A DNA stretch of 64,000 nt, taken from contig NZ_LMEA01000011.1 in the NCBI RefSeq assembly GCF_001425235.1, forward strand, positions 558,001 to 622,000, read 5' to 3'. This stretch comes from Devosia sp. Root413D1 (GTDB lineage Bacteria > Pseudomonadota > Alphaproteobacteria > Rhizobiales > Devosiaceae). The notes under the pieces were generated by a model. That model had not been told where the DNA came from. It did no database searches and saw only the letters and a program-made list of their open reading frames with translations. The translations under genes were made by a program, and so were the position numbers. Position 1 is the first letter of the stretch. Every line of letters starts with the position of its first letter. This document shows, piece after piece, positions 1 through 64,000 of the stretch.

Positions 1-1
1 A

Positions 2-166
2 CAGAGCCCGATCGCCGCGCTGCACGTCGCCACCCTCGCCTGCCAGCGGCTCGATGCCACCAGCGCGCTGCTGGTGCAGCTGAAGAAAGAGAGCGAGGGG
101 CACCGCGACCAGGGCTTGCTCGAGCGGCTGTTCGGCGCCGTCACCGGGGCCGAAACCCGCGCCTGA
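2..166 (+). CDS. C-terminal end of an unrecognised protein (5' truncated by window)
   Basis: Only the last 54 codons are in the window; the frame is fixed by the TGA at 164-166. The visible peptide has a hydrophobic helical start (LHVATLACQRL), a charged stretch (LKKESEGHRDQG) and ends GAVTGAETRA. Codon use is GC-rich at third positions, as in the neighbouring genes, which supports coding. No domain can be named from this fragment and the start lies outside the window. Confidence 0.5.
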   Translation, partial: QSPIAALHVATLACQRLDATSALLVQLKKESEGHRDQGLLERLFGAVTGAETRA

Positions 167-241
167 GCCATCGGCAGGGTTGATGGCAGCCATAACCGCG
201 ACTGCATTGATCTTGTCGCCGCGCCGCCCGAACATGGCGTC

Positions 242-586
242 ATGCTGAAAGACCAGACCCTCGACGGGCAAGACACAGACGATCGCAACGACCCGGAGGC
301 GCCTGCCGCCCCGCTCTCGAACGGCGGCCCGCCATTGAACGATTCGCCGCGTCCCTGGGGCGATAACGGCATCGGCAACTATTTCGAGTGGAAGGCCGCC
401 AGCGAAAAGGCCTTCAACGACGTGCCCTACGATATCGCGGTGATGCGGGCCCGCCGCGCCGAGGCGATGGGGCTCACCTACCGAGAGTACACCCTCGAGA
501 TTCTCGAGCGCGGCCGCTACCTCAGCGCCGACGCCGATGCCGAGCGCATCGCCGAGATCAAGCGGCGCCGCCCGATCCGCTACTGA
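242..586 (+). CDS. Conserved hypothetical protein, 114 aa
   Basis: No function recognised. The first ~45 residues are rich in D, N, P and G and look disordered. The C-terminal half (from NYFEWKAASEKAF) is a compact charged helical domain with the segment RARRAEAMGLTYREYTLEI, followed by a basic tail (KRRRPIRY). The protein is probably cytoplasmic, since there is no signal peptide or membrane segment. It stands alone: about 75 nt separate it from the preceding stop and about 75 nt from the next start. The ATG at 242 is the only in-frame start giving this domain a leader, but the ribosome-binding site is weak, so the exact start is uncertain. Confidence 0.6.
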   Translation: MLKDQTLDGQDTDDRNDPEAPAAPLSNGGPPLNDSPRPWGDNGIGNYFEWKAASEKAFNDVPYDIAVMRARRAEAMGLTYREYTLEILERGRYLSADADAERIAEIKRRRPIRY

Positions 587-661
587 TCACTTCGCCATCA
601 GGTGGCAACTCCGCGGGCCCTTGGCCCGTTTGCCTCGTCATCGCAACGACAGGAGCCGACT

Positions 662-1201
662 ATGGCCAATGAAGAACATCACCTCACTCCGGCTGAGCTG
701 ACCGACAAGGCGTGGGAAATCGCCGAGAAGATCCGCATCGCCCTCGTCACCACCTGGGATGGCGAGCAGCAGCGCATCAGGCCGCTCTCGGCGCACGTCG
801 ATCGCGAGGGCGATGTGATCCAGTTCCTCATCGGCGCGCATGGCGGCACCACCCTGGCCGAGGCCACCGGCGCCCCGGCTCTCACGCTGGTGCAGCAGGT
901 GAAGAAATACCCGACCGTCACCCTCGCCTTCGCCGATCACGACGCGCAGGACTATGTCACCATCACCGGCCAGGCGGCGCTCAGCAATGATCGCGCGCGG
1001 ATCAAGGAGCTGTGGACGCCCTTCGCGAGAGCCTGGTGGGACAGCGCCGACGACCCGGAAATCCGATTGCTCACGGTGACGCCGGAGAATGCCGAGATCT
1101 GGGAAGGCCCCAACCAGCTGGCCGCCACCGCCCTCATGCTCACCGCCGCGATTACCGGAGCGAAGCCGCCGGTGGGCGACCATGGCGCGGTGCGGATGTA
1201 G
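662..1201 (+). CDS. Pyridoxamine 5'-phosphate oxidase-like FMN-binding protein (general stress protein 26 type)
   Basis: A 179-residue split-barrel flavin-binding protein of the general stress protein 26 group within the pyridoxamine-phosphate-oxidase superfamily. Such proteins bind FMN or a related cofactor; the physiological substrate is usually unknown. Supporting segments are RIRPLSAHVD (~38-47), a central strand region YVTITGQAAL, and the typical C-terminal block with W-T-P-F-A-R-A-W-W, DDPEIRLLTVTP and AEIWEG. The start at 662 is preceded by AGGAG at 651-655; an in-frame ATG 60 nt upstream is rejected because the added residues are low-complexity. It is monocistronic, followed by a palindromic repeat. 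Confidence 0.8.
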   Translation: MANEEHHLTPAELTDKAWEIAEKIRIALVTTWDGEQQRIRPLSAHVDREGDVIQFLIGAHGGTTLAEATGAPALTLVQQVKKYPTVTLAFADHDAQDYVTITGQAALSNDRARIKELWTPFARAWWDSADDPEIRLLTVTPENAEIWEGPNQLAATALMLTAAITGAKPPVGDHGAVRM

Positions 1202-1268
1202 GGCGGTCCAGCGAGGGCGAGGGGCGCGACACCTATCGGTTTGACGCGCTCTCGCCTTCCCCACCGGC

Positions 1269-1375
1269 TGTCATCCCAGCGAAAGCTGGGACCCAACTAT
1301 CGGCTGGCGCGGGCTGCGAAAGCCGGACGAGGGCAGAGCCCTCGCCGTGAGGTCCCAGCTTTCGCTGGGATGACA
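1269..1375. repeat. Family A palindromic intergenic repeat, copy 1
   Basis: Left arm TCATCCCAGCGAAAGCTGGG (1271-1290); right arm is its reverse complement at 1355-1373. Each arm is itself a small hairpin (CCAGC-GAAA-GCTGG). The intervening ~60 bp contains a second short GC palindrome. It fills most of the gap 1202-1552, whose remainder holds the palindrome at 1417-1433 and the first SH3b gene leader. Seven copies of this family occur in the window. Confidence 0.9.
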
Positions 1376-1416
1376 CCGAGTTTGATGGGGGCCATAGTGC
1401 CCCACCCATTTCCCTC

Positions 1417-1433
1417 CGGACTTTCAAAGTCCG
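1417..1433. promoter_or_regulatory. Perfect 17-bp palindrome upstream of first SH3b gene, candidate operator
   Basis: CGGACTTT-C-AAAGTCCG, two perfect 8-bp arms around one base, about 120 nt before the start of the SH3b gene at 1553. There is no T-tract, so it is not a terminator. A dimeric regulator site is inferred from symmetry alone. Confidence 0.4.
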
Positions 1434-1552
1434 AGCCGTGGCATCCCTGCCCTGGCAACTGCACAGAACCGCCCCCCTGCGCATGCCCCGATTTTGCCCG
1501 CTTTCCGGCGTTGCTGCTCGCCAACAAGAACAACAACAGCCGGAGTCTCCCG

Positions 1553-1921
1553 ATGCGTATCGCCCTTCTCGCCCTCAGCCTCGTTGCCGCCAGCCTGGCG
1601 GTGCTGCCCGCCGAGGCTGCGTCGCGTGGTACGGCGCGGGCTTCGGCCGATATCCCGGTGCGCAGCGGGCCGGGCGCCGGCTACCGCACCATCGGCACGC
1701 TGCCCAAGGGTAGCCAGGTGCAGTTGCAGCGCTGCACCAGGGACTCCAACTGGTGCCTGTTCCTCGGCAGGGATGGCGAGCCGGCCGGCTGGGTGCGCGG
1801 CTCCTATCTCGTCGGTTCCGGCGCCAAGCTCGAGGTCACGCCCTACAAGTTCGAAGGCTTCGATCCGCTCGATCCGATCGATACCTGCGACGACGACGAC
1901 AACAGCATCTTCTGCTGGTAG
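1553..1921 (+). CDS. Secreted SH3b-domain protein 1 of 5
   Basis: 122 residues: signal peptide (1-22, cleavage after AEA), then one bacterial SH3 (SH3b) domain with the hallmark strand order (PVRSGPGAGYRTIGTLPKG, then CTRDSNWC and GWVRGSYL, ~33-88). It ends in an acidic tail with C112-DDDDNSIF-C121-W. SH3b domains bind peptidoglycan stem peptides or peptide ligands; here an envelope role is inferred. The Cys pair inside the SH3 domain (C-x6-C) and the C-x8-C tail could both form disulfides in the periplasm. First of five tandem paralogues. The ATG at 1553 has a weak upstream GGAG (1542-1545) and is the only start giving a signal peptide. Confidence 0.8.
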   Translation: MRIALLALSLVAASLAVLPAEAASRGTARASADIPVRSGPGAGYRTIGTLPKGSQVQLQRCTRDSNWCLFLGRDGEPAGWVRGSYLVGSGAKLEVTPYKFEGFDPLDPIDTCDDDDNSIFCW

Positions 1922-2009
1922 GCGCCGCCGCCCTCAGGCGCCACCTTTGCCGCCACAATGATGAACAGATTCCGCGCAAGGCGCGAAATCATTCTACATG
2001 TACAAGGGT

Positions 2010-2025
2010 TTCAGCTTCGGTTCAG
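2010..2025 (+). promoter_or_regulatory. 11-bp-phased direct repeat TTCAG...TTCAG upstream of SH3b gene 2
   Basis: TTCAG at 2010-2014 and again at 2021-2025, exactly one helical turn apart, 65 nt before the start at 2090. A possible -10 (TTCTAAC, 2034-2040) follows at the same distance as in the paralogue. The arrangement fits tandem binding of an OmpR/PhoB-class response regulator overlapping the -35 region. See the matching sites at 2581, 3796 and 11293. Confidence 0.45.
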
Positions 2026-2089
2026 GCACATCCTTCTAACTTCACGGTCAAGGCAGTAACGCCAACCCACGAAACGAAGGAAACCGAAG

Positions 2090-2443
2090 ATGTCTTTCCG
2101 CACTCTGAAAACCGCCGCTCTCGCCACTCTCGTCGTTATCGCCACTGCTGGCGTTTCGATGGCCGCCCAGTACGCCTGGGTCGAGAACAACACCAAGGTG
2201 AAAAAGTTTCACCAGCAGGCCTCGCAGAACGTCAACTGGGTCCAGGCCGGCCAGAAGGTGAAGATCGTCGGCCAGTGGAACAACTGGTACAAGCTGCAGA
2301 TCCCGGGCCAGGACGGCTGGGTGAAGGGCAACGTGCTCGATTTCGCCCAGCAGTATCCGTTCCCCGGCTACGGCTATGGCTACGGCGGCTCGTTCTGCAT
2401 CAACGGCCAGAACGCCTCGTTCTGCCTGAGCGGCGGCTACTAA
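2090..2443 (+). CDS. Secreted SH3b-domain protein 2 of 5
   Basis: 117 residues: signal peptide (1-~25, ...GVSMAAQ), SH3b domain (~28-85) with KVKIVGQWNNWYKLQI and GQDGWVKGNVLDF, a Gly/Tyr-rich linker (GYGYGYGG) and the tail C103-INGQNASF-C112-LSGGY. It is about 60% identical by eye to the next protein, so these two are the most recent duplicates. Unlike proteins 1, 4 and 5, its SH3 domain has lost the internal Cys pair (W-N-N-W-Y in that place), leaving only the tail cysteines. RBS GAAGGAAA lies just before the ATG. Probably monocistronic, with a strong terminator at 2519-2556. Confidence 0.8.
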   Translation: MSFRTLKTAALATLVVIATAGVSMAAQYAWVENNTKVKKFHQQASQNVNWVQAGQKVKIVGQWNNWYKLQIPGQDGWVKGNVLDFAQQYPFPGYGYGYGGSFCINGQNASFCLSGGY

Positions 2444-2444
2444 T

Positions 2445-2482
2445 ATCCGGGGCGGCTTCGCCGATAGGCGAAACGCTCCGGC
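2445..2482. repeat. Short GGCGGCTTCGCC / GGCGAAACGCTCC hairpin repeat
   Basis: GGCGGCTTCGCCGATAGGCGAAACGC immediately after the SH3b 2 stop; three related units follow SH3b 3 at 3044-3147. Each unit folds as a small hairpin around TTCGCC/GGCGAA. They may add stability to the 3' ends of these mRNAs. Confidence 0.6.
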
Positions 2483-2518
2483 TCTTCCCCCCTCAACCCC
2501 ATTCGGGTTGATCTCCTC

Positions 2519-2556
2519 GGCGCCTCCGGGACCTCCCCCCGGAGGCGCTTTGTTTT
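2519..2556 (+). terminator. Rho-independent terminator after SH3b gene 2
   Basis: Stem GCGCCTCCGGG (2519/2520-2530) pairs with CCCGGAGGCGC (2538-2548) around loop ACCTCCC, followed by TTTGTTTT. The loop sequence is identical to that of the terminator after SH3b gene 3, so gene and terminator were duplicated together. Confidence 0.85.
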
Positions 2557-2580
2557 CCGGGGGTTTCGGACTGCCGGGGT

Positions 2581-2596
2581 TTCAGGCTGCGTTCAG
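2581..2596 (+). promoter_or_regulatory. 11-bp-phased direct repeat TTCAG...TTCAG upstream of SH3b gene 3
   Basis: TTCAG at 2581-2585 and 2592-2596, 76 nt before the start at 2672. A TGTTAC element (2605-2610) follows at the same offset as the putative -10 of SH3b gene 2. Candidate activator site. Confidence 0.45.
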
Positions 2597-2671
2597 GTTG
2601 GGCCTGTTACACCTCATGACAAGGCAGCGATGCCACTAGCGACTTCAACGACTCCAACCAAGGATCCCATC

Positions 2672-3043
2672 ATGTTCATCACCAGCATCAAGACCGCGGC
2701 TCTGGCCACCGCCATCGTCCTCGCCACTGCCGGCGCCTCCATGGCCGCCACCTGGGCCTATGTCGACCAGGACGCGAACGTCCGCAAGAACCACCAGAAC
2801 GGCTCGCAGCCGATCAACACCGTCTACGAAGGCGACAAGGTGAAGGTCATCGGCCAGTGGAAGAACTGGTACAAGGTGCAGATCCCCGGCCCGGATGGCT
2901 GGGTGAAGGCGGGCGTGCTCGATTTCGACTATTACGATGACGGCCCGGTCTACCCGGTCAAGCCCGGCTACGGTTACGGCTTCGGCAGCAGCTTCTGCGT
3001 CGACGGCAAGAACGCCCAGTTCTGCCTCGGCACCAGCTACTAA
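2672..3043 (+). CDS. Secreted SH3b-domain protein 3 of 5
   Basis: 123 residues: signal peptide (1-~26, ...GASMAAT), SH3b (~28-85: NVRKNHQNGSQPINTVYEGD, KVIGQWKNWYKVQI, GPDGWVKAGVLDF), an aromatic/acidic linker (DYYDDGP) and the tail C109-VDGKNAQF-C118-LGTSY. It is a close paralogue of the preceding protein. An in-frame ATG at 2630 would add 14 residues before the signal peptide; the start at 2672 is preferred because AAGGA lies at 2660-2664. It is followed by three hairpin repeats and a 14-bp-stem terminator. An envelope-located ligand-binding role is inferred from the SH3b fold. Confidence 0.8.
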   Translation: MFITSIKTAALATAIVLATAGASMAATWAYVDQDANVRKNHQNGSQPINTVYEGDKVKVIGQWKNWYKVQIPGPDGWVKAGVLDFDYYDDGPVYPVKPGYGYGFGSSFCVDGKNAQFCLGTSY

Positions 3044-3147
3044 CCGGGCGGCTTCGCCGTTAGGCGAAACGCTCCGGCCCCAGGGGCGGCTTCGCCACTT
3101 CGGCGAAACGCTCCCTCGGGCGGCTTCGCCGCCAGGCGAAGCCCCTA
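3044..3147. repeat. Three tandem GGCTTCGCC/GGCGAAACGC hairpin units
   Basis: Units begin near 3047, 3085 and 3118, each with GGCGGCTTCGCC followed by GGCGAA. They are the same unit as the single copy after SH3b gene 2, so the repeat has expanded after duplication. Confidence 0.65.
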
Positions 3148-3176
3148 CCCCATCGGCTGTCAGCTCAGCCGACCGC

Positions 3177-3216
3177 AAAGCGCTCCCGGGACCTCCCCCC
3201 GGGAGCGCTTTCGTTT
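3177..3216 (+). terminator. Rho-independent terminator after SH3b gene 3
   Basis: 14-bp stem AAAGCGCTCCCGGG (3177-3190) with CCCGGGAGCGCTTT (3198-3211), loop ACCTCCC, then TTCGTTT. Confidence 0.85.
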
Positions 3217-3311
3217 ACCAGCGGTTAACACCTCTCCACCCGGCAACGCAGCGTTTCGGGCCTCTCGCGCGTTACTCACCTCAAGTTACTCCCCTCCAAA
3301 AGGAGTCCGGC

Positions 3312-3770
3312 ATGTCACCAGCTCGCGTCGCCCTCTCAGTCCTTGCCACCCTTGCCGGCCTCGGCCTCGGCATCGCGCCGGCCAGCGCCGGCGGCGCCGT
3401 GGCGTCGACCGTCGTCAATGTCCGCGCCGGCCCGGGTGGCAGCCATCCAGTTATTGCCGTGCTCGCGCCTGGCGAGCGGGTCCGCATCGATCATTGCCGC
3501 GGTCCGTGGTGCCTCGTCCGCCAATCCGGCCCGGATGGCTGGGTCGATGCCAACTACCTCACCACGCCGCGTCATTACGCCCGGCATGGCTTCGTCGCAG
3601 AGGTCGAGCACGACAGCGGCAGCTATGCTGGCGGCTACTATGGCGGCGAGCGCTACTATGACAACTACACGTTCCTCGAGCGGCCGCACCAACGGTACCG
3701 TGAGTATGATTTCTACGGCGACATCATCTGCATCCACGGCCGCTATGCGCAGGTCTGCCCCCGCAACTGA
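3312..3770 (+). CDS. Secreted SH3b-domain protein 4 of 5
   Basis: 152 residues: signal peptide (1-~26, ...APASAGG), SH3b domain (~30-87) with TVVNVRAGPGGSHPVIAVL, an internal Cys pair (HCRGPWCLV) and GPDGWVDANYL. A Gly/Tyr-rich linker (YAGGYYGGERYYDNY) and the tail C140-IHGRYAQV-C149-PRN follow. The tail has Y and V where the paralogues mostly have N and F, but the C-x8-C spacing is exact. A strong RBS (AAAAGGAG, 3298-3305) precedes the ATG at 3312. It most resembles protein 5 in the SH3 domain. Confidence 0.8.
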   Translation: MSPARVALSVLATLAGLGLGIAPASAGGAVASTVVNVRAGPGGSHPVIAVLAPGERVRIDHCRGPWCLVRQSGPDGWVDANYLTTPRHYARHGFVAEVEHDSGSYAGGYYGGERYYDNYTFLERPHQRYREYDFYGDIICIHGRYAQVCPRN

Positions 3771-3795
3771 GTGAGGCAACCCAAGGGCGCAACTG

Positions 3796-3811
3796 TTCAT
3801 TTTCGGTTCAG
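3796..3811 (+). promoter_or_regulatory. 11-bp-phased direct repeat TTCAT...TTCAG upstream of SH3b gene 5
   Basis: TTCAT (3796-3800) and TTCAG (3807-3811) lie between SH3b genes 4 and 5, ~70 nt before the start at 3879. Same phasing as the sites at 2010 and 2581. No convincing -10 was found. Confidence 0.4.
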
Positions 3812-3878
3812 GAAACCCGGAGCAGGTTGGCGGCGTTTGGGGATATCGAGATCACGTTACCTCCCGAAAGGACCCGTC

Positions 3879-4298
3879 ATGCCCCTCCGTCACATCGCCA
3901 TCGGCCTTGCCAGCGCGCTGTTCGCGCTCGCCGCCGGCGCCAGCGCGGCCAGCGCCGCCACCGCCTATGCCTCCTCGACCGTCAATGTCCGCGCCGGCGC
4001 CGGGACCGGCTATGCGGTCGTCGGCGTGCTGCGCCCGGGCCAGCGGGTCGAGATCGACTATTGCAAGGGCGCCTGGTGCCTCATCGAGCAGCGCGGCCCG
4101 GATGGCTGGGTGAACGCCAACTACCTCAATGCGGATCGCTACCGCGATCGCGATTATTACGACGACGACTATTACGATGACTACGATGACGGCTTCTATC
4201 TGGAGCGCCCGCGCTACCGCGCTCGCCCGATCTATCCGTTCTATCGCAGCCAGGCCTGCTTCGGCCGGCCCAACGTGTCGTTCTGCTTCAGCAACTGA
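3879..4298 (+). CDS. Secreted SH3b-domain protein 5 of 5
   Basis: 139 residues: signal peptide (1-~26), SH3b (~29-87) with STVNVRAGAGTGYAVVGVL, an internal Cys pair (YCKGAWCLIEQ) and GPDGWVNANYL. An unusually acidic, aromatic linker (DYYDDDYYDDYDDGFYLE) leads to a basic stretch and the tail C127-FGRPNVSF-C136-FSN. The YD-rich linker could bind cations or basic partners; this is inference. RBS GAAAGGA precedes the ATG. The 12-bp inverted repeat at 4307-4354 follows. Confidence 0.8.
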   Translation: MPLRHIAIGLASALFALAAGASAASAATAYASSTVNVRAGAGTGYAVVGVLRPGQRVEIDYCKGAWCLIEQRGPDGWVNANYLNADRYRDRDYYDDDYYDDYDDGFYLERPRYRARPIYPFYRSQACFGRPNVSFCFSN

Positions 4299-4306
4299 CC
4301 CGCTTG

Positions 4307-4354
4307 CCGGGCGCTGTGACGCGGCCTATTTAGTTTCGACGACACAGCGCCCGG
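4307..4354. promoter_or_regulatory. 12-bp perfect inverted repeat between SH3b 5 and the small membrane gene
   Basis: CCGGGCGCTGTG (4307-4318) and CACAGCGCCCGG (4343-4354) flank 24 nt containing TATTTAGTTT. There is no T-tract. The right arm ends 6 nt before the ATG at 4361, so the hairpin would occlude that ribosome-binding region. Either a Rho-dependent end or a translation-controlling structure. Confidence 0.45.
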
Positions 4355-4360
4355 TGCCCC

Positions 4361-4582
4361 ATGGCCACGCAGCAGATGAAGCCTTACGTGAAGCTCGCCT
4401 CCACCCTCGCCAGCGTGGGCCTGGGCATCTTCTTCATTGAACGCTTCGGACTGACCGAGCTGCAGAAGAACGGCACCGTGCACATCGACGGCACGATCCT
4501 GTCGATCATGGTGCTCGCCCCGATCGTGCTGGTCATTGCCGGCGCCGTTGTCTTCATGGTCGGCAAGATGCGGCGGCTGTAG
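4361..4582 (+). CDS. Small membrane protein, 73 aa
   Basis: Two predicted membrane segments: a weaker one at ~11-28 (ASTLASVGLGIFFIERFGL) and a strong one at ~47-67 (LSIMVLAPIVLVIAGAVVFM). It ends in the basic tail GKMRRL, giving a cytoplasmic C-terminus by the positive-inside rule. No family is recognised. No clear Shine-Dalgarno precedes the ATG; the adjacent inverted repeat arm occupies that position. Confidence 0.65.
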   Translation: MATQQMKPYVKLASTLASVGLGIFFIERFGLTELQKNGTVHIDGTILSIMVLAPIVLVIAGAVVFMVGKMRRL

Positions 4583-4627
4583 GGCTGTTCACTGCCCCTC
4601 TCCGAGATCTGCACAGTTGGCGCCCCT

Positions 4628-4788
4628 ATCGTCCCCTCGCCCCTCTGGGGAGAGGGTCAGGGTGAGGGGCGCCAAGCACACCACATGAGCAGTTATCACC
4701 TGCGCGGTAGGCCACCCCAGGCCGTGGGTCCCGCGCGCTTGGCGCCCCTCACCCCCGCCCTCTCCCCAGAGGGGCGAGGGGGCGCGGT
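4628..4788. repeat. Family E inverted repeat, copy 1
   Basis: CCCCTCGCCCCTCTGGGGAG (from ~4633) through GGGGCGCCAAGCACACC (ends ~4680) is repeated inverted as GCTTGGCGCCCCTCACCC...CCCCTCGCC at ~4738-4788. A second copy of the whole element lies at 52809-52938. No coding signal inside. Confidence 0.8.
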
Positions 4789-4810
4789 GGCACCGCCGGC
4801 GGTCTCCGCC

Positions 4811-5251
4811 TCACTCCACCCGCAGCCGCTCGACGTCGATCCCCCGCGCCACGAGCGGCTCGCGCATGCGGCGGCCCATGAATTCGTTGACACCGTAGAG
4901 CGCCAGCGCCGCCACCAGCAGCACGATACCGAAGCCGCGCGTCCCCTCTTCGGTGCCGATGGCGATCGCCGCCAGCACCGCGGCGGCGCCACCGCCGAGC
5001 AGGATGTACCACTTGCGCTCAGCCTGCACCCGAAGGTTGCGGGCGCTCGACAGCAGCAGGTCCCTGAGCTCGAGATCGCCCATCGCCGCCAGCTCCGAGC
5101 TGCCGCCTTCGCGCCGGATCGTCTGCATATAGGCCTCGACGCGCCGCTCGATCACGTCCTGCCGCTCGGCATCGCGCCGCCCGCGGAAGAAATAGCTGCC
5201 GACAATGCCGATCAGCCCCAGCACCAGCACGACTTCCAGCAGCACAACCAT
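4811..5251 (-). CDS. Membrane protein of unknown function, 146 aa
   Basis: An N-terminal membrane segment (1-18, VVLLEVVLVLGLIGIVGSYFF) is followed by a charged helical region (~22-75, with RRDAERQDVIERRVEAYMQTI). Two closely spaced hydrophobic segments follow (~82-97 and ~104-122), then a short basic tail. Three transmembrane segments with a cytoplasmic coiled region after the first are likely. It stands alone, flanked by palindromic repeats on both sides. No family assignment is possible by eye. Confidence 0.6.
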   Translation of the reverse strand: MVVLLEVVLVLGLIGIVGSYFFRGRRDAERQDVIERRVEAYMQTIRREGGSSELAAMGDLELRDLLLSSARNLRVQAERKWYILLGGGAAAVLAAIAIGTEEGTRGFGIVLLVAALALYGVNEFMGRRMREPLVARGIDVERLRVE

Positions 5252-5335
5252 CGGCCAATCCCCTTCCGCGAGGCGTCAACGCCCGTTGTGCATCAGATGT
5301 CCCTGAGGGGGTGGGGATTCAAGGGCTGGGGCGTG

Positions 5336-5498
5336 TGGCCCCACCCCCTCCGAGCTGCGCTAGGTCGCTACGCTCCCAAGCTTCGCTTGCCTCCCCCATC
5401 AAGGGGGAGGTGGGGTCCTGAGCTTTGGCACTCCCTTGCCCCAAGCACCGAACGGCACCTCCCCCTTGATGGGGGAGGATGGGAGGGGGTGGGGCCAC
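5336..5498. repeat. Family D inverted repeat, copy 1
   Basis: GTGGCCCCACCCCCTCC... (5334 on) pairs with ...GGGAGGGGGTGGGGCCAC (to 5498); an inner pair CCTCCCCCATCAAGGGGGAGG / CACCTCCCCCTTGATGGGGG lies at 5391-5411 and 5456-5477. A second copy is at 18650-18808. It fills the gap between the membrane protein and the DMT transporter. Confidence 0.85.
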
Positions 5499-5533
5499 GC
5501 GCTTAACTGCATCCGATGACCACTGCCGATCCC

Positions 5534-6487
5534 TCAATGCGGCAGTGTCTCTTCCTCTGCCGCGGTCATCTCACCCCGCCGCCCGACCCGGCTCAGATGC
5601 CGCTCGCGCGCCATCACCACCAACCCGGCGCCGACAATGATGCCGCCGCCGATCAGCGCTGCCGGATCGATCAGGTGTCCGAACACCTGGTAGCTGAGGA
5701 AAATGCCCCAGGGCAGCGCGAAATAGTTGAACGGCTGCAGCGTGCTGGCCGGGGCCCGCGACAGCGCCACCATCATCAGCCCATGCGCCGCCGTCGACGT
5801 GACCATCACCAGCCCCATCTGCAGCATGGCGGCGAGGTCCATCGGCTGCCAGAAGAACACGCCCACTGCCGTGGTCAGCAGCAGCCCGACCACCCCGACA
5901 TAGACCATGCTGGTCGCCGTAGTGTCGGCGCTCGACACTTTTCGGGTCAGCGCAATGTAGACGGCATAGCTCGCCGCTGAGAGGATGGCGAAAATCACCC
6001 CGCCATCGATCGGCAAGCCGCCCGGTCGAACGATCACCAGCGCCCCGCAGAAACCGATGAACACCGCCACCAGCCGGAACAGCCCGACCTTTTCGCCGAG
6101 GATCGGGATCGCCACCAGCGTCGCCATCAGCGGATAGACCAGCACCACCGCCTGCAGTTCGGCCAGCGGCACGGTCTTCAGCGCCATGGCGAAGAACCAG
6201 ATATCGACCACCAGGAGGATCGCCCTGAGCCATTGCAGCCAGGGATATTTTGAGCGGAACGCCTCTCTGAGCGGGCCCTGCCGGCTCACCAGCACCAGCG
6301 AAAACGCCGCGAACGCCCAGAACCGCAGCATGGCGAGCTGGAACGGCGAATGCGTCTGCACCAGCGACTTGGAAACCGCGTCCTGGATACCGAAGATGAC
6401 GATGGCCAGAAGGGTGAGGCCGATGCCGAGCGCGATATTGTCGGCCCGGCGGCGGGGTTGCCCGGCATGGGGCTCAGTCATGGACAT
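5534..6487 (-). CDS. DMT-family (EamA) permease, 317 aa
   Basis: Drug/metabolite-transporter superfamily exporter with ten predicted membrane helices in two EamA halves (~20-145 and ~160-290); such proteins export small metabolites or amino acids. Typical features are the helix-2/3 loop with FQLAMLRFWAFAAFS, the motif AELQAVVLVYPLMATLVAIP closing the first half, and its counterpart ASTLQPFNYFALPWGIFLS in the second. The start is taken at 6487 (MSMTEPH) with 6481 as an alternative; the 14 codons upstream look non-coding. The substrate is unknown, and the gene is not in an operon. Confidence 0.8.
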   Translation of the reverse strand: MSMTEPHAGQPRRRADNIALGIGLTLLAIVIFGIQDAVSKSLVQTHSPFQLAMLRFWAFAAFSLVLVSRQGPLREAFRSKYPWLQWLRAILLVVDIWFFAMALKTVPLAELQAVVLVYPLMATLVAIPILGEKVGLFRLVAVFIGFCGALVIVRPGGLPIDGGVIFAILSAASYAVYIALTRKVSSADTTATSMVYVGVVGLLLTTAVGVFFWQPMDLAAMLQMGLVMVTSTAAHGLMMVALSRAPASTLQPFNYFALPWGIFLSYQVFGHLIDPAALIGGGIIVGAGLVVMARERHLSRVGRRGEMTAAEEETLPH

Positions 6488-6591
6488 ACTCTGGATAGTC
6501 AAACGCCCCGGACACGCTGCCCGGGGCAAGTAACGGGAACTAGAACGCTCTCAGGGTCTGAAAGCGCGATCGATGTGGATGGCGCCAGCGC

Positions 6592-6912
6592 TCAGCTGCT
6601 CTTCATCGTGGCGTTCTTGATCAGCCCGGCAATGGTGGTCAGCAGGCCACCGCCAACGAGGCCGGTCAGGCCCTGCCCTGCCAGCGCGCCGATATCCATG
6701 CCGCCCGTGCCGGCTGCCGCCGCCGCGGTGCCGACCAGGCCGGAAAGCCCCGGGATCATGCCGGCCAGCCAGGTGCCGAGCCAGCCGCCGATCGCACCGG
6801 CGATGGTGTTGCCCACCGGCCCGAGATTGACCTGCTTGAGCACGGCCGCAATACCGTTGCCCCCAACGCCGCCGCCAATCAGTTGAACGAGAATCGGAAT
6901 AATTGCTTCCAT
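6592..6912 (-). CDS. Glycine-rich hydrophobic small protein, 106 aa
   Basis: Starts MEAIIPILVQLIGGGVGGN with GGAGCG (AGGAGCGTCC on the minus strand) 6 nt upstream. It is almost entirely Gly/Ala/Leu/Ile/Val, with glycine-zipper-like segments (NTIAGAIGGWLGTWLAGMI; GGGLLTTIAGLIKNA) and few charges. It may form membrane-inserted helices or an oligomer. Comparable small Gly-rich proteins are common in Hyphomicrobiales, but I know no function. Monocistronic. Confidence 0.6.
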   Translation of the reverse strand: MEAIIPILVQLIGGGVGGNGIAAVLKQVNLGPVGNTIAGAIGGWLGTWLAGMIPGLSGLVGTAAAAAGTGGMDIGALAGQGLTGLVGGGLLTTIAGLIKNATMKSS

Positions 6913-7183
6913 TGGACGCTCCTCAGATCCAGCTTTTGGAAGCCGAGTGGCCCCCAACTCGCAAGTGCGACGTTACGCCTGATTGCAGAGAGTCGGTAGT
7001 CACAAGCTTGCACGTACTTGAAGCAGCGGGGGAAATCCGGGTGGACCGGCAATTGTTGCCGCCAGCTCTGCTTGCGATACGTGCCTCACGGCTGCCCCTC
7101 GCCGGCCGACAACTTGGCGCGCCCCAACCACACAGCCGTCAATTGAAGCGGCGCGCGCGAAGCCCTATCTTCCGGCTCGACTC

Positions 7184-7990
7184 ATGACATCCGCACCCGC
7201 ACACATCCCGGCCGATTCCAGCCGTGTCGCCCTTGTCACCGGAGCCGCCGACCGCGTCGGCGCCGCTATCGCGCGCCGGCTGGCCGGCGACGGCTGGGCG
7301 GTGGTGATCCACTATCGTTCGTCAGCCGAAAAGGCCGAGGCGGTGGCGACCGAAATCCGTGCGGCCGACCTCCGCGCCGGTGGCGGCAAGGCCGCGACCA
7401 TCGGCGCCGATCTTGCCGACCGCGGCCAGCGCGCCCGCCTCATCGCCGAGGCGGCGAAGCCCTTCGGCCCCCTCACCCTCCTCGTCAACAACGCTTCGAG
7501 CTTCGAGCGCGACTCCATCGCCGATCTCGATGAGAGCCTGTGGGACGCCCACTTTGCCGTCCACGCCGAGGCCCCCGCCTTCCTGTCGCGCGATTTCGCC
7601 GCCCAGCTGCCCGAGGGCAAAACCGGCAACATCATCAACATCATCGACGAGCGCGTCCTCGACCTGTCGCCGGCCTATTTCAGCTACACCCTGAGCAAAG
7701 CCGTGCTCTGGACCATGACCCGCACCCTGGCCCAGTCGCTGGCGCCGCGCATCCGGGTCAACGCCATCGGCCCCGGCCCCACCGTGCCGCCGCCGCATGT
7801 CTCGCCCGAAGCCCACCTTCGTCGCCTTACCGAGCTGCCGCTCGGCCGTGCCGCCGGGCCCGACGGCATTGCCGATGGCGTCGCCGCCATCCTCGGCCTC
7901 GACGCGATGACCGGCCAGATGATCGTCCTCGATGGCGGCGAGCATATCGAATGGCCGGCCCGCCGCGGCCCCACGCCGAGGCGCAAATGA
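7184..7990 (+). CDS. SDR-family oxidoreductase, pteridine-reductase/FolM-like
   Basis: 268-residue short-chain dehydrogenase. The NAD(P) glycine motif TGAADRVG is at 19-26, followed by HYRSS (43-47), which suits NADPH. NNAS is at 102-105 and the catalytic Y168-x3-K172 is in FSYTLSK. The position 13 residues before the Tyr, normally Ser, is Asp155 (NIIDERVLD). An Asp here with this HYRSS loop is the signature of pteridine reductase PTR1 and dihydromonapterin reductase FolM, so reduction of a pterin is the best guess. Its stop overlaps the uvrC start (ATGA), so the two are translationally coupled. Confidence 0.8.
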
Positions 7991-9894
7991 CCGAGACGCC
8001 TCCCTTGCCAACTACACCAGCAAGTCCGCCAATCTCCGGCGCCGAGGTCATCAAGACCTTCGTCAAGACCCTGCCCCCCTCACCCGGCGTCTACCGGATG
8101 TTCGACGAGGCCGGCGAGGTCGTCTATGTCGGCAAGGCGCGCAACCTCAAGGCGCGCGTTACCAACTATACCCGTCCCGAAGGCCTCGATATCCGCATCC
8201 GGCGGATGATCGAAGCGACGCGCAACATGGAGTTCGTGCGCACCGAGACGGAAGCCGAAGCGCTGCTGCTTGAAGCCAACCTGATCAAGCGCCTGAAGCC
8301 ACGCTTCAACGTGCTGCTGCGCGACGACAAGAGCTTCCCCTACATCCTGATCGCCACCGAGCACGAAGCCGCCGAGCTGAAAAAGCACCGCGGCTCGCGC
8401 CGCATCAAGGGCCACTATTTCGGCCCCTTCGCCTCTGCCCTGGCAGTCAAGCGCACCATCACCGCGCTGCAGCGCGCCTTCCTGCTCCGCACCTGCTCGG
8501 ACAGCTTTTACAAGGCCCGCACCCGGCCCTGCATGCTGCACCAGATCAAGCGCTGCTCGGCCCCCTGCACCGGCGAAATCTCGATGGCCGACTATAACGA
8601 GCTGGTCGAGGAAGCCCGGCAGTTCCTCTCCGGCAAGTCCAAGTCGGTACAGGACCACCTCGCCGCCGATATGAACGTCGCCGCCGAGAACCTCGATTTC
8701 GAGCGTGCCGCCCTGCTGCGCGATCGCCTCTCGGCCCTCGCGCTGGTGCAGTCGCAGGGCGACGTTGCCTCGAAATCGGTCGAGGAAGCCGACGTCTTCG
8801 CCATCGGCCACGAGGCCGGGCAGTTCTGCGTCCAGGTGTTCTTCTTCCGCGCCTACCAGAACTGGGGCAACCACGCCTTCCGGCCGCGCGCCGACGCTTC
8901 GCTCTCCGATGCCGAAGTGCTCGAGGCCTTTATCGGCCAGTTCTATGAGGATCGCACCCCGCCCAAGCAGATCCTGCTCTCGCATGAGCTGAGCGAGAAG
9001 GAGCTGATGGAGGAGGCTCTGTCGGCCCGCGCCGGCTCAAAGGTCTCGATCCAGACGCCGCAGCGCGGCGAAAAGAAGGACCTGGTCCAGCACGCGCTCA
9101 ACAATGCCCGCGAGGCGCTCGGCCGCCAGCTGGCCGAAGGCGCGACGCAGAAGACTTTGCTCGAGGGCGTCGCCACGCTGTTCGGCCTCGACGAGCCGCC
9201 GCGCCGCATCGAGGTCTACGACAACTCGCACATTTCCGGCACCAACGCCGTCGGCGCCATGATCGTCGCCGGCGAAGAGGGGCTGAACAAGAAGTACTAC
9301 CGCACCTTCAACATCCGCTCGACCGACATCACCCCGGGTGACGATTTCGGCATGATGCGCGAAGTGCTGACCCGCCGCTTCACCCGCCTCGCCAACGAGA
9401 GTGAGCCGGAAGCCGAAGACGAGAACACCGGTATGCCGGATTGGCCGGACGTCGTCTTCATCGATGGCGGCGCCGGCCAGCTCAATGCGGTGCGCCAGGT
9501 TATCGCCGAACTGAACCTGCAGAAGGAGGTGACCTTCATCGGCATCGCCAAGGGCGAGGAGCGCGATGCCGGCCGCGAAAAATTCTTCATGGAAGGCCGC
9601 GACGCCTTCATGCTGCCGCACCGCGATCCCGTGCTCTATTACGTCCAGCGCCTGCGCGACGAAGCCCACCGCTTCGCCATCGGCACGCATCGCGCCAAGC
9701 GCAAGAAGGACGTGATCAGGAACCCGCTCGACGAGATCGAAGGCATCGGGCCGACGCGCAAGCGCGCCCTGCTGCAGCGCTTCGGCTCCGCCAAGGCCGT
9801 CGGCCGCGCCGCCCTCGCCGACCTCGCCGAGGTCCCCGGGGTCTCCACCCAGCTGGCGCAGCAGATCTACGACCATTTTAACGGCCCCGGCTGA
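7987..9894 (+). CDS. uvrC: Excinuclease ABC subunit C
   Basis: 635 residues, the usual UvrC length. It makes the dual incision during nucleotide excision repair together with UvrA/UvrB at the lesion. An N-terminal GIY-YIG nuclease domain (~26-105: [20 protein letters not shown]) makes the 3' cut. A UVR motif (~205-240) binds UvrB. The central and C-terminal RNase H-like nuclease contains [19 protein letters not shown] and [13 protein letters not shown] and makes the 5' cut. Tandem helix-hairpin-helix motifs end the protein ([18 protein letters not shown]). The start overlaps the SDR stop by ATGA. In many relatives pgsA follows uvrC directly; here pgsA lies 5.5 kb further on. Confidence 0.97.
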
Positions 9895-9901
9895 GCGGCG
9901 C

Positions 9902-10681
9902 GTGCGCAGCGTCCGGATCGCCGCCGCCCAGACCATCGAGTATCGCGAGGATATCGGCGCAGCGCTGACCTGTGTGGCCGAGCTTGCGGTCCGGGCCGAG
10001 GCCGCGGGCGCGGCGCTGCTGTGCTTTCCCGAGGGCTTTCTGCAGGGCTACCTGGTCGACGAAGCGGCGGCGCGGCGCCAGGCGCTCGATCTCGGCTCCA
10101 GCGCCTTCCAGTCCGTACTCGCCGAGCTTCCCCGTAGCGGGCCCATGCTGGTCATCGGCATGCTGGAGCTGGATGACGGGCAGCTGTTCAACACCGCCAT
10201 CGTGGTGCAGCACGGCCAGCTCATCGGTCGCTACCGCAAGGCCCACCTGCTCGGCGCCGAACGGGCCTTCACCGCGGGAACGGAGAGCCCCAGCTTCGAG
10301 GTCGACGGCCTGCGCTTCGGCATCAACATCTGCTACGACACCAACTTCCCCGAGGCCGCGCGCAAGGTCGCCGATACCGGCGCTTCGCTGCTGCTCTGCG
10401 TCGCCAACAACATGCTGCGGCGCGAGACGGCGGAGACCTTCAAGCACCAGCACAACGCCATCCGCGGCGAGCGCTGCCGGGAGACCGGCCTGTGGCTGAT
10501 CTCGTCCGACGTCACCGGCGAACGCGACGGCCGCGTCGCCTGGGGCCCGACCGCCGTGCTCGACCCGCACGGGCAGGTCGTGACGCAGTTGCCGCTCGAT
10601 GAGCCGGGCCTGCTGTTCTTTGATCTGCCCACGGGCACCAGCCCCATCTCCCCCCATGCGGGGGAGAAAGCGATTTCTTAG
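9902..10681 (+). CDS. Carbon-nitrogen hydrolase (nitrilase superfamily) with repeat-derived C-terminus
   Basis: 259 residues with the nitrilase-superfamily triad: Glu44 (CFPEGFLQGY), Lys113 (YRKAHLL) and Cys144 (NICYDTNFPE). These enzymes hydrolyse amides, nitriles or N-carbamoyl compounds in the cytoplasm; the substrate here is unknown. GTG start at 9902, 7 nt after the uvrC stop, so it is probably in the same transcript. The last ~14 codons, after FDLPTG, read straight into palindromic repeat F (ISPHAGEKAIS is encoded by the repeat), so the native C-terminus has been replaced or extended. The core enzyme looks intact. Confidence 0.85.
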   Translation: MRSVRIAAAQTIEYREDIGAALTCVAELAVRAEAAGAALLCFPEGFLQGYLVDEAAARRQALDLGSSAFQSVLAELPRSGPMLVIGMLELDDGQLFNTAIVVQHGQLIGRYRKAHLLGAERAFTAGTESPSFEVDGLRFGINICYDTNFPEAARKVADTGASLLLCVANNMLRRETAETFKHQHNAIRGERCRETGLWLISSDVTGERDGRVAWGPTAVLDPHGQVVTQLPLDEPGLLFFDLPTGTSPISPHAGEKAIS

Positions 10682-10950
10682 GCTTGGCCCTTCGCCAAGT
10701 CTTAGAAATCGCAAGAGGGGGGATTTTGCGGGCACGGTAGCTCCCCACGGCCCCCTCTCTGGCGAAAACTAAGGACTTAGCTGCGCTAAGCCCAAGTTTT
10801 CGCTTTCTCCCCCGCCAAGGGGGAGAGTCCCGACTGATGCTTCGATGCAAGTGGAGACCACCGATCATCTCCCCCCTTGCGGGGGAGAAAGCGACTTCTT
10901 GGGCTTAGCGTTTGCTAAGTCCTAGAAATCGCAAGAGAGGCGAAGCTGGC
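10645..10950. repeat. Family F compound inverted repeat, copy 1 (three modules)
   Basis: Modules at 10645-10719 and 10866-10940 share the pattern ATCTCCCCCC..GCGGGGGAGAAAGCG, then TTCTT(A/G)GGCTT..AAGTC.TAGAAATCGCAAGAG; a third at ~10751-10829 is inverted. Each contains an inner palindrome of GCGATTTCT and AGAAATCGC. The first module supplies the end of the nitrilase-family gene. A related two-module copy is at 32491-32653. Together with the DUF1127 terminator it accounts for the 356-bp gap 10682-11037. Confidence 0.85.
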
Positions 10951-10981
10951 GGGCGCGATACAAGCAACTTCCACACCCCCC

Positions 10982-11010
10982 AAAAACAAAAGGCGCCCAC
11001 TGGGCGCCTT
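10982..11010 (-). terminator. Rho-independent terminator of the DUF1127 gene
   Basis: On the minus strand AAGGCGCCCA-GTGGGCGCCTT (11010-10991) is followed by TTGTTTTTG. It lies 28 nt past the DUF1127 stop. Confidence 0.85.
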
Positions 11011-11037
11011 CGTTCATCTCATCGCTGAGAAAGCTGC

Positions 11038-11181
11038 TTAGTTGACCGCAGTACGGGCGACCGACTTGATGTCGTCGCGGGTGATGCCGAGGTCGCGAAG
11101 CTGGGTGTTGCTCAGCTGCGAGAGCTCACGGACTGTGCGGTTGTAGGCGGCGAACTGCGAGAGCTTCTGACGGATGTTCAT
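11038..11181 (-). CDS. DUF1127 small protein, 47 aa
   Basis: Classic short DUF1127 protein: MNIRQKLSQFAAYNRTVREL, then SQLSNTQLRDLGITRDDI. The Arg-rich helix plus L-x-D-L-G-I-x-R-x-D-I motif defines the family. In Agrobacterium and Rhodobacter, short DUF1127 proteins bind RNA and influence mRNA turnover and stress or phosphate physiology; the same role here is inferred. The start at 11181 has GGGGAAACC just upstream; an in-frame ATG 54 nt earlier is rejected. It is monocistronic with its own terminator. Two candidate regulatory sites lie upstream, at 11262-11276 and 11293-11308. Confidence 0.88.
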   Translation of the reverse strand: MNIRQKLSQFAAYNRTVRELSQLSNTQLRDLGITRDDIKSVARTAVN

Positions 11182-11261
11182 TTGGTTTCCCCTTCTGTTT
11201 GGTGATGCTGATATAGGCCCACCAACCCGACCCAACCAGTAGGGTATTACGCACCCGAGCT

Positions 11262-11276
11262 ATGCACCCTGTGCAT
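11262..11276. promoter_or_regulatory. Perfect inverted repeat ATGCAC-CCT-GTGCAT upstream of DUF1127
   Basis: Two 6-bp arms around 3 bp, ~85 nt upstream of the DUF1127 start. A candidate dimer-binding operator, inferred from symmetry and position. Confidence 0.4.
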
Positions 11277-11292
11277 GCCGTGCGAACCGGAG

Positions 11293-11308
11293 TTAAGTTT
11301 GCGTTCAG
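11293..11308 (+). promoter_or_regulatory. 11-bp-phased TTAAG...TTCAG pair upstream of DUF1127
   Basis: GTTAAG-N5-GTTCAG on the plus strand, the same phasing and half-site as upstream of SH3b genes 2, 3 and 5, but with one mismatch and pointing away from DUF1127. Weak evidence for shared control. Confidence 0.25.
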
Positions 11309-11413
11309 GATTGCAGGGGGTTGAGGGGAGCGCGACCGCCAAGCCATGCGTTTTCGTTCATAATGCATTCATATGACGAGCAGCCCGGCGGCAACCCTGT
11401 GGCAGATCCGTGG

Positions 11414-12211
11414 CTAGCCCTTGATGCCGCTCGACAGCATGATCGCCTCGGTCACCTTCTTCTGGAACACCAGGTAGACCAAAGCCACCGGCAAGCCGGC
11501 GAGCAGCGCCGCGGCCAGCCCGCCGACGCCGAAATATTGCTCGACCTGGCCGATCGCCACCGTGACATTCATCAGCGGCTCTTTCGTCACCACCAGGAAC
11601 GGCCACAGGAAGGCGTTCCAGGCGCCGATGAACACGATGATCGCCAGCGCCGCCGTCACCCCCCAGTTCACCGGCAGGTAGATGCTCCACAGCACGCGGG
11701 CATGGCTGGCGCCGTCGACCTTGGCCGCCTCGCTCAGTTCTTTGGGAACGCTGTCGAAGAACTGCTTGTAGACGATCACCGCGATGGGCGCGATCAGCTG
11801 CGGCAGGATCACCCCAGCCCAGGTGTTGATCAGCTTCCAGCTGTTCATCAGCAGGAAGTGGTTCACGATCAGCGCCTGCACCGGGATCATGAAGCTCGCA
11901 AGGATCAGGTACCACAGCGCTTTGCGGCCCCAGAACTCGAGTTGCGAGATGGCGTAGCCGGCGGCGGCGCTGATGGCGATCACCACCACGGTCACCGTGC
12001 CGGAGGTCACCAGCGAGTTGAGGTACCAGAGCCCGATCGGCGTGCCGAACAGCGCCTTGGCATAGACCACCAGCCCATCGAGCGGCGCCCCATCCGCCTC
12101 TGGCGCCACCGTCGTCAGGATCGCCCAGACCAGCGGAAACGCCCAGGCCACCGCTGCAGCAACCGTCAGCAGCGCCAGCACCAACCCGGCAAGGTTCAAC
12201 CGGCGGATCAT
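11414..12211 (-). CDS. Carbohydrate-type ABC transporter permease (MalG/UgpE-like)
   Basis: 265 residues, six predicted membrane helices, CUT1-family inner-membrane permease. The EAA loop that contacts the ATPase is EAAKVDGASHARVLWSIYLP (~155-174). Helix 1 is LVLALLTVAAAVAWAFPLVW, and the family's typical GAWNAFLWPF segment lies near ~200. Its start overlaps the stop of the partner permease by 4 nt (ATGA, 12208-12211), so both are coupled. No substrate-binding protein or ATPase gene is adjacent. It would import a sugar, polyol or glycerol-phosphate only with components encoded elsewhere. Confidence 0.85.
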   Translation of the reverse strand: MIRRLNLAGLVLALLTVAAAVAWAFPLVWAILTTVAPEADGAPLDGLVVYAKALFGTPIGLWYLNSLVTSGTVTVVVIAISAAAGYAISQLEFWGRKALWYLILASFMIPVQALIVNHFLLMNSWKLINTWAGVILPQLIAPIAVIVYKQFFDSVPKELSEAAKVDGASHARVLWSIYLPVNWGVTAALAIIVFIGAWNAFLWPFLVVTKEPLMNVTVAIGQVEQYFGVGGLAAALLAGLPVALVYLVFQKKVTEAIMLSSGIKG

Positions 12212-13059
12212 TTACGCGCTCGCAGCAGCTGGAACTGCAGCACCGACACCGCGGCGACGATGACGAACAGCGCCACGGCCACGGTCGCGGCATAGCCGCC
12301 CTGGTTGCGCTGAAAGGCCAGCGTGTAGATGTACTGCACCAGCACCATCGAAGCATCGACCCGGCCACCCTGCACCAGCAGGTACACCTGGTCGAATACC
12401 TTGATCTGCATGATCAGCTGGATGGTCAGCACCAAAGCCGTCACCGGCCAGATCAGCGGCCAGGTGATACTGCGGAACTGCATCCACCGCCCTGCCCCAT
12501 CGAGCTTGGCTGCCTCATAGAGCTCAGCCGGAATGTTCTTCAGCCCCGCCATGAACAGCAGCACGTTGAAGCCGACCGTCCACCACACGGTGATGGTCGC
12601 GGCGATCGGCAAGACGAATGGCGGCCGGCCGAGGACCCGATCCGGCAGCACCAGCTGCCCCGGCCCATAGACGAACCAGGTCCAGATCGAGGTCACCGTG
12701 GTGACAGGCAGAATGTAGGGCAGGAAGAACACCGCCATCACCACTGCCTGCCAGACCCCCTTGAGCCGCACCACCAGCATGGCGAAGCCGAGCCCCAGCA
12801 GCGTTCCCGGCACCACCGTCAGCGCCACGAAATAGGCGGTGTTGGCGACCGAGTTGCCGAAGCGCCAGTCGCGGAACAGCTTCAGGTAGTTGCTGAGCCC
12901 CACCCATTCGCCGGGCAGGATCAGCTGCCCATCGGTCAGGCTCATCGCCAGCATCTGCAGCGTCGGATAGAGGAACAAGGCTGCATAGACGATGACGAAC
13001 GGCGCCACCAAAGGCAGCGCCGCGCGATTGTCCGGTTTCTTCCTGACGGGGGTGGTCAT
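12208..13059 (-). CDS. Carbohydrate-type ABC transporter permease (MalF/UgpA-like)
   Basis: 283 residues with six membrane helices; the first permease of the pair. N-terminal helix LVAPFVIVYAALFLYPTLQML; EAA loop YEAAKLDGAGRWMQFRSITW (~205-224). The chosen start at 13059 (MTTPVRKK) gives the usual short basic N-terminus. Starts at 13104 and 13128 are also open and none has a strong ribosome-binding site. It is followed directly by the second permease. The operon lacks the solute-binding protein and ATPase that normally accompany CUT1 permeases. Confidence 0.83.
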   Translation of the reverse strand: MTTPVRKKPDNRAALPLVAPFVIVYAALFLYPTLQMLAMSLTDGQLILPGEWVGLSNYLKLFRDWRFGNSVANTAYFVALTVVPGTLLGLGFAMLVVRLKGVWQAVVMAVFFLPYILPVTTVTSIWTWFVYGPGQLVLPDRVLGRPPFVLPIAATITVWWTVGFNVLLFMAGLKNIPAELYEAAKLDGAGRWMQFRSITWPLIWPVTALVLTIQLIMQIKVFDQVYLLVQGGRVDASMVLVQYIYTLAFQRNQGGYAATVAVALFVIVAAVSVLQFQLLRARK

Positions 13060-13166
13060 CGTCCGCGGCTTATGCGGGTTGTGACGTGGGAGATCAACGG
13101 CCATCGGCCGCTTGATAAGCGCCGCCATTCATCGAGCTGACGCACTGTAGTTACCCCAAACTCGAT

Positions 13167-13240
13167 GTCATCCCAGCGAAAGCTGGGACCCAACTCTCCC
13201 CTGGCGCGGGCTGCGAAATGGGTTCCAGCTTTCGCTGGGT
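13167..13240. repeat. Family A palindromic repeat, copy 2 (right arm decayed)
   Basis: GTCATCCCAGCGAAAGCTGG (13167-13186) and the partly degenerate right arm TTCCAGCTTTCGCTGGGT (13223-13240). It lies in the divergent gap 13060-13408. The remainder, 13241-13365, shows nothing else. Confidence 0.85.
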
Positions 13241-13365
13241 GCTAAAGCGCCGGGCCAAGCCCGATCGAAGCATTGATCGTACCCAGCATCCCCAGCCTGG
13301 TGTTGCCCACCACCACCCATTTGTGGTTGTTCGCTTGCGAACGCCCGCAAGGCGGATGCCGATAT

Positions 13366-13388
13366 CGGAGCTATCCAATCTAGCTCCG
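13366..13388. promoter_or_regulatory. 8-bp-arm perfect inverted repeat, candidate MarR operator
   Basis: CGGAGCTA (13366-13373) and TAGCTCCG (13381-13388) with a 7-bp spacer, 20 nt before the MarR start codon. A second, shorter palindrome (ATTAG-N8-CTAAT, 13393-13410) overlaps the ATG. MarR proteins typically bind such 16-24 bp palindromes at their own promoters. Confidence 0.5.
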
Positions 13389-13408
13389 CATAATTAGGAT
13401 ACTAGCTA

Positions 13409-13867
13409 ATGGTAACAAGCGATCCAGCACACCTGATGCGCGATCTCACCCGGGACCTGCTGCTCACCGGGCGGCTGTGGCGCAAGATGGCGCGGGCCGT
13501 CGCTGCCAAGCATGGCGTGTCCGAGGCTGCCTCGGCGCCGCTGATCTGGATCGACCGTCTCGGCGAGAATGTGCGCCAGAACGCCCTCGCCGACGCCATC
13601 GGCATCGAAGGCGCCTCGCTGGTCCGGCTGATCGATGAGCTGCAGGCTTCCGGCCTCGTCACCCGCGAGCCCGACCCCACCGACCGCCGCGCCAACGCCG
13701 TCTCCCTCACCGACCGAGGACGCGAGGTCGTCGCCGAGGTCAACGAGGACGTGATGGCGCTCCGCCGCCAGGTGCTCGGCGCGCTCGACCCCGCCGACTT
13801 CGAGGCGGCGCTGCGCGTCTTCGCCGCCATCAAGACGGCGGCCGCCAGGGATGGCGGCGAGCAGTAG
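13409..13867 (+). CDS. MarR-family transcriptional regulator
   Basis: 152 residues, winged-helix MarR fold. The helix-turn-helix is around QNALADAIGIEGASLVRLID (~58-77) and the wing is LVTREPDPTDRRANAVSLTD (~84-103), with the D-x-R-R motif typical of the family. Flanking N- and C-terminal helices form the dimer interface. The ATG at 13409 lies inside a palindrome, without an obvious Shine-Dalgarno, suggesting a leaderless or nearly leaderless message and autorepression. It is divergent from the ABC permease operon (start 13059), a plausible target. Confidence 0.88.
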   Translation: MVTSDPAHLMRDLTRDLLLTGRLWRKMARAVAAKHGVSEAASAPLIWIDRLGENVRQNALADAIGIEGASLVRLIDELQASGLVTREPDPTDRRANAVSLTDRGREVVAEVNEDVMALRRQVLGALDPADFEAALRVFAAIKTAAARDGGEQ

Positions 13868-13895
13868 TATTCGACGAACGGATGAACTGAGCCCC

Positions 13896-13924
13896 GTGAC
13901 AAGTCAGTAAAGCTCGGCTACAAA
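13896..13924 (+). promoter_or_regulatory. Promoter of the aromatic attenuator/DAHP synthase transcript
   Basis: GTGACA (13896-13901), 17-bp spacer, TACAAA (13919-13924). The expected transcription start, about 7 nt downstream, coincides with the leader-peptide ATG at 13932. A leaderless start is known for the rhizobial trp leader. Confidence 0.5.
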
Positions 13925-13931
13925 CCCGCCC

Positions 13932-14006
13932 ATGAACCTTCGCGCCGCCTATTCGTATTGGTATTTTACCACCGGAAGCCGCTGGCAGCCGAAGGGGCGC
14001 GTTTGA
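13932..14006 (+). CDS. Aromatic-rich leader peptide (24 aa) of a transcription attenuator
   Basis: Encodes a 24-residue peptide beginning MNLRAAYSYWYF with Trp again at residue 18. Five aromatic codons (Tyr, Tyr, Trp, Tyr, Phe) lie within residues 7-12, far above chance. It ends at TGA 14004-14006, 27 nt before a strong terminator hairpin. Ribosome stalling at scarce Tyr/Trp/Phe codons would free CTGGCAGC (13982-13989). That can pair with GCCGCCAG (14038-14045) and prevent terminator formation. The downstream gene is DAHP synthase, the entry step to exactly these amino acids. Such leaders are a known alphaproteobacterial design (trpL). Confidence 0.8.
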   Translation: MNLRAAYSYWYFTTGSRWQPKGRV

Positions 14007-14032
14007 CGTAAAACACCAAACCGAGATTTCCC

Positions 14033-14064
14033 AAAAAGCCGCCAGATCACCTGGCGGCTTTTTT
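14033..14064 (+). terminator. Attenuator terminator before DAHP synthase
   Basis: AAAAAGCCGCCAG (14033-14045), loop ATCAC, CTGGCGGC (14051-14058), then six T (14059-14064). It lies 36 nt before the DAHP synthase ATG, so it must be read through for expression. The left arm can alternatively pair with 13982-13989 (7 of 8). Confidence 0.9.
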
Positions 14065-14099
14065 GTCGCCGGTGCCGAGAACCCCGAGGAGCCGACGAC

Positions 14100-15146
<1,047 letters not shown>

Positions 15147-15176
<30 letters not shown>

Positions 15177-15428
15177 CAGACGCCACCGAAGCCGGCAGTC
15201 GGCGACCCTCTCCCGCTTGCGGGGGAGGGGGGGACCACGCGAAAGCGTGGTGGGAGGGGGGTGCCCCACGCACTGATCGTAAGCGGACTGGGCGGAGGCC
15301 AGAGTTTGTGGCACCCCCCTCCCACCAGCCTTTCGGCTGGTCCCCCCCTCCCCCGTAAACGGGAGAGGGTCGCCGACTGCCGGCTTCGGTGGCGTCTGCT
15401 ACGCCACCAACTGCCCCGTCACCCGGCG
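15147..15428. repeat. 119-bp-arm inverted repeat duplicating the 3' end of the DAHP synthase gene
   Basis: Left arm 15147-15265 and right arm 15310-15428 are near-identical reverse complements over their full length. Only the hairpin loops differ (CTTGC/TTTAC, and ACGCGAAAGCGT against AGCCGAAAGGCT). The left arm begins inside the last ten DAHP synthase codons, so the right arm carries an inverted copy of coding sequence. It fills the gap before pgsA (start 15447). Confidence 0.92.
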
Positions 15429-15446
15429 ATAGCGTCTTCTCGCGGC

Positions 15447-16016
15447 ATGCAAATTCCGCCGCAACTGATGACGCTTCCCAACCAGCTGACCATCGGCCGC
15501 ATCCTCGCGATTCCGGTGATCTGCCTGTTCCTCGTTGCCGGCTGGGAGTGGCTGCGCTGGATCGCGCTGCTGCTCTACATCGCCGCCGCCGTTTCCGACT
15601 GGCTCGACGGTTTCCTCGCCCGCCGGATGAGCCTCAACTCGGCGCTCGGCAAGATGCTCGATCCGATCGCCGATAAGCTCTTGGTCGGCGCGCTGCTCAT
15701 CACCTTCGCCTGGACCCGCGATCTCAACGGCTGGGACCTGATCCCGGCCATCGCGATCATGCTGCGCGAGATCTTCGTTTCGGGCCTCCGCGAATACCTC
15801 GGCAACCGCTCGATCAGCGTGCCGGTGACCTTCCTCGCCAAGTGGAAGACCACTGCCCAGCTCGTCGCGCTCGGCCTGATCATCGCCGCCCCGATGCTGC
15901 TCGGCCTCGGCTTCATCAGCCACGTGGTCCTGTGGATCGCCGGCGGGCTCACCGTCTGGACCGGATGGGAGTACCTGCGCTCCACCTGGCCGCATCTGTC
16001 GGGACCTGAACTATGA
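15447..16016 (+). CDS. pgsA: CDP-diacylglycerol-glycerol-3-phosphate 3-phosphatidyltransferase
   Basis: 189-residue inner-membrane enzyme making phosphatidylglycerophosphate, the committed step to phosphatidylglycerol and cardiolipin. The CDP-alcohol phosphotransferase signature D-x2-D-G-x2-A-R-x8-G-x3-D-x3-D is complete, from SDWLDGFLARRMS to KMLDPIADK. Several membrane helices follow (RILAIPVICLFLVAGWEWL; VALGLIIAAPMLLGLGF). The start is taken at 15447 (MQIPPQL), with 15468 (MTLPNQLTIGR) as an alternative. Upstream codons belong to the inverted repeat and are non-native. Its stop overlaps moaD (ATGA). The native promoter region may have been displaced by the repeat. Confidence 0.93.
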   Translation: MQIPPQLMTLPNQLTIGRILAIPVICLFLVAGWEWLRWIALLLYIAAAVSDWLDGFLARRMSLNSALGKMLDPIADKLLVGALLITFAWTRDLNGWDLIPAIAIMLREIFVSGLREYLGNRSISVPVTFLAKWKTTAQLVALGLIIAAPMLLGLGFISHVVLWIAGGLTVWTGWEYLRSTWPHLSGPEL

Positions 16017-16264
16017 AGATCCGCTATTTCGCCTGGCTGCGCGAGCGCCTCAACCGCGGTGAGGAGGACGTTACCCCGCCGGCCGAGGTGATCACCGTCG
16101 GCGACCTGATTCAGTGGCTGAGGGATCGCGACGAAGCCGCTGATCTGGCGATGCAAAAGCCCAGTCTGATCAAGGCGGCGCTCGATACCGAGATCGTGCC
16201 GCACTCGACCCCGATCGGCAATGCCAAGGTCATCGCCCTGTTTCCGCCGATGACCGGCGGCTGA
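16013..16264 (+). CDS. moaD: Molybdopterin synthase sulfur-carrier subunit
   Basis: 83-residue ubiquitin-fold protein ending in the obligatory Gly-Gly (PPMTGG), which carries the thiocarboxylate used to sulfurate cyclic pyranopterin phosphate. It starts KIRYFAWLRERL, a typical MoaD beta-1 strand. It overlaps the pgsA stop by 4 nt and precedes moaE by 3 nt, forming the heterotetrameric MoaD-MoaE enzyme for molybdenum cofactor synthesis. Confidence 0.95.
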   Translation: MKIRYFAWLRERLNRGEEDVTPPAEVITVGDLIQWLRDRDEAADLAMQKPSLIKAALDTEIVPHSTPIGNAKVIALFPPMTGG

Positions 16265-16267
16265 CCC

Positions 16268-16720
16268 GTGTCGGTCCGCCTGCAGCAGGCGCCCTTCGAT
16301 CCGGGCGCCGAGACCAATGCCTTCCTTGCCGCCTCGGCCGGCGCCGGCGCGGCGGTCACCTTTACCGGCCTCGTCCGCTCGCGCCCCGATGATCCGGTCA
16401 GCACGCTGACGCTCGAGAGCTACCCCGAACTGGCGGAAGCCCAGATCGGCAAGGCCATCGCCGAGGCGGTGGTGCGCTTCGGCCTCATCAAGGCGTCGGT
16501 CATCCACCGCTATGGCCAGCTCGCCGTGGGCGAGCCCATCGTCCAGGTGATGACGCTGGCCCCGCACCGCCAGGCCGCCTTCGACGGCGCCTCCTTCCTG
16601 ATGGATTATCTGAAGACCGACGCCCCGTTCTGGAAGAAGGAAGCGACGCCCGAAGGCGAGCGCTGGGTCGAGGCCAAGCCCGAAGACGACGACGCCCGCG
16701 CCAAATGGAACAAGCCATGA
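16268..16720 (+). CDS. moaE: Molybdopterin synthase catalytic subunit
   Basis: 150 residues, GTG start at 16268. MoaE transfers two sulfurs from MoaD to precursor Z. Family landmarks are AAVTFTGLVRSRPDD (~28-42), LTLESYPELAEAQI, VIHRYGQLAVGEPIVQVM (~79-96) and the Lys-containing active-site end (SFLMDYLKTDAPFWKKE). Its ATGA stop/start overlap with the VOC gene extends the operon pgsA-moaD-moaE-VOC-phosphotransferase. Confidence 0.95.
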   Translation: MSVRLQQAPFDPGAETNAFLAASAGAGAAVTFTGLVRSRPDDPVSTLTLESYPELAEAQIGKAIAEAVVRFGLIKASVIHRYGQLAVGEPIVQVMTLAPHRQAAFDGASFLMDYLKTDAPFWKKEATPEGERWVEAKPEDDDARAKWNKP

Positions 16721-17151
16721 CCGACACCCGCCCACCCTTCTCGCTCGTGGGCATCGACCACGTCGTCTTCCTCGTCGACGATCTCGGCAGAGCCACCAAG
16801 TGGTACGCCGACGTGCTCGGCTGCCAGCCCGGCTATTCGTATCCGGCGCTCGGCATGGAGCAGGTCTGGTGCGGCGCCGCGCTGATCGTCCTCTGGGACA
16901 TCACCCATCCGGGCGCGGCTTCCGCCATCCCGCCGGTGAAGGGCGGCCGCAATGTCGACCATGTCTGCATTGCGCTCTCGCCCTTCGATGAAGGCGCCAT
17001 GCGCGCCCACCTTGCCGCGCACGGTGTCCGCATCGAGCGCGAGGCCCTGCATGGCGGGGCCCGCGGCATGGGCAACTCGTTCTATGTGCTCGATCCCTGG
17101 GGCAACAAACTCGAACTCAAAGGGCCGGCCGTCTATCCGGACGGGCGATGA
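16717..17151 (+). CDS. VOC-family (glyoxalase/bleomycin-resistance fold) protein
   Basis: 144 residues in two beta-alpha-beta-beta-beta modules. The first begins GIDHVVFLVDDLGRATKWYADVLGC. The second begins RNVDHVCIALSPFDEGAMRAHL and ends SFYVLDPWGNKLELKG, the usual VOC metal-site strand with Glu. His in GIDH and in VDH and the final Glu are candidate metal ligands, so it may be a dioxygenase, lyase or binding protein; the substrate is unknown. The start at 16717 overlaps the moaE stop (ATGA). Confidence 0.85.
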   Translation: MTDTRPPFSLVGIDHVVFLVDDLGRATKWYADVLGCQPGYSYPALGMEQVWCGAALIVLWDITHPGAASAIPPVKGGRNVDHVCIALSPFDEGAMRAHLAAHGVRIEREALHGGARGMGNSFYVLDPWGNKLELKGPAVYPDGR

Positions 17152-18098
17152 GCGCCGAACCGGATTTCGCCGCCCTCGCGGCTCGCATCGTCAACGAGCG
17201 GCTCGGCTGGTCGCCTGAGCACGTCGAGCGCTTCGCCACCGGCGCCGCGCATTACGTCTTCGACGTCTCGTCTCCAGGGCGTGAATCGGTGGTGGCGCGC
17301 CTCGGCCACCCCTATCGCGCCGCGGGTCTCGCCGAGGGCGCCCGCCTGATGGCAGAGCTCCACGCGCTCGGCGTACCGCTGCCCGGGGTTATCGCCCATG
17401 GCAGCATCGATGGCTTTCCCTACATGCTGATCGAGCGGCTGCCGGGCACCGATCTCGGCAATGTCGTGACCGAGCTCACCGACCCGCAACTGCGCGCCAT
17501 TGCCGAGAACGTCGCCGCCGCGCAAACCGCCGCGGCAAAGTCCCCTCCTGGCAATCGCTACGGCTATGCAGCGACGCCCGAAACCGCGCCGCACGACCGC
17601 TGGTCGAAGGAGCTCGACTCGAACTTCGCCCGCTCGGTGCAGCGCCTCACCGCCGCGGCCTTGTTCGACCCGGCGGTGCTCGCCCCGGTCGGCGCGGCGA
17701 TCGAGCGGCATCGGGCCGAACTCGATACGATTCCGGCAACGCCGTTCCTCCACGATACCACCACCCGCAACGTCATCGTCAGCCCCGAAGGCGGTTTCTC
17801 CGGCATCGTCGATGTCGATGATCTCTGCTTCGGCGACCCGCGCTACGCCCCGGCGCTCACCCTTGCAGCACTCACCTCGATGCGGGGCCCCAAACACTAT
17901 GTCGACTACTGGATGGATGCGGCAGGCCACCGCAACGACCACATCTTCAGCCTCTATGTGGCGCTCTTCCTGCTCGACCTGATGAGCGAGCATGGCCACG
18001 TCTTCAACGGCAATGAGCAGCCGTCGACGCCGGAAGCCCGGGCCGTCCTGCTTGATGCACTGACCTTCGAAACTGCCCGCCTCGCCACCTGGAGCTGA
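17148..18098 (+). CDS. Aminoglycoside-phosphotransferase-like kinase (APH family)
   Basis: 316 residues with a bilobal protein-kinase-like fold. The Brenner motif HDTTTRN (in PFLHDTTTRNVIVS, ~200-213) is H-D-x4-N as in APH enzymes, and the metal-binding DVDD/DP segment is GIVDVDDLCFGDP (~218-230). The N-lobe has a Gly-rich start (FATGAAHYVFDV) and a likely Lys/Arg in VVARLGHP. Such enzymes phosphorylate small hydroxylated metabolites; antibiotic resistance should not be assumed. ATGA overlap with the VOC gene; the deaminase follows after 2 nt. Confidence 0.82.
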   Translation: MSAEPDFAALAARIVNERLGWSPEHVERFATGAAHYVFDVSSPGRESVVARLGHPYRAAGLAEGARLMAELHALGVPLPGVIAHGSIDGFPYMLIERLPGTDLGNVVTELTDPQLRAIAENVAAAQTAAAKSPPGNRYGYAATPETAPHDRWSKELDSNFARSVQRLTAAALFDPAVLAPVGAAIERHRAELDTIPATPFLHDTTTRNVIVSPEGGFSGIVDVDDLCFGDPRYAPALTLAALTSMRGPKHYVDYWMDAAGHRNDHIFSLYVALFLLDLMSEHGHVFNGNEQPSTPEARAVLLDALTFETARLATWS

Positions 18099-18100
18099 CG

Positions 18101-18583
18101 ATGAACGAGACCGACCACAAGCATCTGCTGCGCTGCGCTGAGCTGGCGGAAACCGCGCTCAGCACCAACAATGATCCGTTCGGCTCAATCCTCGTCTCGG
18201 CCTCCGGCGAAGTGCTGTTCGAGGAGCACAACTGGGAGTCCACCGGCGATGCGACGCGGCATCCCGAGATCGATATCGCCAAATGGGCAGCGGCCAACAT
18301 GAGCGCCGCCGAGCGCGCCGTCGCCACCGTCTATACCTCCGGCGAGCACTGCCCGATGTGCGCCGCAGCCCATGCCTGGGTTGGGCTCGGCCGCATCGTC
18401 TACGCCGTCTCGTCGGCGCAACTGACCGAGTGGCGCACCGCCATGGGCGATGGCCCGTCACCGGTCAACGGACTGCCGATCTCCGCCATCGCGCCGGGGT
18501 TGCCGATCGACGGCCCGGATCCGGCGCTGCAGGACCGGATGCATGACCTGCACCGGCGGCGGCACGAGATGCGGCGGGGCTGA
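18101..18583 (+). CDS. Nucleoside/nucleobase deaminase (CDA fold)
   Basis: 160-residue zinc deaminase. Zinc motif 1 is H-P-E (TRHPEIDIAKWAA), with Glu as the proton shuttle. Motif 2 is HCPMCAAAHAWVGLGRIVY (P-C-x2-C-type). The first motif is HPE rather than the HAE of TadA, pointing to the guanine-deaminase-like or uncharacterised branch. It hydrolytically deaminates a purine or pyrimidine base or nucleoside. Last gene of the tightly spaced operon beginning at pgsA. Confidence 0.85.
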   Translation: MNETDHKHLLRCAELAETALSTNNDPFGSILVSASGEVLFEEHNWESTGDATRHPEIDIAKWAAANMSAAERAVATVYTSGEHCPMCAAAHAWVGLGRIVYAVSSAQLTEWRTAMGDGPSPVNGLPISAIAPGLPIDGPDPALQDRMHDLHRRRHEMRRG

Positions 18584-18649
18584 CGACTTCCACCGCCGGT
18601 GCGGGCTGCCCTCAACCCCGCCCCCTCCCCATTAAGATCGAGGCGGTGG

Positions 18650-18808
18650 CACCACCCCCTCCGAGCTTCGCTAGTTCGCTTGCGCTCACAAGCTGCGCTT
18701 GCCTCCCCCATCAAGGGGGAGGTGGGTCGGTGGATTGGACCAGGTCGCGCCACACACACTGGACGGCACCTCCCCCTTGATGGGGGAGGCTGGGAGGGGG
18801 TGGGGCGG
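18650..18808. repeat. Family D inverted repeat, copy 2
   Basis: CACCACCCCCTCCGAGCTTC... with GGGAGGGGGTGGGGCGG at the end; inner arms CCTCCCCCATCAAGGGGGAGG (18702-18722) and CACCTCCCCCTTGATGGGGG (18767-18786). Same organisation as 5336-5498. It lies between the convergent deaminase and LysR genes. Confidence 0.85.
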
Positions 18809-18840
18809 CACGCGAGGTGGCGCCCTGCGCGCACGCCCCC

Positions 18841-19746
18841 TCACCCCACCCGCCCCCGCTCCGCCAAGAAATCCAGCAGCACCCGCACGCGCGCCGGCAA
18901 ATACCCGCCCTGCCCGCTGAACACGGCGTGGAAATCCTCGAGATCGCCGGGGTTCTGCGCCTCCAGCACCGGCACCAGCCGCCCGGCGGCGAGGTCGTCG
19001 CGCACCGTGAAGGCGGCGAGCCGGGTGATGCCGACGCCGGCCACCGCCAGCTGCCGCAACGCCTCGCCATCGCTCGCCTGCAGGTTCCCCGCCACCGGCA
19101 CCGAAACCAGCTTGTTGCCCTCCTTGAGCGGCCAGCCCTCGACCGTCCGCCGGTAGCAGAAGTTCAGCCGGTTATGCGCTTCGAGCTCGGCGGCGCTCGC
19201 CGGCGTGCCATGGCGTTCGAGATAGGCCGGCGCCGCGACGATCACCATGCGCGTCGCGCCGAGCTTTCGCGCCAAGAGGCTCGAGTTCTTCAGCGGCCCG
19301 GCCCGCACCGCCACATCGGTGCGCTCGGCGTAGAGATCGACGATCGCATCGGTCTGCACCACGTTGAGGCTGATACCGGGATAAAGTGCCAGGAACTCCG
19401 GCAGCAGCGGCGTCAGGATATGGGTGCCGTATGAGGCGCTGGTATTGAGCCGGATCCGCCCGGCCGGCTGCTCGGCCGCCCCGGCGCCGCGCTCCGCCTC
19501 CTCGAGATCGGCGAGAATCCTGAGGCTCGACTCGTAGAACGCCGTGCCCTCCGGCGTCAGCTGCAGCGTGCGGGTCGAGCGGCTGAGCAGCCGCGTGCCG
19601 AGCCGCGTCTCGAGCCGTGCCATCAGCTTGCTCACCGCCGAGGGCGTCATCCGCAGCGTCCGCGCGGCCGCCGAGAAGCCGCCCATATCGACCACTCGCA
19701 CGAACACGTCCATCTCGCCGAAGCGGTTCACCTCATTGCGCGACAT
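18841..19746 (-). CDS. LysR-family transcriptional regulator
   Basis: 301 residues. N-terminal helix-turn-helix (~12-70: FVRVVDMGGFSAAARTLRMT, PSAVSKLMARLETRLGTRLL), then a periplasmic-binding-protein-like effector domain (~92-295, starting GRIRLNTSASYG). The sequence is closest in feel to the CrgA/DmlR branch (SYGTHILTPLLPEFLALYP). It is divergent from the MFS transporter and aldo-keto reductase genes, which are likely targets. A TGTGA-N7-TCACA palindrome overlaps its own start codon, allowing autorepression and control of the divergent promoter. Confidence 0.92.
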   Translation of the reverse strand: MSRNEVNRFGEMDVFVRVVDMGGFSAAARTLRMTPSAVSKLMARLETRLGTRLLSRSTRTLQLTPEGTAFYESSLRILADLEEAERGAGAAEQPAGRIRLNTSASYGTHILTPLLPEFLALYPGISLNVVQTDAIVDLYAERTDVAVRAGPLKNSSLLARKLGATRMVIVAAPAYLERHGTPASAAELEAHNRLNFCYRRTVEGWPLKEGNKLVSVPVAGNLQASDGEALRQLAVAGVGITRLAAFTVRDDLAAGRLVPVLEAQNPGDLEDFHAVFSGQGGYLPARVRVLLDFLAERGRVG

Positions 19747-19762
19747 GTGAACTCAACTCACA
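19746..19762. promoter_or_regulatory. LysR-type operator TGTGA-N7-TCACA
   Basis: A 17-bp interrupted palindrome that contains the T-N11-A core expected of LysR boxes (TGAACTCAACTCA). It overlaps the first base of the LysR start codon and lies ~82 nt from the MFS start. Confidence 0.5.
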
Positions 19763-19843
19763 AAAGCTGTTCCCTGAGGCAGTCTAGTTCATCGAGCCCG
19801 CGAGGTCCATTTCTGCGCCCTGACCAGTTTCCTGGGGTGTATC

Positions 19844-21013
19844 ATGCCACTCGCTCTCTATGCGCTCACCGCCGGTGCCTTCGGCATCGGCGTCACCGAA
19901 TTCGTCATCATGGGCCTGCTGCTCGAAGTCGGCGCCGATCTCGGCGTCAGCGTCGCCATGGCGGGCCTGTTGATCTCCGGCTATGCCCTCGGCGTCGTCG
20001 TCGGCGCCCCGCTCCTCACCTCGCTCACCGCCCGCTGGCCGCGCAAGACCACTTTGCTGGTGCTGATGGCGATCTTCACCCTCGGCAACATCGCCTGCGC
20101 TATCGCGCCGAGCTACGAGATGCTGATGGCGGCGCGGGTCCTGACTTCGCTCGCCCATGGCACCTTCTTCGGCGTCGGCTCGGTGGTCGCCACCAGCCTC
20201 GTTGCGCCGGATCGCCGGGCTTCCGCCATCGCGGTGATGTTCACGGGCCTCACCGTCGCCAATATCCTCGGCGTGCCGTTCGGCACCTGGCTGGGCCAGC
20301 TGACCTCGTGGCGCACCACCTTCTGGGCCGTCGCCGCCATCGGCATCGTCGCCATGCTGGTGATCACCGCCCTCGTCCCCAGGGACCAGGCCGCGCCCGA
20401 GGCCGCCGACTGGCGGGCCGACCTTCGCGCCATGCTGCGCGGGCCGGTGCTGTTCGGGCTCCTCCTCACCGTGCTCGGCTTTGGCGGCGTGTTCACTGTC
20501 TTCACCTACATCGCGCCCGCCCTCACCGAGGTCAGCGGTTTCCCCGAAGCCATGGTCTCGCCGATCCTCCTGGTGTTCGGCGGCGGCCTCGTCGTCGGCA
20601 ATCTCTTGGGCGGCAAGCTCGCCGACCGGAACCTGCTGTGGAGCGTGCTCGGCACTCTTGCCGCCCTCGGCATCGTCATGCTGGCGATGAGTTTCGCCCT
20701 GCCTAACCCGATCGCCGCGGTCATCGCAGTTGGCCTCCTCGGTGCGGCCGGCTTCGCCACCGTGGCGCCGCTGCAGCTCTGGGTGCTGGAAAAGGCCGGC
20801 GGGGCCGGCACCAGTCTCGCCTCCTCGCTCAACATCGCCGCCTTCAACCTCGGCAACGCGCTCGGCGCCTGGCTCGGCGGCGTCGCCCTCGAACAGGGGC
20901 TTGGGCTCACCGCCCTGCCACTGGTCGGCGCCGTGCTGCCGCTGCTCGCGCTGGCGCTGCTGCTGGTCAGCCTGCTGCTCCGCCGCCACGCCCCACTCGT
21001 CCCCTCCAACTGA
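19844..21013 (+). CDS. MFS transporter (AraJ/YdhP-like, 12 TM)
   Basis: 389 residues with 12 predicted membrane helices. The first helix is LTAGAFGIGVTEFVIMGLL, typical of the AraJ/YdhP/SotB group of sugar or drug efflux proteins (DHA1 class). The conserved loop after helix 2 is LTARWPRKTTLLVLM, and motif C-like glycine residues occur in helix 5 (ANILGVPFGTWLGQ). Proton-driven export is inferred; the substrate is unknown. It is followed by an aldo-keto reductase after 11 nt and controlled, probably, by the divergent LysR protein. Confidence 0.88.
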   Translation: MPLALYALTAGAFGIGVTEFVIMGLLLEVGADLGVSVAMAGLLISGYALGVVVGAPLLTSLTARWPRKTTLLVLMAIFTLGNIACAIAPSYEMLMAARVLTSLAHGTFFGVGSVVATSLVAPDRRASAIAVMFTGLTVANILGVPFGTWLGQLTSWRTTFWAVAAIGIVAMLVITALVPRDQAAPEAADWRADLRAMLRGPVLFGLLLTVLGFGGVFTVFTYIAPALTEVSGFPEAMVSPILLVFGGGLVVGNLLGGKLADRNLLWSVLGTLAALGIVMLAMSFALPNPIAAVIAVGLLGAAGFATVAPLQLWVLEKAGGAGTSLASSLNIAAFNLGNALGAWLGGVALEQGLGLTALPLVGAVLPLLALALLLVSLLLRRHAPLVPSN

Positions 21014-21024
21014 AAGTCGATATC

Positions 21025-22059
21025 ATGGATTACCGCACTCTCGGGGCCTCGGGCCTGAAGGTCCCTGCCCTCAGCTTCGGCGCCGGCACCTTTGGCGGCT
21101 CCGGCCCGCTGTTCAGCCACTGGGGCACCTCCGACGAAGCCGAAGCCCGGCGCCTCGTCGATATCTGCCTCGAGGCCGGCGTCACCCTGTTCGACACCGC
21201 CGACGTCTATTCCGACGGTGCTTCCGAACGGGTGCTGGGCGCCGCCCTCAAGGGCCGCCGGCACCAGGCGCTGATCTCCACCAAGACCGGCCTGCCGATG
21301 GGCGATGGCCCGACCGAAGCCGGCACCTCTCGTGCCCGGCTGATCGGGAGCGTCGACGCCGCGCTCACCCGCCTCGGCACCGACTATATCGATCTGTTGC
21401 AGCTGCACGCCTTCGACGCCGCGACGCCGGTGGCGGAAACCCTTGGCACGCTCGATGACCTCGTCCGCGCCGGCAAGCTCCGCTATATCGGCGTTTCCAA
21501 CTTCGCCGGCTGGCAGCTGATGAAATCGCTCGATCTCTCGCACCGGCACGGCTGGTCTCGCTACGTGGCGCACCAGGTCTACTACTCGCTGCTCGGCCGC
21601 GATTACGAATGGGAGCTGATGCCGCTCGGGCTCGACCAGGGCGTCGGCGCGCTGGTCTGGAGCCCGCTCGGCTGGGGCCGGCTCACGGGAAAGCTTCGCC
21701 GCGGCCAGCCCCTGCCCGAAGGCAGCCGACTGCACAACACCGCCGAGTTCGGCCCGCCGGTCGACGACGAAAAGCTCTATGCCATCGTCGACGTGCTGGA
21801 CGAGATCGCTGCGGAGACCGGCAGGACCATCCCGCAGATCGCCCTCAACTGGCTGCTGCAGCGCCCGACGGTGTCCTCGGTGATCATCGGCGCCCGCAAC
21901 GAGGAGCAGTTGCGCCAGAACCTTGGCGCCATCGGCTGGTCGCTCGATGCCGGCCAGATCGCCCGGCTCGACGCGGCGAGTGCGGTCACGCCTTCGTATC
22001 CGCGCTTTCCGTATTACCGGCAGGCCGGCTTCCAGCGCCTCGATCCGCCGGCGGTGTGA
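21025..22059 (+). CDS. Aldo/keto reductase (NADP-dependent)
   Basis: 344 residues, TIM-barrel AKR. The catalytic tetrad is complete: Asp57 and Tyr62 (LFDTADVY), Lys87 (ISTKTG) and His128 (LLQLHAFD). The cofactor-binding end is IIGARNEEQLRQNL. It is related to the voltage-channel beta-subunit/YajO group. It reduces aldehydes or ketones; the substrate is unknown. Co-transcribed with the MFS exporter, so it may act on the same toxic compound. Confidence 0.92.
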   Translation: MDYRTLGASGLKVPALSFGAGTFGGSGPLFSHWGTSDEAEARRLVDICLEAGVTLFDTADVYSDGASERVLGAALKGRRHQALISTKTGLPMGDGPTEAGTSRARLIGSVDAALTRLGTDYIDLLQLHAFDAATPVAETLGTLDDLVRAGKLRYIGVSNFAGWQLMKSLDLSHRHGWSRYVAHQVYYSLLGRDYEWELMPLGLDQGVGALVWSPLGWGRLTGKLRRGQPLPEGSRLHNTAEFGPPVDDEKLYAIVDVLDEIAAETGRTIPQIALNWLLQRPTVSSVIIGARNEEQLRQNLGAIGWSLDAGQIARLDAASAVTPSYPRFPYYRQAGFQRLDPPAV

Positions 22060-22190
22060 TGGAGCCAAACCACCAGTTGAGCTACCGAGCGATCACAGGT
22101 GGATGATCGCTGGAGTGATCGAGCTAACCCACCACATTCGCCCCATCCACGATGGTGGGTGGGGAAGGACCCGGGGCCCCCTGGGGAGGC

Positions 22191-22222
22191 AAAAACAAAA
22201 GGCCCGCTGAATCAGCGGGCCT
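22191..22222 (-). terminator. Rho-independent terminator of ilvE
   Basis: Minus strand: AAGGCCCGCTGA-TTCAGCGGGCCTT followed by TTGTTTTTG. It lies ~25 nt beyond the ilvE stop. The 188-bp convergent gap holds nothing else. Confidence 0.88.
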
Positions 22223-22247
22223 TCAAACTTCGATACAAACCAAAAGC

Positions 22248-23138
22248 TTACTCGGCTGCGACCTTCTTCGGGGTCACGGCTTCCGCGTAAGCGTTGATCA
22301 GCGTGGTGCAGGCCTTGGCCGGCTTGAACTTGTACTCGCCGATCTCGCTGACCGGAGTCACTTCCGCCGCCGTGCCGGTGAGGAAGCATTCCTCGAAATC
22401 CGCCAGCTCTTCCGGCTTGATGTGGCGTTCGACCACCTTGTAGCCGTTCTCGCGCGCCAGCTGGATCAGCGTCTGCCGGGTGATGCCGTTGAGGAAGCAA
22501 TCCGGGGTCGGCGTGTGGATTTCGTCGCCCTTGACGAAGAACACGTTGGCGCCGGTGGCTTCGGCGACGAGCCCGCGATAGTCGAGCATCAGCGCGTCGG
22601 CATAGCCATTGGCCATCGCCGCGTCCTTCGACAGCGTGCAGATCATGTAAAGGCCGGCGGCCTTGGCCGAAGACGGGATGGTCTCCGGGCTCGGGCGCTT
22701 CCAGCGGCTCCATTCGAGGCGGATGCCTTTCAGCTTTTCCTCGACCGAGAAATAGCTCGGCCACACCCACGCGGCGATGGCGAGGTGCACCTTGTTGTTG
22801 CGGCCGGGAACCGACAGTTCCTCCGAGCCGCGCCAGGCCACGGGGCGGACATAGGCATCGACGAGGCCGTTCTTTTCGAGCACCAGGCGCTTGGCTGCCT
22901 CGATCTCATCGACCGAATATGGGATGGTGAAATCCAGCGTCTTGCCGCTCTGGATCAGGCGCTCGCTGTGCTGGCGCGACTTGAAGATCTCGCCACCATA
23001 GGCGCGCTCGCCCTCGAACACCGAGCTCGCATAGTGCAGCCCGTGCGTCAGCACGTGGATCTTGGCGTCCTTCCAGGGAACCAACTGACCATCAAACCAG
23101 ATCCAGCCTTCACGCTGGTCCATTGGCAAGCCTGCCAT
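22248..23138 (-). CDS. ilvE: Branched-chain amino-acid aminotransferase
   Basis: 296 residues, fold-type IV PLP enzyme that makes the last step of Val, Leu and Ile synthesis. PLP lysine Lys159 is in SSAKAAGLY. Phosphate-cradle and substrate residues are in THGLHYASSVFEG (31-43), GYADALMLDYRGLVAEATGAN and ECFLTGTAAEVTPV. A strong ribosome-binding site (GGGAGATTGAG) precedes the ATG. It is divergent from a PetP-type MarR regulator, an arrangement common in Alphaproteobacteria, and has its own terminator. Confidence 0.96.
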   Translation of the reverse strand: MAGLPMDQREGWIWFDGQLVPWKDAKIHVLTHGLHYASSVFEGERAYGGEIFKSRQHSERLIQSGKTLDFTIPYSVDEIEAAKRLVLEKNGLVDAYVRPVAWRGSEELSVPGRNNKVHLAIAAWVWPSYFSVEEKLKGIRLEWSRWKRPSPETIPSSAKAAGLYMICTLSKDAAMANGYADALMLDYRGLVAEATGANVFFVKGDEIHTPTPDCFLNGITRQTLIQLARENGYKVVERHIKPEELADFEECFLTGTAAEVTPVSEIGEYKFKPAKACTTLINAYAEAVTPKKVAAE

Positions 23139-23272
23139 CTCAATCTCCCACTCGTCTGGTGCGGCCCTTCGGGTCCGCCGTGTTGTTGCCTGTGATCCTG
23201 CCCCACCGGCTTGCTATTGGCAAACCGGAACGGCTTTGGGATAAGGCAAAGAGCTGTGTTTTCGATGGGGTG

Positions 23273-23794
23273 ATGATGGCATCGGGCAAAATAAATGTCA
23301 ACAAGGCTGACATAAATTTGGCGCAGGCCGGCGAGCCTGCCATGCCGCTCGACGTCATGGGCTTGTTCTTCTTCGCTTACCGGGACTTCGTCGGCGATGC
23401 TGATGCACTGCTTGAACGGCAGGGGTTCGGCCGCGCCCACCACCGGGTGCTTTATTTCGTCAACCTCAGGCCCGGCATGCCCGTTGCCGACCTGCTCGAT
23501 ATCCTGAAGATCACCAAGCAGAGCCTCGCTCGGGTGCTGCGCCAGCTGGTCGACAATGGCTATGTCGAGCAGAAAACCGGCGAGACGGACCGCCGCCAGC
23601 GCCTGCTCTATGCCACCGAGAAAGGCCGCGGCCTGTTCGAGACCCTCTCGGCCACCCAGACCAGCCGCATCGAAGCCGCCATCGCCGCCCTGCCCCCCGA
23701 AGGCAAGCGCACCGTGCTGCGGTTCTTCGTCGGCATGGTCGAACCGGAAGATCGCGGGTTGCTGGATCGGCTGAAGCTCACCGAAGAGCTGTAG
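23273..23794 (+). CDS. MarR-family regulator, PetP-like
   Basis: Up to 173 residues. The diagnostic region is LFFFAYRDFVGDADALLERQ, GFGRAHHRVLYFVN, then the recognition helix-turn-helix LLDILKITKQSLARVLRQLV and the wing VEQKTGETDRRQRLLYAT. This matches alphaproteobacterial PetP. The start is uncertain: ATGs at 23273/23276 have little ribosome-binding site, while one at 23342 (MPLDVMGLFF) lies just after a 31-bp palindrome (23289-23319) that would then be its operator. The distal start is annotated to keep the full frame. Divergent from ilvE. Confidence 0.85.
   Translation: MMASGKINVNKADINLAQAGEPAMPLDVMGLFFFAYRDFVGDADALLERQGFGRAHHRVLYFVNLRPGMPVADLLDILKITKQSLARVLRQLVDNGYVEQKTGETDRRQRLLYATEKGRGLFETLSATQTSRIEAAIAALPPEGKRTVLRFFVGMVEPEDRGLLDRLKLTEEL
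23289..23319. promoter_or_regulatory. Palindrome AAATAAATGTCA-N7-TGACATAAATTT, candidate PetP/MarR operator
   Basis: 12-bp arms with 9 of 12 matches and a perfect core ATGTCA/TGACAT, AT-rich in a 65% GC region. It lies between ilvE and the likely PetP translation start at 23342. Confidence 0.55.
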
Positions 23795-23795
23795 C

Positions 23796-24125
23796 CTACT
23801 GAGCTCCCGGTTGCCGATAGCCGACAGTTTGCGCACGGCTCAGCGCGGCCAGGGTCTCCTCCACCGTCAGCAGTGGCGTCGTCTCGAATTCGGCCACCGC
23901 GCCTCCGCCTCCGATGGCAATAGCCACGGCGGCCATGGCAACATTATTGGGCGCCTCCCACAGGTTGTACCCATCATGCGCCCCGAACGCGTACCAGAAG
24001 CCGTGCAGCTTGCCGCCTACGGATTCGATGTACTTGCGTGCAGCCTCGCGGCGGTCTTCCGGATTCTTCGTCAGTCGCGCCCAAGTCTCCGGCGTGTAGC
24101 TGAAGCGTGTCAGATAGAGTGCCAT
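23796..24125 (-). CDS. GYD-domain protein, 109 aa
   Basis: Small alpha-beta protein of the GYD family, named for the motif seen here as AFGAHDGYNLWEAP (~46-59). It begins ALYLTRFSYTPETWARL, the usual first strand and helix, and includes VAMAAVAIAIGGGGAVAEFETTPLLT. GYD proteins are ferredoxin-like and resemble Dabb/YciI folds; no biochemical role is established. Convergent with the PetP gene (stops 2 nt apart). RBS GGAGCTCAGCC precedes the ATG. Confidence 0.88.
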   Translation of the reverse strand: MALYLTRFSYTPETWARLTKNPEDRREAARKYIESVGGKLHGFWYAFGAHDGYNLWEAPNNVAMAAVAIAIGGGGAVAEFETTPLLTVEETLAALSRAQTVGYRQPGAQ

Positions 24126-24235
24126 GGCTGAGCTCCTCGGCTCTTTCCCAAAACACTCAACCTTACAACCCTTGGCACGCCGAGGGTATGGACGAACTCA
24201 GGGTGTGGACGGTACCGCTGTCACCACCGGCGCCG

Positions 24236-24520
24236 TCAGTTCACCTTGCAGCCGCGGTCGTCTTCTTCTTGTTTGATCGCTTCGATCTCGCGCCGCTCGG
24301 CCTTGGAGAATTTGGGCTTCCTGGTCCAGCAATCGTCGTTGTCGAAATATTCCTGGGCGAGCTCGGTCGAGAAGCAGTAGCCATTGTCGTCGTAGATGGT
24401 GTTGCGCGCCATCCAGAGGTCGAAGCACGACTCGGCCAGGGTCTGGCCAGTCATCGCGCCCAGCAGGCCGAAGGCCAGCACGGCTGGGAGAATGCGTTTC
24501 ACCTCAATCCCCTCCTTCAT
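24236..24520 (-). CDS. Secreted YARHG-like domain protein, 94 aa
   Basis: Signal peptide (~1-29, basic KR then LPAVLAFGLLGAMTGQTLA), then a Cys-rich mature domain. ESCFDLWMARNTIYDDNGYC resembles the YARHG consensus C-x-D-L-W-x-x-R-N-x-I-Y-x-x-x-G-Y-C-F, followed by ...NDDCWTRKPKFSK and a final C-K-V-N. Four cysteines could pair in the periplasm. YARHG domains are extracellular and of unknown function. Alone on the minus strand between GYD and csaA. Confidence 0.75.
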   Translation of the reverse strand: MKEGIEVKRILPAVLAFGLLGAMTGQTLAESCFDLWMARNTIYDDNGYCFSTELAQEYFDNDDCWTRKPKFSKAERREIEAIKQEEDDRGCKVN

Positions 24521-24574
24521 CTTTCCCTTGGGCGAACCGGCATCTCAGCGATCCCCAATTGGGAGAGGATCATC

Positions 24575-24913
24575 CTACATCAGCTTCTTGCCGTTGGGCA
24601 CGCCACGCTCGACGGCGGCGAGGACGATAGCACCATCTGCGTCCTCGTAGCCCAGCGTCAGCACCTCGCTGCGCACCGGGCCGATCTGGCGGGGCGGGAA
24701 ATTGACCACCGCCATCACCTGGCGGCCAACCAGCGTTTCCGGCGTATAGTGCACGGTGATCTGCGCCGAGCTCTTCCTGATCCCGAGCTCCGGCCCGAAA
24801 TCGATCAGCAGGATATAGGCGGGCTTCCTCGCCTCGGGGAATGCCCGGGCTTCGACGACGGTGCCGACGCGGATATCGACCTGCTCGAACTCGGCATAGG
24901 TGATCTCAGCCAT
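24575..24913 (-). CDS. csaA: tRNA-binding domain protein (CsaA)
   Basis: 112-residue OB-fold protein of the CsaA group, homologous to the tRNA-binding domain of methionyl- and phenylalanyl-tRNA synthetases. Landmarks are FEQVDIRVGTVVEARAFPEA, LLIDFGPELGIRKSSAQIT, VVNFPPRQIGPVRSEVLTLG and the C-terminal VPNGKKLM. CsaA dimerises and has been assigned chaperone or tRNA-binding activity. It follows proC after 16 nt and is probably co-transcribed (ybjN-proC-csaA). Confidence 0.9.
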   Translation of the reverse strand: MAEITYAEFEQVDIRVGTVVEARAFPEARKPAYILLIDFGPELGIRKSSAQITVHYTPETLVGRQVMAVVNFPPRQIGPVRSEVLTLGYEDADGAIVLAAVERGVPNGKKLM

Positions 24914-24929
24914 CTACCCGCACCGACTT

Positions 24930-25745
24930 TCAGGCCCGCCCGAGTTCTTCCGAGCGCTGCCGCGCCGCGCGCACCGCCCGGTCGAGCAGCGGCTCGAGCC
25001 CGTCGGGCGCCATCAGCACCTGCAGCGCTGCGTAGGTTGTGCCCTTGGGCGAGGTGACGTTCTCGCGCAGCGTGCCGGCCGGCGAGGGATCGGCATCCAT
25101 CAGCGCCGCGGCGCCGGTGACCGTCGCCCGCGCCAGTTGCATCGCCTGCTCTTCGTCGAACCCCTGGCGCCGCGCCGCGGCGGCGAGCGCCTCGACCATG
25201 TAGAACACATAGGCTGGGCCAGAGCCGGAAACCGCGGTAACGCCGTCGATCTTGGTCTCGTCGTCGAACCACATCACCTGGCCGGCGGCGCTGAGCAGCG
25301 CGTTGGCGGTTTCGCGGTCTTCCTCGGTGATCGACAGCCCCACGGCCCCGGTAATGCCCCGGCCGACCTGCGCCGGCGTATTGGGCATGGTGCGGATGAC
25401 GCGTTCGGTCTGCAGCCCCTCGGACAAGCCGACCAGCGAGATACCGGCGGCGATCGACAGCACCAGCGTATAGCTGCCGACGATCGGCTGGATCTCGGCC
25501 ATCACCTCGTAGATCACCTGCGGTTTCACCGCGAGCACCAGCACATGGGTCAACACGCCAAGCGGGCTCGCCTGCAGGCGAATGCCGTGCTCGGCGGCGA
25601 ACTGCGTCGCGAACTCCGATGGCTGCGGGTCGCACAGCACCAGCCGGTCCGCCGGCAGACCGCCGGCGATCCAGCCGCGGGCCAGCGCGAGGCCCATCTT
25701 GCCGGCCCCGACCAGAACGACGGGGCCGATATCTGATAAATTCAA
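24930..25745 (-). CDS. proC: Pyrroline-5-carboxylate reductase
   Basis: 271 residues. Last step of proline synthesis: NAD(P)H reduction of pyrroline-5-carboxylate. Rossmann start VVLVGAGKMGLALARGWI, then VLAVKPQVIYEVM, SIAAGISL, RTMPNTPAQVGRGITG and the active-site helix DGVTAVSGSGPAYVFYMVEA. C-terminal signature SPAGTLRENVTSPKGTT. A TTG start at 25745 is inferred: it overlaps the upstream stop as TTGA, AGGCGAAG lies just before it, and no ATG or GTG fits the Rossmann fold start. Confidence 0.93.
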   Translation of the reverse strand: MNLSDIGPVVLVGAGKMGLALARGWIAGGLPADRLVLCDPQPSEFATQFAAEHGIRLQASPLGVLTHVLVLAVKPQVIYEVMAEIQPIVGSYTLVLSIAAGISLVGLSEGLQTERVIRTMPNTPAQVGRGITGAVGLSITEEDRETANALLSAAGQVMWFDDETKIDGVTAVSGSGPAYVFYMVEALAAAARRQGFDEEQAMQLARATVTGAAALMDADPSPAGTLRENVTSPKGTTYAALQVLMAPDGLEPLLDRAVRAARQRSEELGRA

Positions 25746-26245
25746 GCTTCGCCTACCGTTTCGAACATCACCTGGCTGAGCGCCTCCGAGGCGCCCTTTC
25801 CAGCCCATATCACGAACTGGAACGCCTGGTAGTAGAGATCGCAGCTGTCGGTGGCCGAGCGCAGCAGCGCCTCGCATTGCTGCGGGCTCACTTCGGCGCC
25901 GCCGGTGAGCAGGTGCGAGTTGCGGAACAGCACCACGCCTTCATGGTTCCACATGTCGAAATGGCCGATCCACAGCTGCTCGTTGATCAGCGAAATCAGC
26001 TGCTTCACTTCGGTGCGGCGGGTGTCCGGCACCTTCAGGTCGAAGGCCGCCGCGATGTGCAGCGACTCGAGGTCTTCCATCCAGTTGAAGGACACGTGGT
26101 AATCGGCCCAGTTCCCGCGCACCGAAATGGAGATTTCGTCGGCGTCCTGCCGCTCGAAGTTCCAGTCGTTGATCGAAGCGATATGCTCGATGATGTCGAC
26201 CGGATGCACCGTGCGGTCCGGTTCCAGTTCCAGAAGGTGTGCCAT
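25742..26245 (-). CDS. YbjN-domain protein, 167 aa
   Basis: Member of the YbjN family (type III secretion chaperone-like fold). It begins HPVDIIEHIASINDWNFERQ, with ISVRGNWADYHVSFNWMED in the core. A C-terminal half with LWIGHFDMWNHEGVVLFRNS follows. Its position directly upstream of proC is conserved in Hyphomicrobiales. In E. coli YbjN affects motility and stress traits, but a molecular function is unknown. Its stop overlaps the proC TTG start. Confidence 0.88.
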   Translation of the reverse strand: MAHLLELEPDRTVHPVDIIEHIASINDWNFERQDADEISISVRGNWADYHVSFNWMEDLESLHIAAAFDLKVPDTRRTEVKQLISLINEQLWIGHFDMWNHEGVVLFRNSHLLTGGAEVSPQQCEALLRSATDSCDLYYQAFQFVIWAGKGASEALSQVMFETVGEA

Positions 26246-26709
26246 TGGCTGAGCGTCCCATTGGGCGAAACGTTTGAAGGCCGGCCGGTTCCCCGGTCCT
26301 ACGCGTTACTTGCAAGAACTCGCACGCATCAAGCCTACGAATCGTCCCTATGGAGGAACGCTACACTGACGCCCCGATTCCGGGGATTGTGCCGCCAGAG
26401 CCATCCAAGGCTTTCTTCTGTGGATGATCCGGCTCGAAGGGTTAACAGGGTCTTAACCACCCGAGTCTGTCCCCACCCGATTTGCGCGATTTTGGCACAT
26501 CGCCATTGGCCCGACTCGGCATACAATGCGCGGCGCTGCATGACGAAGCTGTCACAGACGATGCTTCAGTGGGCACCCAAGTTCTCCTCCATCCTCGATC
26601 GTCATCCCAGCGAAAGCTGGGACCCATTCATCCGCTCGCGCCAGCTGTGAGTTGGGTCCCTGTTTTCGCAGGGATGACACCGAGTTGGTGGGTCGATTGG
26701 TTCGAAGCC
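26246..26709. other. 464-bp non-coding gap between ybjN and the metallophosphoesterase genes
   Basis: It holds a family A repeat (26601-26678) and presumably the ybjN promoter, but I cannot place -35/-10 boxes with confidence. No RNA gene or credible small gene was found on either strand. Confidence 0.5.
26601..26678. repeat. Family A palindromic repeat, copy 3
   Basis: GTCATCCCAGCGAAAGCTGG (26601-26620); right arm GGGTCCCTGTTTTCGCAGGG...GATGAC to 26678 carries several substitutions. Confidence 0.88.
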
Positions 26710-27432
26710 TCAGAACAACCCGATCGCGCTGGCCCAGCCCGTGCGGATCGCCTCGGCCCATTGTGGAAAGCCATTGGCGATCACCTGCTGCGCCGCGGCC
26801 TCGAAGTCATAGGGCACGGCGCGAATGCTGGCCGACCATTGCCCGCCATGCCGCTCCAGCACCGCATAGCGTGCATCGGGCGCCCCGTAGTTGAACTGCA
26901 GCCCCACCGAGCCCGGGTTGACCACCAGCCGCCCGTCGCGCAGCCGCACGATGCGCGACACGTGGGTATGGCCGCAGAGCAGCACCGGGAAATCCAGCCC
27001 GTCCGCCTTCGCCGTCACGCTCGCTTCGCCCGGCATGGTCACCGTGCGGTCGGTCCACCAGGCGTCGAGCCACGGCTCTTCGTCGCTGGTCGGAGTGCCG
27101 TGGCAGAGGAACACTTCGCCCTCGATGTCGCGGGTCGCCGGCAGGCTCCTCAGATAGTCGTAATGCACCGGCCGCAGCCGCTCACTGACGAACCTGTCAA
27201 CCGGTTGTTTCGATGCCGGCAGGCCGTTGGCGATGTAGCGGTCGTGGTTGCCGATGACGGTGGGGTAGTTGCGCTCGATCAAGAGGTCAGCCGTGCCCAC
27301 CGGATCGAGGGGTCCGGCGAACAGGTCGCCCAGGTTGATCGTGGCATCGACCCCGACCATGGCGATACTGGCCTCGACCGCCTCCAGCGCCAGCCGGTTG
27401 CCGTGGACGTCGGAAATAACCGCGATTCTCAT
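26710..27432 (-). CDS. Calcineurin-like metallophosphoesterase (YfcE/MJ0936-like), paralogue 1
   Basis: 240 residues with the dimetal motifs D-x-H (VISDVHGNRLALEAV, 5-19), GD (INLGDLFAGP), GNHD (VIGNHDRY) and GHTH (LLCGHTHVSR), plus H in FLCHGTP. These place it among small-molecule phosphodiesterases/phosphatases related to MJ0936. The substrate is unknown. The ATG at 27432 (MRIAVISDVHG) puts the first beta strand at the N-terminus, as usual. It is ~45% identical by eye to the neighbouring paralogue 50 nt upstream, and the two probably share a transcript. Confidence 0.9.
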   Translation of the reverse strand: MRIAVISDVHGNRLALEAVEASIAMVGVDATINLGDLFAGPLDPVGTADLLIERNYPTVIGNHDRYIANGLPASKQPVDRFVSERLRPVHYDYLRSLPATRDIEGEVFLCHGTPTSDEEPWLDAWWTDRTVTMPGEASVTAKADGLDFPVLLCGHTHVSRIVRLRDGRLVVNPGSVGLQFNYGAPDARYAVLERHGGQWSASIRAVPYDFEAAAQQVIANGFPQWAEAIRTGWASAIGLF

Positions 27433-27482
27433 GGCTGCACCGTTCCCAGCAAATGCGGCGACGAAAAGTCTTCTGAACGTCC

Positions 27483-28196
27483 CTACAGCCCCTTCGGGCT
27501 GGCCCATCCCCAGGTCAGCGCTTCTGCCCAGGCCGGATAGCCCTTATCCAGCGCCTGCTTTGCCGCGGCAGCGTGGTCATAGGCAACCGCGCGCAACTCC
27601 GTATTCCACCCGGCCCGGCGCTTCTCGATGATGGCGTAGCGCGCATCGGGCGAGCCGATCTCGAACGGCAGCCCGACGCTGCCCGGGTTCACCACCAGCC
27701 GCCCATCGGCGAGCCTCAGGCTGCGCGGCACATGAGTATGGCCGCAGAGCAGCACGTCGTGGTCGAACCCCACCGCTTCCGCCTCGATATGGTCGCGCGC
27801 ATGCATGGTCGCGATTGTGCCGACCATGGTGTCCATGAACGAGGTATTGTCGTCGCGCGGCGTGCCGTGACAGAGGAACACGTCCTCTTCGAGCAGCAGC
27901 GTCGCCGGCACCGAGGCCAGCCACTGCTGCTGGCGCGCATCGAGCATGCCGCGCACCAGCGCATCGATGTGCCAGTCCTTGTCGCGCCCATCGGTGATGT
28001 AGCGATCGTGGTTGCCGCGCACGGCAGGCAGCCCCAGCTCGATGAAGCGATCGGCCACGCCCAACGGGTTGCTTGGCCCGCTCAGGAAATCGCCGAGCGC
28101 CACCGTCGCCTCGACCTTCTCGAGGGCAATATCGTCCAGCACGGCATCCAGCGCTTCGAGGTTGCCGTGGACGTCGGAAAGAACCGCGATCCTCAC
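27483..28196 (-). CDS. Calcineurin-like metallophosphoesterase, paralogue 2
   Basis: 237 residues with the same complete motif set: VLSDVHGNLEALDAV, VALGDFLSGP, VRGNHDRY, FLCHGTPRDD, LLCGHTHVPR, and the shared block LADGRLVVNPGSVGLPFEIG. It starts at GTG 28196, overlapping the stop of the ubiK gene (GTGA). Tandem with paralogue 1; both keep all metal ligands, so both should be active. Different substrate specificity is likely in the loop after GNHD (TDGRDKDWHIDALVRGML), where they differ most. Confidence 0.9.
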   Translation of the reverse strand: MRIAVLSDVHGNLEALDAVLDDIALEKVEATVALGDFLSGPSNPLGVADRFIELGLPAVRGNHDRYITDGRDKDWHIDALVRGMLDARQQQWLASVPATLLLEEDVFLCHGTPRDDNTSFMDTMVGTIATMHARDHIEAEAVGFDHDVLLCGHTHVPRSLRLADGRLVVNPGSVGLPFEIGSPDARYAIIEKRRAGWNTELRAVAYDHAAAAKQALDKGYPAWAEALTWGWASPKGL

Positions 28197-28432
28197 TTGG
28201 ACTTGAGCGCCTCGACCTGCGCCTTCAGCTCCTTGAGCTCGGCGCTCTGCGCCTGCACCAGCTCGCGCAGCGCGTCGTAATCCTCGCGTTTGACCAGGTC
28301 CATGTCGGCGACCAGCCGCTCGAGCTGCGATTTCACCGCCGTCTCGATCTCGCGGCGCACGCCATCGGCGACGCCGGCGGCGTTGTTCATCAGCTTGCCC
28401 AGCTCGTCGAATATCTTGCCACCCTGGGTCAT
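28193..28432 (-). CDS. ubiK: UbiK-family accessory factor (BMFP)
   Basis: 79-residue helical protein of the YqiC/UbiK family. An N-terminal amphipathic region GGKIFDELGKLMNNAAGVADG is followed by a coiled coil (VKREDYDALRELVQAQSAEL, ELKAQVEALKSK). UbiK assists ubiquinone biosynthesis with UbiJ at the membrane in E. coli; homologues also occur in Alphaproteobacteria. The length is as expected. First gene of the minus-strand trio with the two phosphoesterases and divergent from lgt. Confidence 0.85.
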   Translation of the reverse strand: MTQGGKIFDELGKLMNNAAGVADGVRREIETAVKSQLERLVADMDLVKREDYDALRELVQAQSAELKELKAQVEALKSK

Positions 28433-28596
28433 CGTCCGTCCTCGCCTTCACAATTGTGCTCGATATCTAGGCTGCCGCCGGTGCCTTGACCAGACCATAG
28501 CGGTGGCTAAAAGGTCTCAGCCTCCTCGTCGCAATCTCGCCCACCCCGGCGGGCAATGCGCATGGGAGTGGATTTTCTCGACCCGGAGCGCGTTTC

Positions 28597-29409
28597 GTGC
28601 CCTTCCCCAATATCGATCCCATCGCCTTCGCCATCGGGCCGCTCGTCGTCCGCTGGTATGCGCTGGCCTATCTCATCGGTGTGTTGGGCGGCGCGGCCTA
28701 CGCCACCACGCTGCTGCGCCGGCATGGGCTGTGGAAGGACAACCGCCCGCCCTTTGAGCCCTCGGCGATCTGGGATTTCGCCTTCTGGGCCGTGGTCGGC
28801 ATCATCATCGGCGGCCGCATCGGCTATGTGCTGTTCTACAATTTCGGCTACTACGCGGCGAACCCCGGCGAGATCATCGCGCTGTGGGATGGCGGCATGA
28901 GCTTCCATGGCGGCCTCGTCGGCATCATGCTGGCCATGGCGCTGTTCGTCCGCTCGAAGGGCGGCAACATCCTTTCCGGCATGGACCTGCTCGGCGCCAT
29001 CGGCACCATCGGGCTGTTCCTCGGCCGCGTCGCCAACTTCATCAATGCCGAACTCTACGGCGCGCCGACCACCCTGCCCTGGGCCGTGGTCTTCCCCACC
29101 GATCCCGAACACCTGCCGCGCCACCCGAGCCAGCTATACGAAGCGCTGCTGGAGGGCGTGCTGCTGTTCATCGTCATTCGCATCGCCACCAACCAGCTCG
29201 GGGCGCTGAAAAAGCCCGGCCTCGTCGCCGGCATTTTCGGCATCGGCTATGCGCTCAGCCGTATCTTCGTCGAGTTCTTCCGCCTGCCCGATGCGCAGCT
29301 CGGCTATCTCTATGGTGGCTGGCTCACCATGGGCATGGTGCTGAGCCTCCCCATTCTCGTCGCCGGCATCGGCCTCATCGTTTACGCCATGAGGCCTGCC
29401 CGTGGCTGA
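28597..29409 (+). CDS. lgt: Prolipoprotein diacylglyceryl transferase
   Basis: 270-residue inner-membrane enzyme with seven helices that transfers diacylglycerol from phosphatidylglycerol to the lipobox Cys of prolipoproteins. Diagnostic motifs: VRWYALAYLIGVLGG, GGRIGYVLFYN, the catalytic-His segment WDGGMSFHGGLVG, the signature GTIGLFLGRVANFINAELYG, and HPSQLYEALLEG. GTG start at 28597. Operon lgt-midA-like-pgeF follows with overlapping starts. Confidence 0.96.
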   Translation: MPFPNIDPIAFAIGPLVVRWYALAYLIGVLGGAAYATTLLRRHGLWKDNRPPFEPSAIWDFAFWAVVGIIIGGRIGYVLFYNFGYYAANPGEIIALWDGGMSFHGGLVGIMLAMALFVRSKGGNILSGMDLLGAIGTIGLFLGRVANFINAELYGAPTTLPWAVVFPTDPEHLPRHPSQLYEALLEGVLLFIVIRIATNQLGALKKPGLVAGIFGIGYALSRIFVEFFRLPDAQLGYLYGGWLTMGMVLSLPILVAGIGLIVYAMRPARG

Positions 29410-30481
29410 TACCCGCTCCCTCGGCGATATCATCGACATGCAGCTGAGCCAGACCGGCCCTATGTCGCTTGCCACCTATATGAGCCTGGCGCTCACCCAC
29501 CCGCGTTCCGGTTATTACACCGGCACCGATCCGCTCGGGGCCAAGGGCGATTTCATCACCGCCCCCGAGATCAGCCAGATGTTCGGCGAACTGGTCGGCT
29601 TCTTCATCGTCAACCTGTGGCAGCAGCTCGATCAGCCCAAGAGCTTCACCCTGCTCGAGCTCGGCCCCGGCCGCGGCACTCTGATGCAGGATGCGCTGCG
29701 CGTCGCCGCCAAGGCCGAGGGTTTTCTCGATGCCTGCCACCTGCAGCTGTTCGAGACCAATCCGGCGCTGCGGGAGCAGCAGGCCGAGCGGCTCGGCAAG
29801 TACAATCCCTATTGGGCCAGCGAGGTCGACGCCGTCGCCGACGATCCGCTGCTCGTCGTCGCCAACGAGTTCTTCGATGCCCTGCCCATCCGCCAGTTCG
29901 TCAAGGCGACCGACGGTTGGCACGAACGCCAGATTGGCCTCCGCGACGGCAAGCGCACTTTTGGGCTCAACCCGACGCCGATCCCCGCTGCCGCCATGCC
30001 GATCGAGCTGGCCAACGCCGAGCCCGGCGAAATCTACGAGGTCAGCCTCGCCGCCGCCGACATCATGGAGAAACTCGGCAGCCGCATTGCCGCGAACAAG
30101 GGAGCCATCCTCGCCATCGACTATGGCTACGCCACCACCCAGACCGGCGAAACCCTGCAGGCGGTGCGCAACCATGCATTCGCCGACCCGCTCGATGCCC
30201 CCGGCGAGATCGATTTGAGCGCGCATGTCGATTTCGGCGGCCTCGGCAAGGTCGCAACCGAGCTCGGCCTCACCGTCGAAAAGCTCTCGACGCAGCGCGA
30301 TTTCCTCGGCGGACTCGGCATTGTCGAGCGCGCCACGCAGCTGGCCAAGGCCAATCCGGGCCAGATCGACACTATCGCCGCGGCGCTGAAGCGCCTCGTC
30401 GACAGCACCGAAATGGGCACCCTGTTCAAGGTGTTCTGCGCCCATTCCGGCAACATCGAGCCGATCGGTTTCCCGAAATGA
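29402..30481 (+). CDS. SAM-dependent methyltransferase, MidA/NDUFAF7 family
   Basis: 359 residues of the COG1565 family. It begins with LSQTGPMSLATYMSLALTHP and the Y-Y-T-G-x-D-P-L-G-x-K-G-D-F-x-T-A-P-E segment typical of the family. The SAM motif I is LLELGPGRGTLMQDALR (~80-96), followed by ANEFFDALPIRQFV. Mitochondrial NDUFAF7 methylates an Arg of the complex I subunit NDUFS2; the bacterial role is inferred only. GTG start at 29402 overlaps the lgt stop; its own stop overlaps pgeF (ATGA). Confidence 0.9.
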   Translation: MADTRSLGDIIDMQLSQTGPMSLATYMSLALTHPRSGYYTGTDPLGAKGDFITAPEISQMFGELVGFFIVNLWQQLDQPKSFTLLELGPGRGTLMQDALRVAAKAEGFLDACHLQLFETNPALREQQAERLGKYNPYWASEVDAVADDPLLVVANEFFDALPIRQFVKATDGWHERQIGLRDGKRTFGLNPTPIPAAAMPIELANAEPGEIYEVSLAAADIMEKLGSRIAANKGAILAIDYGYATTQTGETLQAVRNHAFADPLDAPGEIDLSAHVDFGGLGKVATELGLTVEKLSTQRDFLGGLGIVERATQLAKANPGQIDTIAAALKRLVDSTEMGTLFKVFCAHSGNIEPIGFPK

Positions 30482-31254
30482 GCATGCCTTTCGAAGTGAG
30501 CCGCGCCCTCGAGCGCATCCCCGGCATCCGGCACGGCTTTTTCGGCCGGCGCGGCGGCGTCTCGACCGGCGAGTTCTCCTCGCTCAATGTCTCGCTGTCG
30601 GCTGGCGACAAGCTGAATCATGTCATCGAGAACCGCGCGCAGATCGCTGGTATCCTTGGCTTTTCGCTCAACCAGCTGGTGACGCTGAAGCAGGTGCACT
30701 CGGTCACCGTGCTCGAGGTCACGCGCCAGCCCGACCCCGATGATATCCCCGAGGCCGATGCTTTCGTCACCCGCGTCCATGGCCTGGCGCTGGGCATCCT
30801 CACCGCCGACTGCACCCCGATCCTCTTCGCCGACCCCGAGGCCCGGGTGATCGGCGCGGCGCATGCCGGCTGGAAGGGCGCCACCGGCGGCATCGCCGAG
30901 GCAACCGTCGCCGCCATGGTCGACCTCGGCGCCCGCCCCGACCGCATCGTCGCCGCCATCGGCCCGACCATTTCCGGCCCGAACTACGAAGTCGGCCCCG
31001 ACTTCGCCGCCGAGCTGATCCGCGACCACCGCGACGCCGAAAACCGCATCACCAAGCCGAATGGCGGGCGCGAGCATTTCGACTTGCCCGGCTTCGTGTT
31101 CGACCACCTGATCGCCGCCGGTGTCGGCCTGGTCGACGACCTGGGCATCTGCACCTATGCCGAGCCCAAGAAGTACTTCTCGCACCGCTACGCCACGCAC
31201 AAGGCCATCACCACCGGGCGGCAGCTGAGCGTGATCGGGTTGGGCGGGTTGTAG
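30478..31254 (+). CDS. pgeF: Peptidoglycan editing factor PgeF (YfiH/DUF152)
   Basis: 258 residues. Conserved metal/catalytic motifs are HGFFGRRGGVSTG, TLKQVHSVTV (His), LTADCTPILFAD (Cys) and GAAHAGWKGATGGI (His). In E. coli PgeF removes misincorporated amino acids from UDP-MurNAc precursors. It was formerly annotated as polyphenol oxidase/laccase. Third gene of lgt-midA-pgeF, translationally coupled. Start at 30478 by ATGA overlap. Confidence 0.93.
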   Translation: MSMPFEVSRALERIPGIRHGFFGRRGGVSTGEFSSLNVSLSAGDKLNHVIENRAQIAGILGFSLNQLVTLKQVHSVTVLEVTRQPDPDDIPEADAFVTRVHGLALGILTADCTPILFADPEARVIGAAHAGWKGATGGIAEATVAAMVDLGARPDRIVAAIGPTISGPNYEVGPDFAAELIRDHRDAENRITKPNGGREHFDLPGFVFDHLIAAGVGLVDDLGICTYAEPKKYFSHRYATHKAITTGRQLSVIGLGGL

Positions 31255-31285
31255 TTCCTCTCCCAAGCTCGCCGTTACCCACCGG

Positions 31286-31370
31286 GTCATTCCCGCGAAA
31301 GCGGGAACCCCCGTTTGCGGAGTTCGCGGCACACGCAGAAAACAGAGGTTCCCGCTTTCGCGGGAATGAC
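31286..31370. repeat. Family A palindromic repeat, copy 4 (GCGGGAA variant)
   Basis: GTCATTCCCGCGAAAGCGGG (31286-31305) and its inverted partner TTCCCGCTTTCGCGGGAATGAC (31349-31370). The loop-forming GAAA is kept while the stem bases covary (CCAGC/GCTGG to CCCGC/GCGGG). It lies between pgeF and prs. Confidence 0.9.
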
Positions 31371-31539
31371 TCCGTGCCTGACCTCATGATTGCGGTCACC
31401 GGATGGATTGCGGTCACACCGCCCAGATTCCTTCACCGATCCGTCACAAGGCGCATTGCGCCCCGCTGCGCCCCAAGCTAAAGACCCGCGCATCAGGAGC
31501 CGGCAACTCCCCGGACCGGCCCGATAGCGGAGCGCGCTC

Positions 31540-32475
31540 GTGAAACTTGTCACCGGCAATTCCAACCGCGCGCTCGCCGAAGCCGTCGCGAGCTACCTCG
31601 AAGTCCCGCTGACCGACTGCACGGTCAAGCGCTTCAACGACAAAGAAATCTTCGTCGAAATCCACGAGAACGTCCGCGGCGAGGATGTGTTCATCCTGCA
31701 GTCGACCTCCTATCCGGCCAATGACAACCTGATGGAGCTGCTGATCCTGTCCGATGCGCTGCGCCGCTCCTCGGCCCGTCGCATCACCGCGGTGATTCCC
31801 TATTTCGGCTATGCCCGGCAGGATCGTAAGTCCGCCTCGCGCACTCCGATTTCCGCCAAGCTCGTGGCCAACCTGATCACCGAGGCCGGCGTCAACCGCG
31901 TGGTGACGCTGGATCTCCACGCCGCGCAGATCCAGGGCTTCTTCGATATCCCGACCGACAACCTCTATGGCGCGCCGGTGATGGTTCGCGATATCCAGGA
32001 GCACTACTCGCCCAACGGCAACGTCATGATCGTCTCGCCCGACGTCGGCGGTGTGGCCCGCGCCCGCGCCACCGCGCAGCGCATCGGCGCCGACCTCGCC
32101 ATCGTCGACAAGCGCCGCCCCAAGGCCGGTGTCTCCGAAGTGATGAACATCATCGGCGACGTCTCCGGCCACGCCTGCATCCTGATCGATGACATCGTCG
32201 ATTCCGGCGGGACGCTGGTCAACGCCGCCGAAGCCCTGCTCAAGGCCGGGGCCACCGAAGTCTCGGCCTACATCACTCACGGCGTGCTCTCCGAGGGCGC
32301 AGCCGAGCGCATCGCTGCATCGAAGCTGAAGGAACTGGTGATCACCGACTCGATCATCGCCACCGATGCCGCCAAGGCCGCCAAGAACATCCGCATCATC
32401 TCGATCGCCCCGCTGATGGGCGAAGCCATCGCCCGCACCGCCAGCGAACAGAGCGTCTCGAGTTTGCTGGACTGA
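31540..32475 (+). CDS. prs: Ribose-phosphate pyrophosphokinase
   Basis: 311 residues, the standard length. It makes PRPP from ribose 5-phosphate and ATP for nucleotide, His and Trp synthesis. Motifs: [20 protein letters not shown], the flexible catalytic loop [32 protein letters not shown], and the PRPP-binding loop [23 protein letters not shown] start at 31540. Monocistronic, followed by repeat F copy 2. Confidence 0.96.
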
Positions 32476-32490
32476 GACCGCTCTCTCCTC

Positions 32491-32653
32491 ATCTCCCCCC
32501 TTGCGGGGAGAATGGAATTTCTTGGGCTTAGCTTCTTGGCTAAGCCTTAGAAATTCCAAGAGAGGGGATGCGGAGCCACCGTGTCCAACCCACGCCCCCC
32601 TCTCTTGCCGCTAAGCCCAAGTTTTCGCTTTCTCCCCCGCCAAGGGGGAGATG
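32491..32653. repeat. Family F compound inverted repeat, copy 2
   Basis: ATCTCCCCCCTTGCGGGGAG (32491-32510), an inner AATTTCTTGGGCTTAGC...GCTAAGCCTTAGAAATT palindrome, and the inverted module AAGCCCAAGTTTTCGCTTTC to AGGGGGAGAT. Related to 10645-10950. It marks the left edge of the ECF42 cassette. Confidence 0.85.
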
Positions 32654-32693
32654 GGCCGGTGAGCTGGCAAGTAGTGAAAATCCTCATCCCCCT

Positions 32694-32723
32694 GTCGAAA
32701 TCGCCTCCTCTCGCCCGACATTG
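32694..32723 (+). promoter_or_regulatory. Putative ECF42-type promoter upstream of YciI gene 1
   Basis: TGTCGAAAT (32693-32701), 14 bp, CGACATTG (32716-32723), 38 nt before the ATG at 32761. It is matched by GTCGAAAT-N14-CGTCATTG before the VOC gene. ECF42 promoters are described with a TGTCGA -35, which fits. The sigma factor gene closes the same cassette, so autoregulation is likely. Confidence 0.6.
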
Positions 32724-32760
32724 CCCTGAGGGGCTATCGTGCCCAGGAGAGGAGACACCG

Positions 32761-33168
32761 ATGCGCTTTATGCTGATGCTCTATGCCGACGAGAAAGCCG
32801 GAGCCCAGATCCCGCCCGACCAGATGCAGAAGGCGATGGAAACGCTCTATGCCTATCAGGAGGCGCTGACCAAGGCCGGCGCCTTCGTGATGACCGCCCC
32901 CCTCGCCCGCACCCATGACGCCAAGACCCTGGTCATGGAAGGCGGCGACGCCAGCTATCGCGAAGACAACAAGGGCGGTGCTGCCTTCGTCAACGATGCC
33001 GGCGAGCTCAAGGTGCATGACGGCCCCTATGCCGAGACCCGCGAGCAGTTCGGCGGCTTCTACATCATCGAAGCGGCCGACATGGACGAGGCGCTTGCCT
33101 GGGCGAAAAAGTGCCCCGCGGCGCAGTGGGGACCGGTGGAAGTCCGCGCCCTGATCTCCGGATTCTGA
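32761..33168 (+). CDS. YciI-family (DGPF) protein 1
   Basis: 135 residues, ferredoxin-like YCII fold. It begins MRFMLMLYADEKAG and contains the family's hallmark as DGPYAETREQFGGFYIIEA (DGPF motif with Tyr for Phe), then DMDEALAWAKKCPAA. YciI proteins are small putative catalysts or binders, and DGPF members are the usual genomic partners of ECF42 sigma factors. The ATG at 32761 has AGGAGAGGAGACACC upstream. First gene of the cassette 32761-35850. Confidence 0.9.
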   Translation: MRFMLMLYADEKAGAQIPPDQMQKAMETLYAYQEALTKAGAFVMTAPLARTHDAKTLVMEGGDASYREDNKGGAAFVNDAGELKVHDGPYAETREQFGGFYIIEAADMDEALAWAKKCPAAQWGPVEVRALISGF

Positions 33169-33204
33169 GCGCCACAGATTTTTCTGAAGTTTTTTTGCCC
33201 GGGA

Positions 33205-33234
33205 GTCGAAATGGTCTGAGCACCCCCGTCATTG
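33205..33234 (+). promoter_or_regulatory. Putative ECF42-type promoter upstream of the VOC gene
   Basis: GTCGAAAT (33205-33212), 14 bp, CGTCATTG (33227-33234), ~70 nt before the ATG at 33305. It has the same spacing and flanking bases as 32694-32723, while the DNA between and around the boxes differs. Confidence 0.6.
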
Positions 33235-33304
33235 TCGTATCAGGGCACGGTGTCCTGACGCTGACGCGGCCATCGCCGCCAGCCCAATGACAGGGAAAAG
33301 ACCG

Positions 33305-33694
33305 ATGCAGATCAAGCTGACCAAGGTGTATGTCGACGAGCACGACAAGGCGCTGAAATTCTATACCGAGGTGCTGGGCCTCCAGAAGAAGGCCGACTTC
33401 GGCAATCACGGTTATCGCTGGCTGACCGTCACCTCGCCCGACGATCCGGATGGCACCGAGCTGCAGCTCGAGCTGAACAGTAACCCGGCCGCCAAGGCTT
33501 ACCAGCAGGCGATGTTCGCCGAGGGCCAGCCCGCGCTGCTGCTCCACACCAAGGACGTGAAGGCCGACTATGAGCGGATCAAGGCCAAAGGCGGCGCGTT
33601 CATCATGCCGCCGACCGACGTCACCGCCTCGATCATCGCCCAGGTGGACGATACCTGCGGCAACATCATTCAGTTCGTGCAGTTGAACTGGTAA
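33305..33694 (+). CDS. VOC-family protein in the ECF42 cassette
   Basis: 129 residues, glyoxalase-like fold. First module KLTKVYVDEHDKALKFYTEV, LGLQKKADFGNHGYRWLTVT; second module LLLHTKDVKADYERIKAKGG ending TCGNIIQFVQLNW. The usual first metal His is replaced (KVYVDE), so it may be a binding rather than metal-catalytic protein. RBS AGGGAAAAG before the ATG at 33305; an in-frame ATG at 33287 is less likely. Followed by DUF1801 after 25 nt. Confidence 0.87.
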   Translation: MQIKLTKVYVDEHDKALKFYTEVLGLQKKADFGNHGYRWLTVTSPDDPDGTELQLELNSNPAAKAYQQAMFAEGQPALLLHTKDVKADYERIKAKGGAFIMPPTDVTASIIAQVDDTCGNIIQFVQLNW

Positions 33695-33719
33695 GCGCTG
33701 AGCAAAAGGAGAACCGAAA

Positions 33720-34169
33720 ATGGCCACCGCGAAGAACACCGTGAAGCGCACCGACGCAGCCGCCGACAGTTTCACCGCCGAAGAAAAGGCCGCGATGAAG
33801 GAGCGCGCCAAGGAGCTGAAGCGCAACGCCAGCGCCGCCGAGGAAGAGCAGGCCGTGCTCGACAAGATCGCCGCCATGCCGGAGGCCGACCGCCGCCTTG
33901 CCGAGCGCATCCACACCCTCGTCAAGGCTGCGGCGCCCGAGCTGACCAGCAAGCTCTGGTACGGCATGCCGGCCTATTACAAGGACGGCAAGAGCATCTG
34001 CTTTTTCCAGGATGCGGCGAAGTTCAAGGCGCGCTACGCCACCTTCGGCTTCAACGAAGCGGCACGGCTCGACGATGGCAACATGTGGCCGTCGAGCTTC
34101 GCCCTGCTCAAGCTCACCCCCGCTGACGAGAAGCGCATCACCGAGCTCGTCAAGCAAGCCACCCGCTGA
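33720..34169 (+). CDS. DUF1801-family protein, 149 aa
   Basis: An N-terminal helical, Lys/Glu/Ala-rich extension (~1-50, KAAMKERAKELKRNASAAEE) is followed by the DUF1801 (YdhG-like) core. ERIHTLVKAAAPELTSKLWY, GMPAYYKDGKSICFFQDAAK and FALLKLTPADEKRITELVKQ are typical. This family is found in stress-related operons; function unknown. RBS AAAAGGAGAACC. Fourth element of the cassette, 14 nt from the next YciI gene. Confidence 0.87.
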   Translation: MATAKNTVKRTDAAADSFTAEEKAAMKERAKELKRNASAAEEEQAVLDKIAAMPEADRRLAERIHTLVKAAAPELTSKLWYGMPAYYKDGKSICFFQDAAKFKARYATFGFNEAARLDDGNMWPSSFALLKLTPADEKRITELVKQATR

Positions 34170-34182
34170 GGATCGCTCCACC

Positions 34183-34563
34183 ATGCGCTACATGATGCTG
34201 ATCCATCACGACGAAGTCGCCCTTGCCAATGCGCCGCAGAAGGAGCTCTGGGCCGATTACGCCGCGTTCAACGAGGCACTAGCCAAAGCGGGCGGCGGCA
34301 TGGCGGCGGGCGAACGCCTGCAGCCGGCCTCGGCGGCGACCACTGTTCGCTTCGGCGACAGTCGAACCGAGGTGCTCGACGGCCCCTACGCCGATACCAG
34401 GGAGCAGCTCGCGGGCTACTTCATGATCGAGGTCGATAATCTCGACGAGGCGATCGCCTGGGCCAAGCGCTGCCCGAGCTCGCGCTACGGCTCGATCGAG
34501 ATCCGTCCCTTGGCCGAGAACTACCCCCGGCCCGACCTCAGCCTCAGGCGCAAAGACTCCTGA
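34183..34563 (+). CDS. YciI-family (DGPF) protein 2
   Basis: 126 residues, paralogue of the YciI protein at 32761. MRYMMLIHHDEVALANAPQK, then EVLDGPYADTREQLAGYFMI (DGPY motif) and NLDEAIAWAKRCPSSRYGSI. It is directly upstream of the ECF sigma gene (19 nt), the position usual for the DGPF partner of ECF42. Start at 34183 after GAGGATCGC. Confidence 0.9.
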   Translation: MRYMMLIHHDEVALANAPQKELWADYAAFNEALAKAGGGMAAGERLQPASAATTVRFGDSRTEVLDGPYADTREQLAGYFMIEVDNLDEAIAWAKRCPSSRYGSIEIRPLAENYPRPDLSLRRKDS

Positions 34564-34581
34564 CATGCGGAGCTACGGCTG

Positions 34582-35850
34582 ATGATGCAAAGCGAAGGCA
34601 ACGAGGCCGCCCGGGCCGCCGAGCGCGCCTCTGGCGTCGCCGAGCGGGTGGCGCGCGAAAGCTATGGCCGCCTCGTTGCCTTCCTCGCCGCCCGCACCCG
34701 CGATGTCGCTGGCGCCGAGGATGCATTGGCCGAAGCCTTTGCGGCGGCTCTCCACAGCTGGCCGAGCGAGGGCGTGCCGCACAATCCCGATGCCTGGCTG
34801 CTGACGGTCGCCCGCCGGCGGCAGACCGACGCGCTGCGCCGCCGCACCACTCGGCAGGCGGGCGAGGAGCATCTCAAAATGATCGCCGATGAAATCGAAG
34901 CCGCGGCCGACGCCCCCGAGGAAATCCCCGACCGGCGCCTGGCGCTGATGTTCGCCTGCGCCCACCCGGCGATCGAGCGCGGCATGCGCGCGCCGCTGAT
35001 CCTGCAGACCATTCTCGGGCTCACCGCCATCGATATCGCCGCAGCCTTCCTGATCCCGCCGGCGACCATGGGCCAGCGCCTGGTGCGCGCCAAGGGCCGC
35101 ATCAAGGATGCCGGCATTCCGTTCGGCATCCCTGACAAGGAGCTGCTGCCCGAGCGGCTCGATGCCGTACTCGAGGCGATCTACGCTGCCTACACCAAGG
35201 GCTGGGCCGAGATCGGCGATGCCGCCTCGATCGAACTGGCTGAGGAAGCCATCTGGCTCGGCCGTCTCGTCGTCGGCCTCCTGCCCGATGAGCCAGAGGC
35301 CAAGGGCATGCTGGCGCTGATGCTCTATACCGAAGCGCGCCGCGCTGCCCGCCGCTCGGCTGACGGGGCGTATGTGCCGCTCGAACAGCAGGATACAAGC
35401 CTCTGGGACGACTCGCAGATCGGCCTCGCCGAGGCGCTGCTGAAAGCCGCCAACGCCGCCGGCCCCTCCGGCCGCTACCAGATCGAGGCGGCGATCCAGT
35501 CCGCCCATGTCACCCGCCGTACGCTCGGCGCCAACACCTGGCCCGCGATCCTCGCCCTCTACGATCACCTGCTGGCGCTCAGCGCCTCGCCGGTCGTCGC
35601 GCTGAACCGCGCCATGGCATTGGCCGAACTCGAGGGTCCCGAGGCGGCGCTCGCCGCCATCGCGCCGCTCGGCGACGACCGGCGCATGGCCGACTACCAG
35701 CCCTATTGGGCGGCGCGCGGTCACCTGATGGCGCAGGCCGGGTTGAGGGGCGAGGCACACGAAGCCCTCACCCTCGCCAGCGGCCTCGCCACCGATGCGG
35801 CGGTGCGGCACTATCTGCGCAGCCAGATCGCGGCGCTGGCGGATGGGTGA
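34582..35850 (+). CDS. ECF42-type RNA polymerase sigma factor with long C-terminal domain
   Basis: 422 residues, more than twice a normal ECF sigma. Sigma-2 (~25-95: YGRLVAFLAARTRDVAGAED, ALAEAFAAALHSWPSEGVPH, NPDAWLLTVARRRQTDALRR) and sigma-4 (~115-180: LMFACAHPAIERGMRAPLIL, LTAIDIAAAFLIPPATMGQR, LVRAKGRIKDAG). A ~230-residue helical, TPR-like C-terminal domain (DUF6596 type; PSPVVALNRAMALAE-like segment seen as SASPVVALNRAMALAELEGP) follows. This architecture plus DGPF neighbours defines group ECF42, which lacks a classical anti-sigma factor; the extension is thought to regulate activity. Probably recognises the twin GTCGAAAT-N14-CG(A/T)CATTG promoters. Confidence 0.9.
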   Translation: MMQSEGNEAARAAERASGVAERVARESYGRLVAFLAARTRDVAGAEDALAEAFAAALHSWPSEGVPHNPDAWLLTVARRRQTDALRRRTTRQAGEEHLKMIADEIEAAADAPEEIPDRRLALMFACAHPAIERGMRAPLILQTILGLTAIDIAAAFLIPPATMGQRLVRAKGRIKDAGIPFGIPDKELLPERLDAVLEAIYAAYTKGWAEIGDAASIELAEEAIWLGRLVVGLLPDEPEAKGMLALMLYTEARRAARRSADGAYVPLEQQDTSLWDDSQIGLAEALLKAANAAGPSGRYQIEAAIQSAHVTRRTLGANTWPAILALYDHLLALSASPVVALNRAMALAELEGPEAALAAIAPLGDDRRMADYQPYWAARGHLMAQAGLRGEAHEALTLASGLATDAAVRHYLRSQIAALADG

Positions 35851-35860
35851 CCTTCGGTCT

Positions 35861-35960
35861 CGGCAGTCGGCAATCGGCAATCGGCAGTCGCAGGACTCCC
35901 GCTACCTCCGCCCGTTCTTCGACTGCCTACTGCCGACTGCCCATTGCCCCGCCTTCGCCC
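35861..35960. repeat. Degenerate CGGCAATCGGCAGTCG repeats with inverted partners
   Basis: CGGCAGTCGGCAATCGGCAA, then TCGGCAGTCG (from ~35862) are direct repeats of ~9 bp. CTGCCTACTGCCGACTGCCC (~35923-35942) is the inverse. The same CGGCAGTCGGC core appears in repeats at 15147-15428 and 43957-44012. Right edge of the ECF42 cassette. Confidence 0.6.
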
Positions 35961-35961
35961 C

Positions 35962-35990
35962 TTGCTCGCCGGGGCTTCTTCCACTATAGC
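35962..35990 (+). promoter_or_regulatory. Promoter of rplY-pth
   Basis: TTGCTC (35962-35967), 17-bp spacer, TATAGC (35985-35990). It leaves a ~85-nt leader before the rplY ATG at 36082. Match to sigma-70 consensus is moderate. Confidence 0.5.
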
Positions 35991-36081
35991 CACCGCCCAT
36001 GAAGCGCCCGTCACCCCTGGAGGACGGGTGCGTGAGCTTTGATGTGTCAGAGTTCACACCAACCCATGAATGGATCATTCA

Positions 36082-36720
36082 ATGGCTACTGCTGCTAAAG
36101 AGCTCAAGGCTCAGGCGCGGAGCGGGGTGGGCAAGGGGGCCGCTCGTGCACTGCGTCGTGAGGGGCTCATTCCTGCCGTCATCTATGGTGACAAGAAGGC
36201 TCCCCTGCCGATCTCGATCTCGTACAACGAGGCGATGAAGTCGATCTACGCCGGTGGTTTCCTCTCCCACATCGTCACTGTTGACGTTGATGGCGAGAAG
36301 CACCGCGTCATTCCGCGCGACTACCAGCTCGATCCCGTCAAGGACAAGGCGCTGCACGTCGACTTCCTGCGCGTCGGCAAGGGCACCAAGCTCAATGTCC
36401 AGGTGCACGTGAAGTTCATCAACGATGACGCTTCCCCGGGCATCAAGCGCGGCGGTGTGCTGAACATCGTCCACCACACGCTCGACCTGACCGTCGATGC
36501 CGACCACATCCCCGAGGAGGTCGTCGTCGATCTCACCGGTCTCGATGTTGGCGACAGCGTCCACATCTCGTCGATCAAGCTGCCGGCCGGCGCGTCCGAC
36601 CACAGCCACGAAGCTGACCTCACCATCGCCACCATCGTTGCTCCGTCGGGCCTGCGCGCCGAAGAAGCCGAAGAAGGCGCCGCCGAGGCTGCTCCGGCTG
36701 CCGACGCCCCCAAGGAATAA
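36082..36720 (+). CDS. rplY: 50S ribosomal protein L25 / general stress protein Ctc
   Basis: 212 residues. The N-terminal L25 domain binds 5S rRNA (ELKAQARSGVGKGAARALRR, EGLIPAVIYGDKKAPLPISI). The C-terminal TL5/CTC beta domain includes HRVIPRDYQLDPVKDKALHV, DFLRVGKGTK, IPEEVVVDLTGLDVGDSVHI and an Ala/Glu-rich tail (EEAEEGAAEAAPAADAPKE). The start at 36082 (MATAAKELK) matches the family N-terminus. Co-transcribed with pth (62 nt gap), a standard pairing. Confidence 0.95.
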   Translation: MATAAKELKAQARSGVGKGAARALRREGLIPAVIYGDKKAPLPISISYNEAMKSIYAGGFLSHIVTVDVDGEKHRVIPRDYQLDPVKDKALHVDFLRVGKGTKLNVQVHVKFINDDASPGIKRGGVLNIVHHTLDLTVDADHIPEEVVVDLTGLDVGDSVHISSIKLPAGASDHSHEADLTIATIVAPSGLRAEEAEEGAAEAAPAADAPKE

Positions 36721-36782
36721 GCTGTCTATACGGGAGCGGGCCTCGCGTCCGCTCCCACCCTCCCCTGCCTGGAAGTTAGCCG

Positions 36783-37517
36783 ATGCATCTCATCGTCGGC
36801 CTCGGCAATCCCGGGGACAAATACCGCAACAATCGCCACAATATCGGCTTCCTCGCGGTCGACGCCATTGCGCGCCGCCATAACTTTCCCGCGTTCCGCG
36901 AGAAGTTCCAGGGGCTGATCGCCGAAGGCGCGATCGACGGCGAAAAGGTGCTGCTGCTGAAGCCGCAGACCTACATGAATTCCTCCGGCGACAGCGTCCA
37001 GAAGGTGACCACCTTCTACAAGCTCGGGCCATCAGACGTTTCCGTCCTCTATGACGAGATCGACCTCGCCCCGGGCAAAACCCGGGTCAAGGTCGGCGGC
37101 GGCAATGGCGGGCACAATGGGCTGCGCTCCATTGATCCGCAGATCGGGCTCGGCTATCGCCGCGTCCGCCTCGGCGTCGGCCACCCCGGTCACAAAGACC
37201 TGGTGATGCCGCATGTGCTCGGCGATTTTTCGAAGGCCGAACAGCAGGCCTGGCTGATCCCGCTGCTCGATGCTATCGCCGACAATGCGGTGATGATCGT
37301 CAAGGGCGACGATAACGGGTTGATGAACAAGCTCGCCATCGCCGTGCAGGGTGACGGCGCCGAGCGCAGCCAGCGCCCGGAAACCGCCGACCCGACCCGC
37401 AAGAAGGCCCCAGCGCAAAGTCACATCCGCGCCGCTCGGCCAACTGCGCCGCAGGCCAAACTGCCTGAGACCGGTCCGATGGCGGACATGCTGAAGAAGC
37501 TGTTCAAGAAGGACTGA
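36783..37517 (+). CDS. pth: Peptidyl-tRNA hydrolase
   Basis: 244 residues. Recycles peptidyl-tRNA released during translation. Catalytic His19 is in LIVGLGNPGDKYRNNRHNIG. Substrate residues are in KPQTYMNSSG and VLYDEIDLAPG (the conserved Asp), followed by GGGNGGHNGLRSID and RVRLGVGHPGHK. After the ~190-residue core there is a ~50-residue basic, Pro/Ala-rich extension ending MLKKLFKKD, common in Alphaproteobacteria and possibly for RNA binding. Confidence 0.96.
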   Translation: MHLIVGLGNPGDKYRNNRHNIGFLAVDAIARRHNFPAFREKFQGLIAEGAIDGEKVLLLKPQTYMNSSGDSVQKVTTFYKLGPSDVSVLYDEIDLAPGKTRVKVGGGNGGHNGLRSIDPQIGLGYRRVRLGVGHPGHKDLVMPHVLGDFSKAEQQAWLIPLLDAIADNAVMIVKGDDNGLMNKLAIAVQGDGAERSQRPETADPTRKKAPAQSHIRAARPTAPQAKLPETGPMADMLKKLFKKD

Positions 37518-37566
37518 GCGTGGGCCTGTGGCTGCGGTGTGCTCGACGCTCCCTCAACCACCGGCT

Positions 37567-37644
37567 GTCATCCCAGCGAAAGCTGGGACCCAAGCCTCCC
37601 CCTGCGCAGACTGTGAGTTGGGTCCCAGCCTTCGCTGGGATGAC
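37567..37644. repeat. Family A palindromic repeat, copy 5
   Basis: GTCATCCCAGCGAAAGCTGG at 37567-37586; inverted GGTCCCAGCCTTCGCTGGGA at 37621-37640, then TGAC. Between pth and ychF. Confidence 0.9.
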
Positions 37645-37785
37645 AATCGAGCTTGTTGGAGGCGTCGCACCGGCCTCGCGGTCCCTCACCAAACCAATTG
37701 ACTTCCGCGCCCGATCACCCGATGTGAAGCGCAACGATTGGCGCGGCTTTCTTCGCGCCGCCAACGACGATTTCCGGAGACTGTC

Positions 37786-38886
37786 ATGGGTTTCAAGATG
37801 GGCATCGTCGGCCTGCCCAACGTGGGCAAGTCGACGCTTTTCAATGCGCTGACCCGCACTGCCAACGCGCAGGCCGCCAACTTCCCGTTCTGCACGATCG
37901 AGCCCAATACCGGCGAGGTCGCCGTCCCCGATGCGCGCCTCGATAAGCTCGCCACTATCGGCAAATCGGCGCAGATCCTGCCGGCCAAGATGAGCTTCGT
38001 CGATATCGCGGGCCTCGTGAAAGGCGCGTCGAAGGGCGAAGGCCTCGGCAACCAGTTCCTCGCCAATATCCGCGAATGCGACGCCATCGCCTATGTGCTG
38101 CGCTGCTTCGAAGACGGCAACATCATCCACGTCGCCAACAAGGTCGATCCGCTTGCCGATGCCGAAGTGGTCGAGACCGAGCTGATGCTCGCCGACCTCG
38201 AGAGCCTCGAGAAGCGCCGCAACGGCGTCGAGAAGAAGGCCAAGACCGGCGGCGACAAGGAAGCCAAGCTGACCCTCGAGCTGATCGATCGCTCGCTGCT
38301 GCTGCTGCGCGATGGCAAGTCGGCGCGCCTGGTGCAGCGTTCGGCCGAGGAAGAAAAGGCCTTTGTCGAGCTGCAGCTCTTGACCTCGAAGCCGGCGCTG
38401 TATGTCTGCAACGTCGACGAGGCCTCGGCCGCGTCGGGCAACGCCATGACCAAGCAGGTCGAGGAGTATGCCAAGCAGCACAACGCCGCGGTGATCGTCA
38501 TCTCCGCCGAGATCGAGAGCCAGTTGGCGCAACTGCCCGACGAGGAGCAGGCCGAGTATCTCGAAAGCCTCGGACTGCATGAGCCGGGCCTCAACCGCCT
38601 GATCCGCGAGGCCTACCAGTTGCTGGGCCTGCAGACCTATTTCACCGTCGGCCCCAAGGAGACCCGCGCCTGGACCATCCACAAGGGTGACCGCGCCCCC
38701 CAGGCGGCCGGCGTGATCCACACCGATTTCGAGCGCGGCTTCATCCGCGCCCAGACCATCGGCTACGACGATTTCGTCACCCTGGGCGGCGAAGTCCCCG
38801 CCAAGGAAGCCGGCAAGGCCCGCGACGAAGGCAAGGAATACGTCGTCAAGGACGGCGACGTGATGTTGTTCAAGTTCAATACCTAA
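37786..38886 (+). CDS. ychF: Redox-regulated ATPase YchF (Obg-like)
   Basis: 366 residues. Walker [16 protein letters not shown] (~9-23). Obg-type G3 is [20 protein letters not shown]. The G4 position is degenerate: [13 protein letters not shown] rather than NKxD, as in YchF, which prefers ATP. The C-terminal TGS domain contains [40 protein letters not shown] and ends VMLFKFNT. It associates with ribosomes and stress responses. Start at 37786 ([12 protein letters not shown]). Confidence 0.96.
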
Positions 38887-38887
38887 G

Positions 38888-38960
38888 GGAGCGTTTTCAG
38901 GAAAAAGCCTGTCCCCGCGAAGGCGGGGATTGCAGACTTTTCCGGTTCGAAAGCGCAACA
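38888..38960. repeat. Family B repeat (GGAGCG..TTTTCAGGAAAA..), copy 1 with nested mini-palindrome
   Basis: GGAGCGTTTTCAGGAAAAAG, then TTGCAGACTTTTCCGGTTCG, AAAGCGCAACAA. It is interrupted by a ~22-bp GTCCCCGCGAAGGCGGGGA hairpin (~38910-38930) that is absent from copy 2 at 57029-57079. Confidence 0.8.
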
Positions 38961-39008
38961 AGCCAAATACGTTTTTGACCTCCTAACTCATAACCCCTGA
39001 GCCCCGTC

Positions 39009-39431
39009 ATGCTCGACCAGCTCTTCGGCTCCTGGTGGCCGACGATATCGTCCTACCTCGCCGGACCACCGGCGCTGATCGGGGGCACCGTAACCCCCTT
39101 TACCGTCATTCCGACGGTGGGCTTCGCCCTGCTGCTGCTCGGCATCCTCGCCGCCATCCTGTGGCGCGAGAAGCAGGCGCTATGGGTGATCGGTCCGATC
39201 GTCGCCGCGGCGCTTACCCCGGTGATCCTTGCCATCGGCAATATCCTCGGTGGCTGGTTCGTGGTGATGTTCGCGCTGGTCATCGGGGCGGTGGGCCTGT
39301 TGCTCTGGACCGGTATCATCTCCGGCGACGCCGCCCGCCGCCTGCCGGTCTGGCTGCTCGGCCTGTTCGCGGTGAACTTCGTCGTCTACTGCACCGCTCG
39401 CAGCATCGCGATCATCTGGGGATTGGCGTAG
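39009..39431 (+). CDS. Hydrophobic membrane protein, 140 aa
   Basis: Four predicted membrane helices (~30-52 VIPTVGFALLLLGILAAILW; ~58-76 WVIGPIVAAALTPVILAIGN; ~80-100 WFVVMFALVIGAVGLLLWTG; ~112-135 LPVWLLGLFAVNFVVYCTAR). No recognised family. No clear ribosome-binding site. It stands between ychF and a family A repeat. Confidence 0.55.
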   Translation: MLDQLFGSWWPTISSYLAGPPALIGGTVTPFTVIPTVGFALLLLGILAAILWREKQALWVIGPIVAAALTPVILAIGNILGGWFVVMFALVIGAVGLLLWTGIISGDAARRLPVWLLGLFAVNFVVYCTARSIAIIWGLA

Positions 39432-39484
39432 TCCGAAGGTGGACCCTCTGCTCCGGAGGGCACCAGCGCTTCCCCAACCTCGAT

Positions 39485-39587
39485 GTCATCCCAGCGAAAG
39501 CTGGGACCCCGCAGCGAGGGCTCTTGCCCTCGTCCGCTCACCTCCCGCACCAGCCGATAGATGGGTCCCAGCTTTCGCTGGGATGAC
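39485..39587. repeat. Family A palindromic repeat, copy 6
   Basis: GTCATCCCAGCGAAAGCTGG at 39485-39504 and GGGTCCCAGCTTTCGCTGGG at 39563-39582, then ATGAC. A small GAGGGC...GCCCTC hairpin sits in the centre, as in copy 1. Confidence 0.9.
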
Positions 39588-39700
39588 CGCCGGTGGGTGG
39601 GGCAACATCCAGGTAGGTCTGCAAGGTCCCGCTCCGCATAGCGTAGGACCACCCACCACCTTGCCTCTCCCCTCCCCGTTGACGTATACGTCAACCCGCC

Positions 39701-40225
39701 ATGAACGCCGTTACTGCTGACCGCCGCCATTTCGAGGATCTCGTCGTCGGCGAGACCGTCAATCTCGGCTCGACCCTCGTGACCAAGGAGATGATCCTCT
39801 CCTTTGCCCGCGAGTTCGATCCCCTGCCCTTCCACCTCGATGAAGCCGCCGCCAAGCGCTCGCTGCTCGGCGGGCTTGCCTCCTCCGGCTGGCAGACCGC
39901 GGCGCTGACCTTGCGCCTGCTCGGCGATAGCTTCCTGTCGAAGATCGCTTCGGCCGGTGGGCTCGGCTTTTCCGACTTGAAGTGGAAGAAGCCGGTGATG
40001 AAGGGCGACACCATCTGGGCCACCGCCACCATTGCCGAGTTGCGTCGCTCTCGCCACCATCCTCAATGGGGCATTGTCAGCATCGATCTCGACGTGAAGA
40101 ACCAGAAGGGCCAGCCGGTGATGAGCATGCGGCTCGCCAACCTGGTTGAGAGCCGCGAGCCCGAAGCCGGCATGCAGGCGCAGCCCGAGCAGCCCTATGA
40201 CGTCGAACAGGGCGGTGCCGCATGA
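39701..40225 (+). CDS. MaoC-family hotdog dehydratase 1
   Basis: 174 residues, single hotdog fold. FEDLVVGETVNLGSTLVTKE, then the (R)-enoyl-CoA hydratase-like helix MILSFAREFDPLPFHLDEAA, whose D-P-x-x-F-H-x-D carries the catalytic Asp/His, and GGLASSGWQTAALTLRLL. It likely hydrates enoyl-CoA or a related thioester. Its stop overlaps the next MaoC gene (ATGA), so the two may form a hetero-oligomer. Confidence 0.88.
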   Translation: MNAVTADRRHFEDLVVGETVNLGSTLVTKEMILSFAREFDPLPFHLDEAAAKRSLLGGLASSGWQTAALTLRLLGDSFLSKIASAGGLGFSDLKWKKPVMKGDTIWATATIAELRRSRHHPQWGIVSIDLDVKNQKGQPVMSMRLANLVESREPEAGMQAQPEQPYDVEQGGAA

Positions 40226-40779
40226 CCCGCTGGTTCGAGGACATCGCCATCGACGAGCCGTTCCCGCTCGGCAGCCACACCTTCAGCGAACAAGAGATTC
40301 TCGCCTTCGGCCGGGAATACGACCCGCAATATTTCCATCTCGACCCCGCTGCGGCGGCCCAAAGCCACTTCGGCGGCGTTATTGCCTCGGGCTGGCACAC
40401 CGTGCTGATGGGGCATAGGAAGATGGTCGACGCGCTCGACGCCGAGGAAGTGCGGCTGCGCGACCTCGGCCAGGAGCCAGGCGTTTCCGGCCCCTCCCCC
40501 GGCGTCAACAAGATGGAATTCAAGGCGCCGGTGCGGCCCGGCGACACCGTCACCTATACGCTCACCGTCACCGGCAAGCGCCCGTCCAACTCGATTCCCG
40601 GCTGGGGCCTGTTGTTCAACAGCCTCGATGCGGTGAACCAGCACGGCGAAAAAGTCTACCATGCCGAACTGGTCGGCTTCTCGAAGCTGCGCGACTATCG
40701 GATGCCGCCGCACTTACGGGTTCTTGAGGCGTTGACCAAAATCCCCGGATTAGGGAAGTTGCTGACCCAACGGAGTTGA
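40222..40779 (+). CDS. MaoC-family hotdog dehydratase 2
   Basis: 185 residues, paralogue of the preceding gene. FEDIAIDEPFPLGSHTFSEQ, EILAFGREYDPQYFHLDPAA (D-P-x-x-F-H-x-D) and GGVIASGWHTVLMGHRKMVD. Longer than paralogue 1 by an insert (DLGQEPGVSGPSPGVNKMEF) before the third strand. The ATGA overlap suggests stoichiometric co-expression. Confidence 0.88.
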   Translation: MTRWFEDIAIDEPFPLGSHTFSEQEILAFGREYDPQYFHLDPAAAAQSHFGGVIASGWHTVLMGHRKMVDALDAEEVRLRDLGQEPGVSGPSPGVNKMEFKAPVRPGDTVTYTLTVTGKRPSNSIPGWGLLFNSLDAVNQHGEKVYHAELVGFSKLRDYRMPPHLRVLEALTKIPGLGKLLTQRS

Positions 40780-40787
40780 GTCACGCC

Positions 40788-41150
40788 ATGCGCCTTGCCC
40801 TTGCTTTCGCTGCCCTGCTGCTGGCAGCCGCGCCCGCCACTGCGCAGTCGCTCACCGGCGTCGGCGTCGAGGGCAACTGGGGCTGCCGCGCCAATGTCGA
40901 CGGCGCCCGCGCCGGGCTCCTCACCATCTATGCCGGCTCCTACGGCTACGCCTCGGCCAATTTCGGCAGCACCGCATCGGGCAGCGGCACCGTCGAGATG
41001 GCCTCCAACGGCGTCACCTTCCTCGATGGCAACCTCGTCGCCGGCGCCGGCATCACCAACGCCATCCTCGGCTTCGACGATGCCGGCCGCGACGTGCTGC
41101 AGCTCTACACCGCAGAAAAGAACGTCCTCACCTGCACCCCGCGGGGGTAG
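40788..41150 (+). CDS. Secreted protein of unknown function, 120 aa
   Basis: Signal peptide (1-~20, LALAFAALLLAAAPATAQ, cleavage after TAQ), then a Gly/Ser/Ala-rich mature region (GNWGCRANVDGARAGLLTIY; ANFGSTASGSGTVEMASNGV) with two cysteines, one near each end of the mature part (C37 and C117 approx.). It resembles small beta-rich periplasmic proteins. The ATG at 40788 is preceded by GGAG at 40772-40775, and the gene begins 8 nt after the MaoC stop. Confidence 0.7.
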   Translation: MRLALAFAALLLAAAPATAQSLTGVGVEGNWGCRANVDGARAGLLTIYAGSYGYASANFGSTASGSGTVEMASNGVTFLDGNLVAGAGITNAILGFDDAGRDVLQLYTAEKNVLTCTPRG

Positions 41151-41675
41151 GCATTGCGGGCCTAGGGGCGCTGCAACAGGGCAACCGATGTGTCAGTGGA
41201 CCACCGCAGCTATCCTCAAACTCGATGTCATCCCAGCGAAAGCTGGGACCCATTTCGCCGCCCGCACCAGCCGATAGTTGGGTCCCAGCTTTCGCTGGGA
41301 TGACATCCGGTGGGCGTGGGAAGTCCGTCGACAACCTCGGGATGTGTCGATACTGCGCCACATCCATCTTGACCTCCCCGCCCTCCAGCGCTAAACAACG
41401 CGCCTTCCAGAGGAGTATCGCCCGAAAATGATCTGAGCACTGTTGCGGACGCCCGAGCCATTGCTTCCCTCGCCTTGCGAGTGGCAGCTGATGCGCGGAT
41501 GCCGACCACAGCACTGCTCCAGATGACGGGCTGACTCTGTCCGGCGCCTCGGGCGTCCAATCCCCCCCTGCACTTCATCGCTAACCGCGGCTCGCGCACA
41601 GCACTGCTTTGCGTCGCGCCGCTACTTGAGCTCGTTTCTGGCGTTACTGCGCCGCGGCGGGCAAGGAGATTGCTT
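41151..41675. other. 525-bp gap: family A repeat plus unassigned sequence
   Basis: It contains repeat A copy 7 (41227-41304). The rest has no RNA gene or promoter that I can support. A short frame ending at ~41532 (...DARAIASLALRVAADARMP...) has coding-like composition but no usable start; it may be a gene remnant. Confidence 0.4.
41227..41304. repeat. Family A palindromic repeat, copy 7
   Basis: GTCATCCCAGCGAAAGCTGG (41227-41246) and GGTCCCAGCTTTCGCTGGGA (41281-41300), then TGAC. Arms match perfectly. Confidence 0.92.
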
Positions 41676-41846
41676 ATGCCCAAATTCATGACCTACCAGC
41701 GCCCTACCCCGGTCAACAAGCAAAGCTGGAGCGGCCGCCCTGGCGCCAACCCCTATCAGCCGGTGCGTCGGCCGGCCGGGCACCCTGTGCCTGAGCCGCA
41801 GAAGCTGGCCCTGCCGCCATTGCTCGGTGGGCCTAAATCGCGATGA
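41676..41846 (+). CDS. Small Pro-rich protein, 56 aa
   Basis: A short gene with an excellent ribosome-binding site (AAGGAG at 41663-41668, 7 nt before the ATG). The product starts MPKFMTYQRPTPVNKQSWSG and ends PLLGGPKSR; it is basic, with ten or more prolines and several aromatics, and is probably disordered. No signal peptide. Composition and Shine-Dalgarno argue for a real gene, but no family is recognised. Confidence 0.6.
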   Translation: MPKFMTYQRPTPVNKQSWSGRPGANPYQPVRRPAGHPVPEPQKLALPPLLGGPKSR

Positions 41847-41851
41847 GCGAA

Positions 41852-41879
41852 GGCGCCCCGGCAACGCCGCCGGGGCGCC
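41852..41879 (+). terminator. Strong GC hairpin after the small Pro-rich gene
   Basis: GGCGCCCCGGC (41852-41862) and GCCGGGGCGCC (41869-41879), an 11-bp stem with 6-nt loop, 5 nt after the stop. No U-tract, so it may be a Rho-dependent or mRNA-stabilising end rather than an intrinsic terminator. Confidence 0.4.
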
Positions 41880-42045
41880 CAATCACGGGGAAAACCCGCT
41901 CCCGAGCAGGGGGCGGCCGGTAGCGCCAACAAACACTTACCGACCCCAATGCTTTCTATTCAACGATTTAGCGCTTCGTTATGCGCACCGGCGCACAATC
42001 ATGCGACGACACTATTGCCTACCCGCGCCACGAGGTCCCCCGGTC

Positions 42046-43950
42046 ATGGAGTCGCCTTGGTACAGCCTGATGACCAACGTCTCGGTCGTCGCGTTCGTCG
42101 TCACTGTCTGGACCCAGCTGCGCGACGTGTTCGAGCGCTTCGGGCCGCGGGCGGTCGAGACCGGCTTCGGCGCGGTGATGGGGCTCGGCGCCATCGCGGC
42201 CATGCTGTTCCCGGTGCAGTTCGCGCCTGGCGTCTTCTTCGACCTGCGCACCTGCCTCCTCGCCCTTGCCGCCTTTTTCGGCGGCCCGCTGGCGGCGCTG
42301 GCGGCGCTTATCCCGGCCATCACCTATCGCCTTTGGGTCGGTGGCGTCGGGGCGCCCGCTGGCATGGTGTCGATGACCCTGGTCACCCTTGCCGCCTCGT
42401 TCGGCCACCTGCTGCTACGCCGCCGCGGATTGTCGATCGCCCGCTGGCACTCGCCGGCGCTGGCGCTCGCCACCTGCGCCATCGGCCTGTTGACCATCGC
42501 CTTCGTTCCGATCGATCCCGGCATGAGCGATTGGGTGCCGCTGCTTGCCGCGCGCACCGCCCTGCTGTTCCTCGCGGTGATGCTCTCGGGCCTCGCGCTC
42601 ACCCATGACGAGGAGTTGCGCACGGCACGGCGCGAGAACCAGATCTATCGCCAGGTGATCGACGAGCTGCCCGACAGCATCAGTGTGAGGGATACCGAGG
42701 GCCGTTTCGTCATCGCCAATCCGGCGACCGCGACGTTACTCGGGGTGAGCTCGTCGAAAGCGCTGATCGGACGCCCCGGCGACGAGCTCGGCGTCGCTCG
42801 CCCTGCCTCGCCGCCCCATACCGGCGAGACGCATTGGAGTTTCCAGCAGCCGGTAGAGCGCCCGGACGGTGGCACCAGCTGGCTGCAGACGCTCGAGGTA
42901 CAACTCAATGACCCAAGCGGCCGCGCCATGGGGCTCATCACCCACAACCGCGACATTACCGACCAGAAGCACCTGGAGCTGGAACTCGACGAGCGCCAGC
43001 GCGTCCTCGCCTTCGCCATGGCGCAGATGACCGATGGCGTCGCCATGTTCGACCACGCCGGCAAGCTGCTGTTCTGCAACGCCCGTTACCAGAAGCTTTT
43101 CCCGCTGACCTCGGACGTCCGCGTCCCCGGCGCCAATATCCGCGACATTCTCGCAGCCGCGGCCGAACGGCGCGAGCAGCAGGTCGGCTCGTCGCCTGCC
43201 GATGTCGCCGAGTGGATCGACGAGATCACCGAGTCGCTGCACCACGACGCCGAGGAAGAGGTGCACCTGTACGACGGCACCTGGTTGCGCGTCTCCACTC
43301 GCCCCTCGCTCGACGGCGTCTCGATGGTGGTGGTCTCCGACATCACCCGGCTCAAGCGCACCGAGCTCGAACTGCTCGATGTCGCCGAACGGCTGCGCGA
43401 GGAAGCGACGACCGACGCACTGACCGGCCTCGTCAACCGTCGCGCCCTCGACCAGCGGCTCGAGATCGAGATCGCTCGCAGCCTCCGCTCTGATACGGCG
43501 CTGAGCGTCATCCTGCTCGATATCGATCACTTCAAGGCCTACAACGACAGCTACGGTCACCTTGCCGGCGACGCCTGCCTGAAGGCGGTGAGCCAGTGCC
43601 TGAGCCAGGTGTTCCGCCGCCCGGCCGATCTCATCGCCCGCTATGGTGGCGAGGAGTTCCTCGTGGTGCTGCCCGAGGCGGATGCCGAAGCCGCCTACCG
43701 CCTGGCCAACGACTATCGCGAGCTGCTGGCAGCGCTGGCGCTACCGCACCAGGCCAGCGAGTTCGGCCGCGTCACCGTCAGCCTCGGCATCGCTGCCTAT
43801 GCCCCGGGCCAGACCGACCGCAACGCCGCCGACCTCGTCGGCCGCGCCGACGAGGCGCTCTATGCCGCCAAAAGCGGCGGCCGCGACCAGGTCAGCGGCT
43901 GGCGCCGCCGCTTCGAGGTGCTGCCCCGCAGTTTGCGCGTAGTGCATTAG
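42046..43950 (+). CDS. Membrane diguanylate cyclase (5TMR-LYT, PAS, PAS, GGDEF)
   Basis: 634 residues. An N-terminal five-helix 5TM-LYT sensor (~10-185; FGAVMGLGAIAAMLFPVQFA, PGVFFDLRTCLLALAAFFGG) is followed by two PAS-type domains (~200-320 from IYRQVIDELPDSISVRDTEG; ~330-440 from AQMTDGVAMFDHAGKLLFCN). The C-terminal GGDEF domain has GGEEF at 534-538. An RxxD allosteric I-site (RPAD) sits exactly five residues before the GGEEF motif, so product inhibition is expected. It synthesises c-di-GMP at the inner membrane. The start at 42046 follows GAGGT; ATG 42001 is an alternative. Confidence 0.9.
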   Translation: MESPWYSLMTNVSVVAFVVTVWTQLRDVFERFGPRAVETGFGAVMGLGAIAAMLFPVQFAPGVFFDLRTCLLALAAFFGGPLAALAALIPAITYRLWVGGVGAPAGMVSMTLVTLAASFGHLLLRRRGLSIARWHSPALALATCAIGLLTIAFVPIDPGMSDWVPLLAARTALLFLAVMLSGLALTHDEELRTARRENQIYRQVIDELPDSISVRDTEGRFVIANPATATLLGVSSSKALIGRPGDELGVARPASPPHTGETHWSFQQPVERPDGGTSWLQTLEVQLNDPSGRAMGLITHNRDITDQKHLELELDERQRVLAFAMAQMTDGVAMFDHAGKLLFCNARYQKLFPLTSDVRVPGANIRDILAAAAERREQQVGSSPADVAEWIDEITESLHHDAEEEVHLYDGTWLRVSTRPSLDGVSMVVVSDITRLKRTELELLDVAERLREEATTDALTGLVNRRALDQRLEIEIARSLRSDTALSVILLDIDHFKAYNDSYGHLAGDACLKAVSQCLSQVFRRPADLIARYGGEEFLVVLPEADAEAAYRLANDYRELLAALALPHQASEFGRVTVSLGIAAYAPGQTDRNAADLVGRADEALYAAKSGGRDQVSGWRRRFEVLPRSLRVVH

Positions 43951-43956
43951 CAGGTA

Positions 43957-44012
43957 CTGACAGTCGGGTACCCTCTCCCGCTTGCGGGGGAGGGCGCGCC
44001 GACTGCAGGCCT
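43957..44012. repeat. Short inverted repeat CCCTCTCCCGCTTGCGGGGGAGGG
   Basis: ACCCTCTCCCG (43970-43980), CTT, GCGGGGGAGGG (43984-43994), with flanking CAGTCGG / CCGACTGC. It is a minimal version of the central part of the 15147-15428 repeat, between the convergent GGDEF and apt genes. Confidence 0.7.
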
Positions 44013-44028
44013 CAGCGCCTGCTGCCCC

Positions 44029-44559
44029 TCAATGCCCCTCGAACGGGATCAGCGCCTCGACCTTCACCCCGGTGGCTCGGAGCTTCTCCGCCCCGCCCAG
44101 GTCGAACAGGTCGATGACGAAGCCGGAATGTGACACTTCCGCGCCGGTCCGCCGCAGCAGCGATACTGCCGCCACTGCCGTACCGCCGGTGGCGATCAGG
44201 TCGTCGACCAGCAGCACCTTGTCGCCGGACCCGATCACATCGGCATGGATCTCGATCGTGTCGACACCGTACTCGAGCGCGTAATTCTGGCCGATCGTCT
44301 CGCCGGGGAGCTTGCCTTTCTTCCGCACCGGGATGAACCCGACGCCGAGCGCAATGGCGACGCCGGCGCCAAAGATGAAGCCGCGCGCCTCGATGCCCGC
44401 GACGTGTGTGATCCCCAGGTCACGATGCAATCCGGCCAGCCGGTCGACGCTTTCGCGAAACCCGGCGGGATCCTCGATCAGCGTGGTGATGTCACGGAAC
44501 AGGATGCCCTTTTTGGGGTAGTCGGGGATCGTGCGGACGAGCGACTTGAGGTCGAGCAT
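44029..44559 (-). CDS. apt: Adenine phosphoribosyltransferase
   Basis: 176 residues. Salvages adenine to AMP with PRPP. VRTIPDYPKKGILFRDITTL is the family N-terminus; HVAGIEARGFIFGAGVAIAL, FIPVRKKGKLPGETI and the PRPP loop VLLVDDLIATGGTAVAAVSL are complete. Length normal. Minus strand, upstream neighbour is a small gene at 44607. Confidence 0.96.
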   Translation of the reverse strand: MLDLKSLVRTIPDYPKKGILFRDITTLIEDPAGFRESVDRLAGLHRDLGITHVAGIEARGFIFGAGVAIALGVGFIPVRKKGKLPGETIGQNYALEYGVDTIEIHADVIGSGDKVLLVDDLIATGGTAVAAVSLLRRTGAEVSHSGFVIDLFDLGGAEKLRATGVKVEALIPFEGH

Positions 44560-44606
44560 GAGTGTGCTTCGGCTGTTGGGAAACGATGAAGGAGATCAGC
44601 GCGGGG

Positions 44607-44807
44607 TTAGCGCTTGGTGCTGTTGACGATCTTGCGCGCCAGCTGGCCAGCCTTGTAGGCGGTGTTGAGCGTCGCGTCCTTGGCGGCGGCCTTGACCTTG
44701 GGCGTCAGCAGCAGCGGCGCCGCAGCAATGCCGGCACGCACCATCGGATGGGCGATCATGGTCCGGGCCAGGGCTGCGGCCGTGATGGCGCCGCGAATGA
44801 TCGACAT
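44607..44807 (-). CDS. Small basic protein, 66 aa
   Basis: MSIIRGAITAAALARTMIAH, then a hydrophobic Ala/Leu segment (VRAGIAAAPLLLTPKVKAAA) and the basic end ARKIVNSTKR. RBS GGAGG precedes the ATG (minus-strand TCCGGAGGCCCAC). Possibly a membrane-associated amphipathic protein; no family recognised. Its frame is open far upstream, but only this start has a ribosome-binding site. Confidence 0.6.
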   Translation of the reverse strand: MSIIRGAITAAALARTMIAHPMVRAGIAAAPLLLTPKVKAAAKDATLNTAYKAGQLARKIVNSTKR

Positions 44808-44888
44808 GTGGGCCTCCGGATGTTTCGCCAGGAACTGCTTCGCCCGAGAATATCGACGATGCCGCCCCGGATCGCAAGGGGCGCAGAA

Positions 44889-44915
44889 ACGACAAAGGGC
44901 CCCACAGGGCCCTTT
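44889..44915 (-). terminator. Terminator of the petABC operon
   Basis: Minus strand AAAGGGCCC-TGTG-GGGCCCTTT (44915-44894) followed by GTCGTTTC, 24 nt past the petC stop. Stem perfect at 9 bp; T-tract imperfect. Confidence 0.7.
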
Positions 44916-44938
44916 GCGTTGTTCATTGCAGCGTCGGC

Positions 44939-45781
44939 TTAATGCTCGACGCGCGACCAGAGCTTCTGCTTCACCAAGTACATCAACCCGGCGAACACCA
45001 GGAGGAACGCGATCACCTGGAAGCCGGCTTCCTTGCGCGCCACGAGGTGCGGCTCGGCCATCCACATCATGTACGAGGCGACGTCGCGCGAGTACTGGTC
45101 GACGGTCAGCGGCACGCTGCCGGTCTCGCCTGCCTCATAGGTGATGAGACCGTCGCTGAGCGGCGGCGCCATGCCGAGCGCGTGGCCCGGGAAGTAGGTG
45201 TTGTAGTGCTTGCCTTCCGGCACCTCGGCACCATGCGGCGGCGGGTCGACATAGCCGTTGAGCAGCGCGTGGATATAGTCCGGGCCGCCTTCCGAGTAGG
45301 CAGTGAAGTAGTTGAAGATCCACCACGGGAACGGCTGCGTCGTGCCGCGGGCCTTGGCCAGCACCGAGAAGTCCGGCGGCAGCGCGCCACCATTGGCGTC
45401 ACGGGCTTCCTGATCATTGGCAAACGGCGACGGCCAGCGATCGGCTGCGATGCCCGGGCGCTTGCCGCCCTCGGCCTCGGGATCGTTGATCTCGTACTCG
45501 GCCGCCAGCGCCTTCACCTGGCCCTCGGTGAACTCGGGACCACCCGGCTCGGAGAGGTTGCGGAACGCGATGAGCCGCGCCGAGTGACAGCTCGAGCAGA
45601 CTTCCTTGAACACCTGGAAGCCGCGCTGCAGCTGGTTGCGATCATAGGTGCCGAACGGACCCGCGAAGCTCCAGGCTTCCTTCTTGATCTCCGGGGTGCC
45701 GTGGTCCTGCGCCACGGCGGGAACCGCCGCGAACAGCATGCTCACCAGCAGGGCGCCGATAATGCTTTTGGTCTTGATCAT
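44939..45781 (-). CDS. petC: Cytochrome c1 of the bc1 complex
   Basis: 280 residues. Signal peptide (1-25, cleavage after AVAQ). Heme c motif CSSCH at 62-66; the axial Met is in HALGMAPPLSDG (~209). Conserved R/Y segments follow, such as FNYFTAYSEGGPDYIHALLN. A C-terminal membrane anchor (~255-272, AFLLVFAGLMYLVKQ) holds it in the inner membrane facing the periplasm. It passes electrons from the Rieske protein to cytochrome c. Last gene of petABC, 17 nt after petB. Confidence 0.96.
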   Translation of the reverse strand: MIKTKSIIGALLVSMLFAAVPAVAQDHGTPEIKKEAWSFAGPFGTYDRNQLQRGFQVFKEVCSSCHSARLIAFRNLSEPGGPEFTEGQVKALAAEYEINDPEAEGGKRPGIAADRWPSPFANDQEARDANGGALPPDFSVLAKARGTTQPFPWWIFNYFTAYSEGGPDYIHALLNGYVDPPPHGAEVPEGKHYNTYFPGHALGMAPPLSDGLITYEAGETGSVPLTVDQYSRDVASYMMWMAEPHLVARKEAGFQVIAFLLVFAGLMYLVKQKLWSRVEH

Positions 45782-45798
45782 TGGCGTTGGGCCCCGGG

Positions 45799-47088
45799 TC
45801 AGTGCGACGTCGACGCAGCGGCAGGCTGAGCGGCCGCCGGCGCCTTGTGCTTGGCCAGCACGGACTCAGTGATCGACGTCGGCAAGGGCCGCGGCGTCTC
45901 AAAGCGTCCGAGCAGCGGAAGCACGATGATGAAGTAGATGAAGTAGTAGGCCGTGGCGATCTTGGAGAGCAGCACGTAGATGCCCTCGGCCGGCGCCGAA
46001 CCGAGCCAGGTCAGGAACACGAAGTTCGCCACGAACAGCCAGTAGAACCACTTGAAGATCGGGCGGAAGGTGCCCGAGCGGACCTTGGACGTATCGAGCC
46101 ACGGCACGAAGAACAGCACCAGGATCGCGCCGGCGAAGAAGATCACGCCGCCCAGCTTCGAATCGATGAACAGGATGTTGAAGTCGATGGCGCGCAGGAT
46201 CGCGTAGAACGGCAGGAAGTACCATTCGGGCACGATGTGAGCCGGCGTCACCTGGCTGTTCGCCATGATGTAGTTGTCGGGGTGGCCCAGGATATCGGGC
46301 GCAAAGAACACGAACCAGGCGAACGGGATGCAGAACACGATGACCGCGAAGAGGTCCTTCATCGTGTAATACGGGTGGAACGGCACCGTCTCGCGGCTCG
46401 ACTTCACTTCCACGCCGATCGGGTTGTTGTTGCCCGGCACGTGCAGCGCCCAGATGTGGAGCGCCACCACCGCCGCGATGATGAACGGCAGCAGGTAATG
46501 CAGCGAGAAGAAGCGGTTGAGCGTCGCGTTGTCGACGGCGAAACCGCCGCGCAGCAATTCGAGGATCGGCGTGCCGAGCACCGGAATGGCGCCCAGGATA
46601 TTGGTGATCACGGTCGCGGCCCAGAAGCTCATCTGGCCCCACGGCAGCACGTAGCCCATGAAGGCGGTGGTCACCATCAGCACGAACAGCAGCACGCCGA
46701 GGATCCACAGGATCTCGCGCGGCGCCTTGTACGAGCCGAAATACAGCCCGCGGAACATGTGGATATAGACCGCCGCAAAGAACATCGAGGCGCCCGTGGC
46801 ATGCACGGCCTGGATGATGCGGCCGCCATTCACGTCGCGGCGGATATGCTCCACCGAGTCGAAGGCGAGGCTGACATGCGGGGTGTAGTGCATGGCGAGA
46901 ATGATGCCCGTCACGATCTGCACGCCGAGCATGAAGGCGAGGATGGCGCCGAAGGTCCACCAGTAGTTGAGGTTCTTCGGCGTGGGGTAGTCCATCAGGT
47001 GTTCTTTGGACCACCGGATGATCGGCAGGCGGTCGTCGATCCATTTCTCGACGACGTTACCGGGGACGTAGCTGGATTCGTGAGCCAT
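45799..47088 (-). CDS. petB: Cytochrome b of the bc1 complex
   Basis: 429 residues, the usual alphaproteobacterial length. Eight-helix quinol-oxidising subunit with two b hemes. N-terminus [20 protein letters not shown], the Qo-site helix [20 protein letters not shown], and the conserved [15 protein letters not shown] near the ef loop. Heme-ligand His residues fall in MHYTPH/HATGASM and HYLLPF/HIWALH. The start at 47088 ([12 protein letters not shown]) lies 14 nt after the petA stop. C-terminal ~20 residues are Ala-rich. Confidence 0.96.
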
Positions 47089-47102
47089 CTGGTCGAGTCC
47101 CC

Positions 47103-47645
47103 TTAACCGATCTTCACGAGCGTATCGGAAATGAATTCGTAAGGCGGCAGCACCAGGTTGGTCGGCGCGGGGCCCTTGCGGATACGACCGGCAGTATCGA
47201 ACTGCGAGCCGTGGCAGGGGCAGGCCCAGCCGTTGTAATCGCCGGAATCGCCGACCGGGATGCAGCCGAGGTGCGTGCAGTTGGCGATCATGATCAGCCA
47301 CTGCTCATGGCCCGGCTTGGTGCGCTGTTCGTCGGTCGCCGGATCCTTGAGGTCCGACATCGGAACGGCCTTGGCCTCGGCGATCTCTTCGGGCGTGCGG
47401 TTGCGCACGAACACCGGCAGGCCACGCCACTTGATGGTGACCGACTGGCCCACTTCGATGCCGGAAAGGTCGAACTCGATGCTGGCCAGCGCCAGCACGG
47501 ACGCATCGGGGTTCAGCTGGTTGATCAGCGGCCAGGTCACCCCGGCAACGCCCACCGCGCCTACGGCGCCCGCCGCGATATAGAGGAAATCGCGCCGACC
47601 CGGTTTAGGGTCGTCCTGATGTGCCAGATTGGATTGCGTCGCCAA
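47103..47645 (-). CDS. petA: Rieske iron-sulfur subunit of the bc1 complex
   Basis: 180 residues. Twin-arginine-type anchor ([20 protein letters not shown]), which Rieske proteins use for Tat-dependent insertion. The 2Fe-2S ligands are in [20 protein letters not shown] (box 1) and PCHGSQFD (box 2). First gene of the petABC operon on the minus strand; the 215-bp divergent gap to trmL must contain its promoter, which I could not place with confidence. Confidence 0.96.
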
Positions 47646-47860
47646 GGTAAGCTTCCGTCTGTTGTGTCTTGATCAGCGCCTCGGTGCCCGTTGGCATAGG
47701 GCCACATAGCCAGAGCCAACCCCCGCCCTCAACAGCGCGTGATTTGGGCGTTCTTTTGACACTATGAATGGGGCTTGTCCAGCCGGAGTCAGGGTGACTT
47801 TCCCCCGATGCGACACTATAGCAACCGCCTAAAACCTAACCGCTATACTCAAGAATTCCA

Positions 47861-48328
47861 ATGATCGATCTGGCCCTCTACCAACCCGATATCGCGCAGA
47901 ACACCGGCACCCTGCTCCGCCTCGGCGCCTGCCTCGGGGTCATGGTGCACATCATCCATCCGACCGGCTTTCAGTTCTCGCCGCGTTCGATCCGCCGCGG
48001 GGCGCTCGACTACCTCGAGCACGCCCTGTTCACCGAGCACGACAGCTACACCCATTTCAATGATTGGCGCCGCTCGGCCGGGCGCCGGCTGGCGCTCCTC
48101 ACCACCAAGGCAAGCGTCTCGGCCTATGCCGTGGCCTATCAACCCCACGACATCCTGCTGCTCGGCCGTGAGTCGGCCGGAGTGCCGGATGCGGTGGCTG
48201 ATGACGCTGAGCTGCGCGTCCGCATTCCCATGCGACAAGATATGCGCTCGCTCAACGTGGCCGTGGCCGGCAGCCTCGTGCTAGGTGAGGCGCTGCGACA
48301 GACCAACGGTTTTGCAGCTCTCTCATGA
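47861..48328 (+). CDS. trmL: tRNA (cytidine(34)-2'-O)-methyltransferase, SPOUT family
   Basis: 155 residues. Methylates the wobble ribose of tRNA-Leu isoacceptors. Begins [20 protein letters not shown] (motif 1 with N-x-G), then the SPOUT knot segments [14 protein letters not shown] and [20 protein letters not shown]. The length matches TrmL rather than longer SPOUT enzymes. Stop overlaps the hemF start (ATGA). Confidence 0.94.
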
Positions 48329-49194
48329 CATTACCCGCCGACATTGACTCAAAAAAGCAAGTGGCCGCGGCCTGGTTCCGGAGTTTCCGCGATCAGCTCT
48401 GCCAGAGCCTCGAGGCCGTCGAAGCCGAGGTGAAGGGGCCGCATGCCGACCGGCCTGCCGGCAAGTTCGAGATCGAACCGTGGAGTCGCGAAGCCGGTGG
48501 CGGCGGCGAGATGGGCCTGCTGCACGGCCGGGTGTTCGAGAAGGCCGGCGTCCATATCTCCACCGTCCACGGCCACTTCTCCGAGGAGTTCGCCCGCCAG
48601 ATGCCGCATACCGAGGCAGGCGCTGAGTTCTGGAGCGCCGGCGTCTCGGTGATCATCCACCCCTGGAACCCGCATGTTCCCGCCGCGCACATGAACACCC
48701 GCATGATCGTCACCGGCAAATGGTGGTTCGGCGGCGGTGGCGACCTCACTCCCGTCCTGGATCGCCGGCGCACCCAGGACGACCCTGACAGCATCGATTT
48801 CCACCTGGCCTACAAGGCCGCCTGCGAGGCGCATGGCGTCGATTACGCCGCCTACAAGAAATGGTGCGACGAGTATTTCTACCTGCCGCATCGCAAGGAG
48901 CCGCGCGGCATCGGCGGCATCTTCTACGACCAGCACAATTCGGGGAACTGGGACGCCGACTTCGCCTTCACCCAGGACGTCGGCCGCGCTTTCGACAGCG
49001 TCTACCCCGCCCTGGTTCGCCGCAATTTCGAGACGCCCTGGACCGAGGCCGAGCGCCACGAGCAGTTGATCCGCCGCGGCCGCTATGTCGAGTTCAACCT
49101 GCTCTACGACCGCGGCACTACCTTCGGGCTGAAGACCGGCGGCAATGTCACCTCGATTCTCTCCTCCATGCCCCCGGAAGTGCGCTGGCCGTAA
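48325..49194 (+). CDS. hemF: Oxygen-dependent coproporphyrinogen III oxidase
   Basis: 289 residues. Oxidative decarboxylation of coproporphyrinogen III to protoporphyrinogen IX in heme synthesis. Motifs: [71 protein letters not shown] and [20 protein letters not shown]. Coupled to trmL by a 4-nt overlap. Close to petABC, linking heme supply and respiration by position. Confidence 0.96.
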
Positions 49195-49212
49195 AGACAC
49201 CGACCTCTCCTT

Positions 49213-49368
49213 GATCCTCCCCCGCGTGGCGGGGGAGGGGGACCGCCGAAGGCGGTGGAGGGGGCGGCAAGACTCTCCGGCTTGGGCTCCCCCCCTCCAC
49301 CAGCTTCGCTGGTCCCCCCGGGGTGAGGCCTCTGGCCTCGTCCCTCCCCCGCCACGCGGGGGAGGATC
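49213..49368. repeat. Family H inverted repeat after hemF
   Basis: GATCCTCCCCCGCGTGGCGG (49213-49232) and CCGCCACGCGGGGGAGGATC (49349-49368). An inner pair CCCTCCACCAGCTTCGCTGG / ACCGCCGAAGGCGGTGGAGG is visible. It accounts for nearly half of the 355-bp gap 49195-49549. The remainder is the leader of the secreted protein gene, with no clear promoter. Confidence 0.85.
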
Positions 49369-49549
49369 ATGGAGAGATTTGCGCATGACCCCACCCTTAC
49401 CAACCTTGCCGAAGCTTAAGCCGCCGGAAACTACCGGCGGTCCCGGGCTGCTCCTAGATGCTAGGGGCCGGTGCAAAATCGCACCCTCGAACGGTTCCAG
49501 CCAGCGCAACGGAACCGCGCTTCAGCTTCGCTGCTTGTGGAGTTCAAAA

Positions 49550-49981
49550 ATGAACAACGTTCTCAAGGGCAATATTCTCAAGGGCTTGGGAGCCACGGCT
49601 GCCGCCGCGGCAATCCTGATCGCCGCCGCCCCGGCCTTCGCTTCCGCCCCGGCATTCTCCCTCGCCAAGCCCAATAGCGGCATGTCGGTCGATAGCTTCG
49701 ATCCGCAGGTCCAGGTGTTCAACCGCCAGAACATTGCCGACCTGCTGCACGCCAGGTCCGTCTCGGTGGTGAAGTTCGATACCGCCTGGAATGATGGTGG
49801 CGATGCCACGAAGGCGTTCGACGCGCTCAACGCCAGCGACCAGTCGATCCACCTGCTGCGTGAGGCGTTGAAGGCCGATCCAGCGGCGATGCAGCTCCTG
49901 GCCCGCAACCACATCGCAGTCAACCAGGTCGTCGACATCGCTCCCGCCGGCAATGGCGCGGTGCAGCTCTACGTTTCATGA
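49550..49981 (+). CDS. Secreted protein of unknown function, 143 aa
   Basis: Signal peptide (~1-31; NILKGLGATAAAAAILIAAA, cleavage after AFA). The mature part is an alpha-beta mix with QVQVFNRQNIADLLHARSVS, VVKFDTAWNDGGDATKAFDA and IHLLREALKADPAAMQLLAR. No cysteine and no membrane segment, so it is probably a soluble periplasmic protein. GGAG lies 11 nt before the ATG. Unrecognised family. Confidence 0.72.
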   Translation: MNNVLKGNILKGLGATAAAAAILIAAAPAFASAPAFSLAKPNSGMSVDSFDPQVQVFNRQNIADLLHARSVSVVKFDTAWNDGGDATKAFDALNASDQSIHLLREALKADPAAMQLLARNHIAVNQVVDIAPAGNGAVQLYVS

Positions 49982-50079
49982 GGCCACAAGCGGTGCGCGG
50001 GCCCTGACCCGCGCACCGCTTCTATCCCTTCGCTGGCCGCGCTACACCTCTGCCACGCGAGAGGAGCGAAGCCGGGCCG

Positions 50080-51249
50080 ATGACGCTGACCGATGTCGAG
50101 ATCAAGGGTTTTCGCTCGGTCCGCAAGCTGCGCCTGCCGTTGCGCCAGCTCACCGTCCTCACCGGCGGCAACGGCGTCGGTAAGACCAACCTCTACCGCT
50201 CGCTCGAGCTGCTGCACGCCGCCGCGAGGGGCACCCTGGCCGACGAAATCGCCCGCGAAGGTGGCCTCGGCTCGATCTTCTGGGCCGGCGGCAGGAACCT
50301 CTCCGCCGATGGCAGCTTCGATCCGATGTACCGCACCGACGGGTATCGCGCCCACGAGGGTCGTAACCGCCTGACGCTGGAAGCTCGGCTGGAGCTCGAC
50401 GAGTTTCTGCCCACCTACCGGATCGAGCTGGGTTTCCCCACCCCCGATTCCGCCGCCTTTCCAACCGAAGCGCAGATCAAGGAGGAAACCGTCGAGCTGC
50501 GGCAGGGCAAGCGCCCCGTCGCCCTGCTCGAACGGAAGAACAACGCGGTATTCGCCCGCGCCGCCGGCGGTCAGCGCGAGCTGATCGACGAGCGGGCGCT
50601 GGCCAGCGAGACGGCGCTTTCGACCGTGCGCGGCGGCTACCCGGAGATCGCCGTGGTGCGACAGGAGCTGAGCAACTGGCGCTTCTTCCACGGCTTCCGC
50701 ACCGATCCCGACTCGGCGCTGCGGCGGCCGTCGCGCGCCATCACTTCACCGATGCTGGCGTCCAGCGGCGGAAACCTCGCATCGGTGCTGGCGACCCTGC
50801 GCCATGTTCGGGGCGAAACCATTGACCTCGATGCGACGATCGGTGCCGCTTTCCCCGGCGCCGAACTGGTCGTGCCACCGCCCGAAGAGTTCGCGCGCTT
50901 CGGCATGATCTTCCCCGAAACGCCCAAGCGCACCTTCTGGGCGCACGAACTCTCGGACGGCACGCTGCAGTTCCTCGCCCTGATGGGCGCCCTGCTCTCT
51001 TACCGGCTGCCGCCCTTCATCGCCCTCAACGAGCCCGAAGCGAGCCTCCATCCGAGCCTCTTGCCGGCGCTGGCCCGCACCATCGTCAAGGCCGCCGAGC
51101 GCGCGCAGATCTGGGTCGTCACCCATTCGCAGCCGCTCGCCGACGCCATTGCCGAGGAGAGCGGCATCGTGCCGCGCGAAGTGATCCGCACCGAGGATGG
51201 CACCGCCATCCGCGGCCTCAGCGCGCTCGGCGTGTTCGATGATGAGTGA
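50080..51249 (+). CDS. AAA/ABC-type ATPase (COG4637, RecF/SMC-like)
   Basis: 389 residues of the AAA_21 type. Walker A GGNGVGKTNLYRSLE (29-43), ABC-like signature ELSDGTLQFLALMG (~290-303), Walker B FIALNEPEASLHPSLL and the switch His in VVTHSQPLADAI. This ATPase head lacks a long coiled coil, so it acts as a solitary RecF-like protein. Related proteins occur alone or in defence modules with a nuclease; no nuclease partner is adjacent here. Function unknown. Confidence 0.85.
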   Translation: MTLTDVEIKGFRSVRKLRLPLRQLTVLTGGNGVGKTNLYRSLELLHAAARGTLADEIAREGGLGSIFWAGGRNLSADGSFDPMYRTDGYRAHEGRNRLTLEARLELDEFLPTYRIELGFPTPDSAAFPTEAQIKEETVELRQGKRPVALLERKNNAVFARAAGGQRELIDERALASETALSTVRGGYPEIAVVRQELSNWRFFHGFRTDPDSALRRPSRAITSPMLASSGGNLASVLATLRHVRGETIDLDATIGAAFPGAELVVPPPEEFARFGMIFPETPKRTFWAHELSDGTLQFLALMGALLSYRLPPFIALNEPEASLHPSLLPALARTIVKAAERAQIWVVTHSQPLADAIAEESGIVPREVIRTEDGTAIRGLSALGVFDDE

Positions 51250-52434
51250 TCAGCCGCGCGGCCGGGTGACGGCGAAGCCGCGCACCACGTCGCCGAACTG
51301 CGCCGGCAGCGAGATCCCAAAACTATCGCCGAGCGTCCGCACCGCCGCATAGTCGACCTTGCTGCTGATGCTCATGTCGACCAGCATGCTGATCGCCTCG
51401 TGCGGCGTCCGCGTCTCTTTGTAGGGCCGGGTCTCGATCAGCGCCGCAAAGATATCGCAGACGGTGAGAATACGCGTCAGCGGCCCGATCTCAGCGCCGC
51501 GCAATTGGTCCGGATAACCACTGCCGTCGAGCGCTTCGTGATGGTGCCGCACCGCGTCGAGCACCAGCGGCGACACCGTGCCGTGCTTGCTCAGATAGTC
51601 GAACCCGGCGCCGGGATGCAGTTTCACCGCCTCGAACTCTTCCGGGGTGAGCTTGCCGGGCTTATCGAGGATGTGGCGCGGGATCACCGCCTTGCCGACA
51701 TCGTGCAGCAGCGCAGCATTCATCAGCGCCGCCGCCTGCCCACCGCCGAGCTTCGCTCCCTTGGCGAACCCCGCGGCGACGCCGGTGACCAACAGGCAAT
51801 GCTGGAACGTCCCCTCATGGTGCCGGCGCACCGAGGCGAGCCAGGCATCGGCGCCAACCGCCTTGACGCTGGCCAGGACGCCTGCCGCGGCCTGTGACAC
51901 GGCTTCCATGGACATCGGCGCGTCGCTGAGTATGCCCTCGAACAGCACCTCGAGCGAGCGTTCGGCGTCGGCGATCGACACGCCACCCGTGTCGGCCCTG
52001 AGCGCTGCCTCCGCCGCCGCGGAGCGGCGCGCCCGGCCGGTCACCGAATACTCGCGGCGGAGCTCCGCCAGGGCAAACTTCCGCACCATGTGGCGCGTCG
52101 CCCCCAGGGCATTGGCCTGCACCCGCAGCAAGCGCTCGCTGCCGCCCTCATCGATCAGGAACGTCCGCGCTTTGATCGCCGGCACCCGGTCGAGCGCATG
52201 CTTGAGCCTGCCCACCGAATCCATGTCGCGCAGGTCCGCATCGACCACCACCTGCTCGGCATCGGCGAGGTCGCGGTGGGTCAGCTCCGAAAGCAGACGC
52301 ACCGGCGCGCCGAGCTGTCCCGCCATGGCCTTGCCGTGCCCCTCCCAATGCGGATCGCACACGAACACCACCGTGCCCAGGCCCTTCGGCTCTGACGTTG
52401 CTGCTGGCTCTGCTATTTGCGGCACTTTGCCCAT
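51250..52434 (-). CDS. HD-GYP domain protein
   Basis: 394 residues. The N-terminal ~125 residues are receiver-like (TVVFVCDPHWEGHGKAMAGQ; VVVDADLRDMDSVGRLKHAL) but lack a clean phospho-acceptor pattern. The C-terminal HD-GYP has H-D at 244-245 (LLHDVGKAVIP) and HHHEALDGSGYP (297-308). The metal ligands look complete, so c-di-GMP phosphodiesterase activity is plausible. Start 52434 (MGKVPQIAEP) chosen; the frame stays open upstream, and 52527 is an alternative. Convergent with the ATPase gene, with no base between the stops. Confidence 0.85.
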   Translation of the reverse strand: MGKVPQIAEPAATSEPKGLGTVVFVCDPHWEGHGKAMAGQLGAPVRLLSELTHRDLADAEQVVVDADLRDMDSVGRLKHALDRVPAIKARTFLIDEGGSERLLRVQANALGATRHMVRKFALAELRREYSVTGRARRSAAAEAALRADTGGVSIADAERSLEVLFEGILSDAPMSMEAVSQAAAGVLASVKAVGADAWLASVRRHHEGTFQHCLLVTGVAAGFAKGAKLGGGQAAALMNAALLHDVGKAVIPRHILDKPGKLTPEEFEAVKLHPGAGFDYLSKHGTVSPLVLDAVRHHHEALDGSGYPDQLRGAEIGPLTRILTVCDIFAALIETRPYKETRTPHEAISMLVDMSISSKVDYAAVRTLGDSFGISLPAQFGDVVRGFAVTRPRG

Positions 52435-52597
52435 CGTCGGCGATAATCTTGGCTGGTCGCGATCATCACGCCGTACATTCGTAGATGTTTCGTGAATCTT
52501 TGAATGCAATTGACCGCGGATCGCCATGTAAACCGTGGCCCTGCCGCTGCCGCATTCCTGGCGCCTTATGTCCTGCCACCAACGATGGAGCATGATC

Positions 52598-52786
52598 ATG
52601 AAATCGTTCGAATGTGGCACCCTGGTTCCCGGCTGCACCTGGCACACCCAGGCCGAGGACACCGCGGAAATCGTCCGCCGCGCCGCCGAGCACCTGCGCA
52701 GCGCGCATGGCGAAGAGCTGATCCGCCCCAACATGGTCGACGAGATCAAGGCCCGCGTGCACGAAAAGGGCGAGGCGGTACACTAG
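52598..52786 (+). CDS. DUF1059 small protein, 62 aa
   Basis: MKSFECGTLVPGCTWHTQAE, then DTAEIVRRAAEHLRSAHGEE and a short Val/Lys end. The C-x6-C-x-W/H start is the DUF1059 signature, likely metal- or disulfide-related. GGAG at 52586-52589 lies 8 nt before this ATG; ATG 52592 is too close to it. Function unknown. Confidence 0.85.
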   Translation: MKSFECGTLVPGCTWHTQAEDTAEIVRRAAEHLRSAHGEELIRPNMVDEIKARVHEKGEAVH

Positions 52787-52808
52787 GGCGGGTAGTTCCT
52801 GAGGGCTG

Positions 52809-52938
52809 CGCGCTTGGCTACCCCTCACCCCAACCCTCTCCCCAAAGGGGCGAGGGGGCGGTGTGGCACCGCCGGTTCACCTCGCGTCCCCTCGCCCGTT
52901 TGGGGAGAGGGCCAGGGTGAGGAGCGCCAAGCACACCG
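52809..52938. repeat. Family E inverted repeat, copy 2
   Basis: GCGCTTGGCTACCCCTCACC...CCCTCTCCCCAAAGGGGCGAGG pairs with CCCCTCGCCCGTTTGGGGAG...GGTGAGGAGCGCCAAGCACA. Same sequence family as 4628-4788, with the arms closer together. Between DUF1059 and cca. Confidence 0.85.
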
Positions 52939-52957
52939 GCCCTGGAGAACGGAAGCC

Positions 52958-54157
52958 CTACCCCCGCCTCACCATCCCCAGCAGCGCCGCGCGATCGAGC
53001 ACAAAACCGCTCTCGATCCAGGCCCGTTCGAGCCGCTCGAGCGCTTCGCCGAGCTCCCGCCCAGGTGACATGCCGAGGTTGAGGAGGTCGCTGCCGCGGA
53101 TCGGGAAGTGCGGCACGTCGAGTCGCTGCAGCTGCTCGAGAACGGCGAGCTTGCCGGCCTCGCCCCAGTTCGACAGCGTCGCCGCGACGTCGATGCCGTC
53201 TGCCAGTGCGCCGGGATGCCGGTAGGCCGCCTCGTTCAGCTTGAACTCGGCGATCAGCCGCGCCGCCGAAAGGATCGCCTCGGCGGTGCCGATATCTTCG
53301 TTCGACAGCCGCCACATCGCCTGCAACCGCTCCGCGCCGATTTCCGACATCAGGATCGCCAGTCGCGCCGTGTATTCCGGCTTCCGCGCCCGCCGCTCGT
53401 AGCCGTAGAGCAGCCTGATCATTGCCTCGGGCAACGGCAGGATTTGCGCTTCGCGCATCGCCTTCAGCGTATTGGCGATGCGCGGCAGCGCCAGCATGCG
53501 GCGCATCTCGGCGCCGACCCGCTCTGCCGCCAGCCGTCCCAGCGTCCCCGCCGCCGCGGCACAGGCGGCGAGCCCGTCCGGGTCGAACTGCTCGCCGGCA
53601 TGGCTCGCCGAAAAGCGGAAGAAGCGATAGACCCGCAGCCGGTCCTCGGCGATCCGCTCGGCCGGCTTGCCGATGAACCGCACCTTGCGGGCAAGGCAGT
53701 CCTCCACCCCGTGCAGCGGATCGAACAGCGTACCGTCCATGCCGGCATAAAGGGCATTGAGGGTGAAATCGCGCCTCAGCGCATCCTGCCGCCAATCGGT
53801 GCCGAAGCGCACCACGGCGTGCCGTCCGTCGGTCTCGACATCTTCGCGCAACGTCGTCACTTCGGCAGTGAGCCGATCGAGCCGCAGCGTCACCGTGCCG
53901 TGCTCGATGCCGGTCGGATAGGCTGAAAGCCGCGCCCGCTCGGCCCTGAGGATCACCTCCTCGGGCCTCAGCTCGGTGGCCATGTCGATGTCGGAGTTGG
54001 CGCGCGGCAGCTCCAGCAGCGTATCGCGCACGATGCCGCCCACCACCCGGGTCCGGCCCTCCGCGCCATCGAGCAAAGCCATCATGCGCTGCGTTTCCGG
54101 CCGCATCAGCCAGTCGGCGCGCTTGAGGCGTTCGTCGATGTCCCCCAGCTTGTTCAA
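52958..54157 (-). CDS. cca: CCA tRNA nucleotidyltransferase
   Basis: 399 residues, class II nucleotidyltransferase. Head: RVVGGIVRDTLLELPRANSD, IDMATELRPEEV with the D-x-D metal site. Neck: DALRRDFTLNALYAGMDGTL (RRDFT-x-NA), GKPAERIAEDRLRVYRFFRF (E-D-x-x-R). Adds or repairs the 3'-CCA end. The start is inferred as TTG 54157, overlapping the NUDIX stop (TTGA) with GGAGGG just upstream. The first ATG, at 54106, would remove part of the conserved N-terminus (DWLMRPETQRMM). Confidence 0.93.
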   Translation of the reverse strand: MNKLGDIDERLKRADWLMRPETQRMMALLDGAEGRTRVVGGIVRDTLLELPRANSDIDMATELRPEEVILRAERARLSAYPTGIEHGTVTLRLDRLTAEVTTLREDVETDGRHAVVRFGTDWRQDALRRDFTLNALYAGMDGTLFDPLHGVEDCLARKVRFIGKPAERIAEDRLRVYRFFRFSASHAGEQFDPDGLAACAAAAGTLGRLAAERVGAEMRRMLALPRIANTLKAMREAQILPLPEAMIRLLYGYERRARKPEYTARLAILMSEIGAERLQAMWRLSNEDIGTAEAILSAARLIAEFKLNEAAYRHPGALADGIDVAATLSNWGEAGKLAVLEQLQRLDVPHFPIRGSDLLNLGMSPGRELGEALERLERAWIESGFVLDRAALLGMVRRG

Positions 54158-54870
54158 CCGCCCTCCGGGCTCAGGTCCTGCTCTGGGCTCCAATCCCTTT
54201 CAGGGCTTAAGGCCAGATCGTGGAAGCGTCGCGTAAGGTTCGCTGTTATGCCCCAGATGACAAGCCCGCTATGCTCGATTTGCCAGGTCGAGTGCTCGCG
54301 GCCACCGCGCTTGATGTGGAAGGTCGTGTAGCTGCCCGGCGTCATCAGGTAATCGAGCGGCACCTCGAACACCGAGCGGACTTCGCCCGGATTGGGGATG
54401 AAGGGCCGGCTCGGCTCCACCACTGCCACCACCGGAGTGATCAGGTAATTGGTGCCGGTATAGTAGAGCGGCATGAAGCCCAGCACCTTGGCCTCGCCGC
54501 GGTCGAGCTGCACCTCTTCCCAGGCCTCGCGCAGCGCCGCATCGGCCGCGTCCTTGTCAGTCGGATCCACCTTGCCACCCGGGAAAGCGATCTGCCCCGA
54601 ATGCGAGCGGAGCTCGGGCGAGCGCTCGGTATAAAGGATCGACAACCCCTCGGGGCGCCTGACCAGCGCGATCAGCACCGCCGCCGGCACCGGCGGGCGG
54701 CCGGGCGGCGTATCAGGCACCCAATCGGGCAGCATGCCGGCCGCCGCGTCGAACGCTTCCGGTTCGCGCAGCAGCCGGCCGGCGATTCTCGTGATCAGCG
54801 CGTCGTCAATCAGGGCCGGCACTCCAGAACGTCTCCCCCGGTAACTGGCAGACTTTTCCGCTAAGGTCAT
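54154..54870 (-). CDS. NUDIX hydrolase, CoA-diphosphatase-like
   Basis: 238 residues. NUDIX box G-x5-E-x7-REUXEEXGU is GGKVDPTDKDAADAALREAW, EEVQL. It is preceded by LRSHSGQIAFPGGK, the pattern of the NudL/PCD1 CoA pyrophosphatase group. Followed by GTNYLITPVVAVVEPS. It ends in a short repeat SPERD, SPEQD, SPEGG, which also encodes the ribosome-binding region of cca. Start at 54870 (MTLAEKSAS). Operon NUDIX-cca is common in Hyphomicrobiales. Confidence 0.88.
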   Translation of the reverse strand: MTLAEKSASYRGRRSGVPALIDDALITRIAGRLLREPEAFDAAAGMLPDWVPDTPPGRPPVPAAVLIALVRRPEGLSILYTERSPELRSHSGQIAFPGGKVDPTDKDAADAALREAWEEVQLDRGEAKVLGFMPLYYTGTNYLITPVVAVVEPSRPFIPNPGEVRSVFEVPLDYLMTPGSYTTFHIKRGGREHSTWQIEHSGLVIWGITANLTRRFHDLALSPERDWSPEQDLSPEGG

Positions 54871-54912
54871 GCGACAAATCAACAACCGTGGCGGCGGCCG
54901 CCCGCCCGCGGC

Positions 54913-55710
54913 CTACTTCGACAGGTTGTAGACGTCTGCCGAAACAGCGCCCTCGCTGCAGGCTTCGGGGCCGAGCTTGCCGGCGAGGCGCGGACAGGTC
55001 CGAGCCAGATCCGCGAGCGAGATGTTCTCACGAATCCGCACATGCGCCACACAGGCCGCGCCTTCCGGCGTCCACGCCGCCTCGAAGCTGAAGCCGGGCT
55101 TCCGCTCCGCCTGCTGGATGCCGGCATCGTCGAACATGTCGATGAGCGTGCCGTCATTGGTGGTCGCCGTACCGTCGCCGCAATAGTCCGCGCGAATCAT
55201 GTGGATGCAGGCGTTGTAGCGATCCGCGTTAGAGACACCGTCCGGCCCGACCTCCCATGGCCGATAGCCGAAGCGCAGGCACTTGCCCTGTGCGCCCGAG
55301 GTGCAGGCGAGCACGAACTCGCCCGGCTCGGCCGGGTGGATGGTGCCATCGTCGGCGGCACGTCCGGCGATGGCGTAGCCCTCGCGCAGCCCGTCGGCAG
55401 ATGGCAGGCAATAGGGCTTGTCGGTATCGGCATAGCGCAGGTCGTTGAGCTGCAGCCTGCCGGTGGCGTCCCGCGGGTCGGGGCGTACGCCCTTCAGTTT
55501 GACCCGGATGGTGGTGTCGCCATCCGAATAGGTCAGCACCATGCCGATCAGTTCCGTCCCCTGCCGCGTCGTTCCATCCGACAGGGTCGCCCGAAAACTG
55601 CCCGCCGCGGCCTCGATCGCGGTAACGGTCGGCGCGGGCGGCGTCTGTGCGGTGGCAGGTCCAATGGACAGCAGGGTGCAGAGCAGCGCACAGAGCGATG
55701 TCAGGGACAT
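54913..55710 (-). CDS. Secreted ADYC-domain protein, 265 aa
   Basis: Signal peptide (1-22, cleavage after ATAQ), then a ~240-residue Cys-rich mature protein. The diagnostic motif is ACIHMIRADYCGDGTATTND (~168-187), after which the ADYC domain is named. Further Cys-bearing blocks are VLACTSGAQGKCLRFGYRPW and GAACVAHVRIRENISLADLA. The final Cys pair (RTCPRL, EACSEG) may form a disulfide. Extracellular or periplasmic, function unknown. It lies 72 nt downstream of the (NGIDP)8 protein gene and is likely co-transcribed with it. Confidence 0.85.
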   Translation of the reverse strand: MSLTSLCALLCTLLSIGPATAQTPPAPTVTAIEAAAGSFRATLSDGTTRQGTELIGMVLTYSDGDTTIRVKLKGVRPDPRDATGRLQLNDLRYADTDKPYCLPSADGLREGYAIAGRAADDGTIHPAEPGEFVLACTSGAQGKCLRFGYRPWEVGPDGVSNADRYNACIHMIRADYCGDGTATTNDGTLIDMFDDAGIQQAERKPGFSFEAAWTPEGAACVAHVRIRENISLADLARTCPRLAGKLGPEACSEGAVSADVYNLSK

Positions 55711-55782
55711 GAAAGGGGGGCTTCGCGTTCGGGGGAGCGATGGTGTTCGCCGGGGACGACCGTTCGTCCCCGGCGTCGTCGA

Positions 55783-56067
55783 TCAGTTGGCCAGTTCGAC
55801 CGCGATCAGCTTCATCGGCTTGACCAACGCACCCGTGGTGTTGGCGCCGTTGGGGTCGATGCCATTCGGATCGATGCCATTCGGGTCGATGCCGTTCGGG
55901 TCAATGCCATTCGGGTCAATGCCATTCGGGTCAATGCCATTCGGGTCGATGCCGTTCGGGTCAATGCCGTTGATGGTGGTGCCATTGTCGGCAATGCCGG
56001 CATGAGCCGGAACACTCGCCGAGAACGCGAGCAGCAGGGCAGCGAGAACAAGAGATGCACGGATCAT
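55783..56067 (-). CDS. Secreted (NGIDP)8 pentapeptide-repeat protein, 94 aa
   Basis: Signal peptide (1-~23, cleavage after AHA), a short spacer GIADNGTTI, eight uninterrupted NGIDP units, then NGANTTGALVKPMKLIAVEL. The 15-bp units differ only at third codon positions (ATC/ATT, GAT/GAC, CCG/CCC, AAT/AAC), so the peptide is conserved while the DNA drifts. Regular Asn-Gly turns with Asp every five residues could form a calcium-binding or beta-helical rod; this is inference. Upstream partner of the ADYC protein. Confidence 0.82.
   Translation of the reverse strand: MIRASLVLAALLLAFSASVPAHAGIADNGTTINGIDPNGIDPNGIDPNGIDPNGIDPNGIDPNGIDPNGIDPNGANTTGALVKPMKLIAVELAN
55846..55965 (-). repeat. 15-bp coding tandem repeat, eight units
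   Basis: Eight consecutive 15-bp units, plus-strand form GCC(A/G)TT(C/G)GG(A/G)TC(G/A)AT, inside the NGIDP gene. All variation is synonymous. Confidence 0.95.
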
Positions 56068-56211
56068 TGCAGTTCTTTCAAATGAGGAAGGCGGGCCGGT
56101 TGTCCGGCGTTGCGCCGTTGCGATGCGGCGACCTAGCTCGATTGAAATGAACCGTTGCTGACGGCCTCGTTCAAGCGGCAGCCGACCCCGAAGGGCCAGC
56201 CGTTCCCCTTG

Positions 56212-56772
56212 CTACGAGCGCTTGCCGGCGCCGAACGCCTTGATCGGGCCGGCGAGCCGCACGGCCATCGTCGGGTCGTTGGAGTAGACCAGCACCCGGC
56301 TCGGATCGACCGGTCCGGGGAACTCGATGGCGCCCAGTTGCGTCGGCACCCAGCCGAGCGGGCAATAATAGTCGCGGTCGCCGACCAGCAGCACGAAGCT
56401 GCCTTTGCCGCGCTCCAGCGCGATGCGGGAGACTTCCTTGGCGAGCAGCTTGCCGGCGCCGCGTTTGCGGAAATCCGGGTGCGTCGCTAGTGGGCCAAGC
56501 ATGTAGCCGTCAATGCCGCCGACGCTGATCGGGGTCATCCACACCGAACCGCAGGCCTGCCCGTTCACTTCGGCGATGAGGCTGAGCGTCGTGTCGATCG
56601 GGAAGCGCTCGCGCACCCGGAACGCCGTCCGGGCAAAGCGGCCCGGGCCGAAGGCAAGCGCCTGCAGATCCTCGACGAACTGATCGTCGGCAGGAGTAGC
56701 AAAGCGAATGGTGGGCAGGCCGAGTTGCGGAGGCGCTGCTTCAGCAGCGACGGAGACGGAAGGCGCGATCAT
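56212..56772 (-). CDS. GNAT N-acetyltransferase (YhbS-like)
   Basis: 186 residues. The acetyl-CoA loop (R/Q-x-x-G-x-G/A) is DFRKRGAGKLLAKEVSRIAL (~110-129). The preceding strand GYMLGPLATHPDFR and the following FVLLVGDRDYYCPLGWVPTQ match the COG3153 group (YhbS), whose substrates are unknown. The start at 56772 (MIAPSVSVAAEAA) is preferred over 56820. A 12-codon open frame with a strong Shine-Dalgarno lies ~70 nt upstream on the same strand. Confidence 0.85.
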   Translation of the reverse strand: MIAPSVSVAAEAAPPQLGLPTIRFATPADDQFVEDLQALAFGPGRFARTAFRVRERFPIDTTLSLIAEVNGQACGSVWMTPISVGGIDGYMLGPLATHPDFRKRGAGKLLAKEVSRIALERGKGSFVLLVGDRDYYCPLGWVPTQLGAIEFPGPVDPSRVLVYSNDPTMAVRLAGPIKAFGAGKRS

Positions 56773-56840
56773 GTGACTGGTCCAGGAACAAACAAGACGA
56801 GGACAAACGTACCGGCCCACTTAAGCCGGCTGCCGACCGA

Positions 56841-56876
56841 TTACGGTCGTCGGGTCACCTGAAAAGCCTTCTCCAT
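56841..56876 (-). promoter_or_regulatory. Short upstream open frame (11 aa) with strong Shine-Dalgarno before the GNAT gene
   Basis: Reads MEKAFQVTRRP then TAA, with AGGAGG 9 nt before its ATG, a better ribosome site than that of the GNAT gene 68 nt further on. A GACCG-TAAT-CGGTC hairpin spans the stop codon. It could be a regulatory leader peptide or chance. It lies in the 389-bp gap 56773-57161, which otherwise holds repeat B copy 2. Confidence 0.35.
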
Positions 56877-57028
56877 CCTGGACGCCTCCTGACGTCTGAA
56901 AAGCGCATTAGCATCGTGTCGGCCAACGCGTCCACGCAAAATTATGGACCTGCAGTCAAATTTCAAGACCGCCTCCGCAGATTCTGCCCGCCCGCGTCAC
57001 AACGCCTTGCAGGCGCTACCGGTTCACC

Positions 57029-57079
57029 GGAGCGCTTTCAGGAAAAGTTGCAGACTTTTCCGGTTCGAAAGCGCGACAA
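57029..57079. repeat. Family B repeat, copy 2 (uninterrupted)
   Basis: GGAGCGCTTTCAGGAAAAGT, TGCAGACTTTTCCGGTTCGA, AAGCGCGACAA. GCGCTTTC and GAAAGCGC at the ends are inverted, and GGAAAAG/CTTTTCC pair inside, giving a long hairpin. Confidence 0.8.
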
Positions 57080-57161
57080 ACGTCAAGCCATGTAGGGACG
57101 GGTTTGTGTCGCTGGTTTGACGCCGAAACGACCATTCGAGGGTCAGTTCGGGGCCCTTCCC

Positions 57162-57878
57162 TCACCACTTCACCAGCCACGCAAAAGCCCGCCTGAGGAA
57201 GGCGTGGCCGTCCCGTCTGACCGGCGTGCCATGCGCCATCAGCACGTTGCTGGCGCGCCAGGCGAGGATGCGGCGGAGCGCTGCCCGCGCGGCGCGCTTG
57301 TCGGAAAAGGCGACACGAAATTTCCGCGGCACCGAGGGCTCGTCCGCCAGCATCAGGTCAAGCCGCGCCACCAGGGCGCGCCAGCCCTTGAACCAGCCGG
57401 GCGGGAACTGTTGCAGGAGGTCGGTAAAGATCACTGTGCCGCTCGGCCGGTGGAAGGCTACCGCCTCGGTGGTGATCCGGTTACCGCGCACCAGGACGAC
57501 CTCGATCTCGCCGGTCCAGCCGGGTACCGGCGTATTGCCGAGATCCGCCCCGAACCTGAGGTCGGCTCGCTTCTCGCGGACACCCGGCGCCGCCAGCACC
57601 TGGGCGACCGGAAAGGCGCGATGCCAGTCGGCAATGAAGCTGTCATGCAGCGAGTTGGGCGCCACGAGGTAACGGATATTGCCCAGCACCTCCACTTCGC
57701 CGCGCAGTTGCGCCGTCAACGCGACCGGCGACCAGATCACCAGGTCGCCGCCGCCGAGCCGGATGATGGTCATGCGGGTGGGATAGTGAAAGCCGGCCGC
57801 GGCGGTGACCACCGGCCCATCGACAATCCAGATCTCCGGGCCAAACGCTTCCCACATCTCATAATCCCGCATCTTCAC
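57162..57878 (-). CDS. DUF4336 protein, 238 aa
   Basis: Metallo-beta-lactamase-like fold of the DUF4336 family, often without the canonical HxHxDH motif. Landmarks are EIWIVDGPVVTAAAGFHYPT, RMTIIRLGGGDLVIWSPVAL, IRYLVAPNSLHDSFIADWHR and GTVIFTDLLQQFPPGWFKGW. The conserved H-D-x-F-I and AHG near the end may retain partial metal binding. Divergent from a TetR regulator whose operator lies in the 30-bp intergenic region; it is the likely target gene. Start 57878, or 57872. Confidence 0.85.
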   Translation of the reverse strand: MKMRDYEMWEAFGPEIWIVDGPVVTAAAGFHYPTRMTIIRLGGGDLVIWSPVALTAQLRGEVEVLGNIRYLVAPNSLHDSFIADWHRAFPVAQVLAAPGVREKRADLRFGADLGNTPVPGWTGEIEVVLVRGNRITTEAVAFHRPSGTVIFTDLLQQFPPGWFKGWRALVARLDLMLADEPSVPRKFRVAFSDKRAARAALRRILAWRASNVLMAHGTPVRRDGHAFLRRAFAWLVKW

Positions 57879-57883
57879 ACCCG

Positions 57884-57905
57884 TATAAAATTACACTACT
57901 GTGTA
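57884..57905 (+). promoter_or_regulatory. -10 box and TetR operator TACAC-TACT-GTGTA
   Basis: TATAAAA (57884-57890) as -10, then the perfect palindrome TACAC (57892-57896), TACT, GTGTA (57901-57905). The regulator's ATG is at 57909, so its transcript would have almost no leader. The operator lies at the expected transcription start, ideal for repression of both divergent genes. Confidence 0.55.
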
Positions 57906-57908
57906 CTT

Positions 57909-58481
57909 ATGACAACCCCGAAGCGAACCGACCGCTCCCGTGCCCTGATCCTCGAGGCTGCCGACCAGGCGTTTCGCGCGCTGGGCTTTGCCAACACCTC
58001 GATGGAGGAGATCGCGACGCGGGCCGGGCTGACCCGCAAGACGCTCTACAATCTGTTCAGCTCCAAGGATGAGATTGCCCTGCAGCTGATCGCCCGGGTC
58101 GAAGCCGGCGACGCCGGCTATCGGGCCCGCATCGCCGCCAACGAGGACGTCCTGCCACTGCTGGCCGCAGTGTTCCTCGACAGCGCCGGCTGGTGCCTTG
58201 CCAACCCTTCGCTCGCCCGCCTGGCGCTGAGCCCCGCCGAGCGCCCCTCGGTGGCGCCACCGCCCGATCGTCCCTCGTTCCAGCGCCTCATCCGCGACAT
58301 CCTGGTCCTTGGCCAGCAGCAGGGCGTCATCCGCCGGGACGAGGGTCCCGACTTCATGGCGCTCGTCCTGCTCGGCATTTACGGGCAGGCCATGCTCACC
58401 GCGCTCGCCACCGGCAGGTTCAGCGAGGCGGATATCCGCCGCATCATCCGCCTCGTCGTCGAGGGCATCGGCAGTACCTAG
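57909..58481 (+). CDS. TetR/AcrR-family regulator
   Basis: 190 residues. N-terminal helix-turn-helix (~8-55): SRALILEAADQAFRALGFAN, TSMEEIATRAGLTRKTLYNL, FSSKDEIALQLIARVEAGD. The C-terminal ligand/dimer domain is all helical (LLLGIYGQAML as in LVLLGIYGQAMLTALATGRF). Divergent from DUF4336. No Shine-Dalgarno; near-leaderless start. Stop is 2 nt from the convergent autotransporter stop. Confidence 0.92.
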   Translation: MTTPKRTDRSRALILEAADQAFRALGFANTSMEEIATRAGLTRKTLYNLFSSKDEIALQLIARVEAGDAGYRARIAANEDVLPLLAAVFLDSAGWCLANPSLARLALSPAERPSVAPPPDRPSFQRLIRDILVLGQQQGVIRRDEGPDFMALVLLGIYGQAMLTALATGRFSEADIRRIIRLVVEGIGST

Positions 58482-58483
58482 CC

Positions 58484-61183
58484 TCAGAACTGCCCGCCCA
58501 GCCCGGCCCTCAGAGCATGCGACTGGCCGTCGACCGTGAGATCGCCGGTATAGCTCGCGGAAACATCCAGCCCCTCGGCCAGGTCGAGGTCGAACCCCGC
58601 CTCGAGCAGTAACGAGTCCGCGGCGGCGGGGGTGGCTGCGATAACGAATGGCGAGCCGCCGTTGAACCCAAGATGCGCGGTGGGCGCCTCACCAAAACCA
58701 CGACGCCAGCCGATGCCACCGCTGAATGTCGCAAGACCACCCTGGCCCACCACGAATTGATACGCGCCACGCAGACCCAGCGTGGCGAAGGATTGGTTGA
58801 CCACGTCGGCTTCACCCGACAGGGCTGCGCCGCCGCCATTGCCGGTCTCTTGGAAGGCCTCGGTCGCCTGGACGACATGGCCCAGCCGCGCAAACGGCGT
58901 CAGGCTCGCGGCGCCGAGATCGAACTCATGCTCGAGCTCGGCGACCACCTGGCCAGTGGTGGCGCCGTACTCGGCCGTCAGTGTTTCGTTGAGCCCCAGC
59001 CCCACTTCGCGGCTGGTCGAGATGGCGTGCTGCGTCACGGTGCCGGCGAGCGAGAACCCGGTGTCGCCCCAGTTCGTCCCGGCATAGAACCCGGCGCCGA
59101 TGTCGGCGGTCGTCGCCTCGGTAGCGCGATCAGCGATCGAGACGTTGGTCTGTCCCAGCTGCGCCGCGAGGCCGATCTGCCAGTCGCCGACGGCCGCGTC
59201 GGCCCCCAGCAGCAGCCCGCCGCTGGCCTGTTCGGCCTCGGCTGCGTTGCCGTCGCTGCCGAGTTTGCCGAAGCCACCATAGAACTCGCCCCACATCGCG
59301 TTGCCGCCGCCCGCCTCCGGCAGTGCCGGTAGCGCGGCATAGCCGCTGACGGCGCCGGAACCATCGAGCGTCCGCGCTGCATCCAGCCGCTGCACCAGCG
59401 CGTCCGACACCAGCCCGGCATTGTCCATCAGCACGCCCTTCAGCGTCGCATGCCCCTCACCCGAGAGCACATCGAACATCGTCTGCGCTTCGGCTTGGTT
59501 GAGGCTGAGAACGGTCCTGTAGGTGGCATTGTTGATATCAAGCGCCTGGACTGCCGCCGCGGCCTGCGACTGGTTCGCCGTTTTCGCGACCTCGGTGAAA
59601 GCCAGATCGTTGCGGGTGAACTTGAGCCCAACCAGGTCGGAGCTGCCTACACGGGTGACGGCGATCGACGGCGTAACGAAGGCATAGTCTGAGATGATGT
59701 CGCCGAAGCCGTCATAGAAGCCGCCGTCAGCGCTGAGGATGGTGTAACCGCCTCCCCCCAGTGCCAGCGGCCCCACGCCACGCTTGATGGCGATGTCCGC
59801 CCCCTCGACATAGGCGATCCCCATCACCTGGATCAGGTCGCTGGAACCGGAGTCGATCTCCACCTCATAGGTCGAGCCCGGGGCCATGTAGAGGTTGCCC
59901 TCCACCGCCAGCGTGCCGATCCGATCTTTGCCCGGGGCGATCACCCCGCCTCCGACCACGCTGACATTGCGGACGACGCCTTCGCCGCTCAACCGGCCCT
60001 TCGAGGTCATGTCGCCGCCGAGCCAGCCATCGACCATCAGTTCGCCGCCGACGACGCTGATTTCGCCGGTGAAGTCACGGCTGTTGCCGGTCAGCACCGT
60101 CTTGCCGGGGCCCAGCAGCTCGATGACTCCGATGCCGGAGATGTCGGTGTCCAGTTCATAGTTCGCGCTGCTGTGGTTGAAGATGAGTCTCGCTTCCCCG
60201 TCGGTCAGCGAGATGCTGCCGGCCTTGAGCGTCCCGGCGGCGACGGGCGCGCTGGTCGCGGCCGCGCCGATGTTGAGCTTGCCCGCCGTACCGATATTGA
60301 TGTTGTCCGCACTGAACCGCCCGCCATTGCTGATGGTGAGGTCCGCCTGTCCCATGCCGCCGAGGTCGAGGCTGCCGGTATTGGTCCAGCTCGAACCCGG
60401 GCCGTCGACCACCACCTGGCCGATCGTTCCTGCGCCGCTGGCGACCGAGGCCCACGTGCTGCTGAGGGTACCGCCGCCCCTGATCTCGACGGCGCCGTCG
60501 CCGTCAACGGCGACCCGGAGGAACTCGGTTTGCAGCCTCGAGCCGGGGCCATCGATCACGATTTTGCCGTCCCCTTCAGCCAGGGAACCCACCTCGGAGC
60601 TTGCCGCGCTTAGCGTGCCCCCCTTGCTGACCTCGACCGTGCCCTTGCCGTTGAAGCCTACCTTGAGGTCGTTGGCACTCAGGACCGACCCCGGGCCGGC
60701 CACCATGACGAGGCCGATACCGCCCGTGGTGCTGTCATAACCTTGGCCGACATAAGCGGTGCCGCCGATGCTCACCTCGCCGCCATCGCTGATGGCAAGC
60801 GTGCCGGAACCAAAGACAGCCAGATAGATATTGTCCACGGTTGTGAGAGTGGACCCGGAGCCGCTCACCTCGACGACGCCGCTACCGAGGCCCGTGCCTA
60901 TGATCACTTGGCCGCTCAAAGCGTTGGCGCCACCCGTAACCTGGGCCGTGCCACCACCGTGGATATACGAGCTATGAACCGAAGTCGGAACACTGCCGAG
61001 ATCCCAGTTATCTGGGTCCAGCCAGTCGCCCGAGTCGGGATTGACCCACTGCGCGGCGCTAGGGTCCACGGCCCTCGCCGGCGACGCGCTGAGCGCCGTC
61101 GCCGCCAAAAGCAGCGCTGACAGGCTGCACGCGCGCCGCAACGCACGCACCGCCCCTGTGTTCGCCGACCATTGGTTGAACAT
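58484..61183 (-). CDS. Type Va autotransporter with beta-helical passenger
   Basis: 899 residues. Signal peptide (1-38; SLSALLLAATALSASPARA). The passenger (~40-620) is built of repeated GGTLSxxxxxVG/GxGxVxxDGxGS units (LAISDGGEVSIGGTAYVGQG; VMVAGPGSVLSANDLKVGFN), including an autotransporter-associated beta-strand motif (TVLTGNSRDFTGEISVVGGE). The C-terminal 12-strand barrel (~630-899) has FYGGFGKLGSDGNAAEAEQA and the obligatory final Phe (GLGGQF). The start at 61183 (MFNQWSANTG) is the only one giving a signal peptide; the ~146 codons open upstream are rejected. Adhesion or surface display is likely. Confidence 0.92.
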   Translation of the reverse strand: MFNQWSANTGAVRALRRACSLSALLLAATALSASPARAVDPSAAQWVNPDSGDWLDPDNWDLGSVPTSVHSSYIHGGGTAQVTGGANALSGQVIIGTGLGSGVVEVSGSGSTLTTVDNIYLAVFGSGTLAISDGGEVSIGGTAYVGQGYDSTTGGIGLVMVAGPGSVLSANDLKVGFNGKGTVEVSKGGTLSAASSEVGSLAEGDGKIVIDGPGSRLQTEFLRVAVDGDGAVEIRGGGTLSSTWASVASGAGTIGQVVVDGPGSSWTNTGSLDLGGMGQADLTISNGGRFSADNINIGTAGKLNIGAAATSAPVAAGTLKAGSISLTDGEARLIFNHSSANYELDTDISGIGVIELLGPGKTVLTGNSRDFTGEISVVGGELMVDGWLGGDMTSKGRLSGEGVVRNVSVVGGGVIAPGKDRIGTLAVEGNLYMAPGSTYEVEIDSGSSDLIQVMGIAYVEGADIAIKRGVGPLALGGGGYTILSADGGFYDGFGDIISDYAFVTPSIAVTRVGSSDLVGLKFTRNDLAFTEVAKTANQSQAAAAVQALDINNATYRTVLSLNQAEAQTMFDVLSGEGHATLKGVLMDNAGLVSDALVQRLDAARTLDGSGAVSGYAALPALPEAGGGNAMWGEFYGGFGKLGSDGNAAEAEQASGGLLLGADAAVGDWQIGLAAQLGQTNVSIADRATEATTADIGAGFYAGTNWGDTGFSLAGTVTQHAISTSREVGLGLNETLTAEYGATTGQVVAELEHEFDLGAASLTPFARLGHVVQATEAFQETGNGGGAALSGEADVVNQSFATLGLRGAYQFVVGQGGLATFSGGIGWRRGFGEAPTAHLGFNGGSPFVIAATPAAADSLLLEAGFDLDLAEGLDVSASYTGDLTVDGQSHALRAGLGGQF

Positions 61184-61270
61184 GACTGCCCCCTGCGCCA
61201 GCCCGAAAATAGAGCCGCGCCTCCTCTTCTCATTGCCTCCGAACCGAGTCCTGAAAGCGCAGACGCGGCA

Positions 61271-61291
61271 TTCTGAAATTTTTCTGAAATT
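61271..61291. promoter_or_regulatory. 11-bp-phased direct repeat TTCTGAAATT x2 in the autotransporter/CadC-like intergenic region
   Basis: TTCTGAAATT at 61271-61280 and 61282-61291, exactly 11 bp apart, 90 nt before the regulator ATG and 88 nt before the autotransporter ATG. OmpR/CadC-type winged helices bind such tandem half-sites, and the adjacent gene encodes one. Confidence 0.55.
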
Positions 61292-61361
61292 CGCGTCTTT
61301 TGCTCGGGGCGCTTGCAATAGCAGGACCGGCAAGGCATCGAGTGCGCCGGGAGTTTGGGGC

Positions 61362-62960
61362 ATGGCGACGACCCGGTTTGCCGGATTTGAGCTGGACGAG
61401 GAGCGTGCCGAGCTGCGCGGTCCCGATGGCGCACTGGTCCGGCTGCGTCCCAAGACCTTCGAGATGCTTCGCCTGTTCGTCGCCAACGCCGGCCGCGTAT
61501 TGAGCAAGCAGGAACTGATGGAAGCGGTCTGGCCGAACGTCCATGTCGGCGAGGACGGGCTGTTCCAGTGCATCCGCGAGATTCGCGCCGCACTCGGCGA
61601 CGAGCAGCGCCAGATCATCAAGCTGGTCTCCGGTCGCGGCTACCTGTTCGTGCCGGCGCTGGAGGAAGGCTCAACGCCGACACCTCAGCCCTTCGCGCGA
61701 CGCGCCCAGCCGTCAAGCGGCGGCCTTGTGCTGATCACGGCCGTCGCTGCCGTCATCGGCATCGCGGGATTTGCCCTGGCGACCCTGATGGCGCCGCCAC
61801 CCCCGACCATTGCCGTGGTGCCGATCCTCGATGCCAGCGCCGCCGGCGACGGCGGCGCATTGGCGGCCGGGGTGACCGACGAGTTGGTCGATGGCCTCGC
61901 CCGCATCGACAACCTGCAGGTGCTGGCGCCTGGCGCCGGCACCCCCGCCCAGTTCGAGGTGCGCGGCGAACTGCTCAGGACCGCCAGCGCCTGGACGCTG
62001 AAGCTCCGTGCCGTTCGCACGGCGACCGGTGTGGTCGAGTCCGTCGCCACCGCGAGCGTCGATACTGCGCTCGAGCCCGAGCTGCAGGAGATCCGCCTCG
62101 CCGCCGGCGCTGGCGACCGGCTGGCCCGCTGGCTCAACGAGGTGCTGGAGGGCGGCACTGCCGGCGCAGCCGAGCCGCCGCCAGGCGTCCGAGTTGCCAT
62201 CGAGCAGGCTTCGGCCTCGATCAACCAGACCTCGCGCGAGCGCTTCGCCGTAGCGCAACTGATGCTGAAGACCGCCCTCGCCACGGCGCCCGACAATGTC
62301 GACCTGCAGGTGGCGCTTGCGGGCCTGCAGACCCGGGGCATCCAGATGGTCTGGTACGACGAAGCCGAAGCCGCCGCGGCGCGGGCGAACGGTGAGGCGA
62401 TGCTCAGGCGCGCCATAGCGCTGCGCCCACGCTCCATCGCCGTGCTTGAAGCGCAGTGCCGGTTCCTCGCGGCCACCAACGAGTTCGTCGAAAGCCTGAT
62501 TGCCTGCGCCCGCGCCACCAGCTTCGACCCCTGGAATGGCTCGGCTCTCTACCAGACAGGCCTCGCGCAGGTGTTTCTCGGACGCTTCGAGGATGCGCTC
62601 ATGAGCTTTGAACAAGCTTATCGTTACGACACGCCGACAGTGTCGCGCTGGACCTGGCTGCTGGGCATCGGCTGGGTCAATGTGCTGCTCGGTCGGGACG
62701 CCGAAGCGGCACTCTGGCTTAAGCGCTCGATCGCCGTCACGCCCGCCTCCGGCCGCACGCACCTGATGCTCGCCACCGCCTATCAGCGCCTCGGCCGCAC
62801 CGCCGACGCCAGGGCGGCGTTCGCGGCCGGCATGCTGTTGCGGCCCGGCTCCACCGCCGCCAATGTCGAGCCGCCGGCGCGCAATGTCAGCCCGGCTTTC
62901 CTCGAAGCGTCAGCCCGGGTGATGTCCGTGCTGGTGGAGCTCGGACTGCCCGAGCGCTGA
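61362..62960 (+). CDS. CadC-like winged-helix regulator with TM segment and TPR domain
   Basis: 532 residues. N-terminal OmpR/CadC-type winged helix (~8-105: LRPKTFEMLRLFVANAGRVL, SKQELMEAVWPNVHVGEDGL, FQCIREIRAALGDEQRQIIK, VSGRGYLFV). One membrane segment follows (~124-146, LVLITAVAAVIGIAGFALAT), then a TolB-N-like region (TIAVVPILDASAAGDGGALA, GVTDELVDGLARIDNLQVLA). A TPR-like C-terminal half (~280-520) includes YQTGLAQVFLGRFEDALMSF. A membrane-anchored one-component regulator is implied. Divergent from the autotransporter, its probable target; overlaps the hydrolase gene tail-to-tail by 51 bp. Confidence 0.88.
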   Translation: MATTRFAGFELDEERAELRGPDGALVRLRPKTFEMLRLFVANAGRVLSKQELMEAVWPNVHVGEDGLFQCIREIRAALGDEQRQIIKLVSGRGYLFVPALEEGSTPTPQPFARRAQPSSGGLVLITAVAAVIGIAGFALATLMAPPPPTIAVVPILDASAAGDGGALAAGVTDELVDGLARIDNLQVLAPGAGTPAQFEVRGELLRTASAWTLKLRAVRTATGVVESVATASVDTALEPELQEIRLAAGAGDRLARWLNEVLEGGTAGAAEPPPGVRVAIEQASASINQTSRERFAVAQLMLKTALATAPDNVDLQVALAGLQTRGIQMVWYDEAEAAAARANGEAMLRRAIALRPRSIAVLEAQCRFLAATNEFVESLIACARATSFDPWNGSALYQTGLAQVFLGRFEDALMSFEQAYRYDTPTVSRWTWLLGIGWVNVLLGRDAEAALWLKRSIAVTPASGRTHLMLATAYQRLGRTADARAAFAAGMLLRPGSTAANVEPPARNVSPAFLEASARVMSVLVELGLPER

Positions 62961-63890
62961 GTGTACGTTCTGCTTGCTGCTGCCGAGCTGCTGCTTGCTG
63001 CTGCCGAGCTGCTGCTTGCTGCTGCCGAGCTGCTGCTCGGTGCGCCGGATGAACGCGCCGATCAGCGGCGTCGCGACGTCCGCGTGGGTTTCCAGCAGCA
63101 AGTGCCCGCCATCGAAAATGTGGGCCTCCATCCGCGGCAGGTCCTGCATCCAGGACAGCGTTTCGGCGATATCGAAGAACGCATCATGCCGCCCCCACAG
63201 CATCAGCGCCGGCGGCTGGTAGCTCTTGAGGTACTCGGCGATCTCGTCGAAGCGCTCGGCATAGCGGCCGTAATCTCGCAGCAGCACTCGCTGGGTGTCC
63301 ATCCGCCCGGGCAGGTTCATCACCCGCCAATCCTCTTCCCATTCGGCTGCCGGGATCTGCGCCGCAACTTCCGGCGGCACGCCCATGACATACTGGTCGC
63401 GCATCCCCTTGAGGCTGAGCACCGACATCACCTCGGCGGTATTTTCCGGCGTCGGATGGGCCCAGAACTCCAGCGAGTTCGCCCAGAGCGGGCCGAACCC
63501 GGTGCGGTGCGCATTGGCGTTCTGGATAATCAGCCCGCGTACCAGTTCGGGCGCCTGCATCGCCATGTGCAACGTCGCCGCCGCGCCGAAATCATGCACG
63601 TAGAGATAGCGCGGCCCGACATCGAGCCGGTCGAGCAGTTCGGCGATCGCATCGCCAAAGCCGCTGAGCGATGGTGACGCCAGCGGCTCGGATTCGCCAT
63701 AGCCCGGCAGGTCCGGCGCAATCAGGTAGGCCTCACCCGAGAGCTCGGTCATCACTGTTTCGAACATCCGCGCCGCGTTGGGAAAGCCGTGTACCAGCAC
63801 CACGGCTGGCTTTGACGGCTCGCCGGCGACAAGGAACGACAGCTCGGTGCCTCCCTTGAGGCGAAGCCGTTGACGAGTTGGGGGTGTCAT
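62910..63890 (-). CDS. Alpha/beta hydrolase with repeat-expanded C-terminus
   Basis: 326 residues. Fold begins LVAGEPSKPAVVLVHGFPNA (oxyanion HGFPNA). The nucleophile is Asp in YLYVHDFGAAATLHM, as in haloalkane dehalogenases and epoxide hydrolases. The acid is probably in WGRHDAFF and the catalytic His in DGGHLLLETH. A strong RBS AAAGGAG lies 8 nt before the start at 63890. After the core, three identical QLGSSKQ-type units encoded by a 21-bp tandem repeat, then a His-rich end (SELHQHGHHPG), run 51 bp into the opposite gene. The tail is probably a recent read-through extension. Confidence 0.85.
   Translation of the reverse strand: MTPPTRQRLRLKGGTELSFLVAGEPSKPAVVLVHGFPNAARMFETVMTELSGEAYLIAPDLPGYGESEPLASPSLSGFGDAIAELLDRLDVGPRYLYVHDFGAAATLHMAMQAPELVRGLIIQNANAHRTGFGPLWANSLEFWAHPTPENTAEVMSVLSLKGMRDQYVMGVPPEVAAQIPAAEWEEDWRVMNLPGRMDTQRVLLRDYGRYAERFDEIAEYLKSYQPPALMLWGRHDAFFDIAETLSWMQDLPRMEAHIFDGGHLLLETHADVATPLIGAFIRRTEQQLGSSKQQLGSSKQQLGSSKQNVHSALGQSELHQHGHHPG
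62971..63040 (-). repeat. 21-bp coding tandem repeat, three units plus partial
   Basis: Three identical 21-bp units (62971-62991, 62992-63012, 63013-63033) and a partial fourth. The units are identical at the DNA level, unlike the NGIDP repeat, so the expansion is recent and slippage-prone. Confidence 0.95.
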
Positions 63891-63955
63891 CTTCAAACTC
63901 CTTTCCCGGTTATCCATGATGCCGGGCTAACGCCAGGCAGCGCCGCTTGGCTCCA

Positions 63956-64000
63956 TCAGCGCGAGACAAAGGCAGACGGATGATCCTCAGCAAAGAACGC
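63956..64000 (-). CDS. Possible C-terminal end of another protein (truncated by window)
   Basis: On the minus strand the frame entering at 64000 reads AFFAEDHPSAFVSR then TGA at 63958-63956, 65 nt before the hydrolase start. The peptide resembles the end of an alpha/beta hydrolase, where H-F-x-x-E-D-x-P precedes the last helix. With only 14 codons visible this is a guess. Confidence 0.3.
   Translation of the reverse strand, partial: AFFAEDHPSAFVSR

Follow-up and report, generated by a model that had tools for sequence, protein, structure and literature searches.

3-Deoxy-7-phosphoheptulonate (DAHP) synthase governs the flow of carbon into the shikimate pathway. In Escherichia coli, according to the excerpts of the cited articles on which this and the following comparisons draw, the control of this step is shared by three isoenzymes and two repressors, TyrR and TrpR (PMC5343134). 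The aroF gene of the Actinobacterium Corynebacterium glutamicum is preceded by a putative leader peptide with Phe-Tyr-Phe, from which attenuation was deduced (PMC4046766); this leader, likened here by description only, also stands before a DAHP synthase gene. Likewise, the uORFC-13-1 motif, also compared by its description, is an upstream ORF with a terminator before a DAHP synthase gene (aroF), represented by 24 sequences from Acholeplasma and environmental DNA (PMC8632094). Moreover, a table drawn from an attenuator website gives putative attenuators for two Vibrio species, in each case for an aroAIalpha_Y > tyrA operon (PMC1173090), and Shewanella aroF is listed with an "attenuator sensing tyr-tRNA" (PMC2659441). 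These last cases differ from the one described here, since they concern a Tyr-type isoenzyme with tyrA in Gammaproteobacteria, and the excerpts give no leader-peptide anatomy; in our scan, the Vibrionaceae aroG loci (L070 and L077) had no such leader.

In Sinorhizobium meliloti, trpL is leaderless and its released products, the RNA rnTrpL and the peptide peTrpL, act in trans, as stated in the excerpts (PMC7298713, PMC10117765). The locus analyzed here resembles trpL in its leaderless ORF, attenuated biosynthetic gene, and released short RNA, all predicted here (PMC7298713), and the S. meliloti system differs in its Trp codons, its target, trpE(G), and the trans roles shown there. The Phe_leader family (RF01859), which comprises attenuators of pheA and pheST, has, like our locus, a terminator downstream of an aromatic leader peptide; unlike Phe_leader, the leader described here precedes aroG, mixes Tyr and Trp codons with Phe codons, and has a promoter at leaderless spacing. 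In a search of 301 bases, RF01859 matched positions 13931–14067 over its full length with 32.6 bits (E 7e-4), without reaching its gathering score of 55, and no Rfam family was found at the gathering threshold in the whole window, i.e., the entire 64,000-nucleotide stretch of Devosia sp. Root413D1 DNA analyzed in this work. Among 20 loci compared at the Rfam gathering thresholds, the matches were one pheS and one pheA leader, with none in the 17 aroG loci or the one tyrS locus. Conversely, pheS and pheA leaders are recovered by R1, the covariance model derived from 54 of 75 aroG leaders; one pheS leader and one pheA leader pass the RF01859 gathering score.

A description of this aroG attenuator was not found in the excerpts of the literature searched, among the matches listed and with subscription literature mostly outside the scope of the search; the aroG attenuator is thus apparently an undescribed, widespread family with a mechanism of a well-known kind. 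One RNA switch seems to integrate three end products in families beyond the enteric model. If true, this would add a family missed by the curated thresholds of Rfam at the loci tested, would provide a testable annotation rule for aroG leaders in Alpha-, Beta-, and some Gammaproteobacteria, and would be relevant to the engineering of aromatic production in these hosts.

Organization of the aroG locus

The features of the locus are the following:
13896..13901, forward strand: -35 element GTGACA, read from the sequence
13919..13924, forward strand: -10 element TACAAA, with a 17-bp spacer to the -35 element and seven bases to the ATG
13932..14006, forward strand: leader ORF, 24 codons plus TGA, conserved 5' of aroG and predicted to be leaderless
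13937..13942, forward strand: region 1, CCTTCG, predicted by folding to pair with CGAAGG if the ribosome is absent
13950..13967, forward strand: regulatory codons 7–12, Tyr Ser Tyr Trp Tyr Phe
13982..13989, forward strand: region 2, CTGGCAGC, antiterminator 5' arm, within the leader ORF
13990..13995, forward strand: CGAAGG, partner of region 1 in the predicted fold, with a U-A/C-G co-change in Devosia
14038..14045, forward strand: region 3, GCCGCCAG, terminator left arm and antiterminator 3' arm
14051..14058, forward strand: region 4, CTGGCGGC, terminator right arm
14059..14064, forward strand: terminator T run, six T, read from the sequence
14100..15176, forward strand: aroG, class I DAHP synthase, 358 aa (NCBIfam aroFGH TIGR00034)

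The aroG product scored 531 bits against TIGR00034 (NCBIfam cut-off 173), and D. insulae, the nearest species to the window, has an AroG that is 98% identical. The 24-codon ORF at 13932–14006 codes for the peptide MNLRAAYSYWYFTTGSRWQPKGRV, whose aromatic residues are Tyr7, Tyr9, Trp10, Tyr11, and Phe12, and also Trp18. Region 2 can form seven of eight pairs with the terminator left arm, with one A.C mismatch; the terminator loop between GCCGCCAG and CTGGCGGC is ATCAC, and the stretch from the ATG through the T run measures 133 nt. The promoter GTGACA-N17-TACAAA, the aromatic 24-codon frame, and the six-T terminator reported in the initial annotation were all found in the sequence, and the alternative 7/8 pairing of the left arm with 13982–13989 was also confirmed.

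The region before aroG is, with a probability that we put at about 90%, a ribosome-mediated transcription attenuator, as conservation and predicted folding (see below) strongly support; the earlier claim of an attenuator controlling DAHP synthase is therefore supported, with regulation as a prediction. Ribosome stalling, transcription termination, and a response to each of the amino acids are inferred, the probable course of events being the following:

i. Transcription would begin at or beside the leader ATG, and a ribosome would initiate on the leaderless end.

ii. With any aromatic aminoacyl-tRNA in short supply, the ribosome would stall at codons 7–12, with its front edge before region 2; region 2, being free, would pair with the terminator left arm, and RNA polymerase would continue into aroG.

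iii. With all three aromatics in ample supply, the ribosome would reach the stop codon and cover region 2; the terminator hairpin would then form and a 133-nt RNA would be released.

A MarR/SlyA-like gene (13409–13867), for which all the NCBIfam matches listed were below their cut-offs, lies on the same strand and ends 64 bp 5' of the leader. In principle, the hairpin might represent a constitutive terminator of this gene, which ends at 13867, with the short ORF arising by chance. We consider this explanation highly improbable, since both the ORF and the hairpin recur with aroG across many families and shuffled sequences rarely reproduce the geometry of the switch. As regards chance, clusters of five aromatics in six residues occur in 3 of the 564 ATG frames of 12–40 aa that the window contains on its two strands, i.e., the aroG leader and two nested frames at 23828 and 23873 on one strand, and conservation across genomes rules out a chance origin of the aroG leader.

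An inverted repeat (15147–15428) with 129-nt arms, 92% complementary and separated by 24 nt, includes the 3' end of aroG. Elsewhere in the genome, a class II DAHP synthase gene is present (L099, G000:C8:373969-375285; PF01474, 698.6 bits), and the scan of the 400 bases upstream of it retrieved no aromatic leader.

Predicted alternative folding and conservation of the stems

The attenuator reading was analyzed by folding the leader with the ribosome at successive positions. In the window, before the synthesis of region 4, the antiterminator probability was 0.81–0.99 with the A site at codons 7–12 and 0.00 from codon 16 onward; the Trp18 codon falls in the non-permissive stretch. With assumed footprints of 10–16 nt, codons 7–12 all had values of at least 0.81, and with 18 nt, codon 12 dropped to 0.71. 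With no ribosome, the specific antiterminator had a probability of 0.00, yet the left-arm core was 0.89 paired elsewhere. In full-length equilibrium folds of the window leader, the terminator had a probability of 1.00 at all ribosome positions; since the terminator always wins at full length, the switch would have to be kinetic.

The same computation was carried out on 163 distinct leaders, obtained from 201 upstream regions (75 + 126) by removing repeats and non-matching regions, i.e., those without a matching leader and a CCGCC/GGCGG terminator. With the ribosome stalled on the aromatic cluster, the left-arm core was sequestered with a mean probability of 0.94 (above 0.5 in 162/163 leaders); with the ribosome at the stop codon, the mean was 0.17, with values below 0.2 in 102/163 leaders and not in the other 61. 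A clean switch was defined by a value of 0.8 or more with the ribosome on the final aromatic codon of the cluster and of 0.3 or less with the ribosome on the stop codon; 56% of the real leaders show it (44% miss it), versus 3% of 978 dinucleotide-shuffled spacers. With no ribosome, the sequestration of the left arm across the family averaged 0.55, exceeding 0.5 in 91/163 leaders and remaining below 0.2 in 28/163. These computed folds support a mutually exclusive antiterminator whose 5' arm a stalled ribosome would leave free.

The conservation of the stems was evaluated on an alignment (A1) of 54 of the 75 leaders; 10 had been removed by a 97% identity filter and 11 by hand, being near-duplicate or oddly framed (L012, L020, L022, L027, L033, L035, L044, L060, L063, L089, and L096). 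Conservation peaks at the aromatic cluster, the region 2 core GGCGG (GGCAG in the Devosia group of the window), and the CCGCC/GGCGG terminator. In the 54 rows, 98.4% of the terminator cells are paired, with a G-C to A-U exchange of the outer pair in 25/54 rows. The corresponding value for the antiterminator is 85.6%, compared with 15.6–53.0% when it is slid by 1–3 columns, and in Devosia one pair of the antiterminator core is an A.C mismatch (12/54 rows). The core CCGCC/GGCGG is nearly invariant, and the evidence of covariation therefore sits in the flanking pairs. The antiterminator has 13 cells changed on both sides versus a shuffled mean of 5.3, kinship inflating such cell counts, and the number of doubly changed pairs is not above that of the shuffles, being reached by 108/500 of them for the antiterminator and 115/500 for the terminator. 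The absence from relatives of the aromatic codons or of the two alternative stems had been named in the initial annotation as grounds for refutation; both are conserved, and the outcome speaks for the attenuator.

Two other helices were considered as cross-group signals and rejected. The outer antiterminator helix gave a derangement value of 0.32 (not significant; the anchoring was wrong for L017 in region 2 and for L088 in region 3), and the generic region 1 helix gave 0.12 (not significant).

A consensus structure search on the 54-row alignment found the terminator as the sole structure. This bears on the possibility that a riboswitch or a protein-binding leader uses the same terminator before aroG, with an incidental ORF: a conserved leader with a terminator before a biosynthetic gene is indeed the usual setting of a riboswitch. 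Nevertheless, we consider this very unlikely, given that no other consensus structure emerged, that no Rfam family reached its gathering score in the window or the 17 aroG loci tested, and that the aromatic cluster of the ORF is kept while its other residues vary.

As for region 1, codons 2–4 are predicted to pair with codons 20–22, in a stem that might act as an anti-antiterminator and so favor termination by default; its sequences are CCTTCG/CGAAGG in seven leaders and CCTCCG/CGGAGG in five. Codon 3 (CTT or CTC) matches codon 21 (AAG or GAG) in 12/12 Devosia leaders, with no mixed case; these 12 are the leaders of this type among 20 rows compared, and five of the seven CCTTCG rows are near-copies. 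The codon 3 change is synonymous. The CTT/AAG versus CTC/GAG types require three changes on the aroG tree, one of which is forced by well-supported branches, and 110–116 of 500 label shuffles gave an equally low number. Recombination could move the two leader types, which have the look of entire haplotypes.

Aromatic codons and predicted leaderless start

Phe, Tyr, and Trp are all present in the cluster of 145/163 distinct leaders, and Phe and Tyr in the remaining 18/163. The leader is therefore predicted to read the supply of the three amino acids jointly, in agreement with the initial proposal of joint Tyr/Phe/Trp sensing; a sensor of the shortage of any aromatic would fit an enzyme of the common pathway better than a sensor of a single amino acid.

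In Devosia, the nucleotides of region 2 occur in two reading frames, as SRWQPEGRV in L098 and PLAAGGVRSI in L097, within the stretch CGCTGGCAGCCGGAGGGG(C/T)GCGTT(T/C)GATCT; thus, what is conserved there is the RNA and not the peptide. This is relevant to a possible additional role in trans of the 133-nt RNA, as put forward in the initial annotation, or of the peptide, similar to that of rnTrpL/peTrpL, which is compatible with cis attenuation, the odds of the two overlapping. The architecture matches that of S. meliloti trpL, whose RNA and peptide are described as trans-acting in the excerpts (PMC7298713, PMC10117765). We regard such a role as improbable here, in that the peptide is not conserved in its C-terminal half, which is read in another frame even within Devosia, and the cis switch suffices to explain the conservation of the nucleotides.

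Returning to the cis attenuator, the position of the promoter was compared among groups of leaders, whose labels were in part based on kinship code and on the resemblance of the leaders. The TA of the -10 element lies 12–14 nt 5' of the ATG in 89/93 distinct Devosiaceae leaders and in 51/57 other alphaproteobacterial leaders, and a -35-like motif (TGAC, CGAC, or TTGC) lies 34–36 nt 5' of the ATG in 83/93 of the former. Both elements occupy these fixed positions in 82/93 Devosiaceae and 46/57 other alphaproteobacterial leaders; at a control position (27–29 nt 5' of the ATG), TA occurs in one and none, respectively. Xanthomonadales leaders keep the -10 position in 12/14 cases and both elements in 6/14. 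The beta/other leaders (n = 48) have the -10 position in 16 cases and both elements in four, and 23 of them have a TA at 40–43 nt instead, so that many of these leaders are probably not leaderless. A stricter promoter test ([GT]TGAC, 16–18, [TC]A) was passed by 75/150 alphaproteobacterial leaders, 0/48 beta/other leaders, 0/14 Xanthomonadales leaders, and 0/955 random anchors. Furthermore, no Shine-Dalgarno-like motif (AGGA or GGAGG, 4–16 nt 5' of the ATG) was found in any of 212 distinct leaders. From the fitting promoter spacing and the absence of this motif we infer a transcription start at or beside the leader ATG and ribosome loading on a leaderless end; the leaderless leader of the initial annotation fits the -10 spacing (89/93) and the 0/212 Shine-Dalgarno-like motifs.

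In the 2.0-Mb Devosiaceae genome G100, the aroG leader (L219) retains its aromatic codons and has ATC in place of the ATG start, as if its translation had been lost.

Distribution and evolution of aroG with its leader

Among 98 related aroG loci, 75 have an aromatic ATG ORF with a terminator, 20 have no ORF (one of which had just 52 bases upstream), and three have the ORF without a terminator, as called by script. R1 matches its own genome once and, at no less than 57 bits, 104 of 136 Devosiaceae genomes; the gene following these matches was read for all but G028, G054, G074, G076, G082, G083, G084, G087, G089, and G097. In a sample of the order (297 genomes), R1 matches were traced to aroG in 39. 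Of 385 evenly sampled alphaproteobacterial genomes, 14 were matched by R1 (E ≤ 1e-6), and the AroG protein (E ≤ 1e-70) was found in the same 14; R1 and aroG adjoin in 13 of them, and in G605 they lie at the ends of different contigs. At the phylum level, 53 of 398 genomes had R1 matches (E ≤ 1e-6), followed by aroG in 47, pheS in four, and pheA in one, the next gene having been read in all but G950; NCBIfam names pheA and two of the four pheS genes, the remaining two being assigned by likeness. The next gene in the 137 loci L100–L236 is aroG in 126 and tyrS in five, and the other six are weak matches of 26–31 bits. Weak R1 matches (26–34 bits), mostly partial, were taken as chance, six full-length ones being inspected.

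The aromatic cluster, region 2, the terminator, and the promoter spacing are kept across Devosiaceae and other Alphaproteobacteria; Xanthomonadales share the cluster, region 2, the terminator, and the -10 spacing, with the exception of the -35 element.

In a quick AroG tree of 129 rows, the known alphaproteobacterial and Xanthomonadales sequences form one branch of 63 rows (SH-aLRT 99), of which 60 are labelled attenuated, two none, and one contig end. Both "none" rows of this branch have a hairpin by eye, and one of the leaders is GTG-started. The labels come from a strict regular expression, which assigned "none" to 25/129 aroG rows, two of which had fewer than 180 bases upstream; hairpins recognized by eye in L032, L247, L029, and L051 indicate that this label undercounts attenuators. 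By the strict scan, the attenuator is absent from the AroG rows of Vibrionaceae, Pantoea, Methylotenera, and Zoogloeaceae.

The patchy distribution in Alphaproteobacteria (14/385), together with the full co-occurrence, suggests that aroG and the attenuator travel as a unit; alternatively, the pattern may reflect losses since a common ancestor. We give even odds to the view that promoter, pan-aromatic leader, antiterminator, and terminator make up one portable cassette, inherited and transferred with class I aroG, by which Alphaproteobacteria would have gained a DAHP synthase responding to a shortage of any aromatic, with a leaderless 133-nt RNA as a by-product. Like this strain, Alphaproteobacteria can also have a leader-free class II DAHP synthase.

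Genome G107 (60% complete) harbors two aroG loci (L169 and L206), each with its own attenuator. Lastly, five tyrS leaders from Hyphomicrobiales (family code f41; L224, L226, L227, L228, and L229), lying near position 200 in the oriented locus, contain a Phe/Tyr-rich ORF, e.g., MTKMTATFVYFYYVTSIPAAT, and a GCCGCC/GGCGGC terminator and are related to the aroG leader; tyrS was named by NCBIfam in L224, L227, and L229 and assigned by likeness in L226 and L228.
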